64,000 nt of DNA from Auraticoccus cholistanensis. GTDB taxonomy: Bacteria; Actinomycetota; Actinomycetes; Propionibacteriales; Propionibacteriaceae. Of the stretch, positions 1 to 64,000 are shown in pieces. The DNA lies in the NCBI RefSeq assembly GCF_009742705.1, contig NZ_WPCU01000004.1, forward strand, positions 562,011 to 626,010, read 5' to 3'. Each line of letters begins with the position of its first letter. Position 1 is the stretch's first letter. Made by a program: the position numbers and the translations under genes. The notes under the pieces were generated by a model that was given only the letters and a program-made list of their open reading frames with translations, was not told where the DNA came from and did not search any database.

Positions 1-18
1 TACGCCGAGCTGCAGTGA
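1..18 (+). CDS. 3' end of an upstream gene (partial)
   Basis: Six codons in frame (Tyr-Ala-Glu-Leu-Gln-stop) end in a TGA that overlaps the GTG of the following permease as GTGA. This is the junction type used elsewhere in the window between translationally coupled genes. From gene order in related sugar importers the missing gene would be the extracellular solute-binding protein, but nothing visible here proves that. Confidence 0.4.
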   Translation, partial: YAELQ

Positions 19-989
19 GCACCACGGTCGAGAGCAGCCGGGTGTCGGGGGCCACGCCCCCGGCACCCGGGCACGTGGACCGCAAGGTCAGCCTGAAGGC
101 GCGGCTGCTGCGCTACCGCTGGCTGTACCTGCTGCTGGCGCCGGGCGTGGTGTACTTCGCGATCTTCAAGTACGCCCCGATGTACGGGATCACGATCGCC
201 TTCCAGGACTACCTGCCCTTCCTGGGCATGACCGGCAGTCCCTGGGTGGGGTTCAAGCACTTCGAGGCGCTGTTCTCCAGCCCCGACTTCCCGCGGCTGC
301 TGAGCAACACCCTGATCCTGGCCGCGCTCAACGTGGTGATCGTCTTCCCGGCGCCGATCGTCGTGGCGCTGCTGCTGAACGAGCTGCGGCTGCAGATCGT
401 GAAGCGGACGGTGCAGTCGCTGATCTACATCCCGCACTTCCTGTCGTGGACGATCGTGGCCTCGCTGACCTACCTGCTCTTCGCCCTGGACGTCGGTGCG
501 ATCACCGCGGCGGCGAACAGCCTGACCGGGAACCGCTTCGACTTCCTCGCCGACCCCGACTGGTTCCGGCCGCTGATCATCCTGCAGACCCTGTGGAAGT
601 CCACCGGGTGGGGCACGATCATCTACCTGGCCGCGCTGACCGGGGTGGACCCGAACCTGTACGAGGCGGCCAAGATCGACGGCGCGAGCCGGTGGCGGCA
701 GCTGTGGCACGTCACGCTGCCGGCGATCGCCTCGACCGTGGTGATCATGGCGATCCTGCTGTCGGGCAACCTGCTCGACACCGGCTTCGAGCAGATCTAC
801 CTGATGACCAACAGCCTGAACCGGTCGGTCGCCGACGTGTTCGACACCTACGTCTACTACCTCGGCATCACGCAGGGCTCGTACAGCTACTCCACCGCGG
901 TGGGGCTGTTCAAGGCCGTCATCGGGATCATCTTGATCTTCGGCTCCAACTGGATCGCGCGCCGTGTCGGCCAGCGCGGACTGTTCTGA
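15..989 (+). CDS. Sugar ABC transporter permease, LplB/YtcP type
   Basis: 324 aa inner-membrane permease of a carbohydrate importer (binding-protein-dependent transport family). About six hydrophobic segments begin near residue 34 after a polar N-terminus. The cytoplasmic EAA loop, which contacts the ATPase, is visible near residue 215 as YEAAKIDGASRWRQLWHVTL. The GTG start overlaps the stop of the preceding gene. It is followed 10 nt later by the second permease, so the two should form a heterodimer. No ATPase gene is visible; such transporters often share a multi-sugar ATPase encoded elsewhere. Context with a rhamnogalacturonan esterase and exo-lyase suggests oligogalacturonide or rhamnogalacturonan uptake (inference). 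Confidence 0.9.
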   Translation: MSTTVESSRVSGATPPAPGHVDRKVSLKARLLRYRWLYLLLAPGVVYFAIFKYAPMYGITIAFQDYLPFLGMTGSPWVGFKHFEALFSSPDFPRLLSNTLILAALNVVIVFPAPIVVALLLNELRLQIVKRTVQSLIYIPHFLSWTIVASLTYLLFALDVGAITAAANSLTGNRFDFLADPDWFRPLIILQTLWKSTGWGTIIYLAALTGVDPNLYEAAKIDGASRWRQLWHVTLPAIASTVVIMAILLSGNLLDTGFEQIYLMTNSLNRSVADVFDTYVYYLGITQGSYSYSTAVGLFKAVIGIILIFGSNWIARRVGQRGLF

Positions 990-999
990 GGAGGGGGCA

Positions 1000-1980
1000 G
1001 TGAGCACACTCGACGAACCGGGCCGTGAGGTCCAGGCGGCGGCGCTGGACGACCCCCGCTCGGTCCGCGGCCGCAGCGGTCCCGGCACCCAGCCGCTGCG
1101 CCGGCGCGGCCAGAAGGAGTCGCTGGGCAGCCGTCTCTTCGACGGGCTGAACCTGCTGGTCCTGGTCGCCCTGGCCGTGATCACGGTGCTGCCGTTCCTG
1201 TACGTGATCGCCGGCTCCTTCGCCAGCGAGGCCGAGCTGGCCTCACGGCCGTTCTTCCTGTGGCCGAACGACGTCGACCTGTCCTCCTACGCCTACATCT
1301 TCTCCACCGGCACCTTCGTGCGGAGCCTGCTGGTGACGGTGGGGGTGACGGCGGTGGGCACGCTGGTGCAGCTGGCGCTGACGGCCACGATGGCCTACCC
1401 GCTGGCGCACAAGGCGCTGCCGGGACGCAACCTGGTGCTCAACCTGGTGATCTTCACCATGGTGTTCGGCGGCGGGATGATCCCGACGTTCCTGATCGTG
1501 CGCGAGCTGGGGCTGCTGAACTCCTACTGGTCGCTCATCCTGCCGATGGCGATCAGCCCGTTCTACCTGGTGATCATCAAGAACTTCTTCCAGGAGCTGC
1601 CCGAGGAGCTGCAGGAGGCCGGCCGGATCGACGGCTGCTCCGAGATCGGGGTGTTCTTCCGGATCGTGCTGCCGCTGTCCAAGCCGATCCTGGCGACCTT
1701 CTCGCTGTTCTACGCCGTCGGGATCTGGAACGACTTCATGTCGCCCCTGCTCTACATCGACGACTCCGACAAGTGGACGCTGCAGATGTTCATCCGGCAG
1801 GTGACCGTCTCGGCCGACATGGCCTCCACCCTCGGCCAGCTCGACCCGCAGTACCTCCCGCCGGAGCAGGGGATCAAGTTCGCCACCGTGGTGGTGGGGA
1901 CGCTGCCGATCCTGCTGGTCTACCCCTTCCTGCAGAAGCACTTCGCCAAGGGCATGCTGATCGGCTCGGTGAAGGGGTGA
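1000..1980 (+). CDS. Sugar ABC transporter permease, LplC/YtcP type
   Basis: 326 aa second permease of the importer. After a polar, Arg-rich N-terminus of about 50 residues come six hydrophobic segments. The EAA loop reads QEAGRIDGCSEIGVFFRIVL and the C-terminus ends in KGMLIGSVKG, typical of the LplC group. I start at GTG 1000 because a strong purine run (GAGGAGGGGG) lies at 989-998. An earlier in-frame ATG at 964 lies inside the previous gene and has no such site. Its stop overlaps the GTG of the next gene by 4 nt, coupling the transporter to the esterase. Confidence 0.9.
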   Translation: MSTLDEPGREVQAAALDDPRSVRGRSGPGTQPLRRRGQKESLGSRLFDGLNLLVLVALAVITVLPFLYVIAGSFASEAELASRPFFLWPNDVDLSSYAYIFSTGTFVRSLLVTVGVTAVGTLVQLALTATMAYPLAHKALPGRNLVLNLVIFTMVFGGGMIPTFLIVRELGLLNSYWSLILPMAISPFYLVIIKNFFQELPEELQEAGRIDGCSEIGVFFRIVLPLSKPILATFSLFYAVGIWNDFMSPLLYIDDSDKWTLQMFIRQVTVSADMASTLGQLDPQYLPPEQGIKFATVVVGTLPILLVYPFLQKHFAKGMLIGSVKG

Positions 1981-2702
1981 GCGATCCCGCTCCGGGTCCC
2001 CGGGTGCTGCTCGCCGGGGACTCGACGGTGGCGGCCTGCCCGGCCACGGAGACGCCGATGTCGGGCTGGGGCCCCCACCTGGGGGCCCCGCTCAACCGCC
2101 GGCTGACCGAGGCGGCGGTGCGGGCCGGGGAACCGGTCCGCACCGTGGCCGTGCTCAACACCGCCCGGGGTGGGGCCACCACGGAGAGCCACCGGCAGGA
2201 GGGGCTGTGGGCGGCGCTGCTGGCCGAGCTCCGCCCGCAGGACGTGGTCCTGCTGCAGTTCGGCCACAACGACTCCAAGGCCGAGCACCTCGCCGCCCGC
2301 ACGGGCTACACCACCAACCTGGAGCGGGCCGGCGAGGAGGTGCTGCAGCGGGGTGGACGGCCGGTGCTGTGCACCCCGGTGGCCCGTCGCCGCTTCGTGG
2401 AGGGTCGCCTCGTCGACACCCACGGCGACTACCCCGGCGCGGTCCGCGAGCTCGCCGGCCGTCGCGGCTGGCCGTGCCTGGACCTGGCACGCAGCACCAC
2501 CGAGCTCTACGCCCGGCTGGGGGAGGAGGGGTCGCGGGCGCTGTTCACCCACTTCGGCCGCGGCGAGCACCCGCTCTACCCCGACGGCTGCGCCGACGAC
2601 ACCCACTTCTCCTTCGACGGCGCCGTGGCGGTGGCCGAGCTGGTGGCCGAGGAGCTCGCCGGGCTGTGGACGGCCGCCGGCTGGTCCCGCCCCGCCGCCT
2701 GA
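1977..2702 (+). CDS. Rhamnogalacturonan acetylesterase-like SGNH hydrolase
   Basis: 241 aa SGNH esterase of the carbohydrate esterase 12 type (YesT/RhgT). Block I is GDST near residue 14 and carries the catalytic Ser. Block III is GHND near residue 98. Block V is DDTHFS near residue 220 and carries the Asp and His. It probably removes acetyl groups from rhamnogalacturonan fragments. No signal peptide is seen, so it should act on imported oligomers in the cytoplasm. The GTG start overlaps the permease stop (GTGA). It is followed by a 118-bp CA-rich gap and then the exo-lyase. Confidence 0.85.
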   Translation: MSDPAPGPRVLLAGDSTVAACPATETPMSGWGPHLGAPLNRRLTEAAVRAGEPVRTVAVLNTARGGATTESHRQEGLWAALLAELRPQDVVLLQFGHNDSKAEHLAARTGYTTNLERAGEEVLQRGGRPVLCTPVARRRFVEGRLVDTHGDYPGAVRELAGRRGWPCLDLARSTTELYARLGEEGSRALFTHFGRGEHPLYPDGCADDTHFSFDGAVAVAELVAEELAGLWTAAGWSRPAA

Positions 2703-2720
2703 CCACCGCCCCGCACCTGA

Positions 2721-2770
2721 CACACCCGCACCCCACACACCCGAACGCCACACACCCGCACCCCACACAC
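2721..2770. repeat. CA-rich direct repeat between esterase and exo-lyase genes
   Basis: Two identical 20-bp copies of CACACCCGCACCCCACACAC lie at 2721-2740 and 2751-2770 (30-bp period) inside a C/A-only tract spanning about 2710-2800. The strand asymmetry would leave the mRNA here unstructured. A replication-slippage origin is likely; no function is evident. Confidence 0.7.
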
Positions 2771-2820
2771 ACGACCCGGCACACCCACCCCCGACCCACC
2801 GACCCCGCGAGAGGATCCCC

Positions 2821-5496
2821 GTGACCCCCACCCCGCTGCGCTGGCTGACCCGTCCCCGTCCCCAGGCCACCACCTGGGGGGTGCCCTGGGCCCGCGGCAC
2901 GGTCGGTGCCGGGGACGGCTTCGCGCTGGCCACCGCCGACGGCCGGCCGGTGCCGGTGCAGAGCTGGGTGACCGCCCGCTGGCCCGACGGCAGCGTCAAG
3001 TGGTCGGCCCACGCGATCGGCCCGCAGCAGGACCCGGCGGCGGGGTACACCCTCACCCCGACCGCCGACCCCGCGCCCGTCGAGGGCCCGGTGGTCAGGG
3101 TGGGCGAGTCCGCCGACGGCGTGGTGGTCGACACCGGCGTGGTGCGCTGGACCATCCCCACCAGCGGCCCGCTGCTGGTCGGCTCCGCCGAGCGGGACGG
3201 CCGCACGGTGGTCGGCCCGGTGGAGCTGGTCAGCCTCTGGCAGGGCGGACCCACCCCCGACGCCGGCGGCCACGTCGAGCGCGAGGAGCTGCGCGGGCTG
3301 GTGGAGGAGGTGGTGGTGGAGCAGTCGGGTCCGCTGCGCGCGGTCGTCCGGCTGACCGGCCGCCACGCCCGGCCCTCCGCCGCCGCGACGCGGGGCGGGC
3401 GCGGCGCCTGGCTGCCGTTCACCGTCCGGCTGGTCCTCGCCGCCGGCTCCGAGGAGCTGCGGGTCGTGCACTCGCTGGTCTGGGACGGCGACGCCGACCG
3501 GGACTTCCTGGCCGGGCTGGGGCTGCGGGCCTCGGTGCCGATGCGCGACGCCCTGCACGACCGCCACGTGCGGCTGGCCGGCACCGCCGGTGGACCGGGC
3601 CGCGACGAGGAGGCGGTCGGCTTCCTGACCGAGGCCGTCCGGGGCCTCACCGGTCTGCGCCGCGACCCGGGCGAGCAGGTCCGCCGGGCGCAGGTCGAGG
3701 GACGTCCCTGCCCGCCGGTGCAGGAGTGGGCCCCGGAGGTCTCCCGGCGGCTGGAGCTCATCCCGGCCTGGAACGACTGGACCCTGGACCAGACCAGCGC
3801 CGACGGCTACCTGCTACGCAAGCGCACCGGCGCGGGCCGGTCCTGGGTGACCATCCCGTCGGGGCGGCGCTCGGCCGGCTACGGCTACCTCGGCGGTGCC
3901 GGCGGCGGGCTCGGCTTCGGGCTCCGGAACTTCTGGCAGCAGCACCCGACCCGGCTGGACGTCCGCGGCGCGGCCACCGCCACCGCCACCGCGACGGTGT
4001 GGATGTGGTCGCCGTCGGCGCCGGCGATGGACCTGCGCTTCTACCACGACGGCCTCGGCCAGGACGACTTCGCCAGCCAGCTCGAGGGCCTGGAGATCAC
4101 CTACGAGGACTACGAGCCCGGCTTCGGCGACGCCCACGGCATCGCCCGCACCTCCGAGCTCACCCTGCGGGCCCACGCCGCCACCCCGACCGGGGCCGAG
4201 CTGTCCGAGCACGCGGCCGCGCTGGGCGACCCGGCCCTGCTGGTCTGCCCGCCGGAGCGGCTGCACGCGGCCGGCGTCTTCGGCGACTGGTCCCTGGTCG
4301 ACCGCAGCACCCCCGCCCGCGCCGCCATCGAGGACCGGCTCGACCTCCTGCTCGACTACTACGCCGGCCAGGTGGAGCAGCGGCGCTGGTACGGCTTCTG
4401 GGACTTCGGCGACGTCATGCACACCTACGACCACGACCGCCACCAGTGGCGCTACGACGTCGGCGGCTACGCCTGGGACAACTCCGAGCTCAGCCCCGAC
4501 CTGTGGCTGTGGTACTCCTTCCTGCGCACCGGCCGGGCCGACGTCTTCCGGCTGGCCGAGGCGATGACCCGCCACACCGGCGAGGTGGACGTCTACCACG
4601 CCGGCCGCTGGAAGGGCCTGGGCACCCGGCACAACGTCCAGCACTGGGGCTGCAGCGCCAAGCAGCTGCGGATCTCCACGGCGGCCTACCGCCGCTTCTT
4701 CTACTACCTGACCGCCGACGAGCGCACCGGCGACCTGCTCGACGAGCTCGCCGAGCCCGAGCGCACCTTCACCGCCATCGACCCCACCCGCAAGGTCCGC
4801 ACCGACGTCTACACCCCCGACCCGTCGGCGCTGGCCGTCGGCCTGGGCACGGACTGGAGCGCCCTGGCGGCGGCCTGGCTCACCCGCTGGGAGCGGCACG
4901 GCGACACCCGCGCGCGCGACCGGCTGCTGGGCACCATGACCGACATCGGGTCGCTGCCGCAGGGCTTCCTGACCGGCGAGGCGCTGCTCGACCTGGAGAC
5001 CGGCCGCTTCGACACCAGCCGGGACCGGGTCAGGGTGTCCCACCTCTCGGCCGTCTTCGGGCTGGTGGAGATCTGCTCGGAGCTGGTGGCGCTGACCGCC
5101 GGCACGCCGGAGGAGGCGCCGGGCTTCGAGCAGGCCTGGCTGCGGTACTGCCGGCTCTACCTGGCCGGGCCGGAGGCGCAGCAGGAGGCGGTGGGGGCCC
5201 CGCTGTCGGGGATCTCGCTGATCCAGGCCCACAGCCGGCTGACCGCCTGGGCCGCGGCCCGCACCGGGGACGCCGAGCTGGCCCGGCTGGCCTGGCACGC
5301 CTTCGACATCGGCGACGGCGACCAGCTCAACACCAACCCGCTGCAGACCATGCCCTGGGACGTGGTGACGGTGACCGGTCACGAGGTGGCCGAGGTGGTG
5401 CAGGAGGTGCGTCCGGTCAGCACCAACGACGCCGCCCAGTACGGCCTCGCCGCGATCCAGAACCTGGCCCTGGTGGGGGAGCACCTGCCGGGCTGA
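2821..5496 (+). CDS. Exo-rhamnogalacturonan lyase-like protein (YetA/PcRGLX, PL26-type)
   Basis: 891 aa. The N-terminal segment (WLTRPRPQATTWGVPWARG, then a WPDGSVKW motif near residue 56) matches the RIFT-related N-domain of the PcRGLX/YetA family. The middle holds beta-rich and helical-toroid-like sequence with aromatic/His-rich motifs such as YGFWDFGD and HNVQHWG. Family members release unsaturated galacturonosyl-rhamnose from rhamnogalacturonan I. There is no signal peptide, so it should act in the cytoplasm on imported oligomers. A purine-rich site (GAGAGGA, about 2809-2815) precedes GTG 2821. It is the last gene of the transporter-esterase cluster. Family assignment is from recognised sequence pattern. 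Confidence 0.82.
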   Translation: MTPTPLRWLTRPRPQATTWGVPWARGTVGAGDGFALATADGRPVPVQSWVTARWPDGSVKWSAHAIGPQQDPAAGYTLTPTADPAPVEGPVVRVGESADGVVVDTGVVRWTIPTSGPLLVGSAERDGRTVVGPVELVSLWQGGPTPDAGGHVEREELRGLVEEVVVEQSGPLRAVVRLTGRHARPSAAATRGGRGAWLPFTVRLVLAAGSEELRVVHSLVWDGDADRDFLAGLGLRASVPMRDALHDRHVRLAGTAGGPGRDEEAVGFLTEAVRGLTGLRRDPGEQVRRAQVEGRPCPPVQEWAPEVSRRLELIPAWNDWTLDQTSADGYLLRKRTGAGRSWVTIPSGRRSAGYGYLGGAGGGLGFGLRNFWQQHPTRLDVRGAATATATATVWMWSPSAPAMDLRFYHDGLGQDDFASQLEGLEITYEDYEPGFGDAHGIARTSELTLRAHAATPTGAELSEHAAALGDPALLVCPPERLHAAGVFGDWSLVDRSTPARAAIEDRLDLLLDYYAGQVEQRRWYGFWDFGDVMHTYDHDRHQWRYDVGGYAWDNSELSPDLWLWYSFLRTGRADVFRLAEAMTRHTGEVDVYHAGRWKGLGTRHNVQHWGCSAKQLRISTAAYRRFFYYLTADERTGDLLDELAEPERTFTAIDPTRKVRTDVYTPDPSALAVGLGTDWSALAAAWLTRWERHGDTRARDRLLGTMTDIGSLPQGFLTGEALLDLETGRFDTSRDRVRVSHLSAVFGLVEICSELVALTAGTPEEAPGFEQAWLRYCRLYLAGPEAQQEAVGAPLSGISLIQAHSRLTAWAAARTGDAELARLAWHAFDIGDGDQLNTNPLQTMPWDVVTVTGHEVAEVVQEVRPVSTNDAAQYGLAAIQNLALVGEHLPG

Positions 5497-5542
5497 GCAC
5501 CGCCCGGGGCGGGGCGCGGGGCGGGGGCTGGGCGCGAGCCGC

Positions 5543-5548
5543 TAAACT
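5543..5548 (+). promoter_or_regulatory. -10 box of a probably leaderless purF transcript
   Basis: TAAACT ends 6 nt before the purF GTG, so the expected transcription start is the G of the start codon. No Shine-Dalgarno sequence precedes it and no clear -35 is visible in the GC-rich upstream DNA. Confidence 0.55.
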
Positions 5549-5554
5549 CGCTGC

Positions 5555-7105
5555 GTGCCTCGCCCCGACGGTCGCCTCAACCACGACATCGATCCGCAGG
5601 ACCGTGGACCCCAGGACGCCTGCGGTGTCTTCGGGGTCTGGGCGCCCGGTGAGGAGGTCGCCAAGCTGGCCTTCTTCGGGCTCTACGCCCTGCAGCACCG
5701 TGGCCAGGAGTCGGCCGGGATCGCGGTCAGCAACGGCTCGCAGATCATGGTCTACAAGGACATGGGCCTGGTCAGCCAGATCTTCGACGAGTCCACGCTG
5801 GCCTCGCTGCGCGGTGACGTGGCCATCGGCCACACCCGCTACTCGACCACCGGCGCCAGCGTCTGGCAGAACGCCCAGCCGACCTTCCGCCCCACCGCCA
5901 CCGGCGGTCTGGCCCTCGGCCACAACGGCAACCTGACCAACACCGACGAGCTCGAGGCCTGGCTGGCCAGCCGGCCCAACGCCCAGCCGGTGAGCCACAA
6001 GGTGACGATGGACTCCTCCAACGACACCACCCTGGTCACGGCGCTGCTGGCCACCTACGAGGACCTCAGCGTCGAGGAGGCCGCCATGGAGGTGCTGCCC
6101 CGGCTGCGCGGCGCCTTCTGCCTGGTCTTCATGGACAACGACACCATCTACGCCGCCCGTGACCCGCAGGGCATCCGCCCGCTGGTGCTGGGACGGCTGG
6201 AGACGGGCTGGGTGGTGGCCAGCGAGACGGCGGCCCTCGACATCGTCGGCGCCTCCTTCGTCCGCGAGATCGAGCCGGGCGAGCTGATCGCCATCGACGA
6301 GGACGGGCTGCGCAGCCGCCACTTCGCCAAGCCCGAGCCCAAGGGCTGCCTGTTCGAGTACGTCTACCTGGCCCGGCCCGACACCACCATCAGCAACCGC
6401 CGGGTCCACACGACCCGCGTCCGGGTCGGCCGCCAGCTCGCGATCGAGCACCCGGTCGAGGCCGACCTGGTGATCCCGGTGCCCGAGTCGGGCACCCCGG
6501 CCGCCATCGGCTACGCCGAGCAGTCCGGGATCCCCTACGGCCAGGGCCTGGTCAAGAACTCCTACGTCGGGCGGACCTTCATCCAGCCCAGCCAGACCAT
6601 CCGCCAGCTCGGCATCCGGCTCAAGCTCAACCCGCTGCGCGACGTCATCGAGGGCAAGCGGCTGGTGGTGGTGGACGACTCGATCGTCCGCGGCAACACC
6701 CAGCGCGCCCTGGTCCGGATGCTGCGCGAGGCCGGCGCCGCCGAGGTGCACGTGCGGATCTCCTCCCCGCCGGTGCGCTGGCCCTGCTTCTACGGCATCG
6801 ACTTCGCCACCCGCGCCCAGCTGATCGCCAACGGGCTCTCGGTGGAGGAGATCTGCCGCTCCATCGACGCCGACTCGCTGGGCTACATCTCCCTCGACGG
6901 CCTGGTCGGGGCGACCACGCTGCCCAAGGACGACCTGTGCCGGGCCTGCTTCGACGGCGTGTACCCGGTCGAGATCCCGCTCTCCGAGCGCACCGGCCGG
7001 CACGGCCTGGACGCCGCCTCCACCCAGCCGGCGCTGCAGCTCGACGAGGCCGACGGCGCCGCCGAGCCGGTCGCCGACCGCGTGCCCGAGTCCGTGGAGG
7101 CCTGA
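5555..7105 (+). CDS. purF: Amidophosphoribosyltransferase
   Basis: 516 aa. This is the first committed enzyme of purine synthesis (PRPP + glutamine to phosphoribosylamine). A short propeptide is followed by the nucleophile Cys23 in ACGVFGVW. The class II glutaminase domain covers about residues 23-250. The phosphoribosyltransferase domain carries the PRPP loop VVVDDSIVRGNT near residue 372. Cysteines near 264 (GCLFEYVY), 410 (WPCFYG) and 462/465 (CRAC) match the 4Fe-4S ligands of the Bacillus-type enzyme. GTG 5555 is chosen from the propeptide and the -10 spacing. purM follows with no gap. Confidence 0.97.
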   Translation: MPRPDGRLNHDIDPQDRGPQDACGVFGVWAPGEEVAKLAFFGLYALQHRGQESAGIAVSNGSQIMVYKDMGLVSQIFDESTLASLRGDVAIGHTRYSTTGASVWQNAQPTFRPTATGGLALGHNGNLTNTDELEAWLASRPNAQPVSHKVTMDSSNDTTLVTALLATYEDLSVEEAAMEVLPRLRGAFCLVFMDNDTIYAARDPQGIRPLVLGRLETGWVVASETAALDIVGASFVREIEPGELIAIDEDGLRSRHFAKPEPKGCLFEYVYLARPDTTISNRRVHTTRVRVGRQLAIEHPVEADLVIPVPESGTPAAIGYAEQSGIPYGQGLVKNSYVGRTFIQPSQTIRQLGIRLKLNPLRDVIEGKRLVVVDDSIVRGNTQRALVRMLREAGAAEVHVRISSPPVRWPCFYGIDFATRAQLIANGLSVEEICRSIDADSLGYISLDGLVGATTLPKDDLCRACFDGVYPVEIPLSERTGRHGLDAASTQPALQLDEADGAAEPVADRVPESVEA

Positions 7106-8161
7106 GTGGACGCGCCGAACACGTCCGCCTACGCCCGCGCCGGCGTCGACATCGAGGCGGGGGAGCGGGCGGTCGACCTGCTCAAGACCTCGGTGGGCCG
7201 CACCCGCCGTCCCGAGGTGATCGGCGGGCTCGGTGGCTTCGCCGGTCTCTTCGACGCCAGCACGCTGGCCCGCTACCAGCACCCCGTGCTGGCCACCTCC
7301 ACCGACGGGGTGGGCACCAAGGTCGCGATCGCCCAGGCCATGGACGTCCACACCACCATCGGCCACGACCTGGTCGGCATGCTGGTCGACGACCTGGTCG
7401 TCTGCGGCGCGGAGCCGCTCTTCGTCACCGACTACATCGCCTGCGGCCGGCTGGTGCCCGAGCGCATCGCCGACATCGTCTCCGGCATCGCCGACGCCTG
7501 CGTGCTGGCCGGCGCCTCGCTGCTGGGCGGCGAGACCGCCGAGCACCCCGGGCTGCTCGAGCCCGACGCCTACGACGTGGCCGGGGCCACCACCGGGATC
7601 GTCGAGCGGGACAAGATGCTGGGCGCGGAGCGGGTGCGCCCCGGCGACGTGCTGGTGGCGATGGCCGCCTCCGGGCTGCACTCCAACGGCTACTCGCTGG
7701 TGCGCCACGTGGTGGCCGAGGCCGGCTGGGCCCTGGACCGCGAGGTGCCCGAGTTCGGGCGCACCCTCGGCGAGGAGCTCCTCGAGCCCACCCGCATCTA
7801 CGCCCTGGACTGCCTGGCGCTCACCGAGGCCTGCGAGGTCCGCGTGCTCAGCCACGTCACCGGCGGCGGACTGGCCAACAACCTCTCCCGCGTGCTGCCG
7901 GAGTCCCTCTCGGCCGTGGTCGAGCGCAGCAGCTGGACCCCGCCCGCGGTGTTCTCGGTGCTGCAGGAGCTCGGCCGGCTCACCGCCGCCGACGTCGAGG
8001 CCACCTGGAACATGGGCGTGGGCATGGTCGCGGTGCTGCCCCCGGAGTCGGTCGACACCGCCGTCTCGCTGCTGGCCTCGCGCGGTCTGCCGGCCTGGGT
8101 CTGCGGCCGGGTGGAGGACGTCCCGGGCGGTCGGGTGGAGCTCGTCGGCGACCACCGCTGA
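7106..8161 (+). CDS. purM: Phosphoribosylformylglycinamidine cyclo-ligase (AIR synthetase)
   Basis: 351 aa. It catalyses the ATP-dependent closure of FGAM to AIR, the fifth step of purine synthesis. The N-terminus has YARAGVDIEAGERAVDLLK, followed by the ATP-binding STDGVGTK and DLVVCGAEPLFVTDYIACG motifs, GGETAEHPG near residue 142 and SGLHSNGYSLVR near 190. Length and motifs are normal for PurM. GTG 7106 abuts the purF stop, so the two are co-transcribed and translationally coupled. Confidence 0.97.
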   Translation: MDAPNTSAYARAGVDIEAGERAVDLLKTSVGRTRRPEVIGGLGGFAGLFDASTLARYQHPVLATSTDGVGTKVAIAQAMDVHTTIGHDLVGMLVDDLVVCGAEPLFVTDYIACGRLVPERIADIVSGIADACVLAGASLLGGETAEHPGLLEPDAYDVAGATTGIVERDKMLGAERVRPGDVLVAMAASGLHSNGYSLVRHVVAEAGWALDREVPEFGRTLGEELLEPTRIYALDCLALTEACEVRVLSHVTGGGLANNLSRVLPESLSAVVERSSWTPPAVFSVLQELGRLTAADVEATWNMGVGMVAVLPPESVDTAVSLLASRGLPAWVCGRVEDVPGGRVELVGDHR

Positions 8162-8181
8162 CCACTCCGGGCCTCCCTGCT

Positions 8182-8209
8182 TTGCGTCACTTCCCCGCTC
8201 GGGTAGATT
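8182..8209 (+). promoter_or_regulatory. Putative promoter of the DUF3073 gene
   Basis: TTGCGT (8182-8187), a 16-bp spacer and TAGATT (8204-8209) resemble a housekeeping sigma promoter. Transcription would start near 8216, giving a leader of about 60 nt before ATG 8278. Confidence 0.45.
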
Positions 8210-8277
8210 GGCGCCACGACATGACCACAAAGAGCCGCGGCTCGTCCGCGCGCTGAGACGCGAGGGGGTCGACCCAT

Positions 8278-8493
8278 ATGGGGCGCGGCCGTGCAAAGGC
8301 AAAGCAGACCAAGGTTGCCCGTGAGCTGAAGTACCGCAGCGTCGGTACGGACTTGACCTCGCTGGAGCGAGAGCTCCGGGGCAGCTCCACCGGCGACGAG
8401 CACCACGAGGTGCCCGATCCCTACACCGATCTCGCGGACAAGTACGCGGTCGACGACGACGACGAGGACGGCCAGTACCGCCGCTCGGTCTAG
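8278..8493 (+). CDS. DUF3073 family protein
   Basis: 71 aa small acidic-tailed protein. The sequence GRGRAKAKQTKVARELKYRS at the N-terminus and the Asp-rich C-terminus (VDDDDEDGQ) are the hallmark of DUF3073, a family restricted to actinobacteria and commonly found beside the purine genes. Function is unknown. The basic head and acidic tail suggest nucleic acid or ribosome contact (inference). A GAGGGG site lies 10 nt before ATG. Confidence 0.93.
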   Translation: MGRGRAKAKQTKVARELKYRSVGTDLTSLERELRGSSTGDEHHEVPDPYTDLADKYAVDDDDEDGQYRRSV

Positions 8494-8531
8494 CCGCCCC
8501 GTCGACGGGGGGTGAGAACCCGCCGGGTTGC

Positions 8532-8537
8532 TAGCCT
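8532..8537 (+). promoter_or_regulatory. -10 box of a probably leaderless transcript (DUF4870 gene)
   Basis: TAGCCT is followed by exactly 6 nt and then ATG 8544. No Shine-Dalgarno sequence is present. Confidence 0.5.
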
Positions 8538-8543
8538 GCTGGC

Positions 8544-9590
8544 ATGAGCGACCCGAACGCCCCCCAGCGCCAGCCCGCGGGCAGCCCGGACTCCGCCGAG
8601 CGGTTCTGGGACCTGACGCCGGAGCAGCAGTCCGAGCGCGCCCAGCGCGCCGCCGACGGTCCGGCCCCGGCCGGGTACACCCCGAGCTACGCGGGGCCGA
8701 GCTACGTCACGCCCAGCTACGGGCGCCCGGACTACCAGGCGACCCCGACCGAGACCGAGCAGGTCTGGGGCGAACCCGGCGACGCCCGCGAGGGTGCCCA
8801 GCCGGGTGCGCAGGACGCGGGCGCGGGTCAGCCCGCCGACGGCCAGCCGGGCGCGGGTCAGGACGCGGGCGCCCCGCCGCAGCGGGCGAGCGCCGACCCC
8901 GGCTCCTACGGCACCTCCGCCGGGGGACAGGCCGGTGGCCACACGCAGCCCGGTCCCTCCGGCGCGCCGGGCCCGTCCGGTCCGCCCGCCGGCCCGTACT
9001 CCCAGCCGAGTGCGAACCCGTACGGGCAGCAGCCGTACTCCCAGCCCAGCGCGAACCCCTACGGCCAGCAGCCGTACTCCCAGCCCAGCGCGAACCCCTA
9101 CGGGCAGCAGCCGTACTCCCAGCCCAGCGCCAATCCCTACGGCCAGCAGCCCTACGCCCAGGCGTCCGCCGGCTCCTACCCGCCGGCCCAGCCGGGTGGC
9201 CACGACCCCTACGGCCAGCAGGGCGGCTACCCGGGGCAGCAGGTCCCGCCGCCCGGTGCGCTGGCCGTGCCCCCGTCGGAGGAGCGGCTGTGGGGCACCC
9301 TCAGCCACGTCGGGATGATCGTCACCGGCTTCCTCGGCCCGCTGGTCGTCTACCTGGTCTACCGGGACCGCTCGGAGTGGATCCGGGCCAACGCGGCCCA
9401 GGCGCTGAACTTCTCGATCCTGGTGACGATCGTCTACGTGGTCAGCGGGGTGCTGATGACGGTCGGCGTCGGCTTCATCACCTGGTTCGTGGCCTGGGTG
9501 GCGGCGCTCGTGTTCGGCATCATGGCCGCGATGGCGGCCAACCGCGGCGACTTCTACCGCTACCCGGTGAACGTCAGCTGGGTGAAGTGA
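8544..9590 (+). CDS. DUF4870 membrane protein with disordered repeat-rich N-terminus
   Basis: 348 aa. Residues 1-245 are low-complexity Gln/Pro/Gly/Ser/Tyr sequence, including four tandem 13-residue units (PYSQPSANPYGQQ) at about 151-202. Residues 250-348 form a DUF4870 (Tic20-like) domain: EERLWGTLSHVGMI starts a first membrane helix, with further helices through about 335 and a conserved WIRANAAQALNFS motif. It is an inner-membrane protein with a long cytoplasmic tail. Function is unknown; Tic20-like proteins are otherwise linked to protein translocation. An alpha/beta hydrolase gene follows 28 bp later. Confidence 0.88.
   Translation: MSDPNAPQRQPAGSPDSAERFWDLTPEQQSERAQRAADGPAPAGYTPSYAGPSYVTPSYGRPDYQATPTETEQVWGEPGDAREGAQPGAQDAGAGQPADGQPGAGQDAGAPPQRASADPGSYGTSAGGQAGGHTQPGPSGAPGPSGPPAGPYSQPSANPYGQQPYSQPSANPYGQQPYSQPSANPYGQQPYSQPSANPYGQQPYAQASAGSYPPAQPGGHDPYGQQGGYPGQQVPPPGALAVPPSEERLWGTLSHVGMIVTGFLGPLVVYLVYRDRSEWIRANAAQALNFSILVTIVYVVSGVLMTVGVGFITWFVAWVAALVFGIMAAMAANRGDFYRYPVNVSWVK
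8994..9149 (+). repeat. Four tandem 39-bp coding repeats
   Basis: Units at 8994-9032, 9033-9071, 9072-9110 and 9111-9149 each encode PYSQPSANPYGQQ with silent third-base differences. A degenerate fifth unit follows. The period is a multiple of three, so copy-number change would keep the frame. Confidence 0.9.
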
Positions 9591-9618
9591 CGCCCGCCGA
9601 CCCCGCCGCCGGCTGACC

Positions 9619-10668
9619 GTGGCCACGCCACCGGGCCCGTGGCGCCCTGACGTCCTGCCCGGCTACGAGGCCCGGGAGCTCCCGCTCCCCGGGGCGCAGA
9701 CCGCCCCCGGGGAGCCGGAGGACCCGCCCACGGCCACGCTGGTGCGCCGTGTCGCCGGACGCGACACCGACCGTGCCGTGCTGTACGTGCACGGCTGGAA
9801 CGACTACTTCTTCCAGACCCACCTCGCCGACTTCCTGGCCGGGCTCGGCTACGCCTTCCACGCCGTGGACCTGCGCCGCTACGGACGCTCGCTGCGGCCC
9901 GGCCAGCTGCAGGGCTGGATCAACGACCTCGACCTCTACGGCGAGGAGCTCGACGCGGCGCTGGAGGTCATCAGGGCCGACCACCCCCGCGTCACGCTGA
10001 TGGGCCACTCGACCGGCGGGCTGGTCGGCGCGCTGTGGGCCGACCAGCGCCCCGGTGAGCTCGACGGCGTCGTGCTCAACTCGCCGTGGCTGGACCTGCA
10101 GGGGTCGGCGATGCTGCGCACCCTCGGTCCGCCCATCCTCAGCGGGCTCGGCCAGCGGCTGCCCACCGCGGTGCTCAGGCTGCCCGACCCCGGCCTCTAC
10201 GCCCGGGCGCTGCACGTCAGCCGCGAGGGGGAGTGGTCCTACGACCTGGCCTGGAAGGCCTCGCCGGCGTGGCCGGTGCGCGTCGGCTGGCTGCGCGCCG
10301 TGCTCGAGGGCCACAAGCGGGTGGCCGCGGGGCTGACCATCGACGTGCCGGTGCTGGTGATGTGCTCGGCCCGCAGCGACTTCCGCCGGACCTGGCAGCC
10401 GGAGCTCCGGGCGGCCGACATCGTGCTGGACGTGGAGCAGATCGCCCAGCGAGCCGTCCGCCTCGGACGGCTGGTGACCGTGGTGCGCATCGACGGCGGC
10501 ATGCACGACCTGGTGCTCTCCGACGAGCCCGCGCGGAGCACCACCTTCACCGAGCTGGGACGCTGGCTGAACGGCTACCTGCTGGCGCCCACGCCCGAGC
10601 AGCCCACCCCCGCCCGGCCCTCCCGTATCGATCCGCGACCGGCTGCGGAGCCGCCCCGTCGGGGGTGA
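9619..10668 (+). CDS. Alpha/beta hydrolase (serine aminopeptidase S33 / lysophospholipase-like)
   Basis: 349 aa. The elbow GHSTGG places the nucleophile at about Ser131. An oxyanion-type motif VLYVHGWNDYF lies near residue 55. PVLVMCSARSDF near 250 may carry the acid and GGMHDLVLS near 295 the His. There is no signal peptide or membrane segment, so it is cytoplasmic. The fold and the DYFFQTHLADFLAGLGY pattern resemble monoglyceride lipase-like hydrolases. The substrate cannot be told. GTG 9619 follows the previous stop by 28 bp with no strong ribosome site, so it may be co-transcribed. Confidence 0.82.
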   Translation: MATPPGPWRPDVLPGYEARELPLPGAQTAPGEPEDPPTATLVRRVAGRDTDRAVLYVHGWNDYFFQTHLADFLAGLGYAFHAVDLRRYGRSLRPGQLQGWINDLDLYGEELDAALEVIRADHPRVTLMGHSTGGLVGALWADQRPGELDGVVLNSPWLDLQGSAMLRTLGPPILSGLGQRLPTAVLRLPDPGLYARALHVSREGEWSYDLAWKASPAWPVRVGWLRAVLEGHKRVAAGLTIDVPVLVMCSARSDFRRTWQPELRAADIVLDVEQIAQRAVRLGRLVTVVRIDGGMHDLVLSDEPARSTTFTELGRWLNGYLLAPTPEQPTPARPSRIDPRPAAEPPRRG

Positions 10669-10736
10669 CGGCGGACACACTCCCCGGCGGGTCACCCGAT
10701 TCGTCTCCCGGCGCGGCGACGCGCAAGAATGAGGGC

Positions 10737-12077
10737 ATGAGCACTGCACCCCATGTCGTGGTGATCGGGGCCGGTTTCGGAGGTGTGTCGGCTACCCGCG
10801 AGCTGACGAAGCTCGGTTGCCGGGTCACCCTCGTGGACCGCCACCCGTACAACACGTTCCAGCCGCTGCTGTACCAGGTGGCCACCGGCGGTCTGAACCC
10901 TGGGGACGTGACCTACTCGCTGCGCGCCCTGGTGGCCAAGCAGCACCGTCGGCTGGCCCGGTTCCGCCGCGCGCTGGTCACCGGCATCGACCGCGAGAAC
11001 CGGCAGGTGCTGGTCGACGACGGCCCGCCGATCGACTACGACTACCTGGTCGTGGCCAACGGCGTGACCACCAACCACTTCGGCATCCCGGGTGCGGCCG
11101 AGTACACCCGCTCGATGTACACCCGCCGCCAGGCCATCGAGGTCCGCGACACCATCTTCGGTGCCATGGAGCGCCTGGCCGCCGACCCGGCCGCCAAGGA
11201 GCGCGGCTTCACCGTGATCGTCGTCGGCGGCGGCCCCACCGGCGTCGAGATGGCCGGCTCGCTGGCCGAGATGCGCACCTACGGCGTCCCGGTCGTCTAC
11301 CCCGAGATCGACCGCGACCGGGTCCGCGTCGTGCTCGTCGAGATGATGGACCACCTGCTGGGCCCCTTCAAGCCCGACCTGCGCGAGTACACCCGCCGCG
11401 AGCTCGAGAAGCGCGGCGTCGAGGTGCGCACCGGGACGGCCATCGCCGAGGTCCGCGCCGACAGCGTCGACTTCAAGGGCGGCGAGACCATGCAGGCCGA
11501 CCTGGTCATCTGGGCCGCGGGCATCGGCGGCTACTCCATCGTGCGCGAGTGGGGCCTGGAGATCGGCCGCGGCGGACGCATCCTGCTCGAGGACACCCTG
11601 CTGGCCAAGGGCGAGGAGCGCATCTTCGGCATCGGCGACTGCGCCATGATCGAGACCGACCCGCTGCCCCAGGTGGCCCCGCCGGCCATGCAGCAGGGCA
11701 AGCACGTGGCCCACAACATCGTCGCCCTCGCCAAGGGGCAGCCGATGAAGCCCTTCAAGTACTTCGACAAGGGCACCATGGCCACCATCGGCCGCAACGA
11801 CGCCGTGGTCGAGCTCAAGGGCGGGCCCAAGTTCAAGGGGTTCCCGGCCTGGGTGGCGTGGGTCGCCCTGCACATCTACATGCTGCTCGGCGGCCGGAAC
11901 CGGATCCAGGCCATGGTCAGCCTGGCCACCCGCTACTTCAGCTACCCCCGCAACTCGGTGGCCATCGTCGGTGACGTGGCCGACACCCCGGGGCGCAAGG
12001 AGCAGATGGCGGCGATCGCCCGCGCCCAGCAGATGGAGCAGGGCGAGGAGAAGCTGGCCGAGGCCGCCCAGCAGTGA
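10737..12077 (+). CDS. ndh: Type II NADH:quinone oxidoreductase
   Basis: 446 aa FAD enzyme of the membrane surface that passes electrons from NADH to menaquinone without pumping protons. The FAD-binding loop GAGFGG is at residues 11-16. The NADH-binding loop VVGGGPTGVEMAG lies near 163-175. The quinone-site motif PPAMQQGKHVAHNI is near 316-329. The C-terminal amphipathic/hydrophobic stretch WVAWVALHIYMLLGG near 373 is typical of the membrane anchor. ATG 10737 fits the Rossmann start, with a GAGGG site just upstream. A strong hairpin follows the stop. Confidence 0.93.
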   Translation: MSTAPHVVVIGAGFGGVSATRELTKLGCRVTLVDRHPYNTFQPLLYQVATGGLNPGDVTYSLRALVAKQHRRLARFRRALVTGIDRENRQVLVDDGPPIDYDYLVVANGVTTNHFGIPGAAEYTRSMYTRRQAIEVRDTIFGAMERLAADPAAKERGFTVIVVGGGPTGVEMAGSLAEMRTYGVPVVYPEIDRDRVRVVLVEMMDHLLGPFKPDLREYTRRELEKRGVEVRTGTAIAEVRADSVDFKGGETMQADLVIWAAGIGGYSIVREWGLEIGRGGRILLEDTLLAKGEERIFGIGDCAMIETDPLPQVAPPAMQQGKHVAHNIVALAKGQPMKPFKYFDKGTMATIGRNDAVVELKGGPKFKGFPAWVAWVALHIYMLLGGRNRIQAMVSLATRYFSYPRNSVAIVGDVADTPGRKEQMAAIARAQQMEQGEEKLAEAAQQ

Positions 12078-12086
12078 CCCGTCGGC

Positions 12087-12118
12087 ACGGCCCCGCACCC
12101 TCCCGGGTGCGGGGCCGT
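12087..12118 (+). terminator. Hairpin terminator after ndh
   Basis: A perfect 14-bp stem (arm ACGGCCCCGCACCC at 12087-12100, complementary arm at 12105-12118) encloses a 4-nt loop, 10 bp after the ndh stop. There is no U-tract, as is common in actinobacteria. Confidence 0.75.
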
Positions 12119-12170
12119 CCGCGTACCCGGGACCAGGAGGCCTCGCCCCGTCCGGGGCCGGGGACGACGA

Positions 12171-12198
12171 AGGCCCCTCCCCGCAGGGGGAGGGGCCT
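12171..12198 (-). terminator. Hairpin terminator after tRNA-Phe
   Basis: A 12-bp stem (AGGCCCCTCCCC / GGGGAGGGGCCT) with loop GCAG lies 7 bp beyond the 3' end of tRNA-Phe on the minus strand. It could also back up ndh termination from the other side. Confidence 0.7.
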
Positions 12199-12204
12199 CG
12201 ACTG

Positions 12205-12278
12205 TGGCCAGGGCCGGGCTCGAACCGGCGACCTTTCACTTTTCAGGCGAACGCTGCTACCAACTGAGCTACCTGGCC
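12205..12278 (-). tRNA. tRNA-Phe (GAA)
   Basis: 74 nt. The acceptor stem GGCCAGG/CCTGGCC is perfect, with discriminator A and no encoded CCA. The anticodon loop CTGAAAA gives GAA, and the anticodon stem TTCGC/GTGAA has one G-U pair. T-arm GCCGG-TTCGAGC-CCGGC is perfect. The D-stem GCTC/CAGC has a C-C mismatch at the inner pair, slightly unusual. It lies downstream of tRNA-Asp on the same strand. Confidence 0.95.
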
Positions 12279-12314
12279 GCGGGGACCCTGGGCACCAGGA
12301 CCACGACGATCGAA

Positions 12315-12347
12315 AGCGGTGACCATCCGGATGGATCATCACCGCTC
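12315..12347 (-). other. Stem-loop between tRNA-Asp and tRNA-Phe
   Basis: Arms AGCGGTGA (12315-12322) and TCACCGCT flank a CCATCC-GGATGG-containing centre, so two nested stems can form in the spacer RNA between the two tRNAs. It may be a processing signal for the tRNA precursor or a partial terminator (inference). Confidence 0.45.
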
Positions 12348-12350
12348 TCG

Positions 12351-12424
12351 CGACCCCGACGGGACTCGAACCCGCGACCTCCGCCGTGACAGGGCGGCGC
12401 GCTAACCAACTGCGCCACGGGGCC
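12351..12424 (-). tRNA. tRNA-Asp (GTC)
   Basis: 74 nt. The acceptor stem GGCCCCG/CGGGGTC has one G-T pair, and the discriminator is G as expected for Asp. D-arm GCGC-AGTTGGTTA-GCGC, anticodon loop CTGTCAC (GTC) and T-arm GCGGG-TTCGAGT-CCCGT are well formed. No CCA is encoded. It is first in a two-tRNA unit with tRNA-Phe. Confidence 0.95.
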
Positions 12425-12473
12425 CAGATCGTGCTCAGGGCCTCTTCCGGCCGTCTCCGGCCAGCGATCCGAA

Positions 12474-12479
12474 ACTATA
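12474..12479 (-). promoter_or_regulatory. -10 box of the tRNA-Asp/tRNA-Phe unit
   Basis: On the minus strand TATAGT lies about 50 bp upstream of tRNA-Asp in the only AT-rich patch of this intergenic region. No convincing -35 hexamer is seen at the right spacing. Confidence 0.45.
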
Positions 12480-12624
12480 GCGCAGGGACCGGGGCGGAGC
12501 GAATCGAGCGCTGCGGCGCCTCCCGGGAGCCGCCGTCGCACCCGGTGCGGAGGACCCGGTGGTGCGCGGACGGGCCCGGGACGCCAGACTCTGGGCGAGC
12601 AGCCGAGCCCGACGGAGGTCAGTG

Positions 12625-13716
12625 ATGTCCGAGCAGATCCCCACCCGCATGCAGGCCGTGGTCGTCCACGGACCCGAGGACTACCGGCTGGAGGAGGTCG
12701 ACGTCCCGGTCCCCGGGCCGGGGGAGATGCTGCTCGAGGTCCGCGCGGTCGGGGTGTGCGCCAGCGACCTGAAGTGCTACCACGGCGCTGCGAAGTTCTG
12801 GGGCGACCAGGACCGCCCGCCCTACGTGGAGCGGGGCCGGATCCCCGGGCACGAGTTCGTCGGCGACGTGGTCCGCGGCGACCAGGCGGCCCTGGAGCGC
12901 CACGGCGTGCAGCTGGGCGACCGGGTGGTCTGCGAGCAGATCGTGCCGTGCGAGGAGTGCCGCTACTGCCGGCGCGGGCAGTACTGGATGTGCGGCCCCC
13001 ACGACATCTTCGGGTTCAAGAGCTTCGACGGGGCGATGGCGCAGTATCTGCTGGTGCCGGCGCGGGCCCGCGTGCACCGGGTGTCGAAGGAGCTCGCCCC
13101 CCACCACGCCGCCTTCGCCGAGCCGCTGTCCTGCGCCCTGCACGCCGTCGAGCGGGGTGGCATCACGTTCGAGGACGTGGTGGTGGTCGCCGGCTGCGGA
13201 CCGATCGGCCTGGGGCTGGTGCTGGGTGCCCGGCAGAAGAACCCGCGGCTGCTGATCGCCCTCGACCTCGACGACGACAAGCTCGAGCTCGGCCGCCGCT
13301 GCGGCGCCGACGTGGTGATCAACGTCGCCCGCGAGGACGCCGTCGCCCGGGTCCGGGAGCTGACCGAGGGCTACGGCGCCGACGTCTACCTGGAGGGGAC
13401 CGGCCACCCGTCCGCCGTCGGCCAGGGCCTCAACCTGCTGCGCAAGCTCGGCACCTACGTGGAGTACTCCGTCTTCGGCTCTGACGTCACCGTCGACTGG
13501 ACGATCATCTCCGACGACAAGGAGCTCGACGTGCTCGGCGCCCACCTCGGCCCGTACTGCTGGCCGGCGGCGATCAAGATGCTCGAGGACGGCAAGGTCC
13601 CGGTCGACGACATCTGCACCCACCAGGTCGGCCTGGCCGACTTCCAGCAGGCCCTCGACCTGGTCGCCGACACGAGCGGCTCCTCGGTCAAGGTCTCGAT
13701 CCTGCCCAACGGCTGA
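12625..13716 (+). CDS. Zinc-dependent polyol dehydrogenase, erythritol/L-threitol dehydrogenase-like
   Basis: 363 aa medium-chain dehydrogenase. Catalytic-zinc residues are Cys45 (GVCASDLKCYHG) and His76-Glu77 (GHEF). The structural-zinc lobe is Cys109/112/115/123. The NAD loop is VVAGCGPIGLGLV near residue 186, followed by an acidic ALDLDDDKL end that favours NAD over NADP. The N-terminal pattern closely recalls the mycobacterial EltD tetritol dehydrogenase (from memory). ATG 12625 is preceded by GACGGAGG at 12611-12618. No kinase or isomerase of a tetritol pathway lies nearby, so the substrate remains open. Confidence 0.83.
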   Translation: MSEQIPTRMQAVVVHGPEDYRLEEVDVPVPGPGEMLLEVRAVGVCASDLKCYHGAAKFWGDQDRPPYVERGRIPGHEFVGDVVRGDQAALERHGVQLGDRVVCEQIVPCEECRYCRRGQYWMCGPHDIFGFKSFDGAMAQYLLVPARARVHRVSKELAPHHAAFAEPLSCALHAVERGGITFEDVVVVAGCGPIGLGLVLGARQKNPRLLIALDLDDDKLELGRRCGADVVINVAREDAVARVRELTEGYGADVYLEGTGHPSAVGQGLNLLRKLGTYVEYSVFGSDVTVDWTIISDDKELDVLGAHLGPYCWPAAIKMLEDGKVPVDDICTHQVGLADFQQALDLVADTSGSSVKVSILPNG

Positions 13717-13808
13717 CGCCGGCGACGACACCCGGGCGGGACCGGGAACGCATCCTCGGTGCCCCCGGCCGGTGCTCCTGCCCGGTGGCGGTGTGCGGGG
13801 CCCGGAGA

Positions 13809-13819
13809 TACGTGACGTA
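13809..13819. promoter_or_regulatory. Palindromic operator candidate upstream of nagZ
   Basis: TACGT-G-ACGTA is a perfect 11-bp palindrome 132 bp before the nagZ start. A possible -10 (TAAGTT, 13818-13823) overlaps its right arm, so a bound protein would block or recruit polymerase. No regulator gene is adjacent. Confidence 0.4.
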
Positions 13820-13951
13820 AGTTCGCGCGATCCCGGACCTCGCAGGGTCTTGCGCGCCGGGGCGCGGTGGGCGAGGATCGACGAAACCCCGTCCCCGCGG
13901 TGCTGTCCGGCCGGTGCTGGACCGATGCCCCCCTTGCTGCTGGAGTCCCAG

Positions 13952-15802
13952 ATGCCATGTACCGACCGTCCCTCCACCGCTCGTCGGGGCCGGCGCCTCG
14001 GCCTCGCCGCGGTGGCCACCGCCGCCGCCGGCCTGGTCGCCCTCGGCGCGGTCCAGCCCGCCGCGGCCGACCGGCCCAACCCGACCGACCAGCTGAAGAA
14101 GCGCGGGGTCGTCACCGAGGGCGTGTGCCGGGCCTGGTCGCAGCAGGTCACCAAGCAGATGACGCTGGAGGAGAAGGTCGGCCAGCTGTTCATCCAGGAG
14201 CTCTACGGCCCGACCGCCACCACCAAGGACCCCCGCAACGTCGACTTCTACGGCCTGGAGACGCCGGCCGAGATCATCGCGAAGTACCACCTGGGCGGGG
14301 CCATCTACTTCGCCTGGACCGACTCCGTGGCCGGCGGCCCGCAGCAGATCGCCGGGCTGTCCAACGGTCTGCAGCAGGCGGCGCTCGGAGCCGACCGCTT
14401 CGACGTCCCGCTGCAGGTCGCGATCGACCAGGAGCAGGGCGTCGTCACCCGCATCGGCCCGCCGGCCACCCAGTTCCCCGGCTCGATGGCCGTGGCCGCC
14501 ACCCGCAGCACCGAGGACGCGCGCACCGCCGCCGCGATCACCGGCGAGGAGCTGGCCGCGATGGGGGTCAACGTGAACTTCGCCCCCGACGCCGACGTCA
14601 ACGTCAACCCGCAGAACCCGGTGATCGGCGTCCGCTCCTTCTCCTCCGACCCCGAGCTGGCCGCCGACTTCGTGGCCGCCCAGGTGGCGGGCTACCAGGA
14701 CGACGCGGGCATCGCCTCCTCGGCCAAGCACTTCCCCGGCCACGGCGACACCGCCACCGACTCCCACACCGGCCTGCCGCTGATCACCCACACCCGTGAG
14801 CAGTGGGAGCAGCTGGACCGGCCGCCGTTCGAGGCCGCCATCGAGGCCGGGGCCGACATGATCATGACCGCGCACCTGGTGATGCCCGCCCTCGACGACT
14901 CCGGGGTCCCGGCCACGCTGAGCAAGCCGATCCTGACCGACCTGCTGCGCGAGGAGATGGGCTACGAGGGCGTCATCGTCACCGACTCCCTGCAGATGGC
15001 CGGCGTCCGCGACATGTTCGACGACGCCGAGATCGCCGTCCGGGCCCTCGAGGCCGGCGCCGACCAGCTGCTGATGTCGTCCGACCTGCCGGTGGCCTAC
15101 CCGGCGGTGGTCGAGGCCGTGCAGAGCGGCCGGCTGCGTGAGGGCGACATCGACCAGAAGGTGAAGCGGGTGCTGCAGCTCAAGTGCACCAACGGCACCG
15201 TGCTCGACCCGATGGTCGACGAGTCGGCGGTCTCGCAGACCGTCGGGGCGCCCGAGCACCGGGCCGAGGCCGACCGGATCACCGACGGCACCCACACCCT
15301 GCTGGAGAACGACGCCGACCTGCTGCCGCTCCAGGTCGGGGGCCAGGACGTCCTGGTGACCGGGTTCGGCGTCAGCACCACCTCGACGCTGGCCGCCGAG
15401 CTGGCGGCGCGGGGGGCCACCACCACCGTGCAGGAGACCGGCACCGCGCCGAACGCCACGCGGATCGCCGCTGCCGTGGCCGCGGCCGAGCAGGCCGACA
15501 CCGTGGTGGTGCTGACCAACAACGCCAGCACCTCCGCAGCCCAGCAGCGGCTGGTCAGCCAGCTGCAGGCGACCGGCACCCCGGTCGTGGTGGTCGCGGT
15601 CCGCAACCCCTACGACATCGCGGCGCTGCCCGGCACCGAGACCTACCTGACCACCTACTCCTACAGCCCGGTGACGGTGCCCTCGCTGGCCCGCGTGCTG
15701 ACCGGTGAGGTGGAGCCGTCGGGCAAGCTCCCGGTCGACATCCCCGCCCTGGGCGACCCGGGCACCGTGCTGTACCCGTTCGGGTCCGGCCTCGGCTACT
15801 GA
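13952..15802 (+). CDS. nagZ: Secreted beta-N-acetylglucosaminidase, NagZ-type GH3
   Basis: 616 aa. It has a signal peptide (basic RRGRR, hydrophobic core to about residue 33, AAA-D cleavage region near 39). The GH3 catalytic barrel carries the signature KHFPGHG near residue 259 followed by TDSHTGLP, where the Asp-His dyad acts as acid/base. TDSLQMAGV near 347 contains the nucleophile Asp. A GH3 C-terminal sandwich domain follows from about 430. It would release GlcNAc from peptidoglycan fragments outside the membrane. ATG 13952 is chosen for its GGAG site 6 nt upstream and because it opens a proper signal peptide. The NamZ homologue follows after 41 bp. Confidence 0.9.
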   Translation: MPCTDRPSTARRGRRLGLAAVATAAAGLVALGAVQPAAADRPNPTDQLKKRGVVTEGVCRAWSQQVTKQMTLEEKVGQLFIQELYGPTATTKDPRNVDFYGLETPAEIIAKYHLGGAIYFAWTDSVAGGPQQIAGLSNGLQQAALGADRFDVPLQVAIDQEQGVVTRIGPPATQFPGSMAVAATRSTEDARTAAAITGEELAAMGVNVNFAPDADVNVNPQNPVIGVRSFSSDPELAADFVAAQVAGYQDDAGIASSAKHFPGHGDTATDSHTGLPLITHTREQWEQLDRPPFEAAIEAGADMIMTAHLVMPALDDSGVPATLSKPILTDLLREEMGYEGVIVTDSLQMAGVRDMFDDAEIAVRALEAGADQLLMSSDLPVAYPAVVEAVQSGRLREGDIDQKVKRVLQLKCTNGTVLDPMVDESAVSQTVGAPEHRAEADRITDGTHTLLENDADLLPLQVGGQDVLVTGFGVSTTSTLAAELAARGATTTVQETGTAPNATRIAAAVAAAEQADTVVVLTNNASTSAAQQRLVSQLQATGTPVVVVAVRNPYDIAALPGTETYLTTYSYSPVTVPSLARVLTGEVEPSGKLPVDIPALGDPGTVLYPFGSGLGY

Positions 15803-15843
15803 ACTCCCGTCCCACCCACCCCTGCCCCGCTGAGGAGAACACC

Positions 15844-17136
15844 ATGACCGGCCTGGACCGACGAACACTGCTGGCCGGAGCCGGCGCGGCCTCGGTGGCG
15901 CTGCCGCTGGCCGCCGTGCACGGCGCCACCCCCGCCCGCGCCGAGACCCGGAGGGCGACGGTGCGCACCGGCGCGGACGTGCTGGCCGCCGACGGCTGGC
16001 GCGGCCTGTCGGAGGGCCGGATCGGGGTGTTCACCAACCCCACCGGCATCCTGCAGAACGGCCGCAGCATCGTCGACGAGATGCACGAGTCCGGGAACGT
16101 CGACGTGGTCGCCGTCTTCGGGCCCGAGCACGGGTTCCGGGGCACCGCCCAGGCCGGTGAGTCCGAGGGCGACATGGTCGACCCGCGCACCGGGATCATG
16201 GTCTACGACGCCTACGGGGCGAACGCCACCTCGCTGGCGGCGATGTACCGCGAGGCCCAGGTCGACACCGTGGTCTTCGACATCCAGGACGTGGGTGCGC
16301 GGTTCTACACCTACATCTGGTCGATGTACACCGCGATGGTGGCCGCGGCCGACGAGGGCGTCGCCTTCACCGTGCTGGACCGCCCCAACCCCATCGGCGG
16401 CACCCCGCGCGGGCCGATGATGACTCCGGAGTACACCTCCGGCGTCGGCGCCCACGAGATCATCCAGGCCCACGGGATGACCGTGGGCGAGCTGGCCCGC
16501 TTCTTCAACGCCGACTACCTGCCCCGCAACGGGGGCGCCACCGTGGACGAGCTGACCGTGGTGGAGATGGAGGGCTGGCGCCGCGACATGCTCTTCGAGG
16601 AGACCGGGCTGCTGTGGGTGCTGCCCAGCCCCAACATGCCGACCCCCGACACCGCCCTGCTCTACATCGGCACCTGCCTGTTCGAGGGCACCAACCTCTC
16701 CGAGGGCCGCGGCACCACCCGGCCCTTCGAGCTGATCGGCGCCCCCTACGTCGACCACCGCTGGGCCGAGTGGCTGACCGCGCGCGAGCTGCCGGGCGTG
16801 CTGTTCCGCGAGGCCTACTTCAACCCGCTGATCAGCAAGAACGCCGGGGTCATCAACGGCGGCGTCCAGGTGCACATCACCGACCCGGAGGAGCTCGACG
16901 CCATCCGGGTGGCGGTCGAGATGCTCATCGGGCTCAAGGAGCTCTACCCCGAGTTCCAGTGGCGCTACGACTCCTGGGACACCGCCCGCCCGTACTGGAT
17001 CGACAAGCTGACCGGCTCGCCGCGGCTGCGGAACCAGATCGACCAGGGGGCGTCGGCGGACACGGTGATCAGCTCCTGGAAGCGGGAGACCGCGGAGTTC
17101 GCCAGCCGCCGTCGTCGCCACCTGATCTACCGCTGA
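15844..17136 (+). CDS. namZ: Exo-beta-N-acetylmuramidase NamZ-type (DUF1343, GH171)
   Basis: 430 aa. The N-terminus has a twin-arginine signal (DRRTLLAGAGAASVALPLAA) with an ARA cleavage region near residue 33, so a folded protein is exported by Tat. The DUF1343 domain covers the rest: VFTNPTGI, VFGPEHGFRG, DIQDVGARFYTYIWSM, VLDRPNPIGG and the NLSEGRGTTRPFELIGAPY motif. Characterised members cleave non-reducing-end MurNAc from peptidoglycan and act together with NagZ. A GAGGAG site precedes ATG. It is presumably co-transcribed with nagZ; no amidase (AmiE) gene is seen here. Confidence 0.9.
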   Translation: MTGLDRRTLLAGAGAASVALPLAAVHGATPARAETRRATVRTGADVLAADGWRGLSEGRIGVFTNPTGILQNGRSIVDEMHESGNVDVVAVFGPEHGFRGTAQAGESEGDMVDPRTGIMVYDAYGANATSLAAMYREAQVDTVVFDIQDVGARFYTYIWSMYTAMVAAADEGVAFTVLDRPNPIGGTPRGPMMTPEYTSGVGAHEIIQAHGMTVGELARFFNADYLPRNGGATVDELTVVEMEGWRRDMLFEETGLLWVLPSPNMPTPDTALLYIGTCLFEGTNLSEGRGTTRPFELIGAPYVDHRWAEWLTARELPGVLFREAYFNPLISKNAGVINGGVQVHITDPEELDAIRVAVEMLIGLKELYPEFQWRYDSWDTARPYWIDKLTGSPRLRNQIDQGASADTVISSWKRETAEFASRRRRHLIYR

Positions 17137-17176
17137 CGCCCCCGGTCGCCACCCGGCCGGCTCCCGGCGTCCCGGC

Positions 17177-18424
17177 TCAGCCGGTGACGCCGGTGAGCTC
17201 GTTGGGGACGTGGGGGAGCGTGCCGGTGGCGGTGACCTCGCCGGTCTCCAGGTCCACGGCGTGCAGCTCGGAGGTGGCCGGCTCGGTCACGTAGGCGGTG
17301 TGGTCGAGGACGAAGACCGTCGGGCGCGGCTGCTGCCACTCCAGCGGCTCCTCCCACGGCTCCACCACCGGGACGGAGCCGGTCACCTCGCCCTCGGCGA
17401 GGTCGATCTCGTGCAGCGCGCCGTCGGTGCCCAGCACCAGCCCCTCGCCGTGCGGGCCGCGGGCCAGCGAGCGGAAGCTGTAGCTGGTGCCCAGGTCGAC
17501 GAGCTGCAGCTCGCCCTCGGCGGTGTCGACGGCGGCGACCCGCTCCGGACGCTCGAGCTCGGCGTCGGGGTCGCTCTTGTAGTCGCCCAGCAGGTAGGGC
17601 GACTCCTCCGAGCCGGCCTGGTTGCCGATCCGGCCGTAGTCGTCGGGGCTGGCCAGCTTGGTGATCCGCTCGTCGTCGACCACCAGCACCCCGTCCTCGC
17701 AGCCGAGGACGACCCGCTCCCCGGCCGTCACCGCCTCGCCGTGGACGCCGGGGCAGTCGTCGCTGCTGGCCAGCTCCTCGCCGTCCTCGTCGAGCACCGC
17801 GACGCCCTGCCGGCTCTCGGCGTCCCCGACCGTGACGACCATGCTGCCGTCGGAGCGCTCGACGGCCACCCCGTGGTGCGCCTCCGGCGCGGTCCAGGTG
17901 TCGACCTGGGGCCGGCCCTCGGCCAGCTCGTGCGGGTCGAAGGACTGCACGGTGCCGGTGCCGTCGTCGAAGAGGACGGTGCGGTCGGCGTGGGAGACGA
18001 CGTGGCCGGGCTCGGTGGCGGTGAAGGTGGTGTCGGTCAGCCGCGGCGGCGCGGTGTAGTGGTGGCCGTGGTCGCCGTGGGCCTGGGTCCAGGTGCCGGT
18101 GTCGAGCACCCGGAACCCGCCGGCGGTGCTGACCAGCACGTGCCGGCCGTCACCGGCGGGGTTCACCCGGCTGAACCCCTCGAGCGGCACCTCGGCCAGC
18201 ACCTCGAGGGTGGCGGCGTCCAGCACCAGCGCGCCGCCGTCGAAGGTGGTGACCAGCCGTGGCGTGGCCGAGGACACCTCCTGCTGGCCGCTGGCCGGGG
18301 TCTCGGGCGGCGCGGCCTGGGGCTCGGCCTGCGGGGAGCAGGCGGCGGTGCCGACCAGCGCGAGGGCCAGACCGGCGAGCAGGGGCGGGCGTCGGAGGGT
18401 GCGTCGTGGCGTCATGCCCGGCAT
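17177..18424 (-). CDS. aztD: Zinc metallochaperone AztD-like lipoprotein
   Basis: 415 aa. A signal peptide ends in a lipobox-like LVGTAAC near residue 29, so it is probably a lipoprotein on the outer face of the membrane. Repeating blades from about 52 to the end suggest a beta-propeller. The His-rich loop HGDHGHHYTAP near residue 112, plus HHGVAV and further His/Asp/Glu positions, fits the AztD zinc sites. AztD hands zinc to the binding protein AztC of the AztABC importer. No aztABC gene is near. A Zur box lies 13 bp before the start. ATG at 18415 is an alternative start. Confidence 0.85.
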   Translation of the reverse strand: MPGMTPRRTLRRPPLLAGLALALVGTAACSPQAEPQAAPPETPASGQQEVSSATPRLVTTFDGGALVLDAATLEVLAEVPLEGFSRVNPAGDGRHVLVSTAGGFRVLDTGTWTQAHGDHGHHYTAPPRLTDTTFTATEPGHVVSHADRTVLFDDGTGTVQSFDPHELAEGRPQVDTWTAPEAHHGVAVERSDGSMVVTVGDAESRQGVAVLDEDGEELASSDDCPGVHGEAVTAGERVVLGCEDGVLVVDDERITKLASPDDYGRIGNQAGSEESPYLLGDYKSDPDAELERPERVAAVDTAEGELQLVDLGTSYSFRSLARGPHGEGLVLGTDGALHEIDLAEGEVTGSVPVVEPWEEPLEWQQPRPTVFVLDHTAYVTEPATSELHAVDLETGEVTATGTLPHVPNELTGVTG

Positions 18425-18436
18425 CCCACCAGCAAA

Positions 18437-18451
18437 TGAGAATCATTGTCA
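18437..18451. promoter_or_regulatory. Zur box
   Basis: TGAGAATCATTGTCA has the palindromic pattern TGANAATNATTNTCA, which is the actinobacterial Zur operator. It sits 13 bp upstream of the aztD start and overlaps the stop codon of the ArsR-type gene. It should repress aztD when zinc is sufficient. Confidence 0.85.
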
Positions 18452-19423
18452 ACCGGCGAGGGTGTCCCCGAGCGGGGTCCGCGCGTGCAGCACCCGGCCG
18501 CCGTCACGGCTGCTGTCGACCAGCCGCGCGTCGCGCAGCACGGCCAGGTGGTGGGAGGCGGTCGGGGCGCCGAGGCCGCAGGCGGCGGCGACCTCGCTGG
18601 TGGAGCGGGGTGCGTCCAGGCTCAGCAGCACCTCGGCCCGTCCGGCGCCGAGCAGCCGGGCCAGCGCCTCGCGGCGGGGGGCACGGGGCTCGGTCCAGCT
18701 CTCCGAGACCCCTCGCACCGGGTAGAACAGCGTGGCCTGCACGTGCTTCTCGGTGAGCACCGAGCACCGCCGCGACATCACGCTGGGCACCAGCACCACG
18801 CCGCTGCCGGCGCAGTCGACCACCTCGCTGTGGAAGCGCATGTCGACCTCGATGGCGTCGCCGCGCCAGTGCACGCCGTCGGCGAGCGTGGCCACCACCT
18901 CGCCCAGGCCCCGGGCGGCGAGCTGCTGGGTCCGCAGCGCGATGTCGGCCGTCATCAGCCGGCGGCTCTGCTCCCAGTACGGGGCCAGCGCCACCTCCCA
19001 CACCGCCGACCACGCCTCGGCGATCCGCTCCCGGGCCTCGGCCGGTGCGGCGAGCATCGCCGCGACCCGCTCGTGCCGGCGTCCGCTGGAGCGGGCCAGC
19101 ACCTTGGTCAGGTCGAAGCGGACCTGCTCCAGCGAGACGGTCCGCAGCCGCTCGACCTCCTCCTCGGGGGTCATCTCCCAGCTGGGGGAGCAGGTGAGGA
19201 AGTCGGGGAAGTAGCCGTCGACCCCGATCACCAGGGCCAGCGTGCCGACCGCCTCGCGGGACAGCCGCGGCTGCACCGCGCGCAGCCAGCCCCACTGCAG
19301 CGGGTGCGCTCCGGGGTCGAGCAGGGCGCGGACGGCGTGGCTCATCTCGTGCCCCGGCGAGATCCCGAAACGGATGGCGGAGATGTCGTCGCCGCCCAGG
19401 GAGAAGGTGACCTTTCGACCCAC
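18449..19423 (-). CDS. ArsR-family regulator with DUF5937 N-terminal domain
   Basis: 324 aa. Residues 1 to about 230 match the DUF5937 pattern (RFGISPGHEMSHAVRALLDP, then LPSVM-type motifs). The C-terminal about 80 residues are a winged helix: PRREALARLLGAGRAEVLLSL, then a recognition region TSEVAAACGLGAPTASHHLAVLRDARLV. The last segments resemble ArsR repressors without the metal-binding cysteines. The GTG start at 19423 lies inside a 22-bp inverted repeat that may be its own operator. It faces a cupin/hydrolase pair transcribed divergently. Confidence 0.8.
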   Translation of the reverse strand: MGRKVTFSLGGDDISAIRFGISPGHEMSHAVRALLDPGAHPLQWGWLRAVQPRLSREAVGTLALVIGVDGYFPDFLTCSPSWEMTPEEEVERLRTVSLEQVRFDLTKVLARSSGRRHERVAAMLAAPAEARERIAEAWSAVWEVALAPYWEQSRRLMTADIALRTQQLAARGLGEVVATLADGVHWRGDAIEVDMRFHSEVVDCAGSGVVLVPSVMSRRCSVLTEKHVQATLFYPVRGVSESWTEPRAPRREALARLLGAGRAEVLLSLDAPRSTSEVAAACGLGAPTASHHLAVLRDARLVDSSRDGGRVLHARTPLGDTLAG

Positions 19424-19432
19424 GTCGAAAGG
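19411..19432. promoter_or_regulatory. Inverted repeat over the ArsR-type start codon
   Basis: Nine-bp arms CCTTTCGAC (19411-19419) and GTCGAAAGG (19424-19432) flank CCAC, which contains the GTG start of the regulator on the minus strand. It lies about 67 bp upstream of the divergent cupin gene. A bound dimer would block regulator translation/transcription and possibly the divergent promoter. Confidence 0.6.
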
Positions 19433-19498
19433 GTAGGCGCCGTGCGGTCCGCTGGCGACCCTGGAAGCACCCGGACCACCGCAGGAAGGACCACCGAC

Positions 19499-19900
19499 AT
19501 GAGCACCACCGACATCGGCACCACCGACATCGGCACCACCGCACCGCAGGGCAGCGCCGCAGCCGCCCTGGTCACCGCCGACCAGCTCCGGATGGGGGAG
19601 TCGCGGAGCCTCCGCTTCGAGGGCCGCGACCACGGCTCGGGGATCTCCTTCTTCCTCGTCGACAACGACCCGGGGATGGGCCCGGGGCTGCACCGCCACC
19701 CCTACACCGAGACCTGGACCGTGCTGGCCGGTCAGGCCACCATCACGATCGGCGACCAGCAGCTGGTGGCCACCGCCGGCGACACGGCCGTCGTGCAGCC
19801 GGGCGTCTGGCACGGCTTCACCAACACCGGCACCGGGCCGCTGCGGATCATGTGCGTCCACGCCTCGGCCACCATGGTCCAGGAGTGGCTCGAGGCCTGA
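19499..19900 (+). CDS. Small cupin-domain protein
   Basis: 133 aa. The N-terminus has a MSTTDIGTTDIGTT repeat. A single cupin barrel follows: GPGLHRHPYTETWTVLAGQ near residue 67 supplies His-His-Glu ligands, and PGVWHGFTNTG near 101 supplies the third His. It probably binds a divalent metal and a small substrate; function is unknown. A GGAAGGA site precedes the ATG. Together with the following hydrolase it forms an operon divergent from the ArsR-type regulator, so both may be its targets. Confidence 0.87.
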   Translation: MSTTDIGTTDIGTTAPQGSAAAALVTADQLRMGESRSLRFEGRDHGSGISFFLVDNDPGMGPGLHRHPYTETWTVLAGQATITIGDQQLVATAGDTAVVQPGVWHGFTNTGTGPLRIMCVHASATMVQEWLEA

Positions 19901-19939
19901 CCGGCGTCACCCGCCGACCACCACCCGGAAGGAACCCCT

Positions 19940-20725
19940 GTGAGCACCACCCTCGAGCCCACCACCACCGGCTACGCCGAGGTCAACGGCCTGCGGCTGT
20001 ACCACGAGACCTACGGCGAGGGCCCGCCGCTGGTCCTGCTGCACGGCGGCATGCTGACCATCGACCTCAACTTCGCCACCCTGATCCCGGCGCTGGCCCG
20101 CACCCACACCGTCATCGGTGTCGAGCTGCAGGGCCACGGCCGCACCGCCGACAACGGGCGGCCGATCACCTACCCCGCGCTCGCCGCCGACGTGGTCGGG
20201 CTGCTGGACCACCTGGGGCTGGCCCGCGCCACGGTCGTCGGCCACAGCATGGGCGGCGCCGTCGCCCTGGAGCTGGCGGTCAACTACCCCGACCGGGTGA
20301 GCGCCGTCGTGCCGATGTCGGCCAGCGTCCGCCCCGAGGGGATGCACCCCGACCTGCTGGACCCCTCCACCTTCGAGACCTCGCCGATCATGCCCACCGC
20401 GCAGGACTTCGCCGACATGCAGGAGGCCTACCGGCGGCTGTCCCCGCACCCGGAGCAGTTCGACGACCTGATGATGCGGCTCGGCGGCATCGACGCCGAC
20501 TTCGCCGGCTGGAGCGACGAGCAGCTGGACCAGATCTCCTGCCCGGTGCTGATCGTGCAGGGCGACCGCGACTTCACCCTGGTCTCGCACGCCGCGCTGA
20601 TGCTCGACCTGATCCGCGGCTCCCAGCTCGCGGTGCTGCCCGGCACCACCCACATGCAGGTGACCCGCCGGGTGTCGGTGCTGGTGCCGCTGCTCACCGA
20701 GTTCCTGGCCGGCGTCTCCGCCTGA
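19940..20725 (+). CDS. Alpha/beta hydrolase
   Basis: 261 aa. HGGMLTIDLNF near residue 35 forms the oxyanion region. GHSMGG places the nucleophile at Ser103. VLIVQGDRDFTLV near 201 holds the acid, and GTTHMQVTRR near 236 the His. Length and motifs fit peroxidase/esterase-like hydrolases of the fold. GAAGGA precedes GTG 19940. It is the second gene of the cupin operon, 39 bp downstream. Substrate is unknown. Confidence 0.87.
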   Translation: MSTTLEPTTTGYAEVNGLRLYHETYGEGPPLVLLHGGMLTIDLNFATLIPALARTHTVIGVELQGHGRTADNGRPITYPALAADVVGLLDHLGLARATVVGHSMGGAVALELAVNYPDRVSAVVPMSASVRPEGMHPDLLDPSTFETSPIMPTAQDFADMQEAYRRLSPHPEQFDDLMMRLGGIDADFAGWSDEQLDQISCPVLIVQGDRDFTLVSHAALMLDLIRGSQLAVLPGTTHMQVTRRVSVLVPLLTEFLAGVSA

Positions 20726-20738
20726 CCCCGGCGAGAGG

Positions 20739-20822
20739 AAACCCGCCCGACCGGCGAGCCCGTCGTCCACAGCCGCGCCGCTGCGCGCCCGCGGCTGTGG
20801 ACGGCTCCGGTCGGGCGGGTTT
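20739..20822 (+). terminator. Long two-part inverted repeat, terminator of the cupin/hydrolase operon
   Basis: Outer arms AAACCCGCCCGACCGG (20739-20754) and CCGGTCGGGCGGGTTT (20807-20822) are perfectly complementary. Inside them GTCCACAGCCGCG (20765-20777) pairs perfectly with 20790-20802. The run GGGTTTTCT after the right outer arm resembles an intrinsic terminator. It begins 13 bp after the hydrolase stop. Confidence 0.75.
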
Positions 20823-20850
20823 TCTCCCGCCCGGCGCCCACGGTGGGGGA

Positions 20851-21735
20851 GTGAACCCCGACCTGGTCCAGGCGCTGCGTGAGGGGGACGGGCTGGTCCG
20901 GGCCCGCGAGCACCCCGCCCTGCGCAGCACGCTGCACCGCGAGCGCGCCGCCGGCCGGCTGACCCGGCTGCTGCCGGGGGTGTACTGCCCGACCGGCCGC
21001 CGGGCCGAGCCGCTGCTGCGGCTGCGCGCCGTGGGGCTGTGGGACCGCGACGCGGTGCTGGTCGGCGGCGCCGCGGCGAGGCTCACCTTCTGGCCCGACC
21101 GCCGCACCGACGAGGTGGAGCTGGCCAGTCCGCGCGGGCTCAGCGCCCCGGCGGGGTACCGGGTGTCGCGCCGCCGGGTGCCGCTGGAGCTGGTCGTCGA
21201 GCGGGGCGGGCTCCGTCACGCCTGCGCCGCGCTGGCCGCCCTCGACCTGGCCGCCAGCTCCGGCCCCGAGGTTATCGACCGCTGCCTCCGCGCCCGGGCG
21301 GCCAGCCTGGCCGAGCTGCACCGGGCGCTGGCGCTCACCAGCCAGCGGCCCGGCAACCGGCGCCGCCGCGAGCTGCTGCACGACTCTCGCGACGAGCCGT
21401 GGTCGGCCGCGGAGCGGCTGCTGCACCAGCTGCTGCGCGAGGCCGGGGTGGTCGGCTGGCGGGCCAACGCGGCGGTGGTGGCCGGCGGACGCCGCTTCGT
21501 CGTCGACGTGCTCTTCGCCGACGCCCGGGTCGTGCTGGAGGTCGACGGCCGTGAGTTCCACTCCTCGGCCGAGGCCTTCGAGTCTGACCGGCGACGGCAG
21601 AACCTGCTCGTGCTGGACGGCTGGACCGTGCTGCGCTTCACCTGGCGGATGCTGACCGTCGAGCCGGATGCCGTGCTCGAGGCCGTCGTCCGCGCCACGG
21701 CGGCCGGTCCCGGGCATCCCCGTCGCCGTGGCTAG
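20851..21735 (+). CDS. DUF559-domain protein (predicted PD-(D/E)XK nuclease-like)
   Basis: 294 aa. The N-terminal half is Arg-rich and resembles the transcription-regulator/AbiEi-like part of these proteins (TRLLPGVYCPTG near residue 48). The C-terminal about 110 residues are DUF559, related to Vsr endonucleases: FVVDVLFADARVVLEVDGREFHSS carries the Asp and Glu-Val-Asp core, and DRRRQNLLVLDGWTVLRFTW completes the fold. Many copies occur in actinobacterial genomes and their role is unknown. GTG 20851 is the first start after the terminator hairpin, with GTGGGGGA immediately upstream. Confidence 0.82.
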   Translation: MNPDLVQALREGDGLVRAREHPALRSTLHRERAAGRLTRLLPGVYCPTGRRAEPLLRLRAVGLWDRDAVLVGGAAARLTFWPDRRTDEVELASPRGLSAPAGYRVSRRRVPLELVVERGGLRHACAALAALDLAASSGPEVIDRCLRARAASLAELHRALALTSQRPGNRRRRELLHDSRDEPWSAAERLLHQLLREAGVVGWRANAAVVAGGRRFVVDVLFADARVVLEVDGREFHSSAEAFESDRRRQNLLVLDGWTVLRFTWRMLTVEPDAVLEAVVRATAAGPGHPRRRG

Positions 21736-21771
21736 CATCGCCGGAGCCGCCCGCTCGACACCAGGAGCCCG

Positions 21772-22968
21772 ATGTCCACGTCCCCCGCCGCCGCCCCGCC
21801 GCAGCGGCTGCCGCTCGGGACGCTGGTGCTGCTGGCCGTCGCCTGCTTCGTCGCGGTGGCCACCGAGACCCTGCCGGTGGGGCTGCTGCCGCTGATGGCT
21901 GCCGACCTCGCGGTGTCGGAGTCGGAGGTGGGGCTGCTGGTCTCGGTCTACGCCGCGACGGTCGTGGTCGCCTCCGTGCCGCTGAACGCGTGGACGTCGG
22001 GGCTGCCCCGGCGGCCGCTGATGACCGGGCTGGTGGGGGTCTACGCGCTCAGCAACCTGGTGCTCTGCCTGACCGGCAGCTACGCCGTGGCGGCCGGGGC
22101 GCGGGTGGTGGGCGGCCTGACCCACGCGCTGTTCTTCGCCGTGCTGTTCGGCTACGCCACCGCGCTGTCCCCGCCGCACCGGGTCGGTGCGGCGCTGACG
22201 GTCGTGGGCAGCGGCAGCAGCGTGGCGATCGCGCTCGGCACCCCGCTGGGCACGCTGCTCGGCGCCGCGGTCGGCTGGCGCGGCTCCTTCGCGTGCGTGG
22301 CCGTGCTGGCCGCCCTGCTCACGCTGCTGCTGTGGTACCGGTTGCCGCCGCTGCCCGGCTCGCCCGTCGGCGGTGGGCGCCAGCTGCGCGAGGTGCTGCG
22401 ACGCCGCCCGTTCCGCTGGCTCGAGGTGGCCACCCTGGTGGTCGTCACCGGCACCTTCGCCAGCTACACCTACATGAGCCCCATCATGATCGGCTTCGGC
22501 TACTCGGTGCGGGACGTCGGGCTGGCGCTGCTGGTCTACGGCGCGGCCGCGCTGGTCGGTCTGGGCGTCCTCGGCCGGCTGGCCGACACCCGGCTGAGAG
22601 CCACCCTGACCGGGGTGCTGCTGGCGCTGGCGGTGGTGTTCCTGCTGCTCGCGCTCGCACCGTCCGACCGCGCCACCGGCACCACCCTGCTGGTGGTGTG
22701 GGGGCTCGCGGCGGGCCCGCTCAACGCGCTGCTGCAGACCGCGATCATCCGCGCCGGCGGCGAGCACGCCTCGACGGCCGCGGCCGTCCACAACGCCGGG
22801 TTCAACGTCGGCATCGCCGCCGGGGCCTTCGCCGGCGGGCAGGTGCTGCTGGTCGCCGCGCCGGCGCAGACGGGTTGGGTGTCGGCGGTGGCCGTGCTGA
22901 CCGGCGCGGTCCTGGCCTGGCCCTGGCTCGGCCGGCCCGCGAGCGGGCGTCCCGGCCCGCGGTCGTAG
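21772..22968 (+). CDS. MFS transporter, drug/sugar-efflux (Cmx/AraJ-like) type
   Basis: 398 aa with twelve hydrophobic segments and short termini. TETLPVGLLPLMAADLAVSESEVGLLVSVYA in helices 1-2 is typical of the DHA1 chloramphenicol/arabinose-efflux group. ALGTPLGTLLGAAVGWRGSF near residue 158 is the antiporter motif C region. It probably exports a small molecule by proton exchange; substrate unknown. An AGGAG site precedes ATG 21772. The -10-like TAGCAT at 21734 overlaps the stop of the DUF559 gene. Confidence 0.87.
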   Translation: MSTSPAAAPPQRLPLGTLVLLAVACFVAVATETLPVGLLPLMAADLAVSESEVGLLVSVYAATVVVASVPLNAWTSGLPRRPLMTGLVGVYALSNLVLCLTGSYAVAAGARVVGGLTHALFFAVLFGYATALSPPHRVGAALTVVGSGSSVAIALGTPLGTLLGAAVGWRGSFACVAVLAALLTLLLWYRLPPLPGSPVGGGRQLREVLRRRPFRWLEVATLVVVTGTFASYTYMSPIMIGFGYSVRDVGLALLVYGAAALVGLGVLGRLADTRLRATLTGVLLALAVVFLLLALAPSDRATGTTLLVVWGLAAGPLNALLQTAIIRAGGEHASTAAAVHNAGFNVGIAAGAFAGGQVLLVAAPAQTGWVSAVAVLTGAVLAWPWLGRPASGRPGPRS

Positions 22969-22989
22969 CCCCGTGGGCCTGCGGGCCTA

Positions 22990-23018
22990 TTGACTTTCGA
23001 TAGATCAGCGCTGATAGT
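22990..23018 (+). promoter_or_regulatory. Promoter with internal palindrome, DUF2975 operon
   Basis: TTGACT (22990-22995), a 17-bp spacer and GATAGT (23013-23018) form a good housekeeping promoter. Start +1 would fall on ATG 23025, so the mRNA is leaderless. The spacer holds the perfect palindrome ATCAGCGCTGAT (23004-23015), flanked by TCGA at 22997 and 23018, a likely operator for the Cro-like protein of the operon. Confidence 0.65.
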
Positions 23019-23024
23019 CGATGC

Positions 23025-23504
23025 ATGATGAACGAAAGACGCGCGGTCGCGCCGCTGCGGGTGTTCCTGGTGGTGCTCTTCGCCGTGCTGGTCCTGCTGC
23101 AGGTCATGTCGCTGCCCGGCCAGTTCGCCCACATGGCCCGCCAGGACCCGGAGATGGCCTACCTCAGGTGGCCGGCGACCGCGGTGACGGTGTTCTGGGT
23201 GCTCTGCGTCCAGGCCGTCATCGTCTGCACCTGGCGGCTGCTGGGTCTGGTCAAGGCCGACCGGATCTTCACCGAGGCCTCGCTGGGGTGGGTGGACGGC
23301 ATCGTGTGGGCCATCGCCGCCGCCTGGGTGGTGCTGGTCGCGGTCTTCCTCTACGTCGGCTTCAACGCCGAGGACCCGGGGCTGCCGCTGCTGCTGTTCG
23401 TGATGGTGGTGGGGCTGACGGTGCTCGGGCTGCTGATGGTGGTGATGAGGGCCCTGCTGCGGCAGGCGACGTCGCTGCGCAGCGACCTCGAGGCGGTGAT
23501 CTGA
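23025..23504 (+). CDS. DUF2975 family membrane protein
   Basis: 159 aa with four hydrophobic segments (about residues 10-30, 50-72, 86-110 and 118-142). The motif LVKADRIFTEASLGWVDGIVWA matches DUF2975, always encoded beside a YozG-like Cro/C1 regulator. Function unknown. The promoter places +1 at this ATG, and the second ATG (23028) is an alternative. The stop overlaps the next start as TGATG. Confidence 0.85.
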   Translation: MMNERRAVAPLRVFLVVLFAVLVLLQVMSLPGQFAHMARQDPEMAYLRWPATAVTVFWVLCVQAVIVCTWRLLGLVKADRIFTEASLGWVDGIVWAIAAAWVVLVAVFLYVGFNAEDPGLPLLLFVMVVGLTVLGLLMVVMRALLRQATSLRSDLEAVI

Positions 23505-23713
23505 TGCCCATCGTGGTGCGGCTGGACGTGGAGCTCGCCCGGCGCAAGATGAGCGTCGGGGAGTTCTCCGAACGGGTCGGGCTGACACCGGCCAACGTCG
23601 CGGTGCTGAAGAACGGGCGGGCCAAGGCGGTGCGGTTCAGCACGCTGGAGGCCATGTGCCGGGTGCTGGAGTGCCAGCCCGGTGACCTGCTCGAGTGGGT
23701 CGAGGAGGAGTGA
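23504..23713 (+). CDS. YozG-like Cro/C1-type HTH regulator
   Basis: 69 aa, a single helix-turn-helix domain: MSVGEFSERVGLTPANVAVLKNGRAKAVRFSTLEAMCRVLECQPGDLLEW. It lacks any effector domain. It is translationally coupled to the DUF2975 gene, a standard pairing, and probably represses its own operon through the ATCAGCGCTGAT palindrome in the promoter. Confidence 0.9.
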   Translation: MPIVVRLDVELARRKMSVGEFSERVGLTPANVAVLKNGRAKAVRFSTLEAMCRVLECQPGDLLEWVEEE

Positions 23714-23738
23714 CGTGGGGCGAGGAGGTGGTGACGTG

Positions 23739-23894
23739 GTGAACCAGGTGCTGGCCATCCTGACGGTCGCGCTCGGCGTGGCCGCCGTGGTGGCCGGAGG
23801 AGCCGACGACTCGCCGGGGCTGCAGCTGCTCGGCGTGCTGCTGGCGGTGGGTGGGGTGGTGCTCGCGGTCCGGAGCCGGCGGCGACGGACCTGA
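23739..23894 (+). CDS. Small two-helix membrane protein
   Basis: 51 aa: two hydrophobic stretches (LAILTVALGVAAVVAGG and LQLLGVLLAVGGVVLAV) and a basic tail RSRRRRT. I chose GTG 23739 because GAGGAGGTGG at 23722-23731 is well spaced. GTG 23715 in the same frame would add eight residues. It is the third gene of the DUF2975/HTH operon and of unknown function. Confidence 0.6.
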   Translation: MNQVLAILTVALGVAAVVAGGADDSPGLQLLGVLLAVGGVVLAVRSRRRRT

Positions 23895-23963
23895 CCCGGC
23901 ACCGGTGAGGCTGTCCTGCCGAAAGCATGACGCGCGTCAGCGGACCGGCGGCCGTCCCGGACC

Positions 23964-23969
23964 TAGGTT
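23964..23969 (+). promoter_or_regulatory. -10 box of a probably leaderless transcript (DoxX-like gene)
   Basis: TAGGTT is followed by 6 nt and then GTG 23976, with no Shine-Dalgarno sequence between them. Confidence 0.5.
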
Positions 23970-23975
23970 CGCGGT

Positions 23976-25022
23976 GTGCCCGTCGACACCGCTCCCGCCG
24001 CCGAGAACACCCCGACCAGGACGCCCCGCCAGCCCGGCGGGGAGCAGCCGCCGCTGGTCACCGCCGGGTGGATGCTGCACTGGCTGGTCCGGATGCAGCT
24101 CGCGCTGGCGCTGCTGGTGTACGGCTGGAGCAAGGTCTTCCTGATGCAGATGGGGCGCGCCGACCTGGGCGACGCCCTGGTGCAGTTCGGCGAGATGAGC
24201 CCGATGGGGCTGCTGTGGCGGTTCATGGCCTTCTCGCCGGCGGTCCAGGTGCTCTCCGGTCTGGCCGAGGTGGTCGCCGCCGGCCTGCTGCTGCTGCGTC
24301 GCACCGCCTGGCTGGGCGGGCTGCTGGCCTTCGCCTCGATGGCCGTCGTCTTCCTGCTCAACCTCACCTTCGACGTGCCGGTGAAGCAGCTGGCGCTCTA
24401 CCTGTGCCTCTGCGGCGCGGTGGTCGCCGCCCCGTCCGCGCCCTACCTCTGGCGGGTGCTGCGCGGCCGGGCCACCGGTCCCCGACCGCTGCCCACCGCG
24501 GTGCCCTGGCCGTCGGTGCACGCCGTCACCCGCTGGCTGGGTCTGGCGGTCGCGGTCGGGGCGCTCGTCGTCTCCGGGACCGGCTTCGCGGTCGTCATGC
24601 GGGGCGGGATCCCGGTGACCAGCTCGCCGCTGACCGGCGCCCACCGCGTGGTGCAGGACTCGGCCGAGCCGGCCGCCCAGCTCAGCCAGGACACCCGCTG
24701 GCAGCAGGTGGCCTTCGGCCAGTACGCCCAGGACGGCTGGAGCCGGATCGGCATCCGCTACGCCGACGGCCGCTACCAGGAGGGCACCTACCGGCTGGAG
24801 GGGGAGCGGCTCACCGTCCGGCTCTACCCCGTGCGCGAGGGGAGCCAGGGCCTGGTGCGCGACCACGAGCGCACCCTGCAGCTCGGCTGGCAGGAGGTGG
24901 GGGACGGCCGCGTCCGGCTCAGCGGCGAGGGTCTCGACCTCACCATCGCCCCGGACGCCGAGGCGACCTACCTCTTCGACCGCGGCTTCCGCTGGGCGCC
25001 CTCGACGCCCATCAACCGGTAG
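23976..25022 (+). CDS. DoxX-like membrane protein
   Basis: 348 aa. A Pro-rich N-terminal tail of about 30 residues is followed by four hydrophobic segments between residues 30 and 160 (ALALLVYGWSKVFLMQMG is the DoxX-like first helix). A fifth helix is near 190-212 and an extracellular-looking domain of about 130 residues has repeated short beta motifs (YADGRYQEGTYRLEGERLTVRLYPV). The fusion of DoxX-like helices to this soluble domain is seen here; its function is unknown. Start is supported by the leaderless -10 spacing. Confidence 0.75.
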   Translation: MPVDTAPAAENTPTRTPRQPGGEQPPLVTAGWMLHWLVRMQLALALLVYGWSKVFLMQMGRADLGDALVQFGEMSPMGLLWRFMAFSPAVQVLSGLAEVVAAGLLLLRRTAWLGGLLAFASMAVVFLLNLTFDVPVKQLALYLCLCGAVVAAPSAPYLWRVLRGRATGPRPLPTAVPWPSVHAVTRWLGLAVAVGALVVSGTGFAVVMRGGIPVTSSPLTGAHRVVQDSAEPAAQLSQDTRWQQVAFGQYAQDGWSRIGIRYADGRYQEGTYRLEGERLTVRLYPVREGSQGLVRDHERTLQLGWQEVGDGRVRLSGEGLDLTIAPDAEATYLFDRGFRWAPSTPINR

Positions 25023-25111
25023 CCGCGCGCCTGCCACGTGTGACGTGGAAGACCCACGGCCCGGAGCTGCATGCAGTGAGCGCGAGTCGCCCGCCTACCT
25101 GGAGCAGCACG

Positions 25112-25810
25112 ATGTCCGACCTCCTCAGCCTCCACGAGCAGCTGGCCCGCACCGTCCTGGTGGGACGCGAGCTGGCCGACGTGCTGGGCGATGTCACCGC
25201 GATCGCCCGCGGCGCCGTCCCGGGGGTCGAGGCCGCCTCGATCACCCTGATCCGCGGCGACCGGGCCTACAGCGCGGCGTACGACGGCCAGCTGGCCAAG
25301 GACGTCGACGAGATGCAGTACGACCGGGGCTACGGGCCCTGCCTCGAAGCCGGGCTGGGCGCTCGCACGGTGGTCGTGTCGGACGTGTCCACCGAGACCC
25401 GTTGGCCTGACTACATCGAGCAGGCGGCAGCCCGCGGGGTCGGCAGCTCGGTGTCGCTTCCTCTGCCCTTCCAGAGCGTCACCGTCGGCGCGCTCAACGT
25501 GTACTCACGGCGCCCCCACGGCTTCGCGGAGGAGGACGTGGTGCTGGCGGAGGAGGTCGCGGCCTGGACGGCGTTGGCCGTCGGGAACGCCGACGCGGCG
25601 GCGCGGACCCGGGACGACCTGGCGCACCTGCGCATCGCGATGCAGTCGCGCTCGGTGATCGAGCAGGCCAAGGGCATCCTGATGGAGCGCTACCAGCTCG
25701 ACCAGGACCACGCCTTCGCCGTGCTGAGCCGCGTCTCGCAGACGAGCAACACCCGGCTGCGCGAGGTCGCCGCCGAGCTGGTCCGCACGAGGGTCCTGCC
25801 CGGGGGCTGA
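25112..25810 (+). CDS. GAF-ANTAR RNA-binding antiterminator-type regulator
   Basis: 232 aa. A GAF sensor domain covers about residues 10-160 (YGPCLEAGLGARTVVVSDVSTETRWPDY is its core). The ANTAR domain is the last 60 residues (LRIAMQSRSVIEQAKGILMERYQLDQDHAFAVLSRVSQTSN), where the A-R/V-E-AKG pattern is diagnostic. ANTAR proteins bind paired hexanucleotide hairpins in nascent RNA and prevent termination. A GGAG site lies 7 nt before ATG 25112. The GAF ligand cannot be told. A second protein of this class is encoded at 33737-34552. Confidence 0.9.
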   Translation: MSDLLSLHEQLARTVLVGRELADVLGDVTAIARGAVPGVEAASITLIRGDRAYSAAYDGQLAKDVDEMQYDRGYGPCLEAGLGARTVVVSDVSTETRWPDYIEQAAARGVGSSVSLPLPFQSVTVGALNVYSRRPHGFAEEDVVLAEEVAAWTALAVGNADAAARTRDDLAHLRIAMQSRSVIEQAKGILMERYQLDQDHAFAVLSRVSQTSNTRLREVAAELVRTRVLPGG

Positions 25811-25861
25811 CACCGCCCGCGCGTCCCTCCGTCGGCACGGCCTGAGGTGCCCGTGCGGCGG

Positions 25862-26740
25862 TCAGGCTGCGCGCTCGAACCAGTCCAGCGCGAGCTCGGC
25901 GACCGCCAGGGGTGCGTCGTCGGTGATGAAGTGCGCGGCGTCGTCCACGTAGGCGAGCTCGAGACGGTCGGCGTAGCGCTCCGGGTGGCGGCAGATGCGC
26001 GAGAGCACCTGCTCGCTCCAGGGGTGGTCCTGACGGCCGTACACGACGAGGGTCGGCACCGTGAGCCGTCGACGGCGGTAGACCCCGCGCATCATCCGCA
26101 CCGCCTCGGGCAGGATCATGCCGCGGGTGAGCCGGCGCACCGCGGCGTCGACCTCGGGCCGGCTGAGGGGGGCGAGGTGGGTCTCGACGGTCGCCTCCGA
26201 CATCGGCCGGGCGACGTAGGCCTCGGAGAAGATGCCGCGCAGCGAGGCGCCCGGGCGGTGCCAGATGAACGGGGGCAGGTGCCGGAAGCCGGGGACGATC
26301 CTCGGGCTGAAGGTGAAGAAGGCCGGCGGGACCGCGAGCTGCACCGCCGTGCGGACCCGCTCGGGGTGGTCGTAGCACAGCTGCACCGCCGTGATCGTGC
26401 CCATGTCGTGGGAGACCACGTGCGCGCGCTCGACACCGAGCGCCTCGAGCAGGGCGAGCAGGTCGTGCAGCCGCGTCTCGCGCCGCACCTGGGGGTCGTC
26501 GGCCTCGGTCCAGCCGGCGCCGCGCAGGTCGGGGCAGAGCACCCGGTAGCCGCGGGCAGCCAGGACGGGGGCCACGGCGTGCCACTGCCACCAGTGCTCG
26601 GGGAACCCGTGCAGCAGCACGACCGGTTCGCCGTCGCCGGTGGTGGCGACGTGCGTCCGTAGGCCGGGCGTCTCGACGACGACGTGGTCGAAACCGGGTG
26701 CCTCCGGCATCGGCGGCGTCCAGGAGGTCGGCGTGTCCAT
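25862..26740 (-). CDS. Epoxide hydrolase/haloalkane dehalogenase-type alpha/beta hydrolase
   Basis: 292 aa. HGFPEHWWQW (44-53) is the oxyanion motif of epoxide hydrolases. The elbow SHDMGT places an Asp nucleophile at residue 112, not Ser. VYGRQDHPW near 238 gives the acid and DDAAHFI near 270 the His. It probably opens an epoxide or hydrolyses a related small substrate. ATG 26740 has AAGGAGT 6 nt upstream. It is divergent from a TetR gene, with a 14-bp palindrome between them, so the TetR protein likely controls it. Confidence 0.88.
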   Translation of the reverse strand: MDTPTSWTPPMPEAPGFDHVVVETPGLRTHVATTGDGEPVVLLHGFPEHWWQWHAVAPVLAARGYRVLCPDLRGAGWTEADDPQVRRETRLHDLLALLEALGVERAHVVSHDMGTITAVQLCYDHPERVRTAVQLAVPPAFFTFSPRIVPGFRHLPPFIWHRPGASLRGIFSEAYVARPMSEATVETHLAPLSRPEVDAAVRRLTRGMILPEAVRMMRGVYRRRRLTVPTLVVYGRQDHPWSEQVLSRICRHPERYADRLELAYVDDAAHFITDDAPLAVAELALDWFERAA

Positions 26741-26761
26741 GGTGACTCCTTCGTCCCAAGC

Positions 26762-26775
26762 ACTATGTTCATAGT
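26762..26775. promoter_or_regulatory. TetR-type operator between divergent genes
   Basis: ACTATG-TT-CATAGT is a perfect palindrome in the 58-bp gap between the epoxide-hydrolase-like gene (minus) and the TetR gene (plus). It is the only AT-rich sequence there and overlaps where both promoters must lie. Confidence 0.65.
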
Positions 26776-26798
26776 AGAGCGGGGTCGAGGAGGTGTCC

Positions 26799-27353
26799 AT
26801 GCCGGCGGCGACCAGGGAACGGGCGCTCCAGGCCGCCGTCGAGCTGCTCGGCGCCGAGGGCGTGCGGGCGCTGAGCCACGCGCGGGTCGACGACCGGGCC
26901 GGCCTGCCGCCCGGGTCCACCTCGAACTGGTTCCGCACCCGCCGGGCGCTGCTCGGCGGCGTGGTCGACTGGATCGCCGAGCGGGAGCGGGCCGACTTCG
27001 ACCCCGGCGCGATGCCGGTCGTCACCGGGGTGGAGGGTCTGGTCGAGGGCCTGTCCGCCATGGTGGAGGTGCAGGCCGGGGTCTTCGCGGTGCGGACCCG
27101 CGCCCGCTACGCCCTCTTCCTCGAGCTCGCCGGCGATGTGGAGCTGAGCGCGCCGCTGCTGCGGCAGCGTCGCGAGTTCGAGCGGTGGACCGAGGCGCTC
27201 GTGGCGGCCGTCGGCGTCCCCGACCCGGCGCCGGCGACCCGGGCGCTGATGGCCCTCGCCGACGGGCTGCTGCTGCACCGGCTCACCGTCGACCCGGGGC
27301 TGGACGTGCGCCCCGCGCTCGAGCGCGCGGTGCGGGCGCTCGCGCGGACCTGA
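26799..27353 (+). CDS. TetR-family regulator
   Basis: 184 aa. The N-terminal helix-turn-helix reads ALQAAVELLGAEGVRALSHARVDDRAGLPPGSTSNWFRTRRALL (DNA-recognition helix GSTSNWFRTR). The C-terminal ligand domain is of the type found with this class (about residues 60-180). I start at ATG 26799, 5 nt after GAGGAGG; GTG 26793 overlaps that site. It likely represses itself and the divergent hydrolase. Confidence 0.88.
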   Translation: MPAATRERALQAAVELLGAEGVRALSHARVDDRAGLPPGSTSNWFRTRRALLGGVVDWIAERERADFDPGAMPVVTGVEGLVEGLSAMVEVQAGVFAVRTRARYALFLELAGDVELSAPLLRQRREFERWTEALVAAVGVPDPAPATRALMALADGLLLHRLTVDPGLDVRPALERAVRALART

Positions 27354-27378
27354 CGCCCGGCGGCGGTGCAGCCGGGTG

Positions 27379-28236
27379 TCACCGCGGAGGGCCTCGCCGG
27401 ATGCGTTCCCGCTGGCTGGCCACCGAGCCGCGCTGGTTGTTGAGGTTCTCCAGCCACCAGGTCGCCCCGGCCGCCTCGTAGCGGGCGACCAGCTCACGGT
27501 CGGCCGGGAGGTCGGTGCCGGTGCTGATGCCCCAGTGGACGACGTCGTAGGGCGTGCCGAGCCCGCTGCGGTGGTGGCGGACGAGCTCGACCACCGCCGC
27601 CAGATCTTCGGGGGACATCTGCTGGTCGAACCCGAGACCACGTCCCAGCGGGAACACGCCGTCCCAGCGGGAGGCGCGACGCAGCGGTCGCCTGCTCGGC
27701 CAGGTCCCCGCCACCCAGACGGGGATCCGCTGCTGCACGGGCCGCGGCAGGAACTGCACGTCGTGGATCCGGTAGTGGTGGCCCTCGAAGTCGAAGGGCT
27801 CACCCGACCACAGACCGGTGAGGACCTGCAGCGCCTCGTCGAGCATGTCCCCGTGCTCCCGGTCGTCCCCGGGTTCGTCGAAGGAGCTGTACTCCGGCCC
27901 TCCGCCGATCCCGGCGCCGAAGACCAGCCGGCCGTCGCAGAGCTGGTCCAGGGTGGCGGTCTCCCGCGCCACCTTCCACGGCCGGCGGCGCGGCAGGGGC
28001 GTCACCAGCGCGCCGAGGCGGATCACCGACGTCCGCAGCGCGACGGCAGTGAGGAGGATCCAGGGGTCGGCCACGGCCACCGGCCAGCCCGCGCCGATGT
28101 GGTCCCAGACGAAGAAGCCGTCCCAGCCGCACTCCTCGGCCTCGTGCGCCAGCTCGGCGACGAGCCGTGGATCGGCGAAGCCGGACGTCGACCCGTCGTC
28201 CGGGCCGATGTTCGGGACGTGGATGCCGAAGCGCAC
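27379..28236 (-). CDS. LLM-class flavin-dependent oxidoreductase (luciferase-like, possibly F420-dependent)
   Basis: 285 aa TIM-barrel. The N-terminus VRFGIHVPNIGP is followed by AEECGWDGFFVWDH, TPLPRRRPWKVARETATLDQLCDGRLVFGAGIG and PVWVAGTWPSRRPLRRASRWDGVFPL, all standard for the family. Members use FMN or, in actinobacteria, often F420; which applies here cannot be read. I start at GTG 28236 because family members begin with this motif; GTG 28254 adds six residues. Confidence 0.87.
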   Translation of the reverse strand: MRFGIHVPNIGPDDGSTSGFADPRLVAELAHEAEECGWDGFFVWDHIGAGWPVAVADPWILLTAVALRTSVIRLGALVTPLPRRRPWKVARETATLDQLCDGRLVFGAGIGGGPEYSSFDEPGDDREHGDMLDEALQVLTGLWSGEPFDFEGHHYRIHDVQFLPRPVQQRIPVWVAGTWPSRRPLRRASRWDGVFPLGRGLGFDQQMSPEDLAAVVELVRHHRSGLGTPYDVVHWGISTGTDLPADRELVARYEAAGATWWLENLNNQRGSVASQRERIRRGPPR

Positions 28237-28280
28237 AGCCGATCCGTACCACACCGGACGCGCGGACGGGACGGACCTGG

Positions 28281-28353
28281 TATCCCCAACGGGATTCGAA
28301 CCCGCGCTGCCGCCTTGAAAGGGCGGAGTCCTAGGCCGCTAGACGATGGGGAC
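28281..28353 (-). tRNA. tRNA-Glu (TTC)
   Basis: 73 nt. The acceptor stem GTCCCCA/TGGGGAT is closed by a G-U pair at the tip, with discriminator A. Anticodon loop CTTTCAA reads TTC. T-arm GCGGG-TTCGAAT-CCCGT is well formed. No CCA is encoded. A -10-like TAAGGT on the minus strand (28363-28368) lies about 10 bp upstream. Confidence 0.95.
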
Positions 28354-28362
28354 TCAGGCGTC

Positions 28363-28368
28363 ACCTTA
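28363..28368 (-). promoter_or_regulatory. -10 box of tRNA-Glu
   Basis: TAAGGT on the minus strand would start transcription about 3 nt before the tRNA. No clear -35 was found, since the preceding DNA is the terminator hairpin of the SH3 protein gene. Confidence 0.4.
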
Positions 28369-28382
28369 CCCGGAACGCACCG

Positions 28383-28419
28383 GCGGCCCGTACCCGAGGA
28401 GCGCTCGGGGACGGGCCGC
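28383..28419 (-). terminator. Hairpin terminator after the SH3-repeat protein gene
   Basis: Arms GCGGCCCGT-A-CCCGAG and CTCGGG-G-ACGGGCCGC pair over 15 bp with one internal A-G mismatch and a 5-nt loop. It lies 11 bp beyond the stop codon of the gene on the minus strand. Confidence 0.75.
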
Positions 28420-28429
28420 GGTGCGGGGG

Positions 28430-30025
28430 TCAGAGGGTGGTGATGTGGACGTGGTTCTTGTGGTTGGCGTTGTCGGAGCCGCGGTCGGCCATGTAGCGCC
28501 ACCCCTCACCGGCCCGCCGGACGTTCCAGATCCGCTGGTCGAAGATGATGTACTCCACCTTCAGCTCGCCGGCGTTGGCCTTGATCCACTCCGCCATCTC
28601 CTTGCCCAGCGCCTGGCTGGACGCCGAGGTGTAGTTCGGCAGCATCGCGTCGACCGCGCGCCCGGACGGGTGGTCCGGGATCGGGTCGGCGCGCACCCCG
28701 TAGTAGGTGGTGATCTGCGGGAACCGGGCCTGCAGCCGCGCCAGCAGGTAGCGGGAGTTGGCGGTCAGACCCGGCAGCGTGACGGTCTGGCCGCCGCCGC
28801 TGCCGCCGGCACCGCTGCTGGGGGCCTTGGTCGACAGGTACCGGGCGGTCACCCAGCGCACCGCGCCGTTGTAGACGATCTGCGCGCGTCCGTCGGCCTT
28901 GACGCCGGTGATGGCCAGCTTCGTGCCCCGCGGCACCTCGGAGTAGGTCGTGGAGTTCTTCGAGGCGCTGCGGATGTCCAGGGCGGTGGTGGCGTAGCGG
29001 TAGCCGACCACCTTCGGCAGCGCGGTGGAGCCGCTCGGGCCCGCGACGCCAGGCTTGCTCGTCGACAGGTACTGCTGCGACACCCAGCGCTTCTTGCCCT
29101 GGAAGGTCACCTCGGCGTAGCCGTTGCGGGTGGTGCCGTCGAACAGGAAGCCGTAGCCGCGGGCGGCGACGTCCACCACGCCGGCGCCGAGGCTCGGCCC
29201 GGTGCGCACGTTGAGGGCGACGGTGCTGTAGCGCCACGTCTCCTTGGCCGTCGAAGAGCCGGAGCCGGACGAGCCCGAGCTCGACCCCGAGGAGGGCTTC
29301 GTCCTCGACAGGTAGCGGGCCGACACCCAGCGCGTGCTGCCCTGGAAGGTGACCTCGGCGTAGCCGTTGCGGGTGGTGCCGTGGAACTTGAAGCCGTAGC
29401 CCTTCCCGGCCACGTCGACCACCCGGGCGCTGCCGGTGGGCTCGGTGCGCACGTTGAGCGCCGTCGTCGCGTAGCGCCAGCCGGCCGTGCTGGCCGCCTC
29501 GCCGGGCTTCTTCTCGCTCAGGTACTGCGAGGTCACCCAGCGCGCGCGGCCCTTGAAGTTGACCTCGGTGTAGCCGTTCCTGGTCGTCCCGGTGACCTGG
29601 AACCCGTAGCCCTTGCCGGCCACGGTCACCACCGCGGCGGTCAGCGACGGCCCGGTGCGTACGTTGAGCGCGGTGGTGCCGTAGCGCCAGCCCTTGGAGG
29701 GCTTGGCCGCCGGGGCGTCGTCGTCGTCGCTGCTCTCGACCACGTAGTCCGAGGAGATCCAGGCGGTCTGCCCGGAGTAGCTGACCTGCGTCCAGCCGGC
29801 CTTCCCGCTGCCCTTGACCGGCAGGCTCTGGCCGGTCTCGATCGTGCCGAGCACGCGGTAGCTGGTGCCCGGGCCGGTGCGGACGTTCACGTCCGTCGTC
29901 GCCGTCACCATCGAGTTCCGGGCCTCGGCGCTGGTGCTCACCACCACCGAGACCCCCGAGACGAGACCTGCGGTCACCACCAGGGTGGCCGCGGCCCCGC
30001 CGATCTTGCTGAGGGCGCTGTTCAC
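28430..30025 (-). CDS. Secreted protein with five SH3b repeats and a VanY/ARB_07466-like C-terminal domain
   Basis: 531 aa. An N-terminal signal/anchor (LVVTAGLVSGVSVVVSTSAEA near residues 15-35) is followed by five bacterial SH3 repeats, each with a VNVRTGPG-type motif (about 45, 120, 190, 275 and a divergent one near 350). Ser/Gly-rich linkers separate them. The C-terminal about 110 residues hold HPSGRAVDAMLP and the final HVHITTL, resembling D-Ala-D-Ala carboxypeptidase-like domains (His, Asp and HxH zinc-type residues). It should bind and trim peptidoglycan. GTG 30025 has GGGAGGA 8 nt upstream. A structured leader precedes it. Confidence 0.83.
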   Translation of the reverse strand: MNSALSKIGGAAATLVVTAGLVSGVSVVVSTSAEARNSMVTATTDVNVRTGPGTSYRVLGTIETGQSLPVKGSGKAGWTQVSYSGQTAWISSDYVVESSDDDDAPAAKPSKGWRYGTTALNVRTGPSLTAAVVTVAGKGYGFQVTGTTRNGYTEVNFKGRARWVTSQYLSEKKPGEAASTAGWRYATTALNVRTEPTGSARVVDVAGKGYGFKFHGTTRNGYAEVTFQGSTRWVSARYLSRTKPSSGSSSGSSGSGSSTAKETWRYSTVALNVRTGPSLGAGVVDVAARGYGFLFDGTTRNGYAEVTFQGKKRWVSQQYLSTSKPGVAGPSGSTALPKVVGYRYATTALDIRSASKNSTTYSEVPRGTKLAITGVKADGRAQIVYNGAVRWVTARYLSTKAPSSGAGGSGGGQTVTLPGLTANSRYLLARLQARFPQITTYYGVRADPIPDHPSGRAVDAMLPNYTSASSQALGKEMAEWIKANAGELKVEYIIFDQRIWNVRRAGEGWRYMADRGSDNANHKNHVHITTL

Positions 30026-30156
30026 GCTCGTCGTCCTCCCCGACGGCCTTCCCAAGCCGTCGATCGTGGAAGGAGCTGGTGCCACCGGTGACGCTTCCCC
30101 GGCACAAGTCCCATAGACAACTTGCGCCTCGTCTGTAACACCAACCCCATTTCTGG
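30026..30156 (-). ncRNA. Structured 5' leader of the SH3-repeat protein mRNA (candidate cis-regulatory RNA)
   Basis: On the minus strand two hairpins can form. The first is GGCGCAAGT/ACTTGTGCC (30101-30128), with a G-U pair that is an A-C mismatch on the plus strand. The second is CGACGGC/GCCGTCG (30041-30062), with an 8-nt loop, ending 1 bp from the Shine-Dalgarno sequence. A leader of about 130 nt is predicted. I do not recognise a known riboswitch; the c-di-AMP class, common before wall hydrolases, was looked for and not matched. Confidence 0.4.
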
Positions 30157-30162
30157 TCGGAC

Positions 30163-30190
30163 ACTATTGGCGTGGTTTCAGATTTCGCAA
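30163..30190 (-). promoter_or_regulatory. Putative promoter of the SH3-repeat protein gene
   Basis: On the minus strand TTGCGA (30185-30190), 16 bp, then AATAGT (30163-30168). This is the AT-richest segment of the window's largest intergenic gap (30026-30280). Confidence 0.45.
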
Positions 30191-30268
30191 TAACCCTCAA
30201 CCTCGGGTGCAAGTTGACACGCCGATGCATTGTTAAGAATTACATGCGTGGTGTTCACAGCCGCCGGT

Positions 30269-30274
30269 TAGGGT
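30269..30274 (+). promoter_or_regulatory. -10 box of a probably leaderless transcript (small zincin gene)
   Basis: TAGGGT is followed by 6 nt and then GTG 30281, which supports that start over the in-frame ATG at 30290. Confidence 0.5.
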
Positions 30275-30280
30275 GTCGGG

Positions 30281-30631
30281 GTGGTCACCATGGGCCGGGA
30301 GGAGTTCGACCGGCTGGTCGAGGAGGCGCTGGCGCAGGTGCCGCACGAGCTCGCCGCGCTGGTGGAGAACTGCGTGTTCGTGGTCGAGGACGACGCCCCG
30401 CCCGACGCCCCTGACCTGCTGGGGCTCTACGACGGCGTACCGCTGACCGAGCGCGACTCCTGGTACGGCGGGGTGCTGCCGGACCGGGTGGTCGTGTTCA
30501 TGAACCCCACGCTGCGGATCTGCGACACCGCCGAGGACGTGGTGGAGGAGGTCACCATCACCGTGGTGCACGAGATCGCGCACCACTTCGGCATCGACGA
30601 CGCCCGGCTGCACGAGCTGGGCTGGTCCTGA
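30281..30631 (+). CDS. Zincin-like metallopeptidase (DUF1025 family)
   Basis: 116 aa. The zinc motif HEIAHHFGIDDARLHELG near residue 95 gives HExxH with a downstream His and Asp, the hallmark of this short metallopeptidase family. The N-terminus FDRLVEEALAQVPHELAALVENCVFVVED is conserved. No signal peptide is present. Substrate is unknown. Start chosen from the -10 spacing; ATG 30290 would shorten it by three residues. Confidence 0.9.
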   Translation: MVTMGREEFDRLVEEALAQVPHELAALVENCVFVVEDDAPPDAPDLLGLYDGVPLTERDSWYGGVLPDRVVVFMNPTLRICDTAEDVVEEVTITVVHEIAHHFGIDDARLHELGWS

Positions 30632-30633
30632 CC

Positions 30634-30957
30634 TCAGCCCCAGGTGAGCAGCATCACCATGGCGCCGACGCCGATGGTGACCAGCAGCAGGACCAGCACC
30701 AGGGCGTCGCGGCCGTCGGGCAGCGTGGCCGACGTCCGCAGCGCCGAGTCCGCCGCCAGGTAGCGGCGCCGGGTCTGCAGCCCGAGGAGCACCCCCAGGG
30801 TGACCGTGACCAGGGCCACTGCCATGCCGGCGAGCAGGGCGCGGGTGGCCAGCAGCCGGGCCACGACGAGACCGCACACGACCAGCGAGAGCAGCGTCCG
30901 CTGCCACGCCAGGCGGGTCCGCTCGTTCTGGGCCCCGGGGTCGAAGAGGCCGGTCAC
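30634..30957 (-). CDS. DUF202 membrane protein
   Basis: 107 aa with three hydrophobic segments. The N-terminus GLFDPGAQNERTRLAWQRTLLSL carries the NERTxLAWQRT motif of DUF202. Its GTG start overlaps the stop of the second DUF202 gene by 4 nt. Function is unknown. It converges on the zincin gene with a 2-bp gap. Confidence 0.85.
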   Translation of the reverse strand: MTGLFDPGAQNERTRLAWQRTLLSLVVCGLVVARLLATRALLAGMAVALVTVTLGVLLGLQTRRRYLAADSALRTSATLPDGRDALVLVLLLVTIGVGAMVMLLTWG

Positions 30958-31340
30958 GGTGCCAGCAGCAGCAGGAGCGCCACCAGCGCGACCACCACCA
31001 GCGCCCCGGTGAGCACCGGCATCATCGGCGAGGAGGGCAGCGGACGGCCCAGCCTCAGCGCCTGCTCGCTGCGCATCCAGCGCGCGAGCGCCGCCACCCC
31101 GGACAGCACGCCGCACAGGATCAGCGCGCCGGCGGCGAGGTGGGTGGCCCAGTCCCGCCCGGGGACCAGCTCCGAGACCGTCACCAGCGCCACGCCGGCG
31201 GTCAGGAAACCGAGCCCGGTGCGGATCCAGGCCAGGAAGGTGCGCTCGTTGGCGAAGGAGAACCGCGGGTCGGGCTCCTCGCCGACACCGAAGATCGACC
31301 GGGGCCAGCGGCGGTCGGGGGCGGCGTCCGGGTCGGTCAC
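30954..31340 (-). CDS. YidH-type DUF202 membrane protein
   Basis: 128 aa. DPRFSFANERTFLAWIRTGLGFLTAGVAL is the YidH/DUF202 signature, followed by two more hydrophobic helices. It is translationally coupled to the next DUF202 gene, so the two may form a heteromer. On the minus strand TAGCAT lies 7 nt before the GTG start, another leaderless-type arrangement. Confidence 0.87.
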   Translation of the reverse strand: MTDPDAAPDRRWPRSIFGVGEEPDPRFSFANERTFLAWIRTGLGFLTAGVALVTVSELVPGRDWATHLAAGALILCGVLSGVAALARWMRSEQALRLGRPLPSSPMMPVLTGALVVVALVALLLLLAP

Positions 31341-31386
31341 GGAGCCGATGCTATCGACGTCGAGGGCGGCGGGCGCGACCGGCGCG

Positions 31387-32067
31387 TCAGGCCCCGCCGA
31401 GCACCCAGCTGCGCCGCGAGTCGCTGACCCACCGCTCGCAGCGGCCCAGCGCCGCGTCCGGCAGCCAGCCGGCGGCCAGGTCGCTGCCGCTGACCGGGGA
31501 GGCTCCGGTGGCCGCGCAGACCGCCTCCCGGGCGAGGTCCCCGGCCACCACCGCCACCACCTGCAGCCGGCGCTGGATCCGGTTGACCTCGAGGGTGCGG
31601 ACCACCACCGGGTCGAGGTCGGGAGCCACCACCACGCAGGGGCGTGACTCCCGCACCGACGCCTCGAGGAAGGTCAGCAGCGCCCGGATGCTGCCGACCG
31701 GGTCCGCGCAGACCAGCACCCGGGGCCGGTCCAGCACGGCCCAGCCGCTCGGCGCGTCGGTGGTGAACCCGGGGGCGGCCATGCCCGCGCCGATGCGGAC
31801 GGACGCCGACAGCCCGGCTGCCACGGCGCTGCGTCCGGCGGGGTCGAGGTCGCTGGGGAGGACGTCGGCGGGAGGGCGTCCCGCGTCGTCGTCCAGGACG
31901 TAGCCGGGGACGGCCGTGCCGCCGGGGCCCGGGACCGCCCGGGCGGGAGGGCGCAGCAGCTCCTGCTCGCGGGCACGCTGCAGGTGGCGGTCGCGCAGGG
32001 CGCCCACGACGATCACGGCGACACCCAGCACGAGGACGACGACCAGCCAGAACACCCAGGTCTGCAC
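31387..32067 (-). CDS. Membrane-anchored protein with a GroEL apical-domain-like region
   Basis: 226 aa. A single hydrophobic segment (residues 3-23) is followed by a basic stop and a Pro/Asp linker to about 85. Residues 90-195 resemble the substrate-binding apical domain of GroEL/Cpn60: a GxxxPxFTTD entry motif, PRVLVCADPVGSIRALLTFLE, RPCVVVAPDLDPVVVRTLEVNRI, LQVVAVVA, and AATGASPVS near 186-193. Equatorial and intermediate (ATPase) domains are absent. Function unknown. GTG 32067 is chosen because GAGGAGGTG abuts an upstream GTG (32073) too closely. Neighbours on the same strand are DUF6458 and two DUF202 genes. Confidence 0.72.
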   Translation of the reverse strand: MQTWVFWLVVVLVLGVAVIVVGALRDRHLQRAREQELLRPPARAVPGPGGTAVPGYVLDDDAGRPPADVLPSDLDPAGRSAVAAGLSASVRIGAGMAAPGFTTDAPSGWAVLDRPRVLVCADPVGSIRALLTFLEASVRESRPCVVVAPDLDPVVVRTLEVNRIQRRLQVVAVVAGDLAREAVCAATGASPVSGSDLAAGWLPDAALGRCERWVSDSRRSWVLGGA

Positions 32068-32109
32068 CGTCACCTCCTCGCTCTCAGCCGGGCTGCGCGG
32101 TGCCGCTGC

Positions 32110-32358
32110 TCACTGGAGGTCGCGGCGGATGACCTCTTCGCGCGGCGGGTTGGTGCCGTCGTCGACGACGCGGCGGGTGGTGCTGCGGGTGCCGCGGCGG
32201 CTGGAGGCGAGGACGAGACCCAGGACGATCCCGAGCGCGCCGGCGCCCATCAGGATGTAGCCCACCATGGTCAGGTCCACGCCGCTGATGTTGTCGCTGA
32301 CGGCGAAGGCGAGGATCGCCCCGATGGCCAGCAGGGCGATGCCGGGTCCGAACTTCAT
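32110..32358 (-). CDS. DUF6458 family small membrane protein
   Basis: 82 aa with two hydrophobic helices (GIALLAIGAILAFAV and MVGYILMGAGALGIVLGLVLA) joined by SDNISGVDLT, the family signature. A basic tail (SSRRGTRSTTRRVVDDG) follows. Function unknown. An AGGAGG site on the minus strand precedes ATG 32358. Just 42 bp separate it from the GroEL-apical-like gene, so they may be co-transcribed. Confidence 0.85.
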   Translation of the reverse strand: MKFGPGIALLAIGAILAFAVSDNISGVDLTMVGYILMGAGALGIVLGLVLASSRRGTRSTTRRVVDDGTNPPREEVIRRDLQ

Positions 32359-32377
32359 GGGTCCTCCTACGACGCAG

Positions 32378-32421
32378 CACGGGCGTGTCCCGGGCTGTCG
32401 CCAGCCTAGGACACGCCCGTG
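32378..32421 (-). terminator. Hairpin terminator after the fatty-acid desaturase gene
   Basis: A perfect 13-bp stem, CACGGGCGTGTCC (32378-32390) with 32409-32421, encloses an 18-nt loop that itself folds (GGCT/AGCC). It lies 35 bp past the desaturase stop and just upstream of the DUF6458 start, separating the two minus-strand units. Confidence 0.75.
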
Positions 32422-32455
32422 GTGCCGTGAGGGCGCCGCGCGTCGGCGCGGGTCC

Positions 32456-33589
32456 TCAGCGGCGCAGCAGCGCGAGCGCCGGCTGCTCGCCGGCCATCGA
32501 GGGGGTCCGGCGGGCGGCGACCAGGGGGCACAGGAAGGGGTCGCGGCCCTTGAGCCCGACCGTGTTCAGGTAGCTGATCACCGAGCGGTAGGCCTGCAGC
32601 AGCGAGGTCTGGGTGTAGGGCACCCCGATCTCGGCGCAGTGCTCCACCACCATCTTCTGCACCCGGCGCAGGTCCGGACGCGACATGGAGGGGAACAGGT
32701 GGTGCTCGATCTGGTAGTTCAGGCCGCCCATCAGCACCGACATCCACCGGCCGCCGCTGATGTTGCGGCTCATCAGCACCTGCCGGCGCAGGAAGTCCAG
32801 CCGCATCTTCGGCGAGACCAGGGGCATGCCGATGTGGTTGGGGGCGAAGGCCGACCCCATGTAGAGGCCGAAGACCGCGAGCTGGACGCCGAAGAAGGCG
32901 GCCGCCATCCCGGGCGGGAGCACCAGCAGGACCAGCGCGGCGAAGCCTCCCAGCCGGACGGCCAGCATGGCGATCTCGGCGGAGCGTCGCGGCATCTTCT
33001 GCGGGCTCACGACGCGCTTGAGGCCGTCGAGGTGCAGCGAGGCGCCCTCCAGCAGCAGCAGCGGGAAGAAGTACCAGCCCTGGCGGGCGGTGAGCCAGCG
33101 CAGCACCGGGTTGCGGTGGCGCCGGGTCTGCTCGGGGGTGAAGGCCAGCACCGGCAGGTCGATGTCGGGGTCGGTGCCGACCTTGTTGGGGCCGGAGTGG
33201 TGCTTGGTGTGCTTGCTCTGCCACCAGCCGTAGCTGATGCCGACGAGCAGGTTCGCGACCACGAGGCTGGTCCAGTCGTTCCAGCGGGCGGAGCGGAAGA
33301 TCTGCCGGTGCGCGGCGTCGTGGCCGAGGAAGGCGATCTGGGTCATCAGCACCGAGAAGGCGGCCGCCATGGCCAGCTGCCACCAGGACTCGCCGATCAG
33401 GACGAAGCCGGCGACCCAGGCCGCGGTCAGCACGACGGCGCCGATCAGCTTGGTCCAGTAGTAGCCGTAGCGGCGACGCATCAGGCCCGCCTCGCGGACC
33501 CGTTGGGTCAGAGCGGTGAAGTCGCTCGTGACCCGGCCGGAGCGCGCGGGCTCAGGGGTCACGGGCTCAGGGGTCAAGGTCAGGGTCAT
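32456..33589 (-). CDS. Fatty acid desaturase (membrane, tri-histidine type)
   Basis: 377 aa. The three histidine boxes are HDAAHRQ near residue 110, HTKHH near 147 and QIEHHLFPS near 293, which together hold a di-iron centre. Four hydrophobic helices lie between them. It probably introduces a double bond into acyl chains of membrane lipids (DesA/linoleoyl-CoA desaturase-like group). No ferredoxin reductase partner is adjacent. ATG 33589 has no good ribosome site; a start further upstream in the frame is possible. Confidence 0.9.
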   Translation of the reverse strand: MTLTLTPEPVTPEPARSGRVTSDFTALTQRVREAGLMRRRYGYYWTKLIGAVVLTAAWVAGFVLIGESWWQLAMAAAFSVLMTQIAFLGHDAAHRQIFRSARWNDWTSLVVANLLVGISYGWWQSKHTKHHSGPNKVGTDPDIDLPVLAFTPEQTRRHRNPVLRWLTARQGWYFFPLLLLEGASLHLDGLKRVVSPQKMPRRSAEIAMLAVRLGGFAALVLLVLPPGMAAAFFGVQLAVFGLYMGSAFAPNHIGMPLVSPKMRLDFLRRQVLMSRNISGGRWMSVLMGGLNYQIEHHLFPSMSRPDLRRVQKMVVEHCAEIGVPYTQTSLLQAYRSVISYLNTVGLKGRDPFLCPLVAARRTPSMAGEQPALALLRR

Positions 33590-33736
33590 GAGGGGGCGCC
33601 AATCTGCGAGGCTGTCCCGTAGGAGTCTGGGCGGCTGTCGGGAAGACAGGCGGGAGGGCGGCGACGTGGTCAACGGCCCTCCAGGCCCCAGGCCGGCTGT
33701 TCAACAACGACCCCAGTCTACCCGGGTGGTTCCAAC

Positions 33737-34552
33737 TCACACGGGCTCGGGCGGCGGCTGACGCCGCGCACGGGCGGTGCGCGCCGCCTCCTCCACGACC
33801 CGCTCGGCCGTGGCGAGCAGCTTGAGGTGCTCGGCCTGGCTGAGCTGGCGCAGCCGGTCAAGGGCCTCGGCCGGGCTCGAGCCGCTGCGGGAGATCAGGA
33901 TGCCCACGGCGCGCTCGACGACGGCCTGGTCCTCGAGGGCCCGGCGCAGCTGCTCGGCGGTGCGGGTGGCGGCGGCGAGCACCTGGGCGTTCTGCACCGC
34001 GATGGCGGCCGGGGTGGCGAACAGGCGCCCGAGGTGGGCGGCCCGGGAGTCGAAGGCGTGCTTGCTCCGCGCGTAGACGGTGAGCGCCCCCACCACGCCC
34101 TCCGCGGTGACCAGCGGCAGGGCGAGCGCGCTGTGCACCCCCATCCGGGCCACCCGGGAGCCGAACTGGCGCCACTGCTCCTCGCTGCCGAGGGAGTCGC
34201 TGGTGAGGACGCGCTGCTCGGCCATCGCGGTCAGCGACGGGCCCTGGCCGAAGGTGTGCTGGACCCGGTCCACCCCGGCGACGAAGTCGGAGGTGGCGGC
34301 CACGGTGTCGGGACGGCCGTCCTCCCGGAGGGTCAGCGCGGCGCCCTCCGCGCCGGGGACGGCCTGCACCGCGAAGGTCGCCACGGCCCGCATGGTCTCC
34401 TCGAGGGTGAGCCGGCCCATGGCCAGGCCGGAGAGGGCGTGCAGCCCCACCCGCAGGTCGTCCAGGTCCTCGCTGCTGCCCACCAGCCGGTCCGAGCGGA
34501 TCTGCTCCGGGCCGGACAGCACGGTGTCGGTCGGGTCGTCGATGTCAGGCAA
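33737..34552 (-). CDS. GAF-ANTAR RNA-binding regulator
   Basis: 271 aa. A GAF domain spans about residues 45-190 (TFGQGPSLTAMAEQRVLTSDSLGSEEQWRQFG). An ANTAR domain fills about 200-260 (RRALEDQAVVERAVGILISRSGSSPAEALDRLRQLSQAEHLKLLATAERVVEEA). The start is uncertain: TTG 34552 lies directly behind GGAAAGG, and GTG 34522 is the next in-frame choice. Confidence 0.85.
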   Translation of the reverse strand: MPDIDDPTDTVLSGPEQIRSDRLVGSSEDLDDLRVGLHALSGLAMGRLTLEETMRAVATFAVQAVPGAEGAALTLREDGRPDTVAATSDFVAGVDRVQHTFGQGPSLTAMAEQRVLTSDSLGSEEQWRQFGSRVARMGVHSALALPLVTAEGVVGALTVYARSKHAFDSRAAHLGRLFATPAAIAVQNAQVLAAATRTAEQLRRALEDQAVVERAVGILISRSGSSPAEALDRLRQLSQAEHLKLLATAERVVEEAARTARARRQPPPEPV

Positions 34553-34627
34553 CCTTTCCGTGGGAGCGGCTCGGGGCCGCAGCAGGCGTCGCCGCCAGCC
34601 TACTGGGCCCCGGCCAGCGCTCCGGCG

Positions 34628-34939
34628 TCAGCGCTTGCGCTGCTGCTTCTGGTCGGTGGAGCGGTCGTCCACCCCGGGCGTCCAGTTGAGCACCGAGGCG
34701 CGCTCGAGGAACTCGTCGGTGGAGATGTCGCCGTTGGCGAACCGGTTGGCCAGGGTCACCCGCGCGTCGTGCTCGGGTGAGCGGAAGAAGGCCGGCGGTG
34801 CGCCCAGCCGGCCGCGGCGGGCGAGCTGGACGACGACGGCGACGGCGAGGGCGGTGAGCAGCAGCAGCACGAGTCCTCCCAGGAACGGTGGCGGGCCGCC
34901 GTGGCCCGGGTGCAGGAGCGGGATCAGTGAGGTGTCCAT
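34628..34939 (-). CDS. SHOCT-domain single-pass membrane protein
   Basis: 103 aa. A short extracytoplasmic segment (LLHPGHGGPPPF) precedes one hydrophobic helix (FLGGLVLLLLTALAVAVVVQLA). A cytoplasmic tail includes a SHOCT-like motif, ARVTLANRFANGDISTDEFLERASVL. The tail is very basic at the end. Divergent from the histidine kinase at 35105, so it is a candidate target of that two-component system. Confidence 0.83.
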   Translation of the reverse strand: MDTSLIPLLHPGHGGPPPFLGGLVLLLLTALAVAVVVQLARRGRLGAPPAFFRSPEHDARVTLANRFANGDISTDEFLERASVLNWTPGVDDRSTDQKQQRKR

Positions 34940-35104
34940 GCGCTCCACTGTCCCCGCGGCCGGCCGCGCGCACATCGGCTGCCGGACGACACCTGCGCTG
35001 CGTCGGCTGACGTAGGGCGGCTGCGCACCACGACGGATGCGCGGGCGTCCCCGCGGTCCTAGGCTCCCGGGCAGGGCCGGAGAGGCCCGCTGGCGGGAGG
35101 AGCG

Positions 35105-36295
35105 GTGGTGGCAGCAGGCGCGTCCCCGCGGGTGCTGCTGCTCGACGTCCCGCTGGCCCTGCTGGTGACCGGCGCCAGCTGGTTCAGCCTGCTGGCCGCC
35201 CGGCTGCCCGACCGGGGCCGGCGGCCCGGACCGGACTGGGGTGGCCGGCCGCCCTGGCAGGGGCCGGGGGAGTGGCCGCCGGTGGACGTGCCGTGGGCCC
35301 TCGGTCTGCTGCTGCTGCCGCTGCTGGCCGGGCTCGCGCTGCGCCGGCTGCAGCCGCTGCCCGGCTTCCTCGCGGTGGCGGCGGCGACCGCCCTGCTGCT
35401 GGCCGGCGACGCCCCCTTCTGGCCGCTCTGCCTCGCTCCGGCCCTGGCGCTGCTGGCGCTGGCCTCCTCCCGGCCACCGGGCCGCTGGTGGCCGTGGGCG
35501 CTGCTGCTGGTGCCCGTGCTGGCGCTGGGGTGGTTCCCCTTCGACGCCGACGAGCTGAGCTGGACCAACCTCTCGGCCACCACCCTGGCCGTGGTGGTGA
35601 TGGCTGTCGCCGCCCTCGCGGGTCTGCTGACGCGGGCGCGCCGGCTGGCCCGCGAGCGCGCCCGCCGTGAGGAGCTGCGGCAGAGCGCCGACGCGGAGCG
35701 GCTGCGGATCGCCCGCGAGGTGCACGACCTGGTCGGCCACTCGCTGTCGGTGATCACGATGCAGGCCGGGGTGGCCCTGCACGTGGTGAACCGCCGCCCG
35801 GAGCAGGCGGAGGAGTCGCTGCGCGCCATCCGGCAGACCGGGCTCGAGGCGATGGCCGAGCTCCGCTCCACCCTCGCGGTGTTCCGCGACGGTGGCGGGC
35901 CGACCGAGCCGCCCGCCGGGCTGGAGCGGCTGCCCGCGCTGGTGGAGCAGCTGCGCGCCGCCGGCCGCGAGGTCGACCTCGACCTCCCCGACCTGGGACC
36001 GCTGCCGCCCACGGTCAGCCACGCCGTCTACCGGATCGTGCAGGAGTCGCTGACCAACGTCGGCCGTCACGCCCCCGGCGCGGCGGCCCGGGTCGAGCTG
36101 CGCCGCACCGGCCGGGAGCTGCAGGTGGCCGTCCGCGACCGCGGCCCGGTCCGGGCCGGCGCCCCGGTGGCGGGGCACGGCATCGCCGGGATGGCCGAAC
36201 GGGCCCGTGCGCTGGGCGGCACCCTGGAGGTCGGCGCCCCCGCGGACGGCGGGGTGCTCGTGCAGGCGCGGATCCCGGTCGAGGAGGGCCCATGA
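35105..36295 (+). CDS. NarL-type sensor histidine kinase
   Basis: 396 aa. Five or six hydrophobic segments fill residues 1-175. The HisKA_3 dimerisation motif is AEVHDLVGHSLSVITMQAG near residue 213, with phospho-His in EVHDLVGHSL. The ATPase domain has HAVYRIVQESLTNVGRHA (N-box) near 306 and GHGIAGMAERARALGG (G-box) near 358. It signals to the response regulator encoded 4 nt overlapping downstream. The stimulus is unknown. GTG 35105 follows GGGAGGAGC. Confidence 0.92.
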   Translation: MVAAGASPRVLLLDVPLALLVTGASWFSLLAARLPDRGRRPGPDWGGRPPWQGPGEWPPVDVPWALGLLLLPLLAGLALRRLQPLPGFLAVAAATALLLAGDAPFWPLCLAPALALLALASSRPPGRWWPWALLLVPVLALGWFPFDADELSWTNLSATTLAVVVMAVAALAGLLTRARRLARERARREELRQSADAERLRIAREVHDLVGHSLSVITMQAGVALHVVNRRPEQAEESLRAIRQTGLEAMAELRSTLAVFRDGGGPTEPPAGLERLPALVEQLRAAGREVDLDLPDLGPLPPTVSHAVYRIVQESLTNVGRHAPGAAARVELRRTGRELQVAVRDRGPVRAGAPVAGHGIAGMAERARALGGTLEVGAPADGGVLVQARIPVEEGP

Positions 36296-36945
36296 CGATC
36301 GCGGTGGCGGTGGTGGACGACCAGCCGCTGATCCGGATGGGGCTGCGGGTGCTGGTCGAGGCCGAGGACGACCTCCGGCTCGCCGGTGAGGCGGCGGACG
36401 GCCGGGCGGCGCTGGAGCTGGTGCGCCGCACCCGTCCCGACGTGGTGCTGATGGACATCCGGATGCCGGTGCTGGACGGCATCGAGGCGCTCCGCGAGAT
36501 CAGCGCCGACCCGACGCTGGCCGGCACCCGCGTGGTGGTGCTGACCACCTTCGCCACCGACGACCACGTGCTGGAGGCCCTGCGCGCCGGGGCCGCCGGG
36601 TTCCTGGTCAAGGAGAGCGAGCCGGCCGACATGCTCCGGGCGATCCGGCTGGCGGCGGCGGGGGAGTCGCTGCTGTCCCCGTCGGTGACCCGCCGGCTGA
36701 TCGAGTCGCTGCGCGACGGGCCGGTGCGCCGGCCCCAGCTGCACCCGCGGCTCGGAGAGCTCACCGACCGCGAGCGCGAGGTGCTGGCCCTCATCGGCGA
36801 GGGCCTCAACAACGAGGAGATCGCGGAGCGGCTGGTGGTCAGCCCGGCCACCGCACGCACCCACGTCAGCCGGGCGATGACCAAGCTCGGCGCCCGGGAC
36901 CGGGCCCAGCTGGTGGTGATCGCCTACCGGGCCGGTCTGGTCTGA
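36292..36945 (+). CDS. NarL/LuxR-family response regulator
   Basis: 217 aa. Receiver domain residues 1-120: acidic cluster VVDDQP near 7, phospho-Asp in PDVVLMDIRMPVLDG near 53, and switch Thr in VLTTFATDD near 82. The LuxR HTH is LTDREREVLALIGEGLNNEEIAERLVVSPATARTHVSRAMTKLGARDRAQLV at about 150-205. The ATG overlaps the kinase stop (ATGA). Confidence 0.95.
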   Translation: MTIAVAVVDDQPLIRMGLRVLVEAEDDLRLAGEAADGRAALELVRRTRPDVVLMDIRMPVLDGIEALREISADPTLAGTRVVVLTTFATDDHVLEALRAGAAGFLVKESEPADMLRAIRLAAAGESLLSPSVTRRLIESLRDGPVRRPQLHPRLGELTDREREVLALIGEGLNNEEIAERLVVSPATARTHVSRAMTKLGARDRAQLVVIAYRAGLV

Positions 36946-36966
36946 CCGGCCCGGGAGGCGTCGCCG

Positions 36967-38412
36967 TCAGCCCCCGCCGAGGATCTTGCGGATCTGGTCC
37001 TGGGCGGCCACCGCGGTGGCGGTGCCGAAGAGCAGGATGGACCAGATCATCATCACCAGCCGGAACCCGCGGATGCGGATCGGCTGCGGCAGCAGCTTGC
37101 GGTTGATCAGGATCAGCAGGCCGCTGTAGATGAACATCATGAACCCGCCCACGACGGCCGAGATCACCAGCAGCACCAGCGGCTGGTCGAAGCCGGCGGC
37201 GATGACGACGATGCCGATGGCCACCAGGCCCCAGACCAGCCCGGCGTAGAGCTTGTTCTCGTCGGCCTTGCGGGCGTAGGAGGTCTTGAGCACGTCGGCG
37301 GCCAGCCGGCTGGTGTAGTCGACGATGCCGAGGGCCGCGGCGAACAGCGAGAACGCCCCGACGATCCAGAACAGGTACTTGAACCAGGCGCCGACGCGCT
37401 CGCCCAGGGCCTGGCCCTCGGCCTGGATGAAGGTGATCCCGTTCTCCAGGCCCGGCGTGCCGAAGACGGTGCTGTAGGCCAGCAGCGAGGTGAAGAGGAT
37501 GGTGACGAAGGTGATCAGCACGAAGGTGACGAGCTGCTCGACGTTGGCGAACTTCCACCAGCCCTTCCAGCGGGAGAGGTTCTCCTCGGTGGGCTCGAAG
37601 ATGTAGCCGGTGCTCGGCTTGGCCTCCTTCTCGCCCGTCACCGGGCTGACCAGCCGGGGTACGTACTGGCCCATCGCGAAGCCCTTGTCGCGGATCCAGT
37701 TGGACTGCACCAGGTTCTGCCCGCCGCCGGCGCCGGCGAAGGCCAGCGCGCCGACCAGCACGGCGAAGCCGATCTGCTCGTACGGCAGCCGGGCCTCGGT
37801 GACCACCTGCGGCAGCGCGGCCCACGACTCCGCGCCGATGGCGAAGACGGCCGCCACCGCGAACAGCAGCAGCACCGCCGCCACCTTGAGCATCTGCGCC
37901 CGTTCCAGCGCGACGTAGACCACCGGCGCCAGCGTCAGGACGAGCCCGATCACCACCAGGATGCCGATGGCCACCCAGCTCGCCTCACCTCCGGTCATGT
38001 AGGTGATCAGCGTCGCGCTGCTGGTGGCCCACCCCGGCCACAGGTTGGCGAAGTAGCTCAGGATCGCGAAGACCAGGCCCCAGTGCCGCCAGTAGCGGCT
38101 GAACCCGCACAGCGCCGTCTCGCCGGTGGCCAGCGTGTAGCGCTCGATCTCGAGGTTGATGAAGAACTGGGTGGCCAACCCCACGAAGGCGGCCCAGACG
38201 AAGACCAGGCCGACCTGCGAGGCGATGTAGGGGTAGAGGACGAACTCGCCGGAGGCCAGCCCGACGCCCGCCGCCACGACGCCGGGCCCGATCAGCCGTC
38301 CGTACCTCGCGGGTGGCACCGGCATGGGTTCGACCTGCGGGCGCGGGTGGTTCTTGGTCGGGAAGGCGTCCGCCGCGCTGGGTGGGGCCTGTTCTGCTCT
38401 GCTCTGAGCCAT
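36967..38412 (-). CDS. Nramp-family membrane transporter lacking the usual metal-binding motifs
   Basis: 481 aa with about eleven hydrophobic segments after a 38-residue polar N-terminus. IGPGVVAAGVGLASGEFVLYP (41-61) is in register with Nramp TM1, but the DPGN metal motif is replaced by ASGE (53-56). In TM6, GAGGGQN (227-233) replaces the MPHN-type motif. The overall fold pattern and length fit a divergent Nramp-related group whose substrate is not known from the sequence. On the minus strand TAGGAC-N6-ATG precedes the start. Confidence 0.75.
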   Translation of the reverse strand: MAQSRAEQAPPSAADAFPTKNHPRPQVEPMPVPPARYGRLIGPGVVAAGVGLASGEFVLYPYIASQVGLVFVWAAFVGLATQFFINLEIERYTLATGETALCGFSRYWRHWGLVFAILSYFANLWPGWATSSATLITYMTGGEASWVAIGILVVIGLVLTLAPVVYVALERAQMLKVAAVLLLFAVAAVFAIGAESWAALPQVVTEARLPYEQIGFAVLVGALAFAGAGGGQNLVQSNWIRDKGFAMGQYVPRLVSPVTGEKEAKPSTGYIFEPTEENLSRWKGWWKFANVEQLVTFVLITFVTILFTSLLAYSTVFGTPGLENGITFIQAEGQALGERVGAWFKYLFWIVGAFSLFAAALGIVDYTSRLAADVLKTSYARKADENKLYAGLVWGLVAIGIVVIAAGFDQPLVLLVISAVVGGFMMFIYSGLLILINRKLLPQPIRIRGFRLVMMIWSILLFGTATAVAAQDQIRKILGGG

Positions 38413-38523
38413 GGTCCTGTCCTACCGCCGGACGGTGCCCGGGCACAAGCACCGCGGTCCCGCCACCCCCGGGTGCGGGCCGGCGCCCGGGGCCGGACGG
38501 GGCCCTGTGGTTGACTTCCCCGG

Positions 38524-39252
38524 GTGACTGCCGCGCGGCCTCGCCCCGGGTCGCGGCCGAGCACCGGACGCCGGCCGCCGACCGTGCTGGCGCTGGCCGG
38601 TGCCGCCGTCCTCCTCCTGCTGCTCGGGCTGGGCGCCCGGCTGCCGGCGGAGTCGCCGGTGACCGCCGTGCCGGACCTGGCCCCGCGGACCGTGCCGGCT
38701 CCGACGCCGGCCGCGCCGCCCGCGCCGCCGCCGCTGCCGCCGGGTGCCCCGCCGCAGCCGCCGTCGGAGACCGCGCAGGCGGTCGGTGACGTGCTGGTCG
38801 GCCTGCTGGTCGTCGTCGGGGTGGCGCTGCTCGTGCTGGTGCTGCTGCTGGTCGCCCGCGTGGTCGCCCGTCGCCCGCCGCTGCCGGAGGGGATCGACGA
38901 CACCGAGCCCGCCGTGGTCGACCTGGCCGAGGTGGAGGAGCTGCTGCGGCGCAGCCGCTCCGAGATCGACCTCGACGGTGACGTCAACCGGGCCGTCGTG
39001 AGCTGCTGGCGCGGCCTGGAGGCGCTGGCGGCCGACGCGGGCGTCCCGCGGGGGGCCAGCCAGACCGCCCGGGAGTACGTCGTGGCCGTGCTGACCGACG
39101 CGCAGCTGCCGCAGGGCCCGGCCGAGCGGCTCGCCGACCTGTACGAGGCGGCGCTCTTCGCCGGCACCCGGCTGCCGGAGACGTCGCGGACCGCGGCCCT
39201 GGACGCCCTGGCCGAGCTGCGCCGTGCCGCCGCGCAGGGGAGCAGCCGGTGA
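38524..39252 (+). CDS. DUF4129 domain membrane protein
   Basis: 242 aa. A basic N-terminus and first hydrophobic segment (VLALAGAAVLLLLLGLGA) precede a Pro-rich linker (APTPAAPPAPPPLPPG). A second helix (VGDVLVGLLVVVGVALLVLVLLLVARVV) follows. The C-terminal DUF4129 domain has VNRAVVSCWRGLEALAADAGVPRGASQTAREYV. In related loci it is linked to transglutaminase/MoxR/DUF58 units of unknown, probably envelope-related, function. First gene of the operon; stop overlaps the next start by 4 nt. Confidence 0.85.
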   Translation: MTAARPRPGSRPSTGRRPPTVLALAGAAVLLLLLGLGARLPAESPVTAVPDLAPRTVPAPTPAAPPAPPPLPPGAPPQPPSETAQAVGDVLVGLLVVVGVALLVLVLLLVARVVARRPPLPEGIDDTEPAVVDLAEVEELLRRSRSEIDLDGDVNRAVVSCWRGLEALAADAGVPRGASQTAREYVVAVLTDAQLPQGPAERLADLYEAALFAGTRLPETSRTAALDALAELRRAAAQGSSR

Positions 39253-39725
39253 GCGCGGGCGCCGCCGGGACGGCCGTGCCGTGGCGCCGGCTGGCCGTGC
39301 GGTGCTCGGTCGCCGCCGCCGCCGTGGTGGCCGGCGGTCTGGTCCTGCAGCTGGTCGGCGTCGGGCTGAGGCTGCCGTTCCTGGTCACCCTGGTCGTCGC
39401 GGCCGTCGCCGCCGGCTGGCTCACCTCCGTCGTGCGTCCCGCCGTGGACCCCCCGCCGTCGCCGGAGCCCGACCCGCCCGGCGTGGTGACCCGGGAGCTG
39501 GACCGCCGGGTGCGGGTGCTGGAGAAGCACCTGTGGGGGGTGCAGCCCCAGCACGGCATGAACCGCGCCGAGGTCCAGCAGACCGTCGCCCGTGTCGCGG
39601 AGGCGCGCCGCCCCCGTGACGCACCGCTGCCCCCGGCGCTCGCCACCTACCTGTCGTCCGAACCGCCGCCCACGCTGACCCGCCGGCAGCTGCGGGCCCT
39701 GCTCGAGGAGCTGAACCGACTGTGA
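39249..39725 (+). CDS. Two-helix membrane protein of the MoxR operon (unknown family)
   Basis: 158 aa. Two hydrophobic helices (about residues 22-42 and 44-65) are followed by a cytoplasmic, charged tail with LDRRVRVLEKHLWGVQPQ. I do not recognise a family. Both ends overlap neighbours by 4 nt (GTGA), so it is translated together with DUF4129 and MoxR. Confidence 0.7.
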   Translation: MSAGAAGTAVPWRRLAVRCSVAAAAVVAGGLVLQLVGVGLRLPFLVTLVVAAVAAGWLTSVVRPAVDPPPSPEPDPPGVVTRELDRRVRVLEKHLWGVQPQHGMNRAEVQQTVARVAEARRPRDAPLPPALATYLSSEPPPTLTRRQLRALLEELNRL

Positions 39726-40834
39726 CCACCGACCCGCTGACCACCGCCGCCGGACCGACCAGCGCGCCCGGACCGACCAGCGCGCCCGGACCGACCAGCA
39801 CAGGACCGACCAGCACCGGACCGACCAGCACCGGACCGACCAGCACAGGACCGACCAGCACAGGGGGGCCGATGAGCACCGCCGAGGCCGCGGCCGCCTG
39901 CGCGCGGGTGCTGGACCAGGTCGAGCGGGCCGTGGTCGGCAAGCGCCGCGCCCTGGAGCTGGTGCTCACCGGGGTGGTCGCCGGCGGGCACGTGCTGCTC
40001 GAGGACTTCCCCGGGCTGGGCAAGACGCTGGCGGCCCGCAGCTTCGCCCAGGCGCTGGGGCTGGACTTCCGGCGGGCCCAGTTCACCCCCGACCTGCTGC
40101 CCTCGGACCTGACCGGCAGCTACGTCTACGACCAGCGCCGGGCCGAGTTCGACTTCCGTCCCGGACCGCTCTTCGCCGGGCTGCTGCTCGCCGACGAGAT
40201 CAACCGGACACCGCCCAAGACGCAGGCCGCGCTGCTGGAGGCGATGCAGGAGCGGCAGGTCACGGTCGAGGGCGTGACGCACCCGCTGCCGCGGCCGTTC
40301 CACGTGCTGGCCACCGCCAACCCGATCGAGACCGAGGGGACCTACCCGCTGCCGGAGGCCCAGCTCGACCGGTTCCTGCTCCGGCTGCAGTTCGGCTACC
40401 CCGAGCCCGAGGAGGAGTGGGAGGTCCTCTCGCGGCGGATCAGCCGTCGCGCCGAGGAGCAGCGCGTCGACGCCGTGCTCGACGCGGCGGGGCTGGCGGC
40501 GGTGCAGCAGGCGGCGGAGGACGTCTTCTTCCACCCCGAGGTCGGTCGCTACGCCATCGCCGTCACCACCGAGACCCGGCGCGACTCCGCGCTGCTGGTC
40601 GGCGCCTCCCCGCGCGGCTCGCTGGCCCTGCTCACCTGCGCCCGGGCGCACGCGCTGATCCAGGGCCGCAGCTACGTCACCCCGGCCGACGTCAAGGCGC
40701 TGGCCGTGGCCGCGCTCGCGCACCGGGTGACCGTCCGCCCAGAGCTGTGGATGAGCAACGTCACGGGCGAGAAGGTCGTGGCGGCCGTGCTGGACCGCGT
40801 GCCGGTGCCCACCGAGTACTCCCCGGAGCCCTGA
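39722..40834 (+). CDS. MoxR-family AAA+ ATPase
   Basis: 370 aa from GTG 39722, or 320 aa from ATG 39872. Walker A is EDFPGLGKT near residue 98, Walker B LLLADEIN near 156, and sensor ATANPIETEGTYPLPEAQLDRF near 196-217. A C-terminal lid follows. The first about 50 residues are tandem GPTST/GPTSAP repeats, unusual for the family. I list GTG 39722 because it overlaps the previous stop (GTGA) as do the other operon junctions. ATG 39872, with GGGGGG upstream, gives the normal MoxR length. MoxR proteins act as chaperones/assembly factors with DUF58/VWA proteins. Confidence 0.92.
   Translation: MTTDPLTTAAGPTSAPGPTSAPGPTSTGPTSTGPTSTGPTSTGPTSTGGPMSTAEAAAACARVLDQVERAVVGKRRALELVLTGVVAGGHVLLEDFPGLGKTLAARSFAQALGLDFRRAQFTPDLLPSDLTGSYVYDQRRAEFDFRPGPLFAGLLLADEINRTPPKTQAALLEAMQERQVTVEGVTHPLPRPFHVLATANPIETEGTYPLPEAQLDRFLLRLQFGYPEPEEEWEVLSRRISRRAEEQRVDAVLDAAGLAAVQQAAEDVFFHPEVGRYAIAVTTETRRDSALLVGASPRGSLALLTCARAHALIQGRSYVTPADVKALAVAALAHRVTVRPELWMSNVTGEKVVAAVLDRVPVPTEYSPEP
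39752..39862 (+). repeat. Tandem repeat at the 5' end of the moxR gene
   Basis: Two 18-bp units (39752-39769, 39770-39787) and five 15-bp units (39788-39862) share the core GGACCGACCAGC. In frame they read GPTSAP twice and then GPTST five times. Confidence 0.9.
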
Positions 40835-42171
40835 TGGAGCTGCGCCCCGCCACCTCGCTCGTCCGGGCGGCGCTGCTCACGGGGCTGTCCGGGCTGCTCG
40901 TGCTGCTGACGCACCGGGTCGAGCTGCTGGTGGTGGTGGCGCCGTTCCTGACCTGGTGCGCGCTCGGCGTCGCGCGCCGCCCGGCCGGCCCGCTGCCGAC
41001 CCCGACGAGCGAGCTGGGTGCGCACCGGCTGCACGTCGGGGAGGTGGTGGAGCAGCGCGTCAGCGCCCCGGGGTCCGGGCTGCTGCTCGAGCTCGACCTG
41101 CCCGCCCCGGCCCGCGGCGAGCTCGACCCGCCGCTGGGGGCGGCGGTCGGGGTGGAGGAGGCCGTGGTGCGGGTCCGGCCGCAGCGCTGGGGACGTCACC
41201 TGCTGCAGCCGCGCGAGGTCCGCGTCAGCGACGACTGGAACCTGTGGTCGGGCTCGTGGACGCCGCCGGCCAGCAGCCTCACCGTGGCCCCCGGCCGCGA
41301 CGCACCCGGCGGCGGGGAGGCCATCCCGCACCCGGTCGGCCTGGTCGGCACCCACCCCAGCCGCAGCCGCGGCGAGGGCAGCAGCCTGGCCGAGGTTCGC
41401 CGCTTCCAGGTCGGCGACCGGCTGCGCCGGATCAACTGGCGGGTCACCTCGCGCACCGGCGCGCTCCACACCAACGCCACCACCGCCGACCGCGACACCG
41501 ACGTGCTCGTCGTGGTGGACACCCTGGCCGACCTGGCGGTCACCGACGAGGAGGGCAGGAGCACCTCCGACTCCAGCCTCGACATCACCGTGCTGGCGGC
41601 CGCCACCGTGGCCGAGCACTACCTGCGGCTCGGCGACCGGGTCGGTCTGCACGACCTGGGCTGGGTCATCGGGTCGGTGCCGACGGGCGCCGGGTCCCGC
41701 CAGCGGGCGGTGCTGGTCGAGCAGCTGGCCGGTGCGTCGGTGGAGCGCATCGCCCGCAGCCGGCTGCAGCGGATCCGCCGGGTGCGGCCGGGGTCGCTGG
41801 TGGTGGTGTGCTCCCCGCTGCTCGACCCGGACGTCCTCGAGGAGGTCCTCCGGCTGGTGCACCGGGGTGCGGCGGTGCTGGCCGTGGACACCCTGCCGGC
41901 CGGGCTGGGACGGCTGCCGTCCCGCGCCCGCGGTGCTGGCGCGGTGCTCGACGCGCTCTCGGGCCGGTTCCGCGCCCAGCGCTTCTGGGACGAGGCGTGG
42001 GCGCTGCGCCGGCTCGAGCGCGATGTCGAGCTGGCCCAGCTGGCCCGGCTCGGGGTCCCGGTGGTGGCCTGGCAGGGGATGGAGAGCCTGGCGCTGGTGG
42101 TGGCCGCGCTCAGCGCCGGCCGGACCGCGCCCCGGCTGGCCCGCGGCAGCTCGGTGGGAGGTGGCGCGTGA
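40834..42171 (+). CDS. DUF58 domain protein
   Basis: 445 aa. Two hydrophobic helices at residues 8-45 anchor the protein. The DUF58 signature VRRFQVGDRLRRINWRVTSRTGALHTN lies near residue 188, followed by a VWA-like domain with DVLVVVDTLADL near 224. It is the usual partner of MoxR, and probably takes part in assembly or chelation of an envelope complex (inference). ATG overlaps the moxR stop as TGATG. Confidence 0.9.
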   Translation: MELRPATSLVRAALLTGLSGLLVLLTHRVELLVVVAPFLTWCALGVARRPAGPLPTPTSELGAHRLHVGEVVEQRVSAPGSGLLLELDLPAPARGELDPPLGAAVGVEEAVVRVRPQRWGRHLLQPREVRVSDDWNLWSGSWTPPASSLTVAPGRDAPGGGEAIPHPVGLVGTHPSRSRGEGSSLAEVRRFQVGDRLRRINWRVTSRTGALHTNATTADRDTDVLVVVDTLADLAVTDEEGRSTSDSSLDITVLAAATVAEHYLRLGDRVGLHDLGWVIGSVPTGAGSRQRAVLVEQLAGASVERIARSRLQRIRRVRPGSLVVVCSPLLDPDVLEEVLRLVHRGAAVLAVDTLPAGLGRLPSRARGAGAVLDALSGRFRAQRFWDEAWALRRLERDVELAQLARLGVPVVAWQGMESLALVVAALSAGRTAPRLARGSSVGGGA

Positions 42172-42716
42172 TCGGGCTGACCGAGGCCCTGGCCGAGCTG
42201 GTCGAGCGCGTCCGGCGGCTGAGCCGCACCCAGTGGGCGCTGCGCGGGGTGATGCTGCTCAGCGGGCTGCTCGCGGTGGCCGTCCTGTGGACGCTGGCAC
42301 CGGTGGCCGTGCTCAGCGTGCCGGTCCTGCTGCTGCTGGTCGCCGGCCTGCTGCTGCCCCGCGGGCACGTCCCCACCGGGTTCGCGGCGGCGGTGGTGCT
42401 CTGGTCGGTGGCCCTCGCCGACGCCGGGGTGGTGGCGCTGGTGCCGGTGACCCTCGGGCTGCTCGGCTGGCACTGGGCCGCCTCGGCCACCGCGGTCGGA
42501 CGCCCGCACGCCCGCGTCGGACGGGGCGTCGTGGCCCGGCTGGCCGTCCCGCTGGCCGCCGCCGCGGTGTCGGTGCCGGTGGCCGCCGTCCTGGCCGGGG
42601 TGCTGGCCGGGGTGCGGCTGCCACCGGCGCTGACCGCCACCGGCGTGCTGGTGTGCCTGCTGGTGGCCGCGGTGGGGCTGGTGCTGTGGCCGGCCGGGCG
42701 GAGCAGCCGGGACTGA
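42168..42716 (+). CDS. Membrane protein at the end of the MoxR-DUF58 operon (unknown family)
   Basis: 182 aa, about five to six hydrophobic segments after a short amphipathic N-terminus (TEALAELVERVRRLSRTQW). I do not recognise a family. GTG overlaps the DUF58 stop (GTGA), so it belongs to the unit. Confidence 0.7.
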   Translation: MIGLTEALAELVERVRRLSRTQWALRGVMLLSGLLAVAVLWTLAPVAVLSVPVLLLLVAGLLLPRGHVPTGFAAAVVLWSVALADAGVVALVPVTLGLLGWHWAASATAVGRPHARVGRGVVARLAVPLAAAAVSVPVAAVLAGVLAGVRLPPALTATGVLVCLLVAAVGLVLWPAGRSSRD

Positions 42717-42726
42717 GCCGGCCGGG

Positions 42727-42921
42727 TCAGAGGCTCAGCCGGGTGCGGGGACGCAGCACGTGGGCCAGCACGAGCCGGGCGCGGCGCCAGCGCGAGGGCT
42801 GCCGGGGCGTCCTCGTCCAGGTCCGCGGGGCCGCGGCGCGCAGCACCTGCAGGTCCTGGGCGAGCCGCTCCCGGTCGCGGTCCACGGGGGAGGGGCCGAG
42901 GGTTCCGTATCGGTTCGTCAT
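42727..42921 (-). CDS. Small basic protein divergent from LysR gene
   Basis: 64 aa: MTNRYGTLGPSPVDRDRERL at the start, then a very Arg-rich C-terminus. No membrane segment and no recognised family. ATG 42921 has GGAG 5 nt upstream on the minus strand. It could be a target of the divergent LysR protein. Confidence 0.5.
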   Translation of the reverse strand: MTNRYGTLGPSPVDRDRERLAQDLQVLRAAAPRTWTRTPRQPSRWRRARLVLAHVLRPRTRLSL

Positions 42922-42990
42922 GGCTCCAGCCTCTGTCCCGCCACCCTTCAGCACCAGCGAATAGTCCTTCACAGTCGTGCAGCACCGCTG

Positions 42991-42996
42991 TACGGT
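42991..42996 (+). promoter_or_regulatory. -10 box of a probably leaderless transcript (LysR gene)
   Basis: TACGGT is followed by 6 nt and ATG 43003. A short palindrome GTGCAGCAC lies just upstream (42978-42986), where a LysR-type autoregulatory site would be expected. Confidence 0.45.
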
Positions 42997-43002
42997 GAGC
43001 GC

Positions 43003-43932
43003 ATGGTCGACGTGTCACGCCTGCGGGCGTTCCGGGCCGTGGTGGCGACCGGCTCCGTCCAGGCTGCGGCCGTCTCCCTGGGCTACACGCCCTCGGCGGT
43101 CAGCCAGCAGATCGCGGCGCTGCAGCGCGAGACCGGGCTGGCCCTGTTCGAGAAGTCGGGCCGCGGCATCGTGCCCACCCCGGCCGGGGAGCTGCTCGCC
43201 GCCGAGAGCGACGCGGTGATGGGTCAGCTGGCCCACCTGGACGGGGTGGTGCAGGACCTGGCGGCCGGCCGCTCGGGTCAGCTGACCATCCGCTCCTTCC
43301 CCTCCACGGGCGAGGCGTGGCTGCCCGAGGTGGTGCGGCGGCTGCTGGAGGAGCGCCCGGAGGTGTCGGTGCGGGTCGACCTCTCCGACATGGTGACCCC
43401 CGCCGACCTGGACTCCGCCGACATCACCATCCACACCGACGCCACCGGTGACGCCCGGCCGGGCGTGCCGGGTGTGCCGGGGCGGCGGCGGGTGGAGCTG
43501 GCCCGCGAGCGCTACTTCGCGGTGGTGGCCACCGACCACCCGCTGGCGGACCGGTCGGCGGTCTCGATGGCCGAGCTGGTCGAGCACCCGTGGGTCCAGG
43601 AGGACCTCGGCGAGACGGTCTGCGGGGAGATCCTGCAGCGGGCCTGGCGCCAGGTCGGGCGCACGCCGCACATCGTCGCCCGGACGTCGGGGCACCACAG
43701 CGCCATCGCCTTCGCCGCGGCGGGCATCGGGCTCTTCGTCGGGCCGTACCTGACCGTGGCCCGGCTGGGGCCGCAGGTGCGGGTGCTGGCCATCACCGAC
43801 CCCGCGCCGCAGCGTCTCGACGTCGCCTCGGTGCGCCGGACCTCGGAGCGCAACCCGGCCACCCGGCGGGCGCTGGAGCTGCTGGCCGAGACCGCCCGCG
43901 ACGACGTGGGGCTGCACGAGCTCGTCCACTGA
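43003..43932 (+). CDS. LysR-family transcriptional regulator
   Basis: 309 aa. The winged HTH at residues 1-65 reads RLRAFRAVVATGSVQAAAVSLGYTPSAVSQQIAALQRETGLALFEKSGRG. A periplasmic-binding-protein-like effector domain follows (SGQLTIRSFPSTGEAWLPEVVRRLLEERPEVSVRVDL near 88). Ligand unknown. A regulator of the adjacent divergent small gene is possible. Confidence 0.92.
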   Translation: MVDVSRLRAFRAVVATGSVQAAAVSLGYTPSAVSQQIAALQRETGLALFEKSGRGIVPTPAGELLAAESDAVMGQLAHLDGVVQDLAAGRSGQLTIRSFPSTGEAWLPEVVRRLLEERPEVSVRVDLSDMVTPADLDSADITIHTDATGDARPGVPGVPGRRRVELARERYFAVVATDHPLADRSAVSMAELVEHPWVQEDLGETVCGEILQRAWRQVGRTPHIVARTSGHHSAIAFAAAGIGLFVGPYLTVARLGPQVRVLAITDPAPQRLDVASVRRTSERNPATRRALELLAETARDDVGLHELVH

Positions 43933-43971
43933 GCCCGGCGTGGGCAGCCCGCCGGGACGGGTGCGCGTTGC

Positions 43972-43977
43972 TAGCCT
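43972..43977 (+). promoter_or_regulatory. -10 box of a probably leaderless transcript (membrane protein at 43985)
   Basis: TAGCCT with 7 nt to ATG 43985, no Shine-Dalgarno. The sequence TTGCTAGCCT is identical to the one before 8544. Confidence 0.5.
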
Positions 43978-43984
43978 CCCGGCC

Positions 43985-44782
43985 ATGACGGGACCTGGCG
44001 GGGACGACGACGCGGCGCCAGCAGGCGGCGCCCTCCGGCTCGCCCTGGACCCGCGCCGGGTGCTGCTGTGGCTGCCGGCCCTGGTGCTGCTGATCTCGGT
44101 GACCAGCCTGCTCAGCCGGCTGCTGGTGATCACCCCCGAGCTCGACTCGTCGGTGCTGCGGGGGCTGTCCTGGCTGGTGCAGGTGGACGCCGAGGAGACC
44201 ATCCCCACCTGGCTGCAGGCGGTCTGGCTGGCCGCCTGCGCCGCTGCGCTGTGGACGGTGGCCGACGCCGTCCGGGCCCGCCGCGAGCGGTGGAGCCGGC
44301 ACTGGCGGCTGCTGGCGGCCGTCTTCGCCTTCCTGTCCGTGGACGAGGTGGTGGGTCTGCACGAGCGCCTCACCGCACCGGTGCGGGACGCGCTGGGGCT
44401 CGGCGGGGCGCTGTACTACGCCTGGGTGGTGGTGGCGGTCCCGCTCGTGGTGGTGCTGCTGCTGGTGCTGCTGCCCTTCCTGCTGGCCCTGCCGCGCCGC
44501 ACGCTCGCCACGTTCGTGGCCGCCGGTGCGGTGTTCGTGCTGGGCGCGGTGGGCCTGGAGATGAGCGGCGCGGCGCTGTCGCAGGCCGAGGGCGTGGCGG
44601 GCGTGGGCTACGCGGTGCTCGTCACCGTGGAGGAGTTCCTGGAGATGCTCGGCGTGGTGCTCTTCCTGGCCGCGGTCGCCGACCACGGCCAGCGGCAGCT
44701 GGGTCTGGTCCCGGGCCCCGCGGCCCGGCGCGCCGAGGAGGGCGCCGGGCTGGCGGGCCTCAGCCGGCGGAGTGCCGGGTGA
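43985..44782 (+). CDS. Multi-pass membrane protein with acidic/His motifs (unknown family)
   Basis: 265 aa, about six hydrophobic helices from residue 25 to 235. Conserved-looking polar motifs within or next to helices are LSVDEVVGLHERL near residue 118 and VTVEEFLEMLG near 213, which could bind a metal. Its last 23 bp overlap the convergent peptidase gene. I do not recognise the family. Confidence 0.65.
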   Translation: MTGPGGDDDAAPAGGALRLALDPRRVLLWLPALVLLISVTSLLSRLLVITPELDSSVLRGLSWLVQVDAEETIPTWLQAVWLAACAAALWTVADAVRARRERWSRHWRLLAAVFAFLSVDEVVGLHERLTAPVRDALGLGGALYYAWVVVAVPLVVVLLLVLLPFLLALPRRTLATFVAAGAVFVLGAVGLEMSGAALSQAEGVAGVGYAVLVTVEEFLEMLGVVLFLAAVADHGQRQLGLVPGPAARRAEEGAGLAGLSRRSAG

Positions 44783-46256
44783 CGAAGTCGGCCAGGTCGC
44801 GGCTCTGCTGCAGCCGGCTCGGCTCGTGCACGTACATCATGTGGCCGGCCTCGTAGTAGGCGTGCTCGATGTTGGCCTGCAGCTCGGCCGGCAGCTGCAG
44901 GTGGGCGACGACGTCCTCGGCGGCCAGGTGCGGGGTGGCGCCGTCGTAGTAGCCGTAGGCCACGTGCACGCGCAGGTGCGGGTTCTGCCGCATCGCCCGC
45001 TCCAGCCGCGGGGTGACGTCGACCGGGCGGCCCTCGAACTCCTTGTACGACCACGGCTGCACCCGGCGGGACAGCTGCTCGTAGGGCAGGTCGTTCTCGT
45101 AGCCCAGCTCGGCGCGGACGTAGTGGTTGAAGGCCGCCGCGTACGGCCCGCAGATGGCGTCCATCGACGGGTCGGCGTCCATGTGCTCGGCGATCGCGCT
45201 GGCCGCCGGGCCGGAGAAGCGGCCGTCGAGGCGGCCCACCGTGCGACGCTCGTCGCGCAGCAGCTCGCCGAAGAAGCGCCAGTGCTCGATCCGCAGGTCG
45301 GCGCGGTCGACGTACTCCTCGCTCAACCCGGTCAGCGCCGCCAGCCGCTGCACCGCGGCCGCCCGCTCCTCCGAGCCCAGCCGGTTGCCGCGGGCGAGCA
45401 CGTAGGGGTACTCCCGCGTCGCGTAGGCCTCGGCCTCGGCCAGCACCTCCGCCAGCGTCGAGCCCGGGATGCGGCCGTGGTAGTGGGCGATGGCGGCGTA
45501 GGTGGGCAGGTACAACGCGTGCGCGCGGTCGTTGCGCTGCTGGTGGAAGTCGATCGAGGACAGGTCCAGCACGCTCGAGATCAGCATGAGCCCGTTGAGG
45601 TACATCGCGTGGCGTGACTGCAGGTGGTCGGCCAGCGCGGCCGCGCGCAGGGTGCCGTAGGACTCCCCGGCCAGGAACTTCGGCGACATCCAGCGGCGGT
45701 GGCGGTTGGTCCACATCCGGATCACCTCGCCGACGGACTCGATGTCGGCGGTGTAGCCGTGGAAGGCGTCGGGCTTGCCCTCGACCACGGCGCGGGAGTA
45801 GCCGGTGGAGACCGGGTCGATGAAGACGAGGTCGGAGACGGCCAGCAGGGACTCGGCGTTGTCGGCCAGCCCGTAGGGCGGCGGCCGCAGGTCGCCGGCG
45901 TCGCCCATCACCACGCGGCGTGGACCCAGCAGCCCCAGGTGCAGCCAGACCGAGGAGCTGCCCGGTCCGCCGTTGAAGGCGAAGGTCACCGGCCGGGAGG
46001 GGTCGTCGCCGTCGAGCACGTAGGAGGTGATCGAGATCTCCGCCTTGGGCTTGAAGCCCTTGAACGTGCCGTCCTCGTGCACCTCGTCGCGCAGCACGAT
46101 CCGCCCGGTGACCGCCGTGTAGTCCAGCGTCCCGCCGTCGGTCACCAGCTGGTGCCGCGACGACACCAGGTCGTCGACGGGCTCGGCCGGGGTCTGCGTC
46201 GTCGTGGCCGCCGCGCCGGCGGAGGAGGAGGGGGCGGGGTCGGTGTGCTCGCTCAC
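44760..46256 (-). CDS. Serine carboxypeptidase-like peptidase (S10 family)
   Basis: 498 aa. The oxyanion/structural motif NGGPGSSSVWLHLGLLGPRRV lies near residue 93. The nucleophile Ser is in LAGESYGTLRAAAL near 197. VAYGYYDGATPHL near 429 carries the Asp and YEAGHMMYVHEPS near 470 the His. There is no signal peptide, as in many bacterial S10 proteins, so it is probably cytoplasmic. The N-terminus is a poly-Ala/Ser tail. On the minus strand TAGCCT-N7-GTG suggests a leaderless transcript. Confidence 0.88.
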   Translation of the reverse strand: MSEHTDPAPSSSAGAAATTTQTPAEPVDDLVSSRHQLVTDGGTLDYTAVTGRIVLRDEVHEDGTFKGFKPKAEISITSYVLDGDDPSRPVTFAFNGGPGSSSVWLHLGLLGPRRVVMGDAGDLRPPPYGLADNAESLLAVSDLVFIDPVSTGYSRAVVEGKPDAFHGYTADIESVGEVIRMWTNRHRRWMSPKFLAGESYGTLRAAALADHLQSRHAMYLNGLMLISSVLDLSSIDFHQQRNDRAHALYLPTYAAIAHYHGRIPGSTLAEVLAEAEAYATREYPYVLARGNRLGSEERAAAVQRLAALTGLSEEYVDRADLRIEHWRFFGELLRDERRTVGRLDGRFSGPAASAIAEHMDADPSMDAICGPYAAAFNHYVRAELGYENDLPYEQLSRRVQPWSYKEFEGRPVDVTPRLERAMRQNPHLRVHVAYGYYDGATPHLAAEDVVAHLQLPAELQANIEHAYYEAGHMMYVHEPSRLQQSRDLADFVTRHSAG

Positions 46257-46289
46257 CCGGGCAAGGCTAGCCCCGGCCGCCGACGGGCG

Positions 46290-46487
46290 TCAGGCCGGTG
46301 AGCCCGCGCCGAGGACGGGGGAGAGGAAGACCCAGGCGAGCAGCCCGACGGCGGCCACGGCGCACAGACCGGCCACGAGCTTGTGCAGCTGGCGGGTGCT
46401 GGCGGAGCGTCCGGCGTCGTCGGAGAGCCACAGGTTGACCGCGGCGATGAGCAGCAGCACGATGACGGCGAAGAAGGTGTAGACCAC
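46290..46487 (-). CDS. Small two-helix membrane protein (unknown)
   Basis: 65 aa. Two hydrophobic helices (YTFFAVIVLLLIAAVNLWL and LVAGLCAVAAVGLLAWVFL) are separated by a charged loop. No family recognised. GTG 46487 is the first start with a GCAGG upstream. The short gene lies between two larger genes and could be spurious, but its hydrophobic pattern argues for it. Confidence 0.5.
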   Translation of the reverse strand: MVYTFFAVIVLLLIAAVNLWLSDDAGRSASTRQLHKLVAGLCAVAAVGLLAWVFLSPVLGAGSPA

Positions 46488-46695
46488 CCTGCGATCCTGC
46501 CCCACGGGGCCATCCGGCGCCCCGGTGCGTGCCACCCGCCACCTGGCTGCCGGTGATGGGCTAGGCTCGGGGCAGCAGCTCGGCCAGTCTCGCCTCGGGT
46601 TGCCGGTGACGTCGAGCTCCCTGCTCCTCCCCTCCCCGAGCCTCGCTCGCGCTGACCGCGTGAGGATGTGTCTGCCGTCCGGCGAGACCTGGAAA

Positions 46696-48216
46696 GTGAC
46701 TTCCTCCGTGACCTCTGCCTTCATCCGCCTCGGTGTGCCCGCGTCCCTCGACGCCGTCCTCGCCGAGCGTCAGATCACCACCCCGACCGCCATCCAGGCG
46801 GCCACCCTGGCCGACTCCCTGGCCGGCCGCGACGTGCTGGGCCGCGGCCCGACCGGCTCGGGCAAGACCTACGCCTTCCTACTGCCCCTGGTGGCGCGGC
46901 TCTCCGCCTCGCGGAGCCCCCGCCGGTCCAGGGCCCCGCGGGCCCTGGTGCTGGCCCCGACCCGTGAGCTCGTCGGCCAGATCGAGGCCTCGCTCGAGCC
47001 GCTGGCCGCCGTGGCCGGCCTGCGGACGATGACCGTCTTCGGCGGCGTCGGCCAGAACCCCCAGGTGCAGAACCTGCGCAACGGCGTCGACATCGTGCTC
47101 GCCTGCCCCGGCCGGCTCGAGGACCTCATCCAGCAGAAGGCCTGCGACCTCTCCGAGGTCGAGATCACCGTGCTGGACGAGGCCGACCACATGGCCGACC
47201 TGGGCTTCCTGCCCGCCGTCCGCCGGCTGCTGGGCCAGACCCGCACCGACGCCCAGCGGCTGCTGTTCTCCGCCACGCTGGACGCCGGCGTGGACGTGCT
47301 GGTCAAGCGCTTCCTGCGCAACCCGGTGACCCACCAGACCGACGGCGCGCAGCAGGCCGCCCCGGCGATCACCCACCACGTGCTGCACCTGCCCAAGGAG
47401 CAGCGGCTGCCGGTGCTGGCCGACCTGACCAGCGCGCCGGGCCGCACCGTGGTGTTCACCCGGACCAAGCACGGCGCCAAGGCGCTGGCCCGCCAGCTCA
47501 ACGGCCGCGGCGTCCCGACCGTGGAGCTGCACGGCAACCTGAGCCAGAACGCCCGCACCCGCAACATGGACGCCTTCCACTCCGGCCGGGCGCAGACGCT
47601 GGTGGCCACCGACATCGCCGCCCGCGGAATCCACGTCGACGACGTCGCCCTGGTGGTGCACGCCGACCCGCCGGCCGAGCACAAGGCCTACCTGCACCGC
47701 TCCGGCCGGACCGCGCGCGCCGGCAACGAGGGCGTGGTGGTCACCCTGATGACCGACGCCCAGGTGGCCGACGTGCGCGCGCTGACCCGCGCCGCGAAGA
47801 TCACCGCCACCACGACCCGCGTCGGCGGCCCCGAGCACCCGATCCTGCAGGAGCTGGCCCCCGGCGAGCGCGTGCTCGTCGCCGGCGGGCTGGCCCCCGC
47901 TGCGGGCTCGGACGTGGCTCCGGCTGCCGCCGGCTCCGGCTCGGGCGGGCGCCGCTCCGGTGGCGGCCGCTCCGGCTCGCGCCGCGGCGGCGGCTCCGGC
48001 GGGTCTGCCGGCAGCCGCAGCGGCGGCCCGCGGGGCGGGGAGTCCCGCGACGTGGCCGGCGAGGGGTCGCGCTCGGCCGGTTCGCGCCGGCGCAGCCGCC
48101 CCCGCAACGACCGTCACCCCGGTCAGGGCGCCCAGGGCGGGCGGACCGGGGCCGGCACCCCCGGCACGAGCGGCCACAGCGCCTCCGACTTCAGCCGGCG
48201 GACCCGCACCCGCTGA
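46696..48216 (+). CDS. DEAD-box RNA helicase
   Basis: 506 aa. Motif Q FIRLGVPASLDAVLAERQITTPTAIQ is near residue 6. Walker A is GPTGSGKT near 50, followed by APTRELVGQI, LDEADHMADLGF (DEAD), SAT near 190, and the helicase C motifs VFTRTKHGAK and TDIAARGIHVDDV, ending HRSGRTARAG. The tail of about 110 residues is Gly/Ser/Arg-rich, typical of RNA-binding extensions. GTG 46696 opens the usual N-terminus; ATG 46666 in frame is an alternative. A -10-like TAGGCT at 46561 suggests a long leader. Confidence 0.9.
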   Translation: MTSSVTSAFIRLGVPASLDAVLAERQITTPTAIQAATLADSLAGRDVLGRGPTGSGKTYAFLLPLVARLSASRSPRRSRAPRALVLAPTRELVGQIEASLEPLAAVAGLRTMTVFGGVGQNPQVQNLRNGVDIVLACPGRLEDLIQQKACDLSEVEITVLDEADHMADLGFLPAVRRLLGQTRTDAQRLLFSATLDAGVDVLVKRFLRNPVTHQTDGAQQAAPAITHHVLHLPKEQRLPVLADLTSAPGRTVVFTRTKHGAKALARQLNGRGVPTVELHGNLSQNARTRNMDAFHSGRAQTLVATDIAARGIHVDDVALVVHADPPAEHKAYLHRSGRTARAGNEGVVVTLMTDAQVADVRALTRAAKITATTTRVGGPEHPILQELAPGERVLVAGGLAPAAGSDVAPAAAGSGSGGRRSGGGRSGSRRGGGSGGSAGSRSGGPRGGESRDVAGEGSRSAGSRRRSRPRNDRHPGQGAQGGRTGAGTPGTSGHSASDFSRRTRTR

Positions 48217-48270
48217 GGTCGCCCGGCCGACCGGGTCGCACCTGCGGGTGCGGCCCGTGCGGCCGGTCCG

Positions 48271-48846
48271 TCAGCGCAGGCGGTGGTAGGACAGCACGGC
48301 GTTCCCGCCCGGGAACGTCCGCACGTCGTCCAGGTCGAACTGGGTGGGGGAGAAGGACGAGCCGAACGCGGGCCGGCCGGCACCCGCCACCACCGGGTAC
48401 CGCTTCACCACCAGCCGGTCGATCTCGTCGAGGAGCACGCCGGCGAGCTGGCCGCCGCCGGCCAGGTAGATGTCGAGCTCGGAGTCCTCGGCCTTCAGCG
48501 CCCGGACCGTGGCCAGCGGGTCGTCCGCGACCACCGTGACCGCGGGGTCGGGCGACTCGAGCGTCCGGGAGACGACGTACTGACGCAGGTGGGCGTACGG
48601 GCTGGTGATGCCCTCCACCAGGGCGGGGTCGTAGGTGCGTCGACCCATCACGACGGTGTCGAAGCGTCGCAGCGGCTCGTGGTCGCACCCCAGCTGCCGG
48701 CGGGGCGCGGTCGGCAGGGCGTCGGCGTACTCGGCGACCATCCACTCCTGGTACTCCGGTGAGCCCCGGTAGAAGTCCAGCTCGTCCTGCGGGCCGGCGA
48801 GCAGGCCGTCGATGGAGAGGGCCACGTAGTAGACGAGGTCACGCAC
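48271..48846 (-). CDS. Dihydrofolate reductase-like protein (RibD C-terminal family)
   Basis: 191 aa. VYYVALSIDGLLAGPQDELDFY opens the fold; VVMGRRTYDP near residue 68 and YLAGGGQLAGVLLDEIDRLVVKRYPVV near 130 match the RibD_C/DHFR-like NADPH domain. Substrate is unknown. GTG 48846 is preceded by GGAAGGA. Confidence 0.87.
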   Translation of the reverse strand: MRDLVYYVALSIDGLLAGPQDELDFYRGSPEYQEWMVAEYADALPTAPRRQLGCDHEPLRRFDTVVMGRRTYDPALVEGITSPYAHLRQYVVSRTLESPDPAVTVVADDPLATVRALKAEDSELDIYLAGGGQLAGVLLDEIDRLVVKRYPVVAGAGRPAFGSSFSPTQFDLDDVRTFPGGNAVLSYHRLR

Positions 48847-48936
48847 GGCACGTCCTTCCGTCGGTCACGACAGGCACGGTACGACGGCTGCCGCGGTCCC
48901 GTCCCGCGACACGGCAGACAGAGCGCCGGACGCAGG

Positions 48937-48968
48937 AGGACCCGCGGTGGAGATCCACCGCGGGTCCT
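48937..48968 (-). terminator. Hairpin terminator (distal) after the gene at 49004
   Basis: A perfect 14-bp stem AGGACCCGCGGTGG / CCACCGCGGGTCCT with loop AGAT, 36 bp past the stop of the minus-strand gene. Confidence 0.65.
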
Positions 48969-48973
48969 CGTGT

Positions 48974-49000
48974 CCTCCCGGGGTCCGCAGACCCCGGAGG
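48974..49000 (-). terminator. Hairpin terminator (proximal) after the gene at 49004
   Basis: CCTCCCGGGGTC and GACCCCGGAGG pair over 11 bp with one bulged C, loop CGCA, starting 3 bp from the stop codon. Confidence 0.6.
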
Positions 49001-49003
49001 GGG

Positions 49004-49309
49004 TCAGTCGTCGTAGCGCTCGCGGCTGCCCGACTTGGCCAGCCCGCGGCTCACCATGTAGCCGATGGTCAGCAGCGTGACGTAGAACCAGGCGCTCTGC
49101 GCGCCGAAGCCCTGGCCGTCGTCGCCGTTGTCGGTGACGGCCGCCGCGATCAGCACGGCGACGGAGACGAGCACGTAGAAGATGAACTCGGTCGTCTTGA
49201 ACGCGGCCTTCGTCTCGGTGGTGAGACGACGGCGGCCGTGCGAGCCCTCGTGGGCGACGCGACCCGGACCCGGGTTCGCCGGTCCGTTCGGTGCGGGAGG
49301 GACGGTCAT
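49004..49309 (-). CDS. Two-helix membrane protein
   Basis: 101 aa. A Pro/Gly-rich N-terminus is followed by LTTETKAAFKTTEFIFYVLVSVAVLIAAAVTD and a second helix (FYVTLLTIGYMVSRGLA), ending in KSGSRERYDD. The pattern is common in actinobacteria; I do not recognise a named family with certainty. ATG 49309 has a CAGGAGC site upstream. It is divergent from a TetR gene with an operator array between them, so it may be its target. Confidence 0.75.
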   Translation of the reverse strand: MTVPPAPNGPANPGPGRVAHEGSHGRRRLTTETKAAFKTTEFIFYVLVSVAVLIAAAVTDNGDDGQGFGAQSAWFYVTLLTIGYMVSRGLAKSGSRERYDD

Positions 49310-49370
49310 GGTTGCTCCTGAAGAGGTGTTGCCCACCCGGAGGCCGGGCGGTGACGGACCCGGTGTCCGT

Positions 49371-49407
49371 CTACGGTGTAGATCTACGTTCTAGGTCTAC
49401 GTTGTAG
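49371..49407. promoter_or_regulatory. Three tandem near-palindromic operators, 13-bp period
   Basis: CTACGGTGTAG (49371-49381), CTACGTTCTAG (49384-49394) and CTACGTTGTAG (49397-49407) each approximate CTAC-N3-GTAG and begin exactly 13 bp apart. They lie between the divergent genes at 49309 and 49421 and most likely bind the adjacent TetR protein. Confidence 0.7.
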
Positions 49408-49420
49408 AGATTCGCAGGGT

Positions 49421-50194
49421 ATGCTGTCGGACGTGTCATCACGGGGGTCGGACGCCGAACACGAAGCCACCACGCGAAGTACCGGGACCAGCCCGGAGCC
49501 GGAGTACCCAGAAGTCCGCGGCCGACGCAGGCGGACGCGTCGCGAGCCGCTCACCCGCAGGGTCGTGATGACGGCCGCGCTGAGGCTGGTGGACGCCGAG
49601 GGCCTCGAGGCGCTCACCCGTCGTCGCCTCGGCGAGGAGCTCGGTCGCGACGCGATGGCCCTCTACCGCCACGCCCCCGACCGTGAGGCGCTGCTCGACG
49701 GGATCGTGGAGCTGGTGCTGGAGGAGCTGGACGCCGAGGCCGACGAGCAGGACTGGCAGAGCCAGCTGCGCCGCGGGGCGCGCAGCTTCCGCCGGCTCGC
49801 GCTGGCCCACCCCAACGTGGTCCCGGTGCTGGTGACGCGTCCGCTGCTGATGCCGCTGGGGCGTCGCCCGGCCGGCACGCTGCGGCCGCTGGAGACCCTG
49901 CTCCGGCTGCTGACCGCCAGCGGCTTCGACCCCTCCACCGCGCTGCACTGCTACCGGCTCTACGTGGGGTTCCTGTACGGCCACGTCATCAACGAGCTGC
50001 AGGCCACCGCGGTCGAGCCGGACGAGACCGACGACCTGCTCCGGCTCGGGCTGCACCGGCTGCCGGCGCGGGAGTTCCCGCTGCTGCGCAGCGTGGCGGG
50101 GGAGCTGGCCGGCTACGACGGCGAGGCCGAGCTGGAGATGGGTCTGGACGTGCTGCTGAGCGGCTTCGAGCAGCGGCTCCGAGGTGGGGGCTGA
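49421..50194 (+). CDS. TetR-family regulator
   Basis: 257 aa. A 45-residue charged N-terminus precedes the HTH VVMTAALRLVDAEGLEALTRRRLGEELGRDAMALYRHAPDREALLDGIV. The C-terminal domain is the TetR_C type (LPAREFPLLRSVAGELAGYDGEAELEMGLDVLLSGFEQRL). ATG 49421 and GTG 49433 are both possible; TATGCT at 49420-49425 ends 7 nt before GTG 49433, which would make GTG 49433 a leaderless start. Confidence 0.88.
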   Translation: MLSDVSSRGSDAEHEATTRSTGTSPEPEYPEVRGRRRRTRREPLTRRVVMTAALRLVDAEGLEALTRRRLGEELGRDAMALYRHAPDREALLDGIVELVLEELDAEADEQDWQSQLRRGARSFRRLALAHPNVVPVLVTRPLLMPLGRRPAGTLRPLETLLRLLTASGFDPSTALHCYRLYVGFLYGHVINELQATAVEPDETDDLLRLGLHRLPAREFPLLRSVAGELAGYDGEAELEMGLDVLLSGFEQRLRGGG

Positions 50195-50209
50195 CGCCGG
50201 CGGGGGCGG

Positions 50210-50710
50210 CTACCCGGCCGTCGCCGGTCCCCGGCCGGTGAAGGTGCTGGCGAAGCGTCCCTCGGGGTCCAGCTGCTGCAGCACCGCGCCCGCGATCTCG
50301 GCCAGCTGGCCGACCTGCTCGGGGGTCAGGGCGTCCAGGACGTAGCGGCGGACGGCGTCGACGTGGCCGGGGGCGCTGGCGACCAGGGTGCTCCAGCCGT
50401 GCTCGGAGAGCCGGGCGTTCGTCGCGCGGGCGTCCTCGGGGCAGGGGAGGCGGTCGACCAGACCCCGCTCCTGCAGGCGGCGCACGACGTGGCTGAGCCG
50501 GGGCAGCGTGGCGTTGGTGCGGGTGGCCAGCGCGGTCATCCGCAGCGTCCGCCCCGGGGCCTCGGACAGCATGGCCAGCACCAGGTACTCGAAGTGGGTG
50601 AGGCCGGCGTCCTGGCGCAGCTGGGAGTCCAGCGCGGCGGGCAGCAGCTCCAGCACGCCGCCCAGCCGCAGCCAGGCGGTCCGCTCCTCCTCGTCCAGCC
50701 ATCGCGTCAC
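50210..50710 (-). CDS. MarR-family regulator
   Basis: 166 aa. Winged helix core: LTHFEYLVLAMLSEAPGRTLRMTALATRTNATLPRLSHVVRRLQERGLVDRLPCPEDARATNARLSEHGWSTL. GTG 50710 has a GGGAGGGCGAGC upstream. It is divergent from a VOC protein gene; two matched palindromes between them are its likely operators. Confidence 0.92.
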   Translation of the reverse strand: MTRWLDEEERTAWLRLGGVLELLPAALDSQLRQDAGLTHFEYLVLAMLSEAPGRTLRMTALATRTNATLPRLSHVVRRLQERGLVDRLPCPEDARATNARLSEHGWSTLVASAPGHVDAVRRYVLDALTPEQVGQLAEIAGAVLQQLDPEGRFASTFTGRGPATAG

Positions 50711-50728
50711 GTGCTCGCCCTCCCGTTG

Positions 50729-50742
50729 GTTGATTCTTCAAC
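50729..50742. promoter_or_regulatory. MarR operator 1
   Basis: GTTGA-TTCT-TCAAC is a perfect palindrome 18 bp upstream of the marR-like start. It shares the GTTG-N6-CAAC core with operator 2. Confidence 0.7.
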
Positions 50743-50761
50743 TGTAGCGGCGTACCGTGTT

Positions 50762-50777
50762 AGTTGTAGAGACAACT
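50762..50777. promoter_or_regulatory. MarR operator 2
   Basis: AGTTGT-AGAG-ACAACT is a perfect palindrome with the same GTTG-N6-CAAC core. Its centre is 34 bp (about three helical turns) from operator 1 and 39 bp from the uORF start. Confidence 0.7.
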
Positions 50778-50808
50778 TTGTCGCGACGATCAGGGCGAGG
50801 AGCGGGTC

Positions 50809-50862
50809 ATGGCACAGCTGGGCACCACCGGCAGCGGCACCACGGGGCAGGCGGTCGCATGA
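50809..50862 (+). CDS. 17-codon upstream ORF coupled to the VOC gene
   Basis: ATG 50809 has GAGGAG at 50797-50802, a 6-nt spacing. It encodes MAQLGTTGSGTTGQAVA and its TGA overlaps the next ATG as ATGA at 50859. The long gene behind it has only a weak ribosome site (GGCAGG). It may be a leader peptide or simply a translational coupler. Confidence 0.45.
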   Translation: MAQLGTTGSGTTGQAVA

Positions 50863-51731
50863 GCCGCTCGCCGGCCGAGCTGCTGCCCGGCGACACCGCG
50901 ATGGGTGCGGTCACGCTGAAGGTGGCCGACCTCGACGCCATGACCGCCTACTACCGCGACGCCGTCACGCTGGTCGTGCAGGCCCAGGACGGCGACCGGG
51001 CCGTGCTCGGCCGCGGTGGCCGTCCGCTGGTGGTGCTCGAGCACGCCCCCGAGCTGCGCCACGCCGGCCCGAGGGAGGCCGGGCTCTTCCACACGGCCAT
51101 CCTGTTCGAGACCGAGGCGGACCTGGCTGCATCCCTGTACTCGGTGGCCACGCGCCACCCGGGCAGCTTCACCGGCAGCGCCGACCACCTGGTCAGCAAG
51201 GCCTTCTACTTCGACGACCCGGAGGGCAACGGCGTCGAGCTGTACTGGGACCGGGACCGCACCCGGTGGAGCTGGGCCCACGGCCGCATCCAGATGGACA
51301 GCCTGCTGCTCGACCCGCACCGGTACCTGCGCGAGCACCTCGACGAGACCGCGCTCGGGCAGGCCCGGCAGCGACCGGCCACGGTCGGTCACGTGCACCT
51401 GGCCGTGGGGGACCTGGCGAGCGCGCGGCGCTTCTACGTCGACCAGCTCGGCTTCGAGACCACCGCCGAGTGGCGCGGCCAGGCCCTCTTCGTCAGCGCC
51501 GGCGGGTACCACCACCACATGGCGATGAACACCTGGAACAGCGCCGGCGCCGGACGGCGACGTCCGGCGCTCGGCCTGGGGCTGGTCCGGATCGAGCTGC
51601 CCGGTGCCGAGGAGCTGGGAGCCCTGGGCGAGCGGCTGCGCCACCTGCGCGTCGGGGTCCGCGACGACGGCCGCACGCTGGCCTTCGACGACCCGTGGGC
51701 GAACCGGGTGGAGGTGTCGGTCGGTCCCTGA
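50859..51731 (+). CDS. VOC superfamily dioxygenase/glyoxalase-like protein (two-domain)
   Basis: 290 aa. Two VOC modules: residues about 15-130 (MGAVTLKVADLDAMTAYYRDAVTLVVQ ... FHTAILFE ... VSKAFYFDDPEGNGVELYWDR) and about 165-285 (TVGHVHLAVGDLASARRFYVDQLGFET ... HHHMAMNTW ... FDDPWANRVEVSV). His/Glu residues supply the metal site. Resembles CatE-like extradiol dioxygenases; function is open. ATG 50859 is coupled to the uORF. Likely repressed by the divergent MarR protein. Confidence 0.85.
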   Translation: MSRSPAELLPGDTAMGAVTLKVADLDAMTAYYRDAVTLVVQAQDGDRAVLGRGGRPLVVLEHAPELRHAGPREAGLFHTAILFETEADLAASLYSVATRHPGSFTGSADHLVSKAFYFDDPEGNGVELYWDRDRTRWSWAHGRIQMDSLLLDPHRYLREHLDETALGQARQRPATVGHVHLAVGDLASARRFYVDQLGFETTAEWRGQALFVSAGGYHHHMAMNTWNSAGAGRRRPALGLGLVRIELPGAEELGALGERLRHLRVGVRDDGRTLAFDDPWANRVEVSVGP

Positions 51732-51743
51732 CCGTCCGGTGCG

Positions 51744-52604
51744 TCAGCCTCGGGCCGGTCGCGGCACCTCGACCGTCACCAGCACGGGCCGGTGGTCCGA
51801 GGCCGTGGTCGCCAGCACGACCGGGTCCTGCCAGCTGCTCACGCCGCGGCCCAGCACGTAGTCGATGCGGGACCGGGGTGCCTCGGCCGGGTACGTCCAG
51901 CCCTCCGGACCGGAGCCGGCGAACGGGTCGGCGAAACCGGCCTCGGCGAGCAGCCGCACCTCCGTCGTCTCGGCGGTGGCGTTGAGGTCGCCGACCAGGA
52001 AGCCGGGGCGGTCGGCGGTGCCGCTGGTCAGCTCGACGATCTCGCGCGCCTGCGAGATGCGCTGCTCGGCCCGCTGGTGGTCCAGGTGGGTGCTCCAGAC
52101 GTCGACGGTGGTGCCGCGGACGTTGATCGCGGCGTGCAGCAGCCCGCGCTGCTCGGTGGGCCGCTCGGGGTAGGGGATGCTGGTCAGCAGGTGGTTCTGC
52201 GACTCCAGGATCGGGAACCGGCTCAGGATCGCGGTGCCGTACTGGCGGCGGTGGGTGCTGCCGGGCGCCGGCTCCAGGTCGAGGTTGGCGCCGAAGGTGA
52301 CGTGCATGCGCAGCCGGCGGGCCAGCCAGCGGGCCTGGTCCACGTCCTCGCTGCGGGCACCGAAGTGGCGGTCGACCTCCTGCAGCCCGACGACGTCGGC
52401 GCCGGACTCCTCGATCACCCGGGCCACCCGCTCCAGGTCGAGCACGCCGTCGACGCCGGCGCCGTGGTGGATGTTGTAGGCCATCACCTGCAGCTCGGCC
52501 GGCGGCGGCCCCGGCCGCGGCGACGCGCTGGCCGGCAGCGCGGTGAGGAGCAGGGTGAGGGCGGCGGTGAGCAGGACCGCCGCTCGGTGCGCGGTGCTGT
52601 GCAT
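51744..52604 (-). CDS. Secreted endonuclease/exonuclease/phosphatase family protein
   Basis: 286 aa. A signal peptide (AVLLTAALTLLLTALPASA-S near residue 28) opens it. The EEP fold has QVMAYNIHHG (39-48), GLQEVDRHFG (Glu metal ligand) near 73, TTVDVWSTHLDHQRAEQR near 163, FLVGDLNAT near 199 and ASDHRPVLV near the end (His, Asp). It resembles secreted sphingomyelinase/DNase-like hydrolases. ATG 52604 has CTGGAGGAC upstream. The next gene upstream, in the opposite direction, encodes another EEP nuclease. Confidence 0.9.
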   Translation of the reverse strand: MHSTAHRAAVLLTAALTLLLTALPASASPRPGPPPAELQVMAYNIHHGAGVDGVLDLERVARVIEESGADVVGLQEVDRHFGARSEDVDQARWLARRLRMHVTFGANLDLEPAPGSTHRRQYGTAILSRFPILESQNHLLTSIPYPERPTEQRGLLHAAINVRGTTVDVWSTHLDHQRAEQRISQAREIVELTSGTADRPGFLVGDLNATAETTEVRLLAEAGFADPFAGSGPEGWTYPAEAPRSRIDYVLGRGVSSWQDPVVLATTASDHRPVLVTVEVPRPARG

Positions 52605-52841
52605 GGTGTCCTCCAGGGGGTGTGGGGCTTCCCAGCCTGCACCAGCCCGGTGACACGCGGCCAGGTCCCAGGTGACGTCCCGGTGACCGGTCGGTCCTCG
52701 CAGCGGCACCGGCCGTCCGGCCCCGGTGGGCGGGAGGTGGTCGTCACCTCGCCGTCGCCGGGTGTTCACGGCGGGAGGCCGAAGCTGTCGGAGCGCGTCG
52801 CTAGGTTCGGACCCGACCCCGCCCGACGACGAAGGACGACC

Positions 52842-55800
52842 GTGCCACCCACCCCACACCGGCTGCTCGCCGCCGGAGCCGCCACCGCGCTGGTCGCCGC
52901 CAGCGCCTGCACGCTCACCGCCCCCACCGCCCTGGCCGCTCCCGAGGGCGACGAGGTCGTCATCAGCGAGGTCTACGGCGGTGGCGGCAACAGCGGCTCC
53001 GTCTACAGCAACGACTTCGTCGAGCTGTACAACCCGACCGGCGAGGCGGTGACCGTCGACGGCTGGTCGCTGGAGTACTTCTCCGCCGCCGGCGGCAGCG
53101 GCGGCTCGGTGACCCTGCAGGGCTCGGTCCCGGCCGGTGGCCACTACCTCGTGCAGCTGGCGGCCGGCAGCCAGCCCTCGCAGCCGCTGCCCAGCCCCGA
53201 CGTCACCGGCGGCCTGACGCTGTCGGGCACCCAGGGCCGGGTGGCCCTGTTCGACGTCGCCGACGGCCCGGCGCTGCCGACGGGCGACGTGGCCGGCGAC
53301 CGGGCCGGCACCCCCGACGAGCTGGTCGACTACGTGGGCTTCGGTGCGGCGAGCACCTTCGAGGGCTCGGGGCCGGCGCCGGCCATCAGCAACGCCACCA
53401 GCGCCTCGCGCGACGCCGACGGCACCGACACCGACGACAACGCGACGGACTTCGCCCCGTCGGCACCCAGCCCGCAGAGCTCGGGCGCCGTCCCGGACCC
53501 CGACGACCCCACCGGTCCCGGTGAGCCCGCCGAGGTCACCATCGCCGAGATCCAGGGCACCGGGGACGCCTCCCCGCTGGCCGGCGACCTCGTCCGCACC
53601 GAGGGCGTCGTCACCGGCGTCTACGCCACCGGCGGCCGGGACGGGTTCACCATCCAGACCGCAGGTCCGACGGACCCCGGGGCCGGGGCCTCGACCGGCG
53701 TCTTCGTCTACGCCCCCGACGAGGTCGACGGCCTGTCCCTGGGCGACTCCGTGGTGGTGACCGGCACGGTCGCCGAGCGCTTCGAGGCCACCCAGATCAC
53801 CGCCGACATCGTCGCCACCACCGGGTCCGGGGCCGAGGTCGAGCCGCTGCCCGTCGAGTGGCCCGAGAGCGAGGCCGAGCGCGAGCGGCTCGAGCACATG
53901 CTGATCGCCCCGCAGGGCAGCTACCGCGTCACCGACAACTACTCGCTCAACCAGTACGGCGAGGTCGGCCTCGCCGCCGGCGAGCGGCTGCTGGTCACGC
54001 CGACCGAGGTCGGCGCCCCGGGCAGTCCCGAGGCGGTGGCCCAGGCGGCGTACAACGCCGCCCACGGCGTCACCCTGGACGACGGCGCCACGACGAACTA
54101 CCTGAACCAGGACGACGTCCCGCTGCCCTTCCTGACCCTGGAGACCCCGGTCACCGTCGGGGCCGCGGTCGAGTTCGCCGAGACCGGCGTGGTCGTCGGA
54201 TACGACTTCGACCGCTGGCGCTTCCAGCCCCGGGTCCCCGTCACCGGGGACAACCCCGAGGACGCGCACGCCACCTTCGGCGCGGCCCGCGAGGGCGTCG
54301 AGGAGGTCGGCGGCGACATCACCCTGGGCACCTTCAACGTGCTGAACTACTTCACCACCCTGGGCGAGGACGTCGAGGGCTGCACCGTCGCCGACGCCTA
54401 CACCGACCGCGACGGCGACCCCGTGACCACCCGCGACTGCGAGCCGCGGGGCGCCTACGAGGCCGAGGACCTGGAGCGCCAGCAGGCCAAGATCGTCGAC
54501 GCCGTCAACACCCTGGACGCCGACGTCGTCGGGCTGGAGGAGATCGAGGACAGCTCGGACTTCGGCCAGCCGCGGGACACGGCGCTGGCCGAGCTGGTGG
54601 AGGCGCTGAACGCCGCAGCCGGTGAGGACCGCTGGGCCTTCGTGCCCTCACCCGAGGTGGTCCCCGGCACCGGGGACGACGTCATCCGCACCGCGTTCAT
54701 CTACCAGCCCGCCTCGGTCGAGCCGGTCGAGGGCTCGTCGCGGATCCTCGACGACGCGGTCTTCGACAACGCGCGGGCCCCGCTGGCGCAGGAGTTCCGC
54801 GAGCTGGCGGGCGGCGAGGAGTTCATCGCCGTGGTGAACCACTTCAAGTCCAAGGGCGGCTCCGGCTCCGGCGACAACGTCAACCCCGACGAGACCGCGG
54901 GCCCGGCGGGGGCCACGGGCGGCTGGAACGGCGACCGCACGCGGCAGGCGGCGGCGCTGGTCGACTTCGCCGACGGGCTGCAGGCCGAGTGGGGCACCGA
55001 CCTCGTCTTCCTGGTGGGCGACTTCAACTCCTACTCCCAGGAGACGCCGGCCACCACGCTGACCGCCGCCGGGTACACCAACCTGGGCGCCGCCGAGAAC
55101 ACCGCCCTGGACCCGGGCGCCCCGGGCACGGAGTACTCCTACCTCTTCGGCGGCACCGTCGGCTCGCTGGACGGGGTGTACGCCTCGGCCGCGGCCGCCG
55201 AGCTGGTCACGGGTGTCGACACCTGGACCATCAACGCCTACGAGCCGGTCGCCCTGGAGTACAGCCGCCACAACTACAACGTCGAGCAGCTCTACGCCGG
55301 GGACGAGTTCCGGGCCTCGGACCACAACCCGTTCCGCGTCGGCATCGCCTTCGGCGCCGACGAGGAGCCGACGCCCACCCCGACGCCGGAGCCGAGCCTG
55401 ACCCCGGAGCCGACCCCGTCGCCGGAGCCGACGCCCGAGCCGACCCCGGACGAGCCCGCTCCGCTGCAGCCGGCCGGTGCGGTGACCCCCGCCGAGCTGA
55501 CGGCGGCGGAGTTCCTCGCCGACGGTGTGGAGGTCGTGGCGACCGGGTTCGCCCCCGACCTGCCCACCACGGTTACGCTGGTGACGCCGGACGGCACCCG
55601 GGTCCCGGTCACCTTCGTCGACGGCTCGGACGTGACCGACCAGGACGGCGCGCTCGCCATCCAGATCACCCCGACGCTGCTGCCGCCGGCCGGCGCCTAC
55701 ACGATCGAGATCACCCAGGACGGCGGGCTGCTGCTCGAGCTGGCCCTGCTGGTCACCGAGGACGACGACCGGACGCCGGGTCCGTCGCCCAGCCCCGGCA

Positions 55801-56021
55801 CCCCCCGACCCGGGGCGGACGGCGACGACCGACCGGCCGGTGGCGCCGGCGGTGACGACGACGGTGGGTGGGACGACGGCTCGGTGGTGGTGTCCGGTGA
55901 GGGTCTCGCGGCCACCGGCAGCGAGCTGGGCTGGGCCGTGCCGGCGCTGGGTGCGCTGCTGGTGACCGGTGGCGCGGCGGCCCTGGTCGCAGCGCGCCGC
56001 ACCCGCACGGCCCGCCGGTGA
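52842..56021 (+). CDS. Wall-anchored ExeM/NucH-type extracellular endonuclease
   Basis: 1059 aa. A signal peptide (LLAAGAATALVAASACTLTAPTALA-A near residue 33) precedes a lamin-tail domain (VVISEVYGGGGNSGSVYSNDFVELYNP, 38-160) and an OB-fold domain (VTIAEIQGTGDASPLAGDLVRTEGVVTGVY, 230-340). The EEP nuclease domain is at about 490-830 (LGTFNVLNY, GLEEIED, HFKSKGG, VGDFNSY, ASDHNPF). A Thr/Pro/Glu-rich linker at about 850 and a beta domain follow. The C-terminus LAATG (1022-1026), hydrophobic helix and Arg tail is a sortase E-type sorting signal. GAAGGA precedes GTG 52842. Confidence 0.92.
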   Translation: MPPTPHRLLAAGAATALVAASACTLTAPTALAAPEGDEVVISEVYGGGGNSGSVYSNDFVELYNPTGEAVTVDGWSLEYFSAAGGSGGSVTLQGSVPAGGHYLVQLAAGSQPSQPLPSPDVTGGLTLSGTQGRVALFDVADGPALPTGDVAGDRAGTPDELVDYVGFGAASTFEGSGPAPAISNATSASRDADGTDTDDNATDFAPSAPSPQSSGAVPDPDDPTGPGEPAEVTIAEIQGTGDASPLAGDLVRTEGVVTGVYATGGRDGFTIQTAGPTDPGAGASTGVFVYAPDEVDGLSLGDSVVVTGTVAERFEATQITADIVATTGSGAEVEPLPVEWPESEAERERLEHMLIAPQGSYRVTDNYSLNQYGEVGLAAGERLLVTPTEVGAPGSPEAVAQAAYNAAHGVTLDDGATTNYLNQDDVPLPFLTLETPVTVGAAVEFAETGVVVGYDFDRWRFQPRVPVTGDNPEDAHATFGAAREGVEEVGGDITLGTFNVLNYFTTLGEDVEGCTVADAYTDRDGDPVTTRDCEPRGAYEAEDLERQQAKIVDAVNTLDADVVGLEEIEDSSDFGQPRDTALAELVEALNAAAGEDRWAFVPSPEVVPGTGDDVIRTAFIYQPASVEPVEGSSRILDDAVFDNARAPLAQEFRELAGGEEFIAVVNHFKSKGGSGSGDNVNPDETAGPAGATGGWNGDRTRQAAALVDFADGLQAEWGTDLVFLVGDFNSYSQETPATTLTAAGYTNLGAAENTALDPGAPGTEYSYLFGGTVGSLDGVYASAAAAELVTGVDTWTINAYEPVALEYSRHNYNVEQLYAGDEFRASDHNPFRVGIAFGADEEPTPTPTPEPSLTPEPTPSPEPTPEPTPDEPAPLQPAGAVTPAELTAAEFLADGVEVVATGFAPDLPTTVTLVTPDGTRVPVTFVDGSDVTDQDGALAIQITPTLLPPAGAYTIEITQDGGLLLELALLVTEDDDRTPGPSPSPGTPRPGADGDDRPAGGAGGDDDGGWDDGSVVVSGEGLAATGSELGWAVPALGALLVTGGAAALVAARRTRTARR

Positions 56022-56201
56022 GCTAGCCCGCGGGCCGCCGGTCCCCCCGCCCCGACCCGGCGGCGGCCACGGTGGCGGCCTCCGACCACGTCGCCCAGAC
56101 CGAGGAGTGGCTGCGGCGCCACGTCGACGGGCGGCGGTCCGACGAGGGCCGCCGCCCCGTGAGGCCGCCCAGCCCGCGGGCGGGGCGCGCCGGTTGAGCG
56201 G

Positions 56202-57377
56202 TCAGCCGTGGGGGCGGAAGACGGCGCGGACGCAGCCGTCCTCCTTGTCCTTGAACATCCGGTAGCCCTCCGGGCCCTGCTCCAGCGGCATCACGTGGGT
56301 GGCGAGGTGGGCGGTGCGCAGCGTCCCGGCGGCCATCCGCTCGAGGATCTCGGGGATGTAGCGGTGCCCGTGCATCTGCGCCCCGCGGAGCGTCAGCCCC
56401 TTGTTCATCACCGCACCGAGCGGGAACTTGTCCGCCAGGGCGCCGAAGACGCCCAGCACGAACACCGTGCCGCCCTTGCGGCAGGCGTGGACGGCCTGGC
56501 GGAGGGCGGTGGGCCGGTCGGTCTGCAGCCGCAGCTGCTGCTTGACCTGGTCGTAGAGGTAGGAGGGGCCGGCGCCGTGCGCCTCCATGCCGACCGCCTC
56601 GATGCACACGTCCGGGCCGCGCCCGCCCGTGAGCTCGCGCAGCTCAGCGCCGATGTCGCACTCCTCGTAGTTGAGCGTCTCCGCCCCGACGTGCTGCTCG
56701 GCCTGCTGCAACCGGTTGGCCAGCCGGTCCACGACCACGACCCGCTCCGCCCCGCGGGCCCACGCCGCGGCCGCGGCCATCTGGCCCACCCCGCCGGCGC
56801 CCCACACGGCGACCACGTCGCCGGGACCGACCCCGCCGAGGTCGGCACCCGTCCACCCGGTCGGGGCGGCGTCGGAGGCGAACAGCGCCGTGGTGTCGTC
56901 CACGCCGTCGGGGACGGTGAAGGCGCCCTGGTCGGCGTAGGGGACCCGCACGTACTCGGCGTGGCTGCCGGCGTGGCCGCCCATGGCGTGGGAGTAGCCG
57001 AAGCAGCCGCCGGGGGCGAAGCCCCACAGCGCCTCGGTGATGGCCGGGTTGGCGTTGCCGTTGTCGCACAGCGAGAACAGCTGCTGGCGGCAGTACCAGC
57101 ACCGCCCGCAGCTGACGAAGGAGCAGACGACCACCCGGTCGCCCACCTTGTGCCGGCGCACCGCGGGGCCGACCTCGACCACCTCGCCCAGGAACTCGTG
57201 GCCCAGGACGTCACCGGCCCGCATGAAGGGGATGTAGCCGCCGACGAGGTGCAGGTCGGAGCCGCAGCTCGTGGTCAGCGTGACCTTGAGGATGATGTCC
57301 TCGGCATTCAGCAGCCTGGGGTCCTCGACCGTCTCCACCGCGGTCTCGTTGACCCCGGTCCAGCACAGCGCCCTCAC
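56202..57377 (-). CDS. Zinc-dependent alcohol dehydrogenase (formaldehyde dehydrogenase-like)
   Basis: 391 aa medium-chain dehydrogenase. Catalytic-zinc residues are Cys38-Gly-Ser-Asp41 and His60-Glu61; structural zinc is Cys90/93/96/104. AVWGAGGVGQMAAAAAW is the NAD loop. A long insert (LWGFAPGGCFGYSHAMGGHAGSHAEYVRVPYAD) places it in the glutathione-independent formaldehyde dehydrogenase-like group. GTG 57377 has GGGAGGG upstream and overlaps the stop of the preceding small gene by 4 nt. Substrate is unproven. Confidence 0.88.
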   Translation of the reverse strand: MRALCWTGVNETAVETVEDPRLLNAEDIILKVTLTTSCGSDLHLVGGYIPFMRAGDVLGHEFLGEVVEVGPAVRRHKVGDRVVVCSFVSCGRCWYCRQQLFSLCDNGNANPAITEALWGFAPGGCFGYSHAMGGHAGSHAEYVRVPYADQGAFTVPDGVDDTTALFASDAAPTGWTGADLGGVGPGDVVAVWGAGGVGQMAAAAAWARGAERVVVVDRLANRLQQAEQHVGAETLNYEECDIGAELRELTGGRGPDVCIEAVGMEAHGAGPSYLYDQVKQQLRLQTDRPTALRQAVHACRKGGTVFVLGVFGALADKFPLGAVMNKGLTLRGAQMHGHRYIPEILERMAAGTLRTAHLATHVMPLEQGPEGYRMFKDKEDGCVRAVFRPHG

Positions 57378-57862
57378 AGCCGTCCCTCCCTGCCCGCCAG
57401 CCGGGTCACCTTCTCCAGCAGCGCACCACCGGGGGTGGCGGTGCGGTGTCCGTGCGGGGCCGGCTCGACCTCGAGCACCTCGCCGACCTCGAGCAGCTGC
57501 TTGCTGCGCCGCAGCGCGGAGCGGAGCTCCTGCTGCGGGTCCTCGCCGGTCCACCGCGCCGCCGCACCCGGCAGCCCGCCGGGGGTCGCCTCCCGCAGCC
57601 GGGCGGCCAGCTCGGTGCCCTTGTCGCCCGGCGCCGGCCGGACGCGGACCTCGACGCGGTCGCCCAGCGCGGCCAACGGCTCGGGCCAGCGCCCCTGAGG
57701 TGCCACCTCCTCCAGCGGCAGGGCCACCGTCACCACCAGCCAGCGCTCCCGCGACAGGCCGCCGTGGGCGGGGCCGGGCGCGACCGCCCGCAGCACCCGT
57801 CGCAGCGCCATCCCACCGGCGGTGACGCCGGCCACCACCAGACCGCTCCCGACCCGACCCAT
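57374..57862 (-). CDS. Protein of unknown function coupled to the zinc dehydrogenase
   Basis: 162 aa. A short hydrophobic start (GSGLVVAGVTAGGMALRRV) is followed by VVTVALPLEEVAPQGRWPEPLAAL and RVEVRVRPAPGDKGTELAARL, a SRPBCC/coenzyme-Q-like beta pattern, then RSALRRSKQLLEVGEVLEVEPAPHG. The last part recurs in actinobacterial membrane-bound SRPBCC proteins. The stop overlaps the next start as GTGA. Confidence 0.65.
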   Translation of the reverse strand: MGRVGSGLVVAGVTAGGMALRRVLRAVAPGPAHGGLSRERWLVVTVALPLEEVAPQGRWPEPLAALGDRVEVRVRPAPGDKGTELAARLREATPGGLPGAAARWTGEDPQQELRSALRRSKQLLEVGEVLEVEPAPHGHRTATPGGALLEKVTRLAGREGRL

Positions 57863-57940
57863 CCGTCCGTCCTCCCTGCCGCCCTGGCTGGCACCTACCC
57901 GGTGGCGGGACGGCGAACCGGCCGGCGCCGCCCGGCGCGG

Positions 57941-60900
57941 TCAGCCGACCGGCGGCAGCCGGTGGCCCAGCCGCTCCAGGCGTTGCGACCAGATCCGGCT
58001 CAGCCCCGGCTCGCCGGCCGCCCGGGCCGCCGTCAGGGCCGCCCGTGACCGCTCGTCCTGGCCCCGGTGCAGCTCGGCCTCGGCCAGCAGGACGAGGACC
58101 ATCGGCAGCAGCATCCGCGCGCCCGTGGCCCGGTAGCGCTCCACGGCGCCGCGCAGCCCGACGAGGGCCGCCTCCGCCTGCCCGCTCGGCGTGCCCCTCC
58201 CGGTCGCCGCGGCCCAGCAGCCGAGGACGTCCGCGGAGCAGGCGTGCAGGTCCAGCCCGCTCGCCCGCCCGAGCTCCGCCAGCTCGTCGGCGAGCGCGGT
58301 CGCGGCGGAGGTGTCCTGCCGGGCCGCCGCCAGCAGCCCGGCGAACATCACCGCTCCTCCTGCCTCGGCCGGGGAGGACTGGCGGGCCAGCACCAGGCTG
58401 CGCCGGGACAGCGCCCACGCCTCGCGGCCGCGGCCTGCGCCGGCGAGGGCCTGGGAGAGCAGACCCAGCACCGGGGTCCGCGGGTGCTCGCGGAAGGCCT
58501 CGAGCAGGTCCGGACCGAGGTCCTCGGCCAGCTGGCGGGCCCGGACCAGCTCGGTGACGGCGCCCTCGTCGTCGCCGCGGGACCACCGCACGGCACCGCG
58601 CGACATCCGCGCGAGCAGCTCGAACCGCCGGCCGGTCGGTCCCGGCGTCGCGGTGGACCGCTCCAGCAGCACGTCGCCGAGGGTCCGGACGTCGTCGAGG
58701 CCGCCGACCACCGTGAGCCAGGACAGCCGGTGGTACACGGCGGCGAACATCTCCACGTCCGGCTCGCTGCGCAGCGCCAGGTGCTGCGCCCGCTGCAGCG
58801 CCCGGTTCGCCTCCGCGCTGCCCCAGCCGCTGCGCACGGCCACGGTCGAGCCGAGCCGGGACTGCACCGCCAGCTCCCAGCCGTCGCGCTCGGGGCCGGC
58901 GGGGAGCCGGCTCGTCAGCACCAGGGCCTGGCGCAGCAGCCGCTCGGCGTGCTCCAGCGCGGTCTGCTCGGCCGCCCGTCGGGAGGCCCGGAGCAGGGCG
59001 GGCAGGGCAGCGGCGGGCCCCACGACCTCCGCGCCCAGCAGCAGGTGCCCGGCCAGCTCGTCGGCCGTGGCGTCGTGGCGCCCGCTCGCCAGCTCGGTCC
59101 CGACGCCGGCGTGCAGCCGGGCCCGCACCACGGGACGCAGCCCCTCGTACAGGGCCTCGCGGACCAGGGTGTGCACGAACGTGATGCGGGGCGTGGGCAG
59201 CAGCTGCTCGGTCACGAAGCCGGTTTCCACGGCCTCGCCGAGGGCGGCGTCCAGGTCGGCGGGGGACAGGCCGCCCACCCGTTCGAGCAGCCCCAGCTGC
59301 GCCTCGCGGCCCACGACGGCGGCCACCTCCAGGAGGCGGCGGGTGCCCGGGGCCAGCGGGGCGAGCCGCTCGTGCAGCACGGCCAGCACCGTGGCCGGGA
59401 CGTCCGCGCCGGCGACGGGGTCGGCGGGGGCGGGACGCTCGTCGAGCAGCCGGGCGAGCTCGACCAGGAAGAACGGGTTGCCGTCGGCCCGGGCGACCGC
59501 CGCCTCCACGCGGGCGCTGTCGACGGGGTGCTGCAGCCGGCGGGTGAGGAGCCGTCTGGCCTCCTGGGGCGGCAGGCCGCCGAGCCGGACCTGCTGCAGC
59601 GCCGTGCCCGCCAGCCGGGCCAGCAGCCGGGTCAGCTCCGGCGGAGCGGGTGGCCCGGGGGAGCGGAGGGTGCAGAGCAGGACCAGCGGAGCGTCGAGGG
59701 CCGTCTCGGCGACCGCGCCCAGCAGCTCCAGCGACGCCGTGTCGGCCCACTGCAGGTCCTCGAGGACGACCAGCAGCGGCTGGCGGTGCGCGCGCTCCGC
59801 CAGGGCCGCCGCGACGCCCTCGTGCAGGTGGCTGCGGGAGGCGGGCAGGGACGCCGCCGGGACGGACGTGGCGCCCGGGGAGGTGCCGGCGAGGACGTCG
59901 GCGCCGCTGCGGCCCGGCAGGTCCGGCAGCGCCCGCAGCACCGGCAGCCACAGCCAGTAGGGGGTCGTCCCGGCCGACGTCTGCCCGCGACCCCAGGCGG
60001 TCACCAGACCGCGTCGCCGGGCCCTGCGCACCACCTCCCGGCAGAACGCGGTCCTGCCGATCCCGGCCTCCCCGGTCACCAGCCACACCGAGCCCCCGCC
60101 CGCCCGGGCTCCGGCCAGGGCCGACTCCAGACGGCCCAGCGGGGCCTCGCGACCGGTGAGGTCGCCCGGCCCTCGGCCCGTCGCCGGACCGGTCGGCGTC
60201 GGGGTGGACGCCGGCGGCGTGGAGGGCAGCTCCAGGTCGGCGTCCTGCCGCAGCAGCCGGGTGTGCAGCCGGCGCAGCTGCGGCCCCGGGTCGACGCCGA
60301 GCTCCTCGCGCAGCCGTCGACGGAAGCGCTCGAAGGCCGTCAGCGCGTCCGCCTGGCGTCCGCAGCGGTAGAGGGCGAGCAGGTGCAGCGCCTGCGTGCG
60401 CTCCCGCAGCGGGTGCTCGGCGAGGAGGTCGGCGGCCTCCCGCAGGGCCGTCTCGGCCTCGTCCGCCCGGAGCAGGGCGTCGACGTGGGACTCGCGGGCC
60501 GCCAGCACCTCCTCGGCGAGCCGGTGCGCCGCGGCCGCCGCCGTCGCCGGCAGCTGGTCCACCACGTCACCCAGCGGCTCGCCCCGCACCAGCCCCAGCG
60601 CCCGGTCGAGCAGCTCGACGGCCACCAGCGGGTCGCGGTCCAGCTGCTCCTCGGCGGCCGCGGAGAGACGGCGGAAGCGCTGCGTGTCCACCGCCTCGGC
60701 GGGGACCTCCAGCACGTAGCCCGGCGGCGCCCGGCGGATCCGCGACGGGGGCGGGTGGCGTCCCTGCTGGCCCGGGTCCGGGTCCAGGACCCGGCGCAGC
60801 CGCGACACGTAGGCCTGCAGGGTCGCGGTGGCGGTCTCGGGCGGGTCGTCGCCCCACAGCCCCTCCAGCAGCCGGCCGACCGGGACGGTCCGCCCGGGCT

Positions 60901-61069
60901 CCAGCGCGAGCAGCGCGAAGAGCGCACGGGCCTTCGGCGAGGGGAAGGCGACAGGTCGGCCGGCGACCACCGCCTGCACCGGACCGAGCAGCCGGACCAG
61001 CACCGGGGCCTCGTCGGCGACGGCGGAGGGCGCGGCACGCCGGTGGTGACCTGCGTCGACGCTGGCCAC
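57941..61069 (-). CDS. AfsR-like SARP transcriptional regulator with ATPase and TPR-like region
   Basis: 1042 aa. The N-terminal winged helix and BTAD domain span about residues 20-260 (RLLGPVQAVVAGRPVAFPSPKARALFALLALEPGRTVPVGRLLEGLWGDDPP; ELGVDPGPQLRRLHTRLL). The AAA ATPase follows, with Walker A GEAGIGRT (333-340, Lys replaced by Arg) and Walker B LLVVLEDLQWAD near 440. A long helical repeat region completes it. SARPs activate secondary-metabolism or stress genes by binding 11-bp-spaced direct repeats. Such a repeat lies in the divergent promoter. GTG 61069 gives the full winged helix. Confidence 0.92.
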   Translation of the reverse strand: MASVDAGHHRRAAPSAVADEAPVLVRLLGPVQAVVAGRPVAFPSPKARALFALLALEPGRTVPVGRLLEGLWGDDPPETATATLQAYVSRLRRVLDPDPGQQGRHPPPSRIRRAPPGYVLEVPAEAVDTQRFRRLSAAAEEQLDRDPLVAVELLDRALGLVRGEPLGDVVDQLPATAAAAAHRLAEEVLAARESHVDALLRADEAETALREAADLLAEHPLRERTQALHLLALYRCGRQADALTAFERFRRRLREELGVDPGPQLRRLHTRLLRQDADLELPSTPPASTPTPTGPATGRGPGDLTGREAPLGRLESALAGARAGGGSVWLVTGEAGIGRTAFCREVVRRARRRGLVTAWGRGQTSAGTTPYWLWLPVLRALPDLPGRSGADVLAGTSPGATSVPAASLPASRSHLHEGVAAALAERAHRQPLLVVLEDLQWADTASLELLGAVAETALDAPLVLLCTLRSPGPPAPPELTRLLARLAGTALQQVRLGGLPPQEARRLLTRRLQHPVDSARVEAAVARADGNPFFLVELARLLDERPAPADPVAGADVPATVLAVLHERLAPLAPGTRRLLEVAAVVGREAQLGLLERVGGLSPADLDAALGEAVETGFVTEQLLPTPRITFVHTLVREALYEGLRPVVRARLHAGVGTELASGRHDATADELAGHLLLGAEVVGPAAALPALLRASRRAAEQTALEHAERLLRQALVLTSRLPAGPERDGWELAVQSRLGSTVAVRSGWGSAEANRALQRAQHLALRSEPDVEMFAAVYHRLSWLTVVGGLDDVRTLGDVLLERSTATPGPTGRRFELLARMSRGAVRWSRGDDEGAVTELVRARQLAEDLGPDLLEAFREHPRTPVLGLLSQALAGAGRGREAWALSRRSLVLARQSSPAEAGGAVMFAGLLAAARQDTSAATALADELAELGRASGLDLHACSADVLGCWAAATGRGTPSGQAEAALVGLRGAVERYRATGARMLLPMVLVLLAEAELHRGQDERSRAALTAARAAGEPGLSRIWSQRLERLGHRLPPVG

Positions 61070-61158
61070 CCCGTCCGTGGGGCCTCCGACTGGCACACGG
61101 CAGTGTTGCACGCCGACCCCTGGTCGGGGCGGCTCCCGTGCAGGATGGTGGATCCGGT

Positions 61159-61177
61159 CTGCAAGCGTCCTGCAAGC
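61159..61177. promoter_or_regulatory. Direct repeats fitting a SARP site
   Basis: CTGCAAGC at 61159-61166 and again at 61170-61177, exactly 11 bp apart start-to-start. It lies midway between the divergent SARP gene (start 61069) and the hydrolase gene (start 61271). Confidence 0.65.
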
Positions 61178-61270
61178 CGGCCGCCGCAGACTCCTCCGAG
61201 GGGCCGCGTCGCCGGACGCGGCCGCTGCCGCAGCGGTCCGCCGGTGGACCGCCCGAGAGGAGGAGCGACC

Positions 61271-62218
61271 GTGGCCGAGGAGATCACCACGCAGGGCCCG
61301 GCTGGACCCGGAGAGGGCGAGGTGGCCGGCTGGCCCCCGTCCGCGACGTCCGCCACCGTCGACATCGGCGGTCCCGTGCACTACCTGGACTTCGCCGGTC
61401 CTGCGGGCGGCCCGGTGCTGGTGTGCGTCCACGGTCTCGGCGGCTCGGCCCTCAACTGGGGGGTGGTGGCGCCCCTGCTGAGCACGCGGGCCCGGGTGCT
61501 GGCCGTGGACCTGGTCGGCCACGGCGGCAGCCGCAGCAAGGTGCACGGGGACGTCATCGAGGACCAGCTGCGGGTGCTGGAGACCTTCGTGACCCGCGTC
61601 TGCCGCCGACCGGTGGTGCTGGTGGGCCACTCCCTGGGCGGCGTGCTCGCGCTGCTGCTGGCGGCTCGACGGCCGGAGCTGGTCGACAGGCTGGTGCTGC
61701 TGGGTCCGCCGGTGCCGCGGCTCGACCGGGGGGCGTCCGACGTCCCGCTGGCGCTGCGGCTGCTGCTGCTCCGGCTCCCCGGGGTCGGGGCCCTGGTGGC
61801 CCGGAGCCTGCGCCGGATGAGCCCGGAGCAGGTGGTGGACCAGCAGCTGCGCGACGCCACAGCCCACCACGACCGCATCCCGCCCGAGGCCGTCGCGGCG
61901 GCGGTCGCCGAGACCCGGCACCGGATGCGGAGCGCCGGGTGGGCCGCCGCCCAGCGCGCGCAGTGGCGGGCGATCCTGGGGGTGATGAGCCTGCTGGTGC
62001 GCCCGGCGGCGATGGCCCGTCGGCTGTCGGCGCTGCGGCTGCCGGTCCTCTGGCTGCAGGGTGAGGACGACCCCAAGGCGCCGGCGGCCACCGCGCGCGG
62101 GTGGGCCCGCGCCCGGACGGACTGGGTGCTGCGCACGGTCCCCGGCACGGGTCACGTGCCGCACCTGGAGAACCCGGGATGGACCGCACGCACCCTCCAG
62201 GAGTGGCTGGACCGATGA
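61271..62218 (+). CDS. Alpha/beta hydrolase
   Basis: 315 aa. HGLGGSALNW near residue 58 gives the oxyanion motif; GHSLGG places the nucleophile at Ser121. QGEDDPKAP near 262 has the acid and GTGHVPHLENP near 293 the His. There is no signal peptide. AGGAG precedes GTG 61271. The stop overlaps the next gene (ATGA), and the SARP protein is its likely regulator. Confidence 0.88.
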   Translation: MAEEITTQGPAGPGEGEVAGWPPSATSATVDIGGPVHYLDFAGPAGGPVLVCVHGLGGSALNWGVVAPLLSTRARVLAVDLVGHGGSRSKVHGDVIEDQLRVLETFVTRVCRRPVVLVGHSLGGVLALLLAARRPELVDRLVLLGPPVPRLDRGASDVPLALRLLLLRLPGVGALVARSLRRMSPEQVVDQQLRDATAHHDRIPPEAVAAAVAETRHRMRSAGWAAAQRAQWRAILGVMSLLVRPAAMARRLSALRLPVLWLQGEDDPKAPAATARGWARARTDWVLRTVPGTGHVPHLENPGWTARTLQEWLDR

Positions 62219-63075
62219 CCGCGCTGCGCCGGCACCCCGTGGTCACGTTCTGCGTGCTGGGCTTCGGGCTCACCTGGCTGGTGTGGGTGCCCCGGGCGCT
62301 GGGGGTGCCGGTGGGCGTCCTCGACCAGCTCTCGACCTGGTTCCTCGCGGTGGGCGCCGTGCTGGCGGCGGTGCTGACCGGTGGGCGGCCGGCCCTGGCA
62401 GACCTCGGCCGGCGGCTGCTGCGCTGGCGGGTGTGCTGGGTCTGGTACGCCGTCGTGCTGCTCGGGCCGGCGCTGCTCTCGCTGCTGGTGGCCGGCGTGG
62501 TCGTGTTGCTCCGCGGCAGCTGGACCGCCGCCGCTCCCTCGCCGCTGGTGCAGGGGAGCTGGGTCCTGCTGGCGACCTTCCTGCTGGTGGTCGTGCTCAC
62601 CGACGGGCTGGGCGAGGAGGTGGCGTGGCGCGGCTTCCTCCTGCCCCGGCTGCTGGAGCGCCTGACCCCGACCCGGGCGAGCCTCGTGCTGGGGCCGACC
62701 TGGGCGGCGTGGCACCTGCCGCTGCTGTGGACCGAGGGCCGCGTGCTGCACCAGCAGCCGTTCTGGCTGCTGCTGCTCGACATCACCGCGAAGTCGGTGC
62801 TGTTCACCTGGGTATTCCTGCGCACCGACGGCAGCGTGCTGCTGGCCGTCCTGCTGCACGCCGCCAGCAACGTGTTCGTCGTCTCGCCGACCGTCCCCGC
62901 CGACGGCGACCTCACCCTGCCCCTGGTCGCCCTCGCCGTGAAGTGGGTCCTCGTGGTGGTGGTGCTGCTGCGGGGCGACCTTCCCGCTGCCGTCGAGCGG
63001 GTGCAGGGCCGCCGCGGCCCGACGCCGGCCGCGGCACGCGGGACCGGCCGGCGACGTCGGCCGGCAGCCGGCTAG
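62215..63075 (+). CDS. CPBP family intramembrane metalloprotease
   Basis: 286 aa with about eight hydrophobic segments. The conserved motif GLGEEVAWRGFLLPRLLERL near residue 125 has EExxxR with the catalytic Glu pair. TWAAWHLPLLW near 160 and LLHAASNVFV near 213 supply the His and Asn/His residues. The C-terminal tail is Arg-rich. ATG overlaps the hydrolase stop. Confidence 0.9.
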   Translation: MTALRRHPVVTFCVLGFGLTWLVWVPRALGVPVGVLDQLSTWFLAVGAVLAAVLTGGRPALADLGRRLLRWRVCWVWYAVVLLGPALLSLLVAGVVVLLRGSWTAAAPSPLVQGSWVLLATFLLVVVLTDGLGEEVAWRGFLLPRLLERLTPTRASLVLGPTWAAWHLPLLWTEGRVLHQQPFWLLLLDITAKSVLFTWVFLRTDGSVLLAVLLHAASNVFVVSPTVPADGDLTLPLVALAVKWVLVVVVLLRGDLPAAVERVQGRRGPTPAAARGTGRRRRPAAG

Positions 63076-63109
63076 GGCCGCCGACGTCCACCGGCCGGTC
63101 GGTCGGGAT

Positions 63110-64000
63110 TCAGACGGGCTGCAGCACGTCGTCCCAGGTGCCGCGGCTGTAGGCCGGCGGGTAGGGGGCCTCGCGCCGGGTCAGCCCCAGCTCGGCCGCG
63201 GCGCGCAGCGGCCACGACGGCTCCCGCAGCGCCGCCCGTCCCAGCAGCACGGCGTCGGCCTGGCCGCCGGCCACGACCTCCTCGGCCTGCCGGGGGTCGG
63301 TGATGAGGCCGACGGCGCCCACCGCCACCGGCGTGCGGGAGCGGACGGCCTCCGCGAAGGGCAGCTGGTAGCCCGGACCCACCGGGATGTCGGCGACGAC
63401 GTTGCCGCCGGTGGAGACGTCGACCAGGTCGACGCCGTGGTCGGCCAGCACGGCGGCCAGCCGGACCGAGTCCTCGCCGCTCCAGCCGCCCTCGGTCCAG
63501 TCGGTGGCCGAGATCCGCACGAAGACCGGCTTGCCCTGCGGCCAGACGGCGCGGACGGCGTCGACGGTCTCCAGCAGCAGCCGGGTGCGGCCGGCGAAGT
63601 CGCCGCCGTAGCCGTCGGTGCGGGTGTTGCTGAGCGGGGAGAGGAACTGGTGCAGCAGGTAGCCGTGCGCGGCGTGCACCTCGACGACGTCGAAGCCGGC
63701 CTCGTCGGAGCGGCGGGCGGCCTCGGCGAAGGCGCGGACGACGCCGGCCAGCTCCTCGGTGCCGAGGGCCCGCGGGTCGGCGTAGCCGGGGAAGGGGTCG
63801 GCGGTCGGCCCGACGCTGGTCCAGCCGCCCTCCTCGGCCGGGACGCTGCCCGTCGGCTCGCCGGGGAAGCCCCGGTAGGTGGAGGCCTTGCGCCCGGCGT
63901 GGGCGAGCTGGATGCCGGCGGCGGCGCCCTGGCTGTGCAGGAAGGTCACGACGCGGGCCCAGGCGTCGCGCTGCCGGTCGTCCCAGATGCCGGTGTCCTG
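63110..64000 (-). CDS. Old Yellow Enzyme (NADH:flavin oxidoreductase), 5'-truncated by the window edge
   Basis: 297 codons are visible; roughly 85 N-terminal residues lie beyond position 64000. The remaining TIM-barrel has QLAHAGRKAS, FPGYADPRALGTEELAGVVRAFAEAARRSDEAGFDVVEVHAAHGYLLHQFLSPLSNTRTDGYGGDFAGRTRLLLE, VRISATDWTEGGWSGEDSV, and GAVGLITDPRQAEEVVAGGQADAVLLGRAALREPSWPLRAA, all typical of the YqjM group. FMN-dependent; reduces activated alkenes. Final residues read DVLQPV. Confidence 0.93.
   Translation of the reverse strand, partial: QDTGIWDDRQRDAWARVVTFLHSQGAAAGIQLAHAGRKASTYRGFPGEPTGSVPAEEGGWTSVGPTADPFPGYADPRALGTEELAGVVRAFAEAARRSDEAGFDVVEVHAAHGYLLHQFLSPLSNTRTDGYGGDFAGRTRLLLETVDAVRAVWPQGKPVFVRISATDWTEGGWSGEDSVRLAAVLADHGVDLVDVSTGGNVVADIPVGPGYQLPFAEAVRSRTPVAVGAVGLITDPRQAEEVVAGGQADAVLLGRAALREPSWPLRAAAELGLTRREAPYPPAYSRGTWDDVLQPV

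Follow-up and report, generated by a model that had tools for sequence, protein, structure and literature searches.

The 64,000-nucleotide stretch of the Auraticoccus cholistanensis genome analysed here (hereafter the window) encodes a protein of 226 amino acids (aa) that is almost certainly an isolated, membrane-tethered and cytoplasm-facing apical domain of a group I chaperonin. The computed evidence comprises homology to GroEL, the predicted fold, loss of the ATPase domain and of most of the hinge, deletion of the segment equivalent to GroEL 282–286, a membrane helix with a basic flank, and conservation in the Propionibacteriaceae family. We propose, with a probability of about one half, that the protein would act as a natural ring-free minichaperone, i.e. 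a module anchored on the inner side of the membrane that binds polypeptides independently of ATP.

Gene and protein layout

The 226-aa protein consists of an N-terminal transmembrane helix, a linker of ~60 residues and the full GroEL minichaperone segment (~GroEL 192–336; Table 1). According to the list of open reading frames (ORFs), its frame lies on the minus strand, a point on which the first-pass annotation of this DNA was silent. The ORF caller starts the gene at a GTG at 32073 (31387–32073, 228 aa). The GTG at 32067, which gives the 226-aa form, is the better start because an AGGAGG motif lies upstream of it, and this choice agrees with the end coordinate of 32067 given by the first-pass annotation.

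Residue numbers of the structural model refer to the 226-aa form; the Pfam, NCBIfam and phmmer searches and the family alignment (A1) used the 228-aa form. In what follows, the 23 members are the sequences of A1 (i.e. the window protein and 22 relatives), and the 23 loci are L031–L053, which belong to relatives and exclude the window; L034 is among the loci and is absent from A1. A linker motif, PPxRxIPG...PxYL, is common to the closer relatives in the alignment. A TGGCAGGCT-like motif recurs 6–7 bases 5' of the start codon in many of L031–L053; it resembles the −10 element of a leaderless transcript and is not clear in the window.

Table 1. Position of the gene, its protein segments and the neighbouring genes in the window
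Feature	Position	Strand	Basis or remark
Membrane-anchored GroEL apical-like protein	31387..32067 (stop codon included)	-	226 aa
Shine-Dalgarno-like AGGAGG for the GTG at 32067	32073..32078	-	sequence inspection
N-terminal transmembrane helix, residues 1–25, followed by D-R and a basic stretch	31993..32067	-	model and charge count
Juxtamembrane basic region and linker, residues 26–86	31810..31992	-	low-confidence stretch within 39–70
Apical (minichaperone) domain, residues 87–226, equivalent to GroEL 190–336	31390..31809	-	fold and profile
Helix H equivalent, model residues 127–140, bearing the GroEL L234/L237 positions	31648..31689	-	
Helix I equivalent, model residues 153–165, bearing the L259/T261/V263/V264/N265 positions	31573..31611	-	
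Site of the GroEL 282–286 (GDRRK) deletion, residues about 176–178	31534..31542	-	family-wide
DUF6458 membrane protein, directly upstream	32110..32358	-	Pfam; in 2 of 23 relatives' loci
DUF202 membrane protein, directly downstream	30954..31340	-	Pfam; DUF202 in 8 of 23 relatives' loci
Second DUF202 protein, likely GTG start at 30957	30634..30957	-	Pfam and sequence
Protein with five SH3_3 repeats	28430..30085	-	Pfam; in 20 of 23 relatives' loci

Homology to GroEL and predicted fold

The window protein resembles GroEL far more closely than chance would allow. It is matched by eight NCBIfam GroEL models (E-values of 4.7e-12 to 1.8e-7), and a phmmer search of PDB sequences returns an ancestral chaperonin (7e-9) and the isolated apical domain 1srv (1.4e-8, residues 96–226), the best 60 of 65 matches all being chaperonins by name. 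A profile of the 23 members finds chaperonins in the PDB sequences from an E-value of 1.2e-23 over profile positions 77–225, and the 60 sequences listed are group I chaperonins. Against a profile built from 18 GroEL apical domains (17 retrieved sequences and an E. coli segment entered by hand), the window protein reaches 43.7 bits; among 943 shuffled or reversed controls the highest score is 6.4 bits. Twenty of the 23 members exceed that control; L050 (5.9 bits), L052 (5.0 bits) and L051 (1.2 bits), taken singly, fall below it. The best NCBIfam GroEL model likewise matches 20 of the 23 members at E ≤ 0.01. Identity to GroEL is 23–29% in most of the alignments listed, and the matches cover only about GroEL 176–336.

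The Pfam searches gave a different picture: no chaperonin model of Pfam-A matches the window protein at E ≤ 1, and the Pfam chaperonin family, which we take to be PF00118 (Cpn60_TCP1), matches none of the 23 members at E ≤ 0.01. Neither a kinase nor any other significant Pfam domain was found in the window protein. Weak matches to DUF5632 (0.044), CcmH (0.21), DUF4381 (0.27) and DUF2897 (0.79) lie below the cut-offs of these families and were dismissed.

An AlphaFold model was built from a five-sequence alignment (the window protein and four relatives, from Desertihabitans aurantiacus, Microlunatus kandeliicorticis, Enemella evansiae and a Propionibacteriaceae metagenome-assembled genome), with a mean pLDDT of 79.6 and a pTM of 0.68. 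It contains a long N-terminal helix (residues 3–38), a linker in which residues 39–48 and 51–70 fall below a pLDDT of 50, and a domain that begins near residue 76. In Foldseek, GroELs and isolated apical domains rank at the top (best E-value 1.4e-12), with TM-scores normalized by target of 0.84–0.87 to the isolated apical domains 1dk7, 1srv and 1jon. VIA-align superposes 136 of 145 residues on 1srv (T. thermophilus GroEL 192–336) with a Z-score of 20.0 and an rmsd of 1.6 Å, and gives a Z-score of 19.7 to both 1jon and 1dk7. The structural match stops at GroEL 336, where the window protein ends, and apical residues 337–376 are absent. The equatorial ATPase domain is missing and the intermediate domain nearly so: ahead of the apical domain, no more than some 15 residues (GroEL 176–190) align. 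Against viral structures, Foldseek returned eight matches at E ≤ 0.001, of which the six named are chaperonins of 511–609 aa; a scan of viral contigs with the window protein gave four pattern matches and no relative.

The first-pass annotation had read the protein as an isolated GroEL apical-like domain lacking the ATPase domains. NCBIfam, phmmer, the family profile and the AlphaFold fold all bear this out, and the ATPase domains are missing from the window protein and from all 23 members. Its proposed comparison of a predicted structure with the GroEL apical domain likewise came out as expected, with AlphaFold, Foldseek and VIA-align agreeing on that fold. The profile comparison with chaperonins also came out in its favour: NCBIfam GroEL models and PDB sequences match significantly, although no Pfam-A chaperonin model does. 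The apical domain itself is present, but by structural alignment it runs over about residues 89–226 rather than 90–195 as originally proposed.

Membrane anchor and topology

A single N-terminal membrane helix had also been predicted; it is found in the window protein and holds in all 23 members, in each of which hydrophobicity within the first 60 residues peaks at the very N-terminus. With member start codons picked by the analyst, zero or one basic residue precedes the helix and two to six K/R lie in the next 15 residues in 23 of 23 members. Because the basic flank follows the helix, the positive-inside rule predicts an external N-terminus and a cytoplasmic apical domain. A domain facing the cytoplasm is therefore not a secreted or extracytoplasmic chaperone.

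Ring contacts and client groove

Conservation was assessed in an alignment of 147 columns in which the 23 members stand beside the E. coli segment and 17 GroEL apical domains from the same order. We take GroEL positions 197, 245, 255, 282–286 and K327 to be contacts to the neighbouring subunit in the ring. Residues 282–286 are deleted in all 23 members and present in all 17 GroELs, and residue 281 is deleted in 21 members. Positions 197 and 327 are lysine in 17 of 17 GroELs; K/R occurs at the former in none of the members and at the latter in seven. Putative ring-contact positions are partly retained at 255 (E/D in GroEL), which is D in 8 of 23 members, and at 245, which is R in 13.

The client groove of GroEL is presumably lined by Y199, Y203, F204, L234, L237, E238, L259, T261, V263, V264 and N265. 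Asparagine at 265 is kept in 22 of 23 members, and its column ties for first among those not deleted (ranks 1–6 are wholly deleted columns). The F204 position is F in 19 members (rank 17 of 147). L237 is L in 16 and V/I/F/M/C in the other seven, i.e. hydrophobic in all 23 (rank 41); T261 is T in 16 (rank 42); L234 is L in 15 and M/V in five (rank 45); V264 is V/A in 19 (rank 53); and L259 is L or V in 17 (rank 76). Other positions have changed: V263 is A in 11 members and E in six, including the window protein (rank 60), and Y203 is replaced by R, D, E, G or A in 21 (rank 106). The Y199 and E238 columns rank 94 and 99. Groove columns are thus not uniformly the best conserved, with ranks from 7 to 106 of 147. 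Judged from these sequences, the client groove appears to be kept in part.

Several family-specific positions are conserved away from the groove (252 P in 19 of 23 members, 306 D in 17, 310 G in 21, 313 P in 19 and 331 W in 19), which suggests a new partner surface. This bears on the main rival explanation, that the protein is a dedicated adaptor whose apical fold holds one partner at the membrane (e.g. the tail of a DUF202 protein or another membrane protein) and has lost its promiscuity; we regard this as possible, if somewhat doubtful. The residues G 310, P 313, W 331 and P 252 outside the groove would fit such a role, as would the conserved linker motif of the closer relatives and the exchange of V263 and Y203 for charged or polar residues. 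A precedent exists in the Fab1_TCP domain of PIKFYVE, which is most similar to the apical domain of CCT3 according to an excerpt of PMC2846930. Loss of promiscuity sits less easily with the groove itself: five to eight of eight groove positions are hydrophobic in each member, a raw count with Ala included and without a chance control, so that no member has fewer than five.

Gene neighbourhood

The first-pass annotation had placed the gene beside DUF6458 and two DUF202 membrane genes, and Pfam identifies all three in the window. The two DUF202 genes share four bases (GTGA, 30954–30957, minus strand), which suggests translational coupling. Past them lie a zincin-like peptidase gene on the other strand and then the gene of the SH3_3-repeat protein; a tRNA-Glu gene (28278–28353, minus strand) directly adjoins the latter. 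No mention of DUF6458 was found in the open-access literature searched.

Whether these neighbours recur in other genomes was answered from the 23 loci (5.3–13 kb; tblastn E ≤ 1e-3). The SH3-repeat protein is the most constant neighbour among those tested (20 loci), followed by the zincin (14 loci). DUF202 does recur (eight loci), but DUF6458 is found in two, and neither is a constant companion. Linkage within one family can persist by descent and is therefore weak evidence of joint function.

For the dedicated adaptor, the loci point both ways. DUF202 genes lie directly downstream in 8 of 23, and in one (L034:5150–6277; G003:C691) the apical-domain frame continues into DUF202 with no stop between; 15 of the 23 give no DUF202 match. 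The fusion in L034 may be an error because its assembly is split into 770 contigs. A genuine fusion would place the apical domain and DUF202 on the same side of the membrane.

The neighbourhood also bears on a second, improbable alternative, that the protein recruits the ordinary chaperonin, its groove binding the GroES mobile loop or docking GroEL/GroES at the membrane. GroEL binds GroES and polypeptides through shared sites, as stated in an excerpt of PMC2695268, and the L234, L237 and V264 positions are largely kept; yet Y203 and V263 have changed, both groEL matches in the window's genome fall on a different contig, and no CIRCE heat-shock operator occurs in the 64-kb window at up to three mismatches.

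Distribution and evolution

At least 147 of 198 Propionibacteriaceae genomes carry a listed match to the family (E ≤ 9.0e-28), and weaker members may exist beyond the matches listed. The list holds 148 matches, with one genome (G142) counted twice. That genome carries two family matches, on contigs C93 and C71 (E-values of 6.7e-76 and 5.0e-43). Among the 147 positive genomes, the matches in G793, G832, G847 and G848 are clearly partial, and those in G757, G761 and G786 begin at profile position 18–26. One stop codon occurs in 8 of the 148 listed matches; in G010, G019, G023 and G029, read in frame, it is the gene's own end, and the other four are G106, G161, G773 and G781.

Three overlapping samples covered wider taxonomic ranges. 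Among the matches listed, the order sample (196 genomes, 75 of Propionibacteriaceae and 121 of three other families) contains none outside the family below an E-value of 5.5e-26; in the class sample (296 genomes, three of Propionibacteriaceae) the best outside match is 7.5e-28 and lies in a 545-aa frame; and in the phylum sample (296 genomes) only the window's own genome passed 1e-29. The matches outside Propionibacteriaceae, among those listed in the three samples, are long GroEL-like frames or frames cut by contig ends. A diverged relative outside the family could be hidden because GroEL itself fills the matches listed. No remnant was found near SH3-like proteins in G013, G022, G034 and G037, genomes without a listed match (tblastn E ≤ 0.01). 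Two candidates were judged to be chance matches: G026:C8 (1.4e-4, one stop, within Propionibacteriaceae), for which the family profile gives an E-value of 0.1 at best, and G056:C1 (4.8e-4, outside the family, in a 273-aa frame), for which it gives 0.089 at best.

In an unrooted tree, a branch with support 100/99 separates the 23 members from 18 GroEL rows. The tree, being unrooted and having a long branch between the two groups (1.35 changes per column), does not place the members among GroEL paralogues. We infer that the family likely had a single origin in the ancestry of Propionibacteriaceae.

Fast evolution and the long branch to GroEL, together with the 51 of 198 family genomes that have no listed match, might be read as a decaying GroEL fragment or an annotation artefact without function. 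The dN/dS values of 0.58–0.91 in more distant pairs point the same way, but they are unreliable through divergence and base composition and were set aside. Such decay is very improbable given matches in at least 147 genomes, the same architecture in 23 of 23 members and a dN/dS of about 0.23 in the closest pair (L050–L052). Least credible of all is an unrelated swivelling beta/beta/alpha domain that merely resembles GroEL: Pfam-A's want of a chaperonin match at E ≤ 1 would agree with it, but the NCBIfam, family and GroEL apical profiles find GroEL specifically and strongly.

Proposed mechanism

The ring-free minichaperone would have arisen from a group I chaperonin apical domain trimmed to about GroEL 192–336, with ring assembly presumably lost. 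One reverse signal-anchor helix would hold this domain at the plasma membrane, on the cytoplasmic side. Near the membrane, its helix H/I groove may bind polypeptides that are unfolded, nascent or bound for export by their extended hydrophobic or amphipathic stretches; alternatively, the ligand could be the tail of a partner. Binding would be reversible and need neither ATP nor GroES, and clients would be kept from aggregating or be handed on.

Helices H and I form the binding interface of GroEL, and the isolated GroEL apical domain suppresses aggregation, as described in an excerpt of PMC4973282. An isolated apical domain, especially one truncated at the C-terminus, assists refolding without ATP, according to the part of PMC2695268 available to us. 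A holdase-like role is plausible as a putative function of the window protein. Tentatively, it may be the first natural minichaperone, which in Propionibacteriaceae would hold membrane and exported proteins, or pass them on, without ATP.

Comparison with known systems

Both the fold and the homology are already known. What is new is the architecture, that of a natural membrane-tethered minichaperone with putative chaperone activity. A search by title and abstract found no description of a natural isolated GroEL apical domain in the open-access literature, subscription papers lying outside its scope.

With the group I chaperonin GroEL/Cpn60, the window protein has in common a homologous apical domain, helices H and I, and apparently part of the client groove. 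In contrast to it, the window protein has no equatorial domain and almost no intermediate domain, is membrane-bound and counts 226 rather than about 540 aa.

The engineered GroEL minichaperones (191–345, 191–376 and T. thermophilus 192–336) have the same fold and nearly the same boundaries and likewise lack ATPase and ring. Unlike these, the window protein is natural, bears a membrane helix and linker, and lacks GroEL 282–286. Action of the apical domain outside the cage has been argued from engineered fragments, as an excerpt of PMC2695268 indicates; a conserved natural protein with near-minichaperone boundaries makes it a question of real biology. Moreover, a family spanning about 147 genomes could reveal which groove residues stay once the constraints of ring, ATP and GroES are lifted.

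The Fab1_TCP domain of PIKfyve/Fab1 is, according to the consulted portion of PMC2846930, likewise an apical-like chaperonin domain outside a chaperonin. It differs in being of CCT-type origin and part of a large eukaryotic lipid kinase, whereas the window protein is of group I and has no kinase domain. With this CCT-like domain as the one precedent found, the window protein would be an unusual bacterial case in which a group I apical domain forms part of a protein that is not built like a chaperonin.
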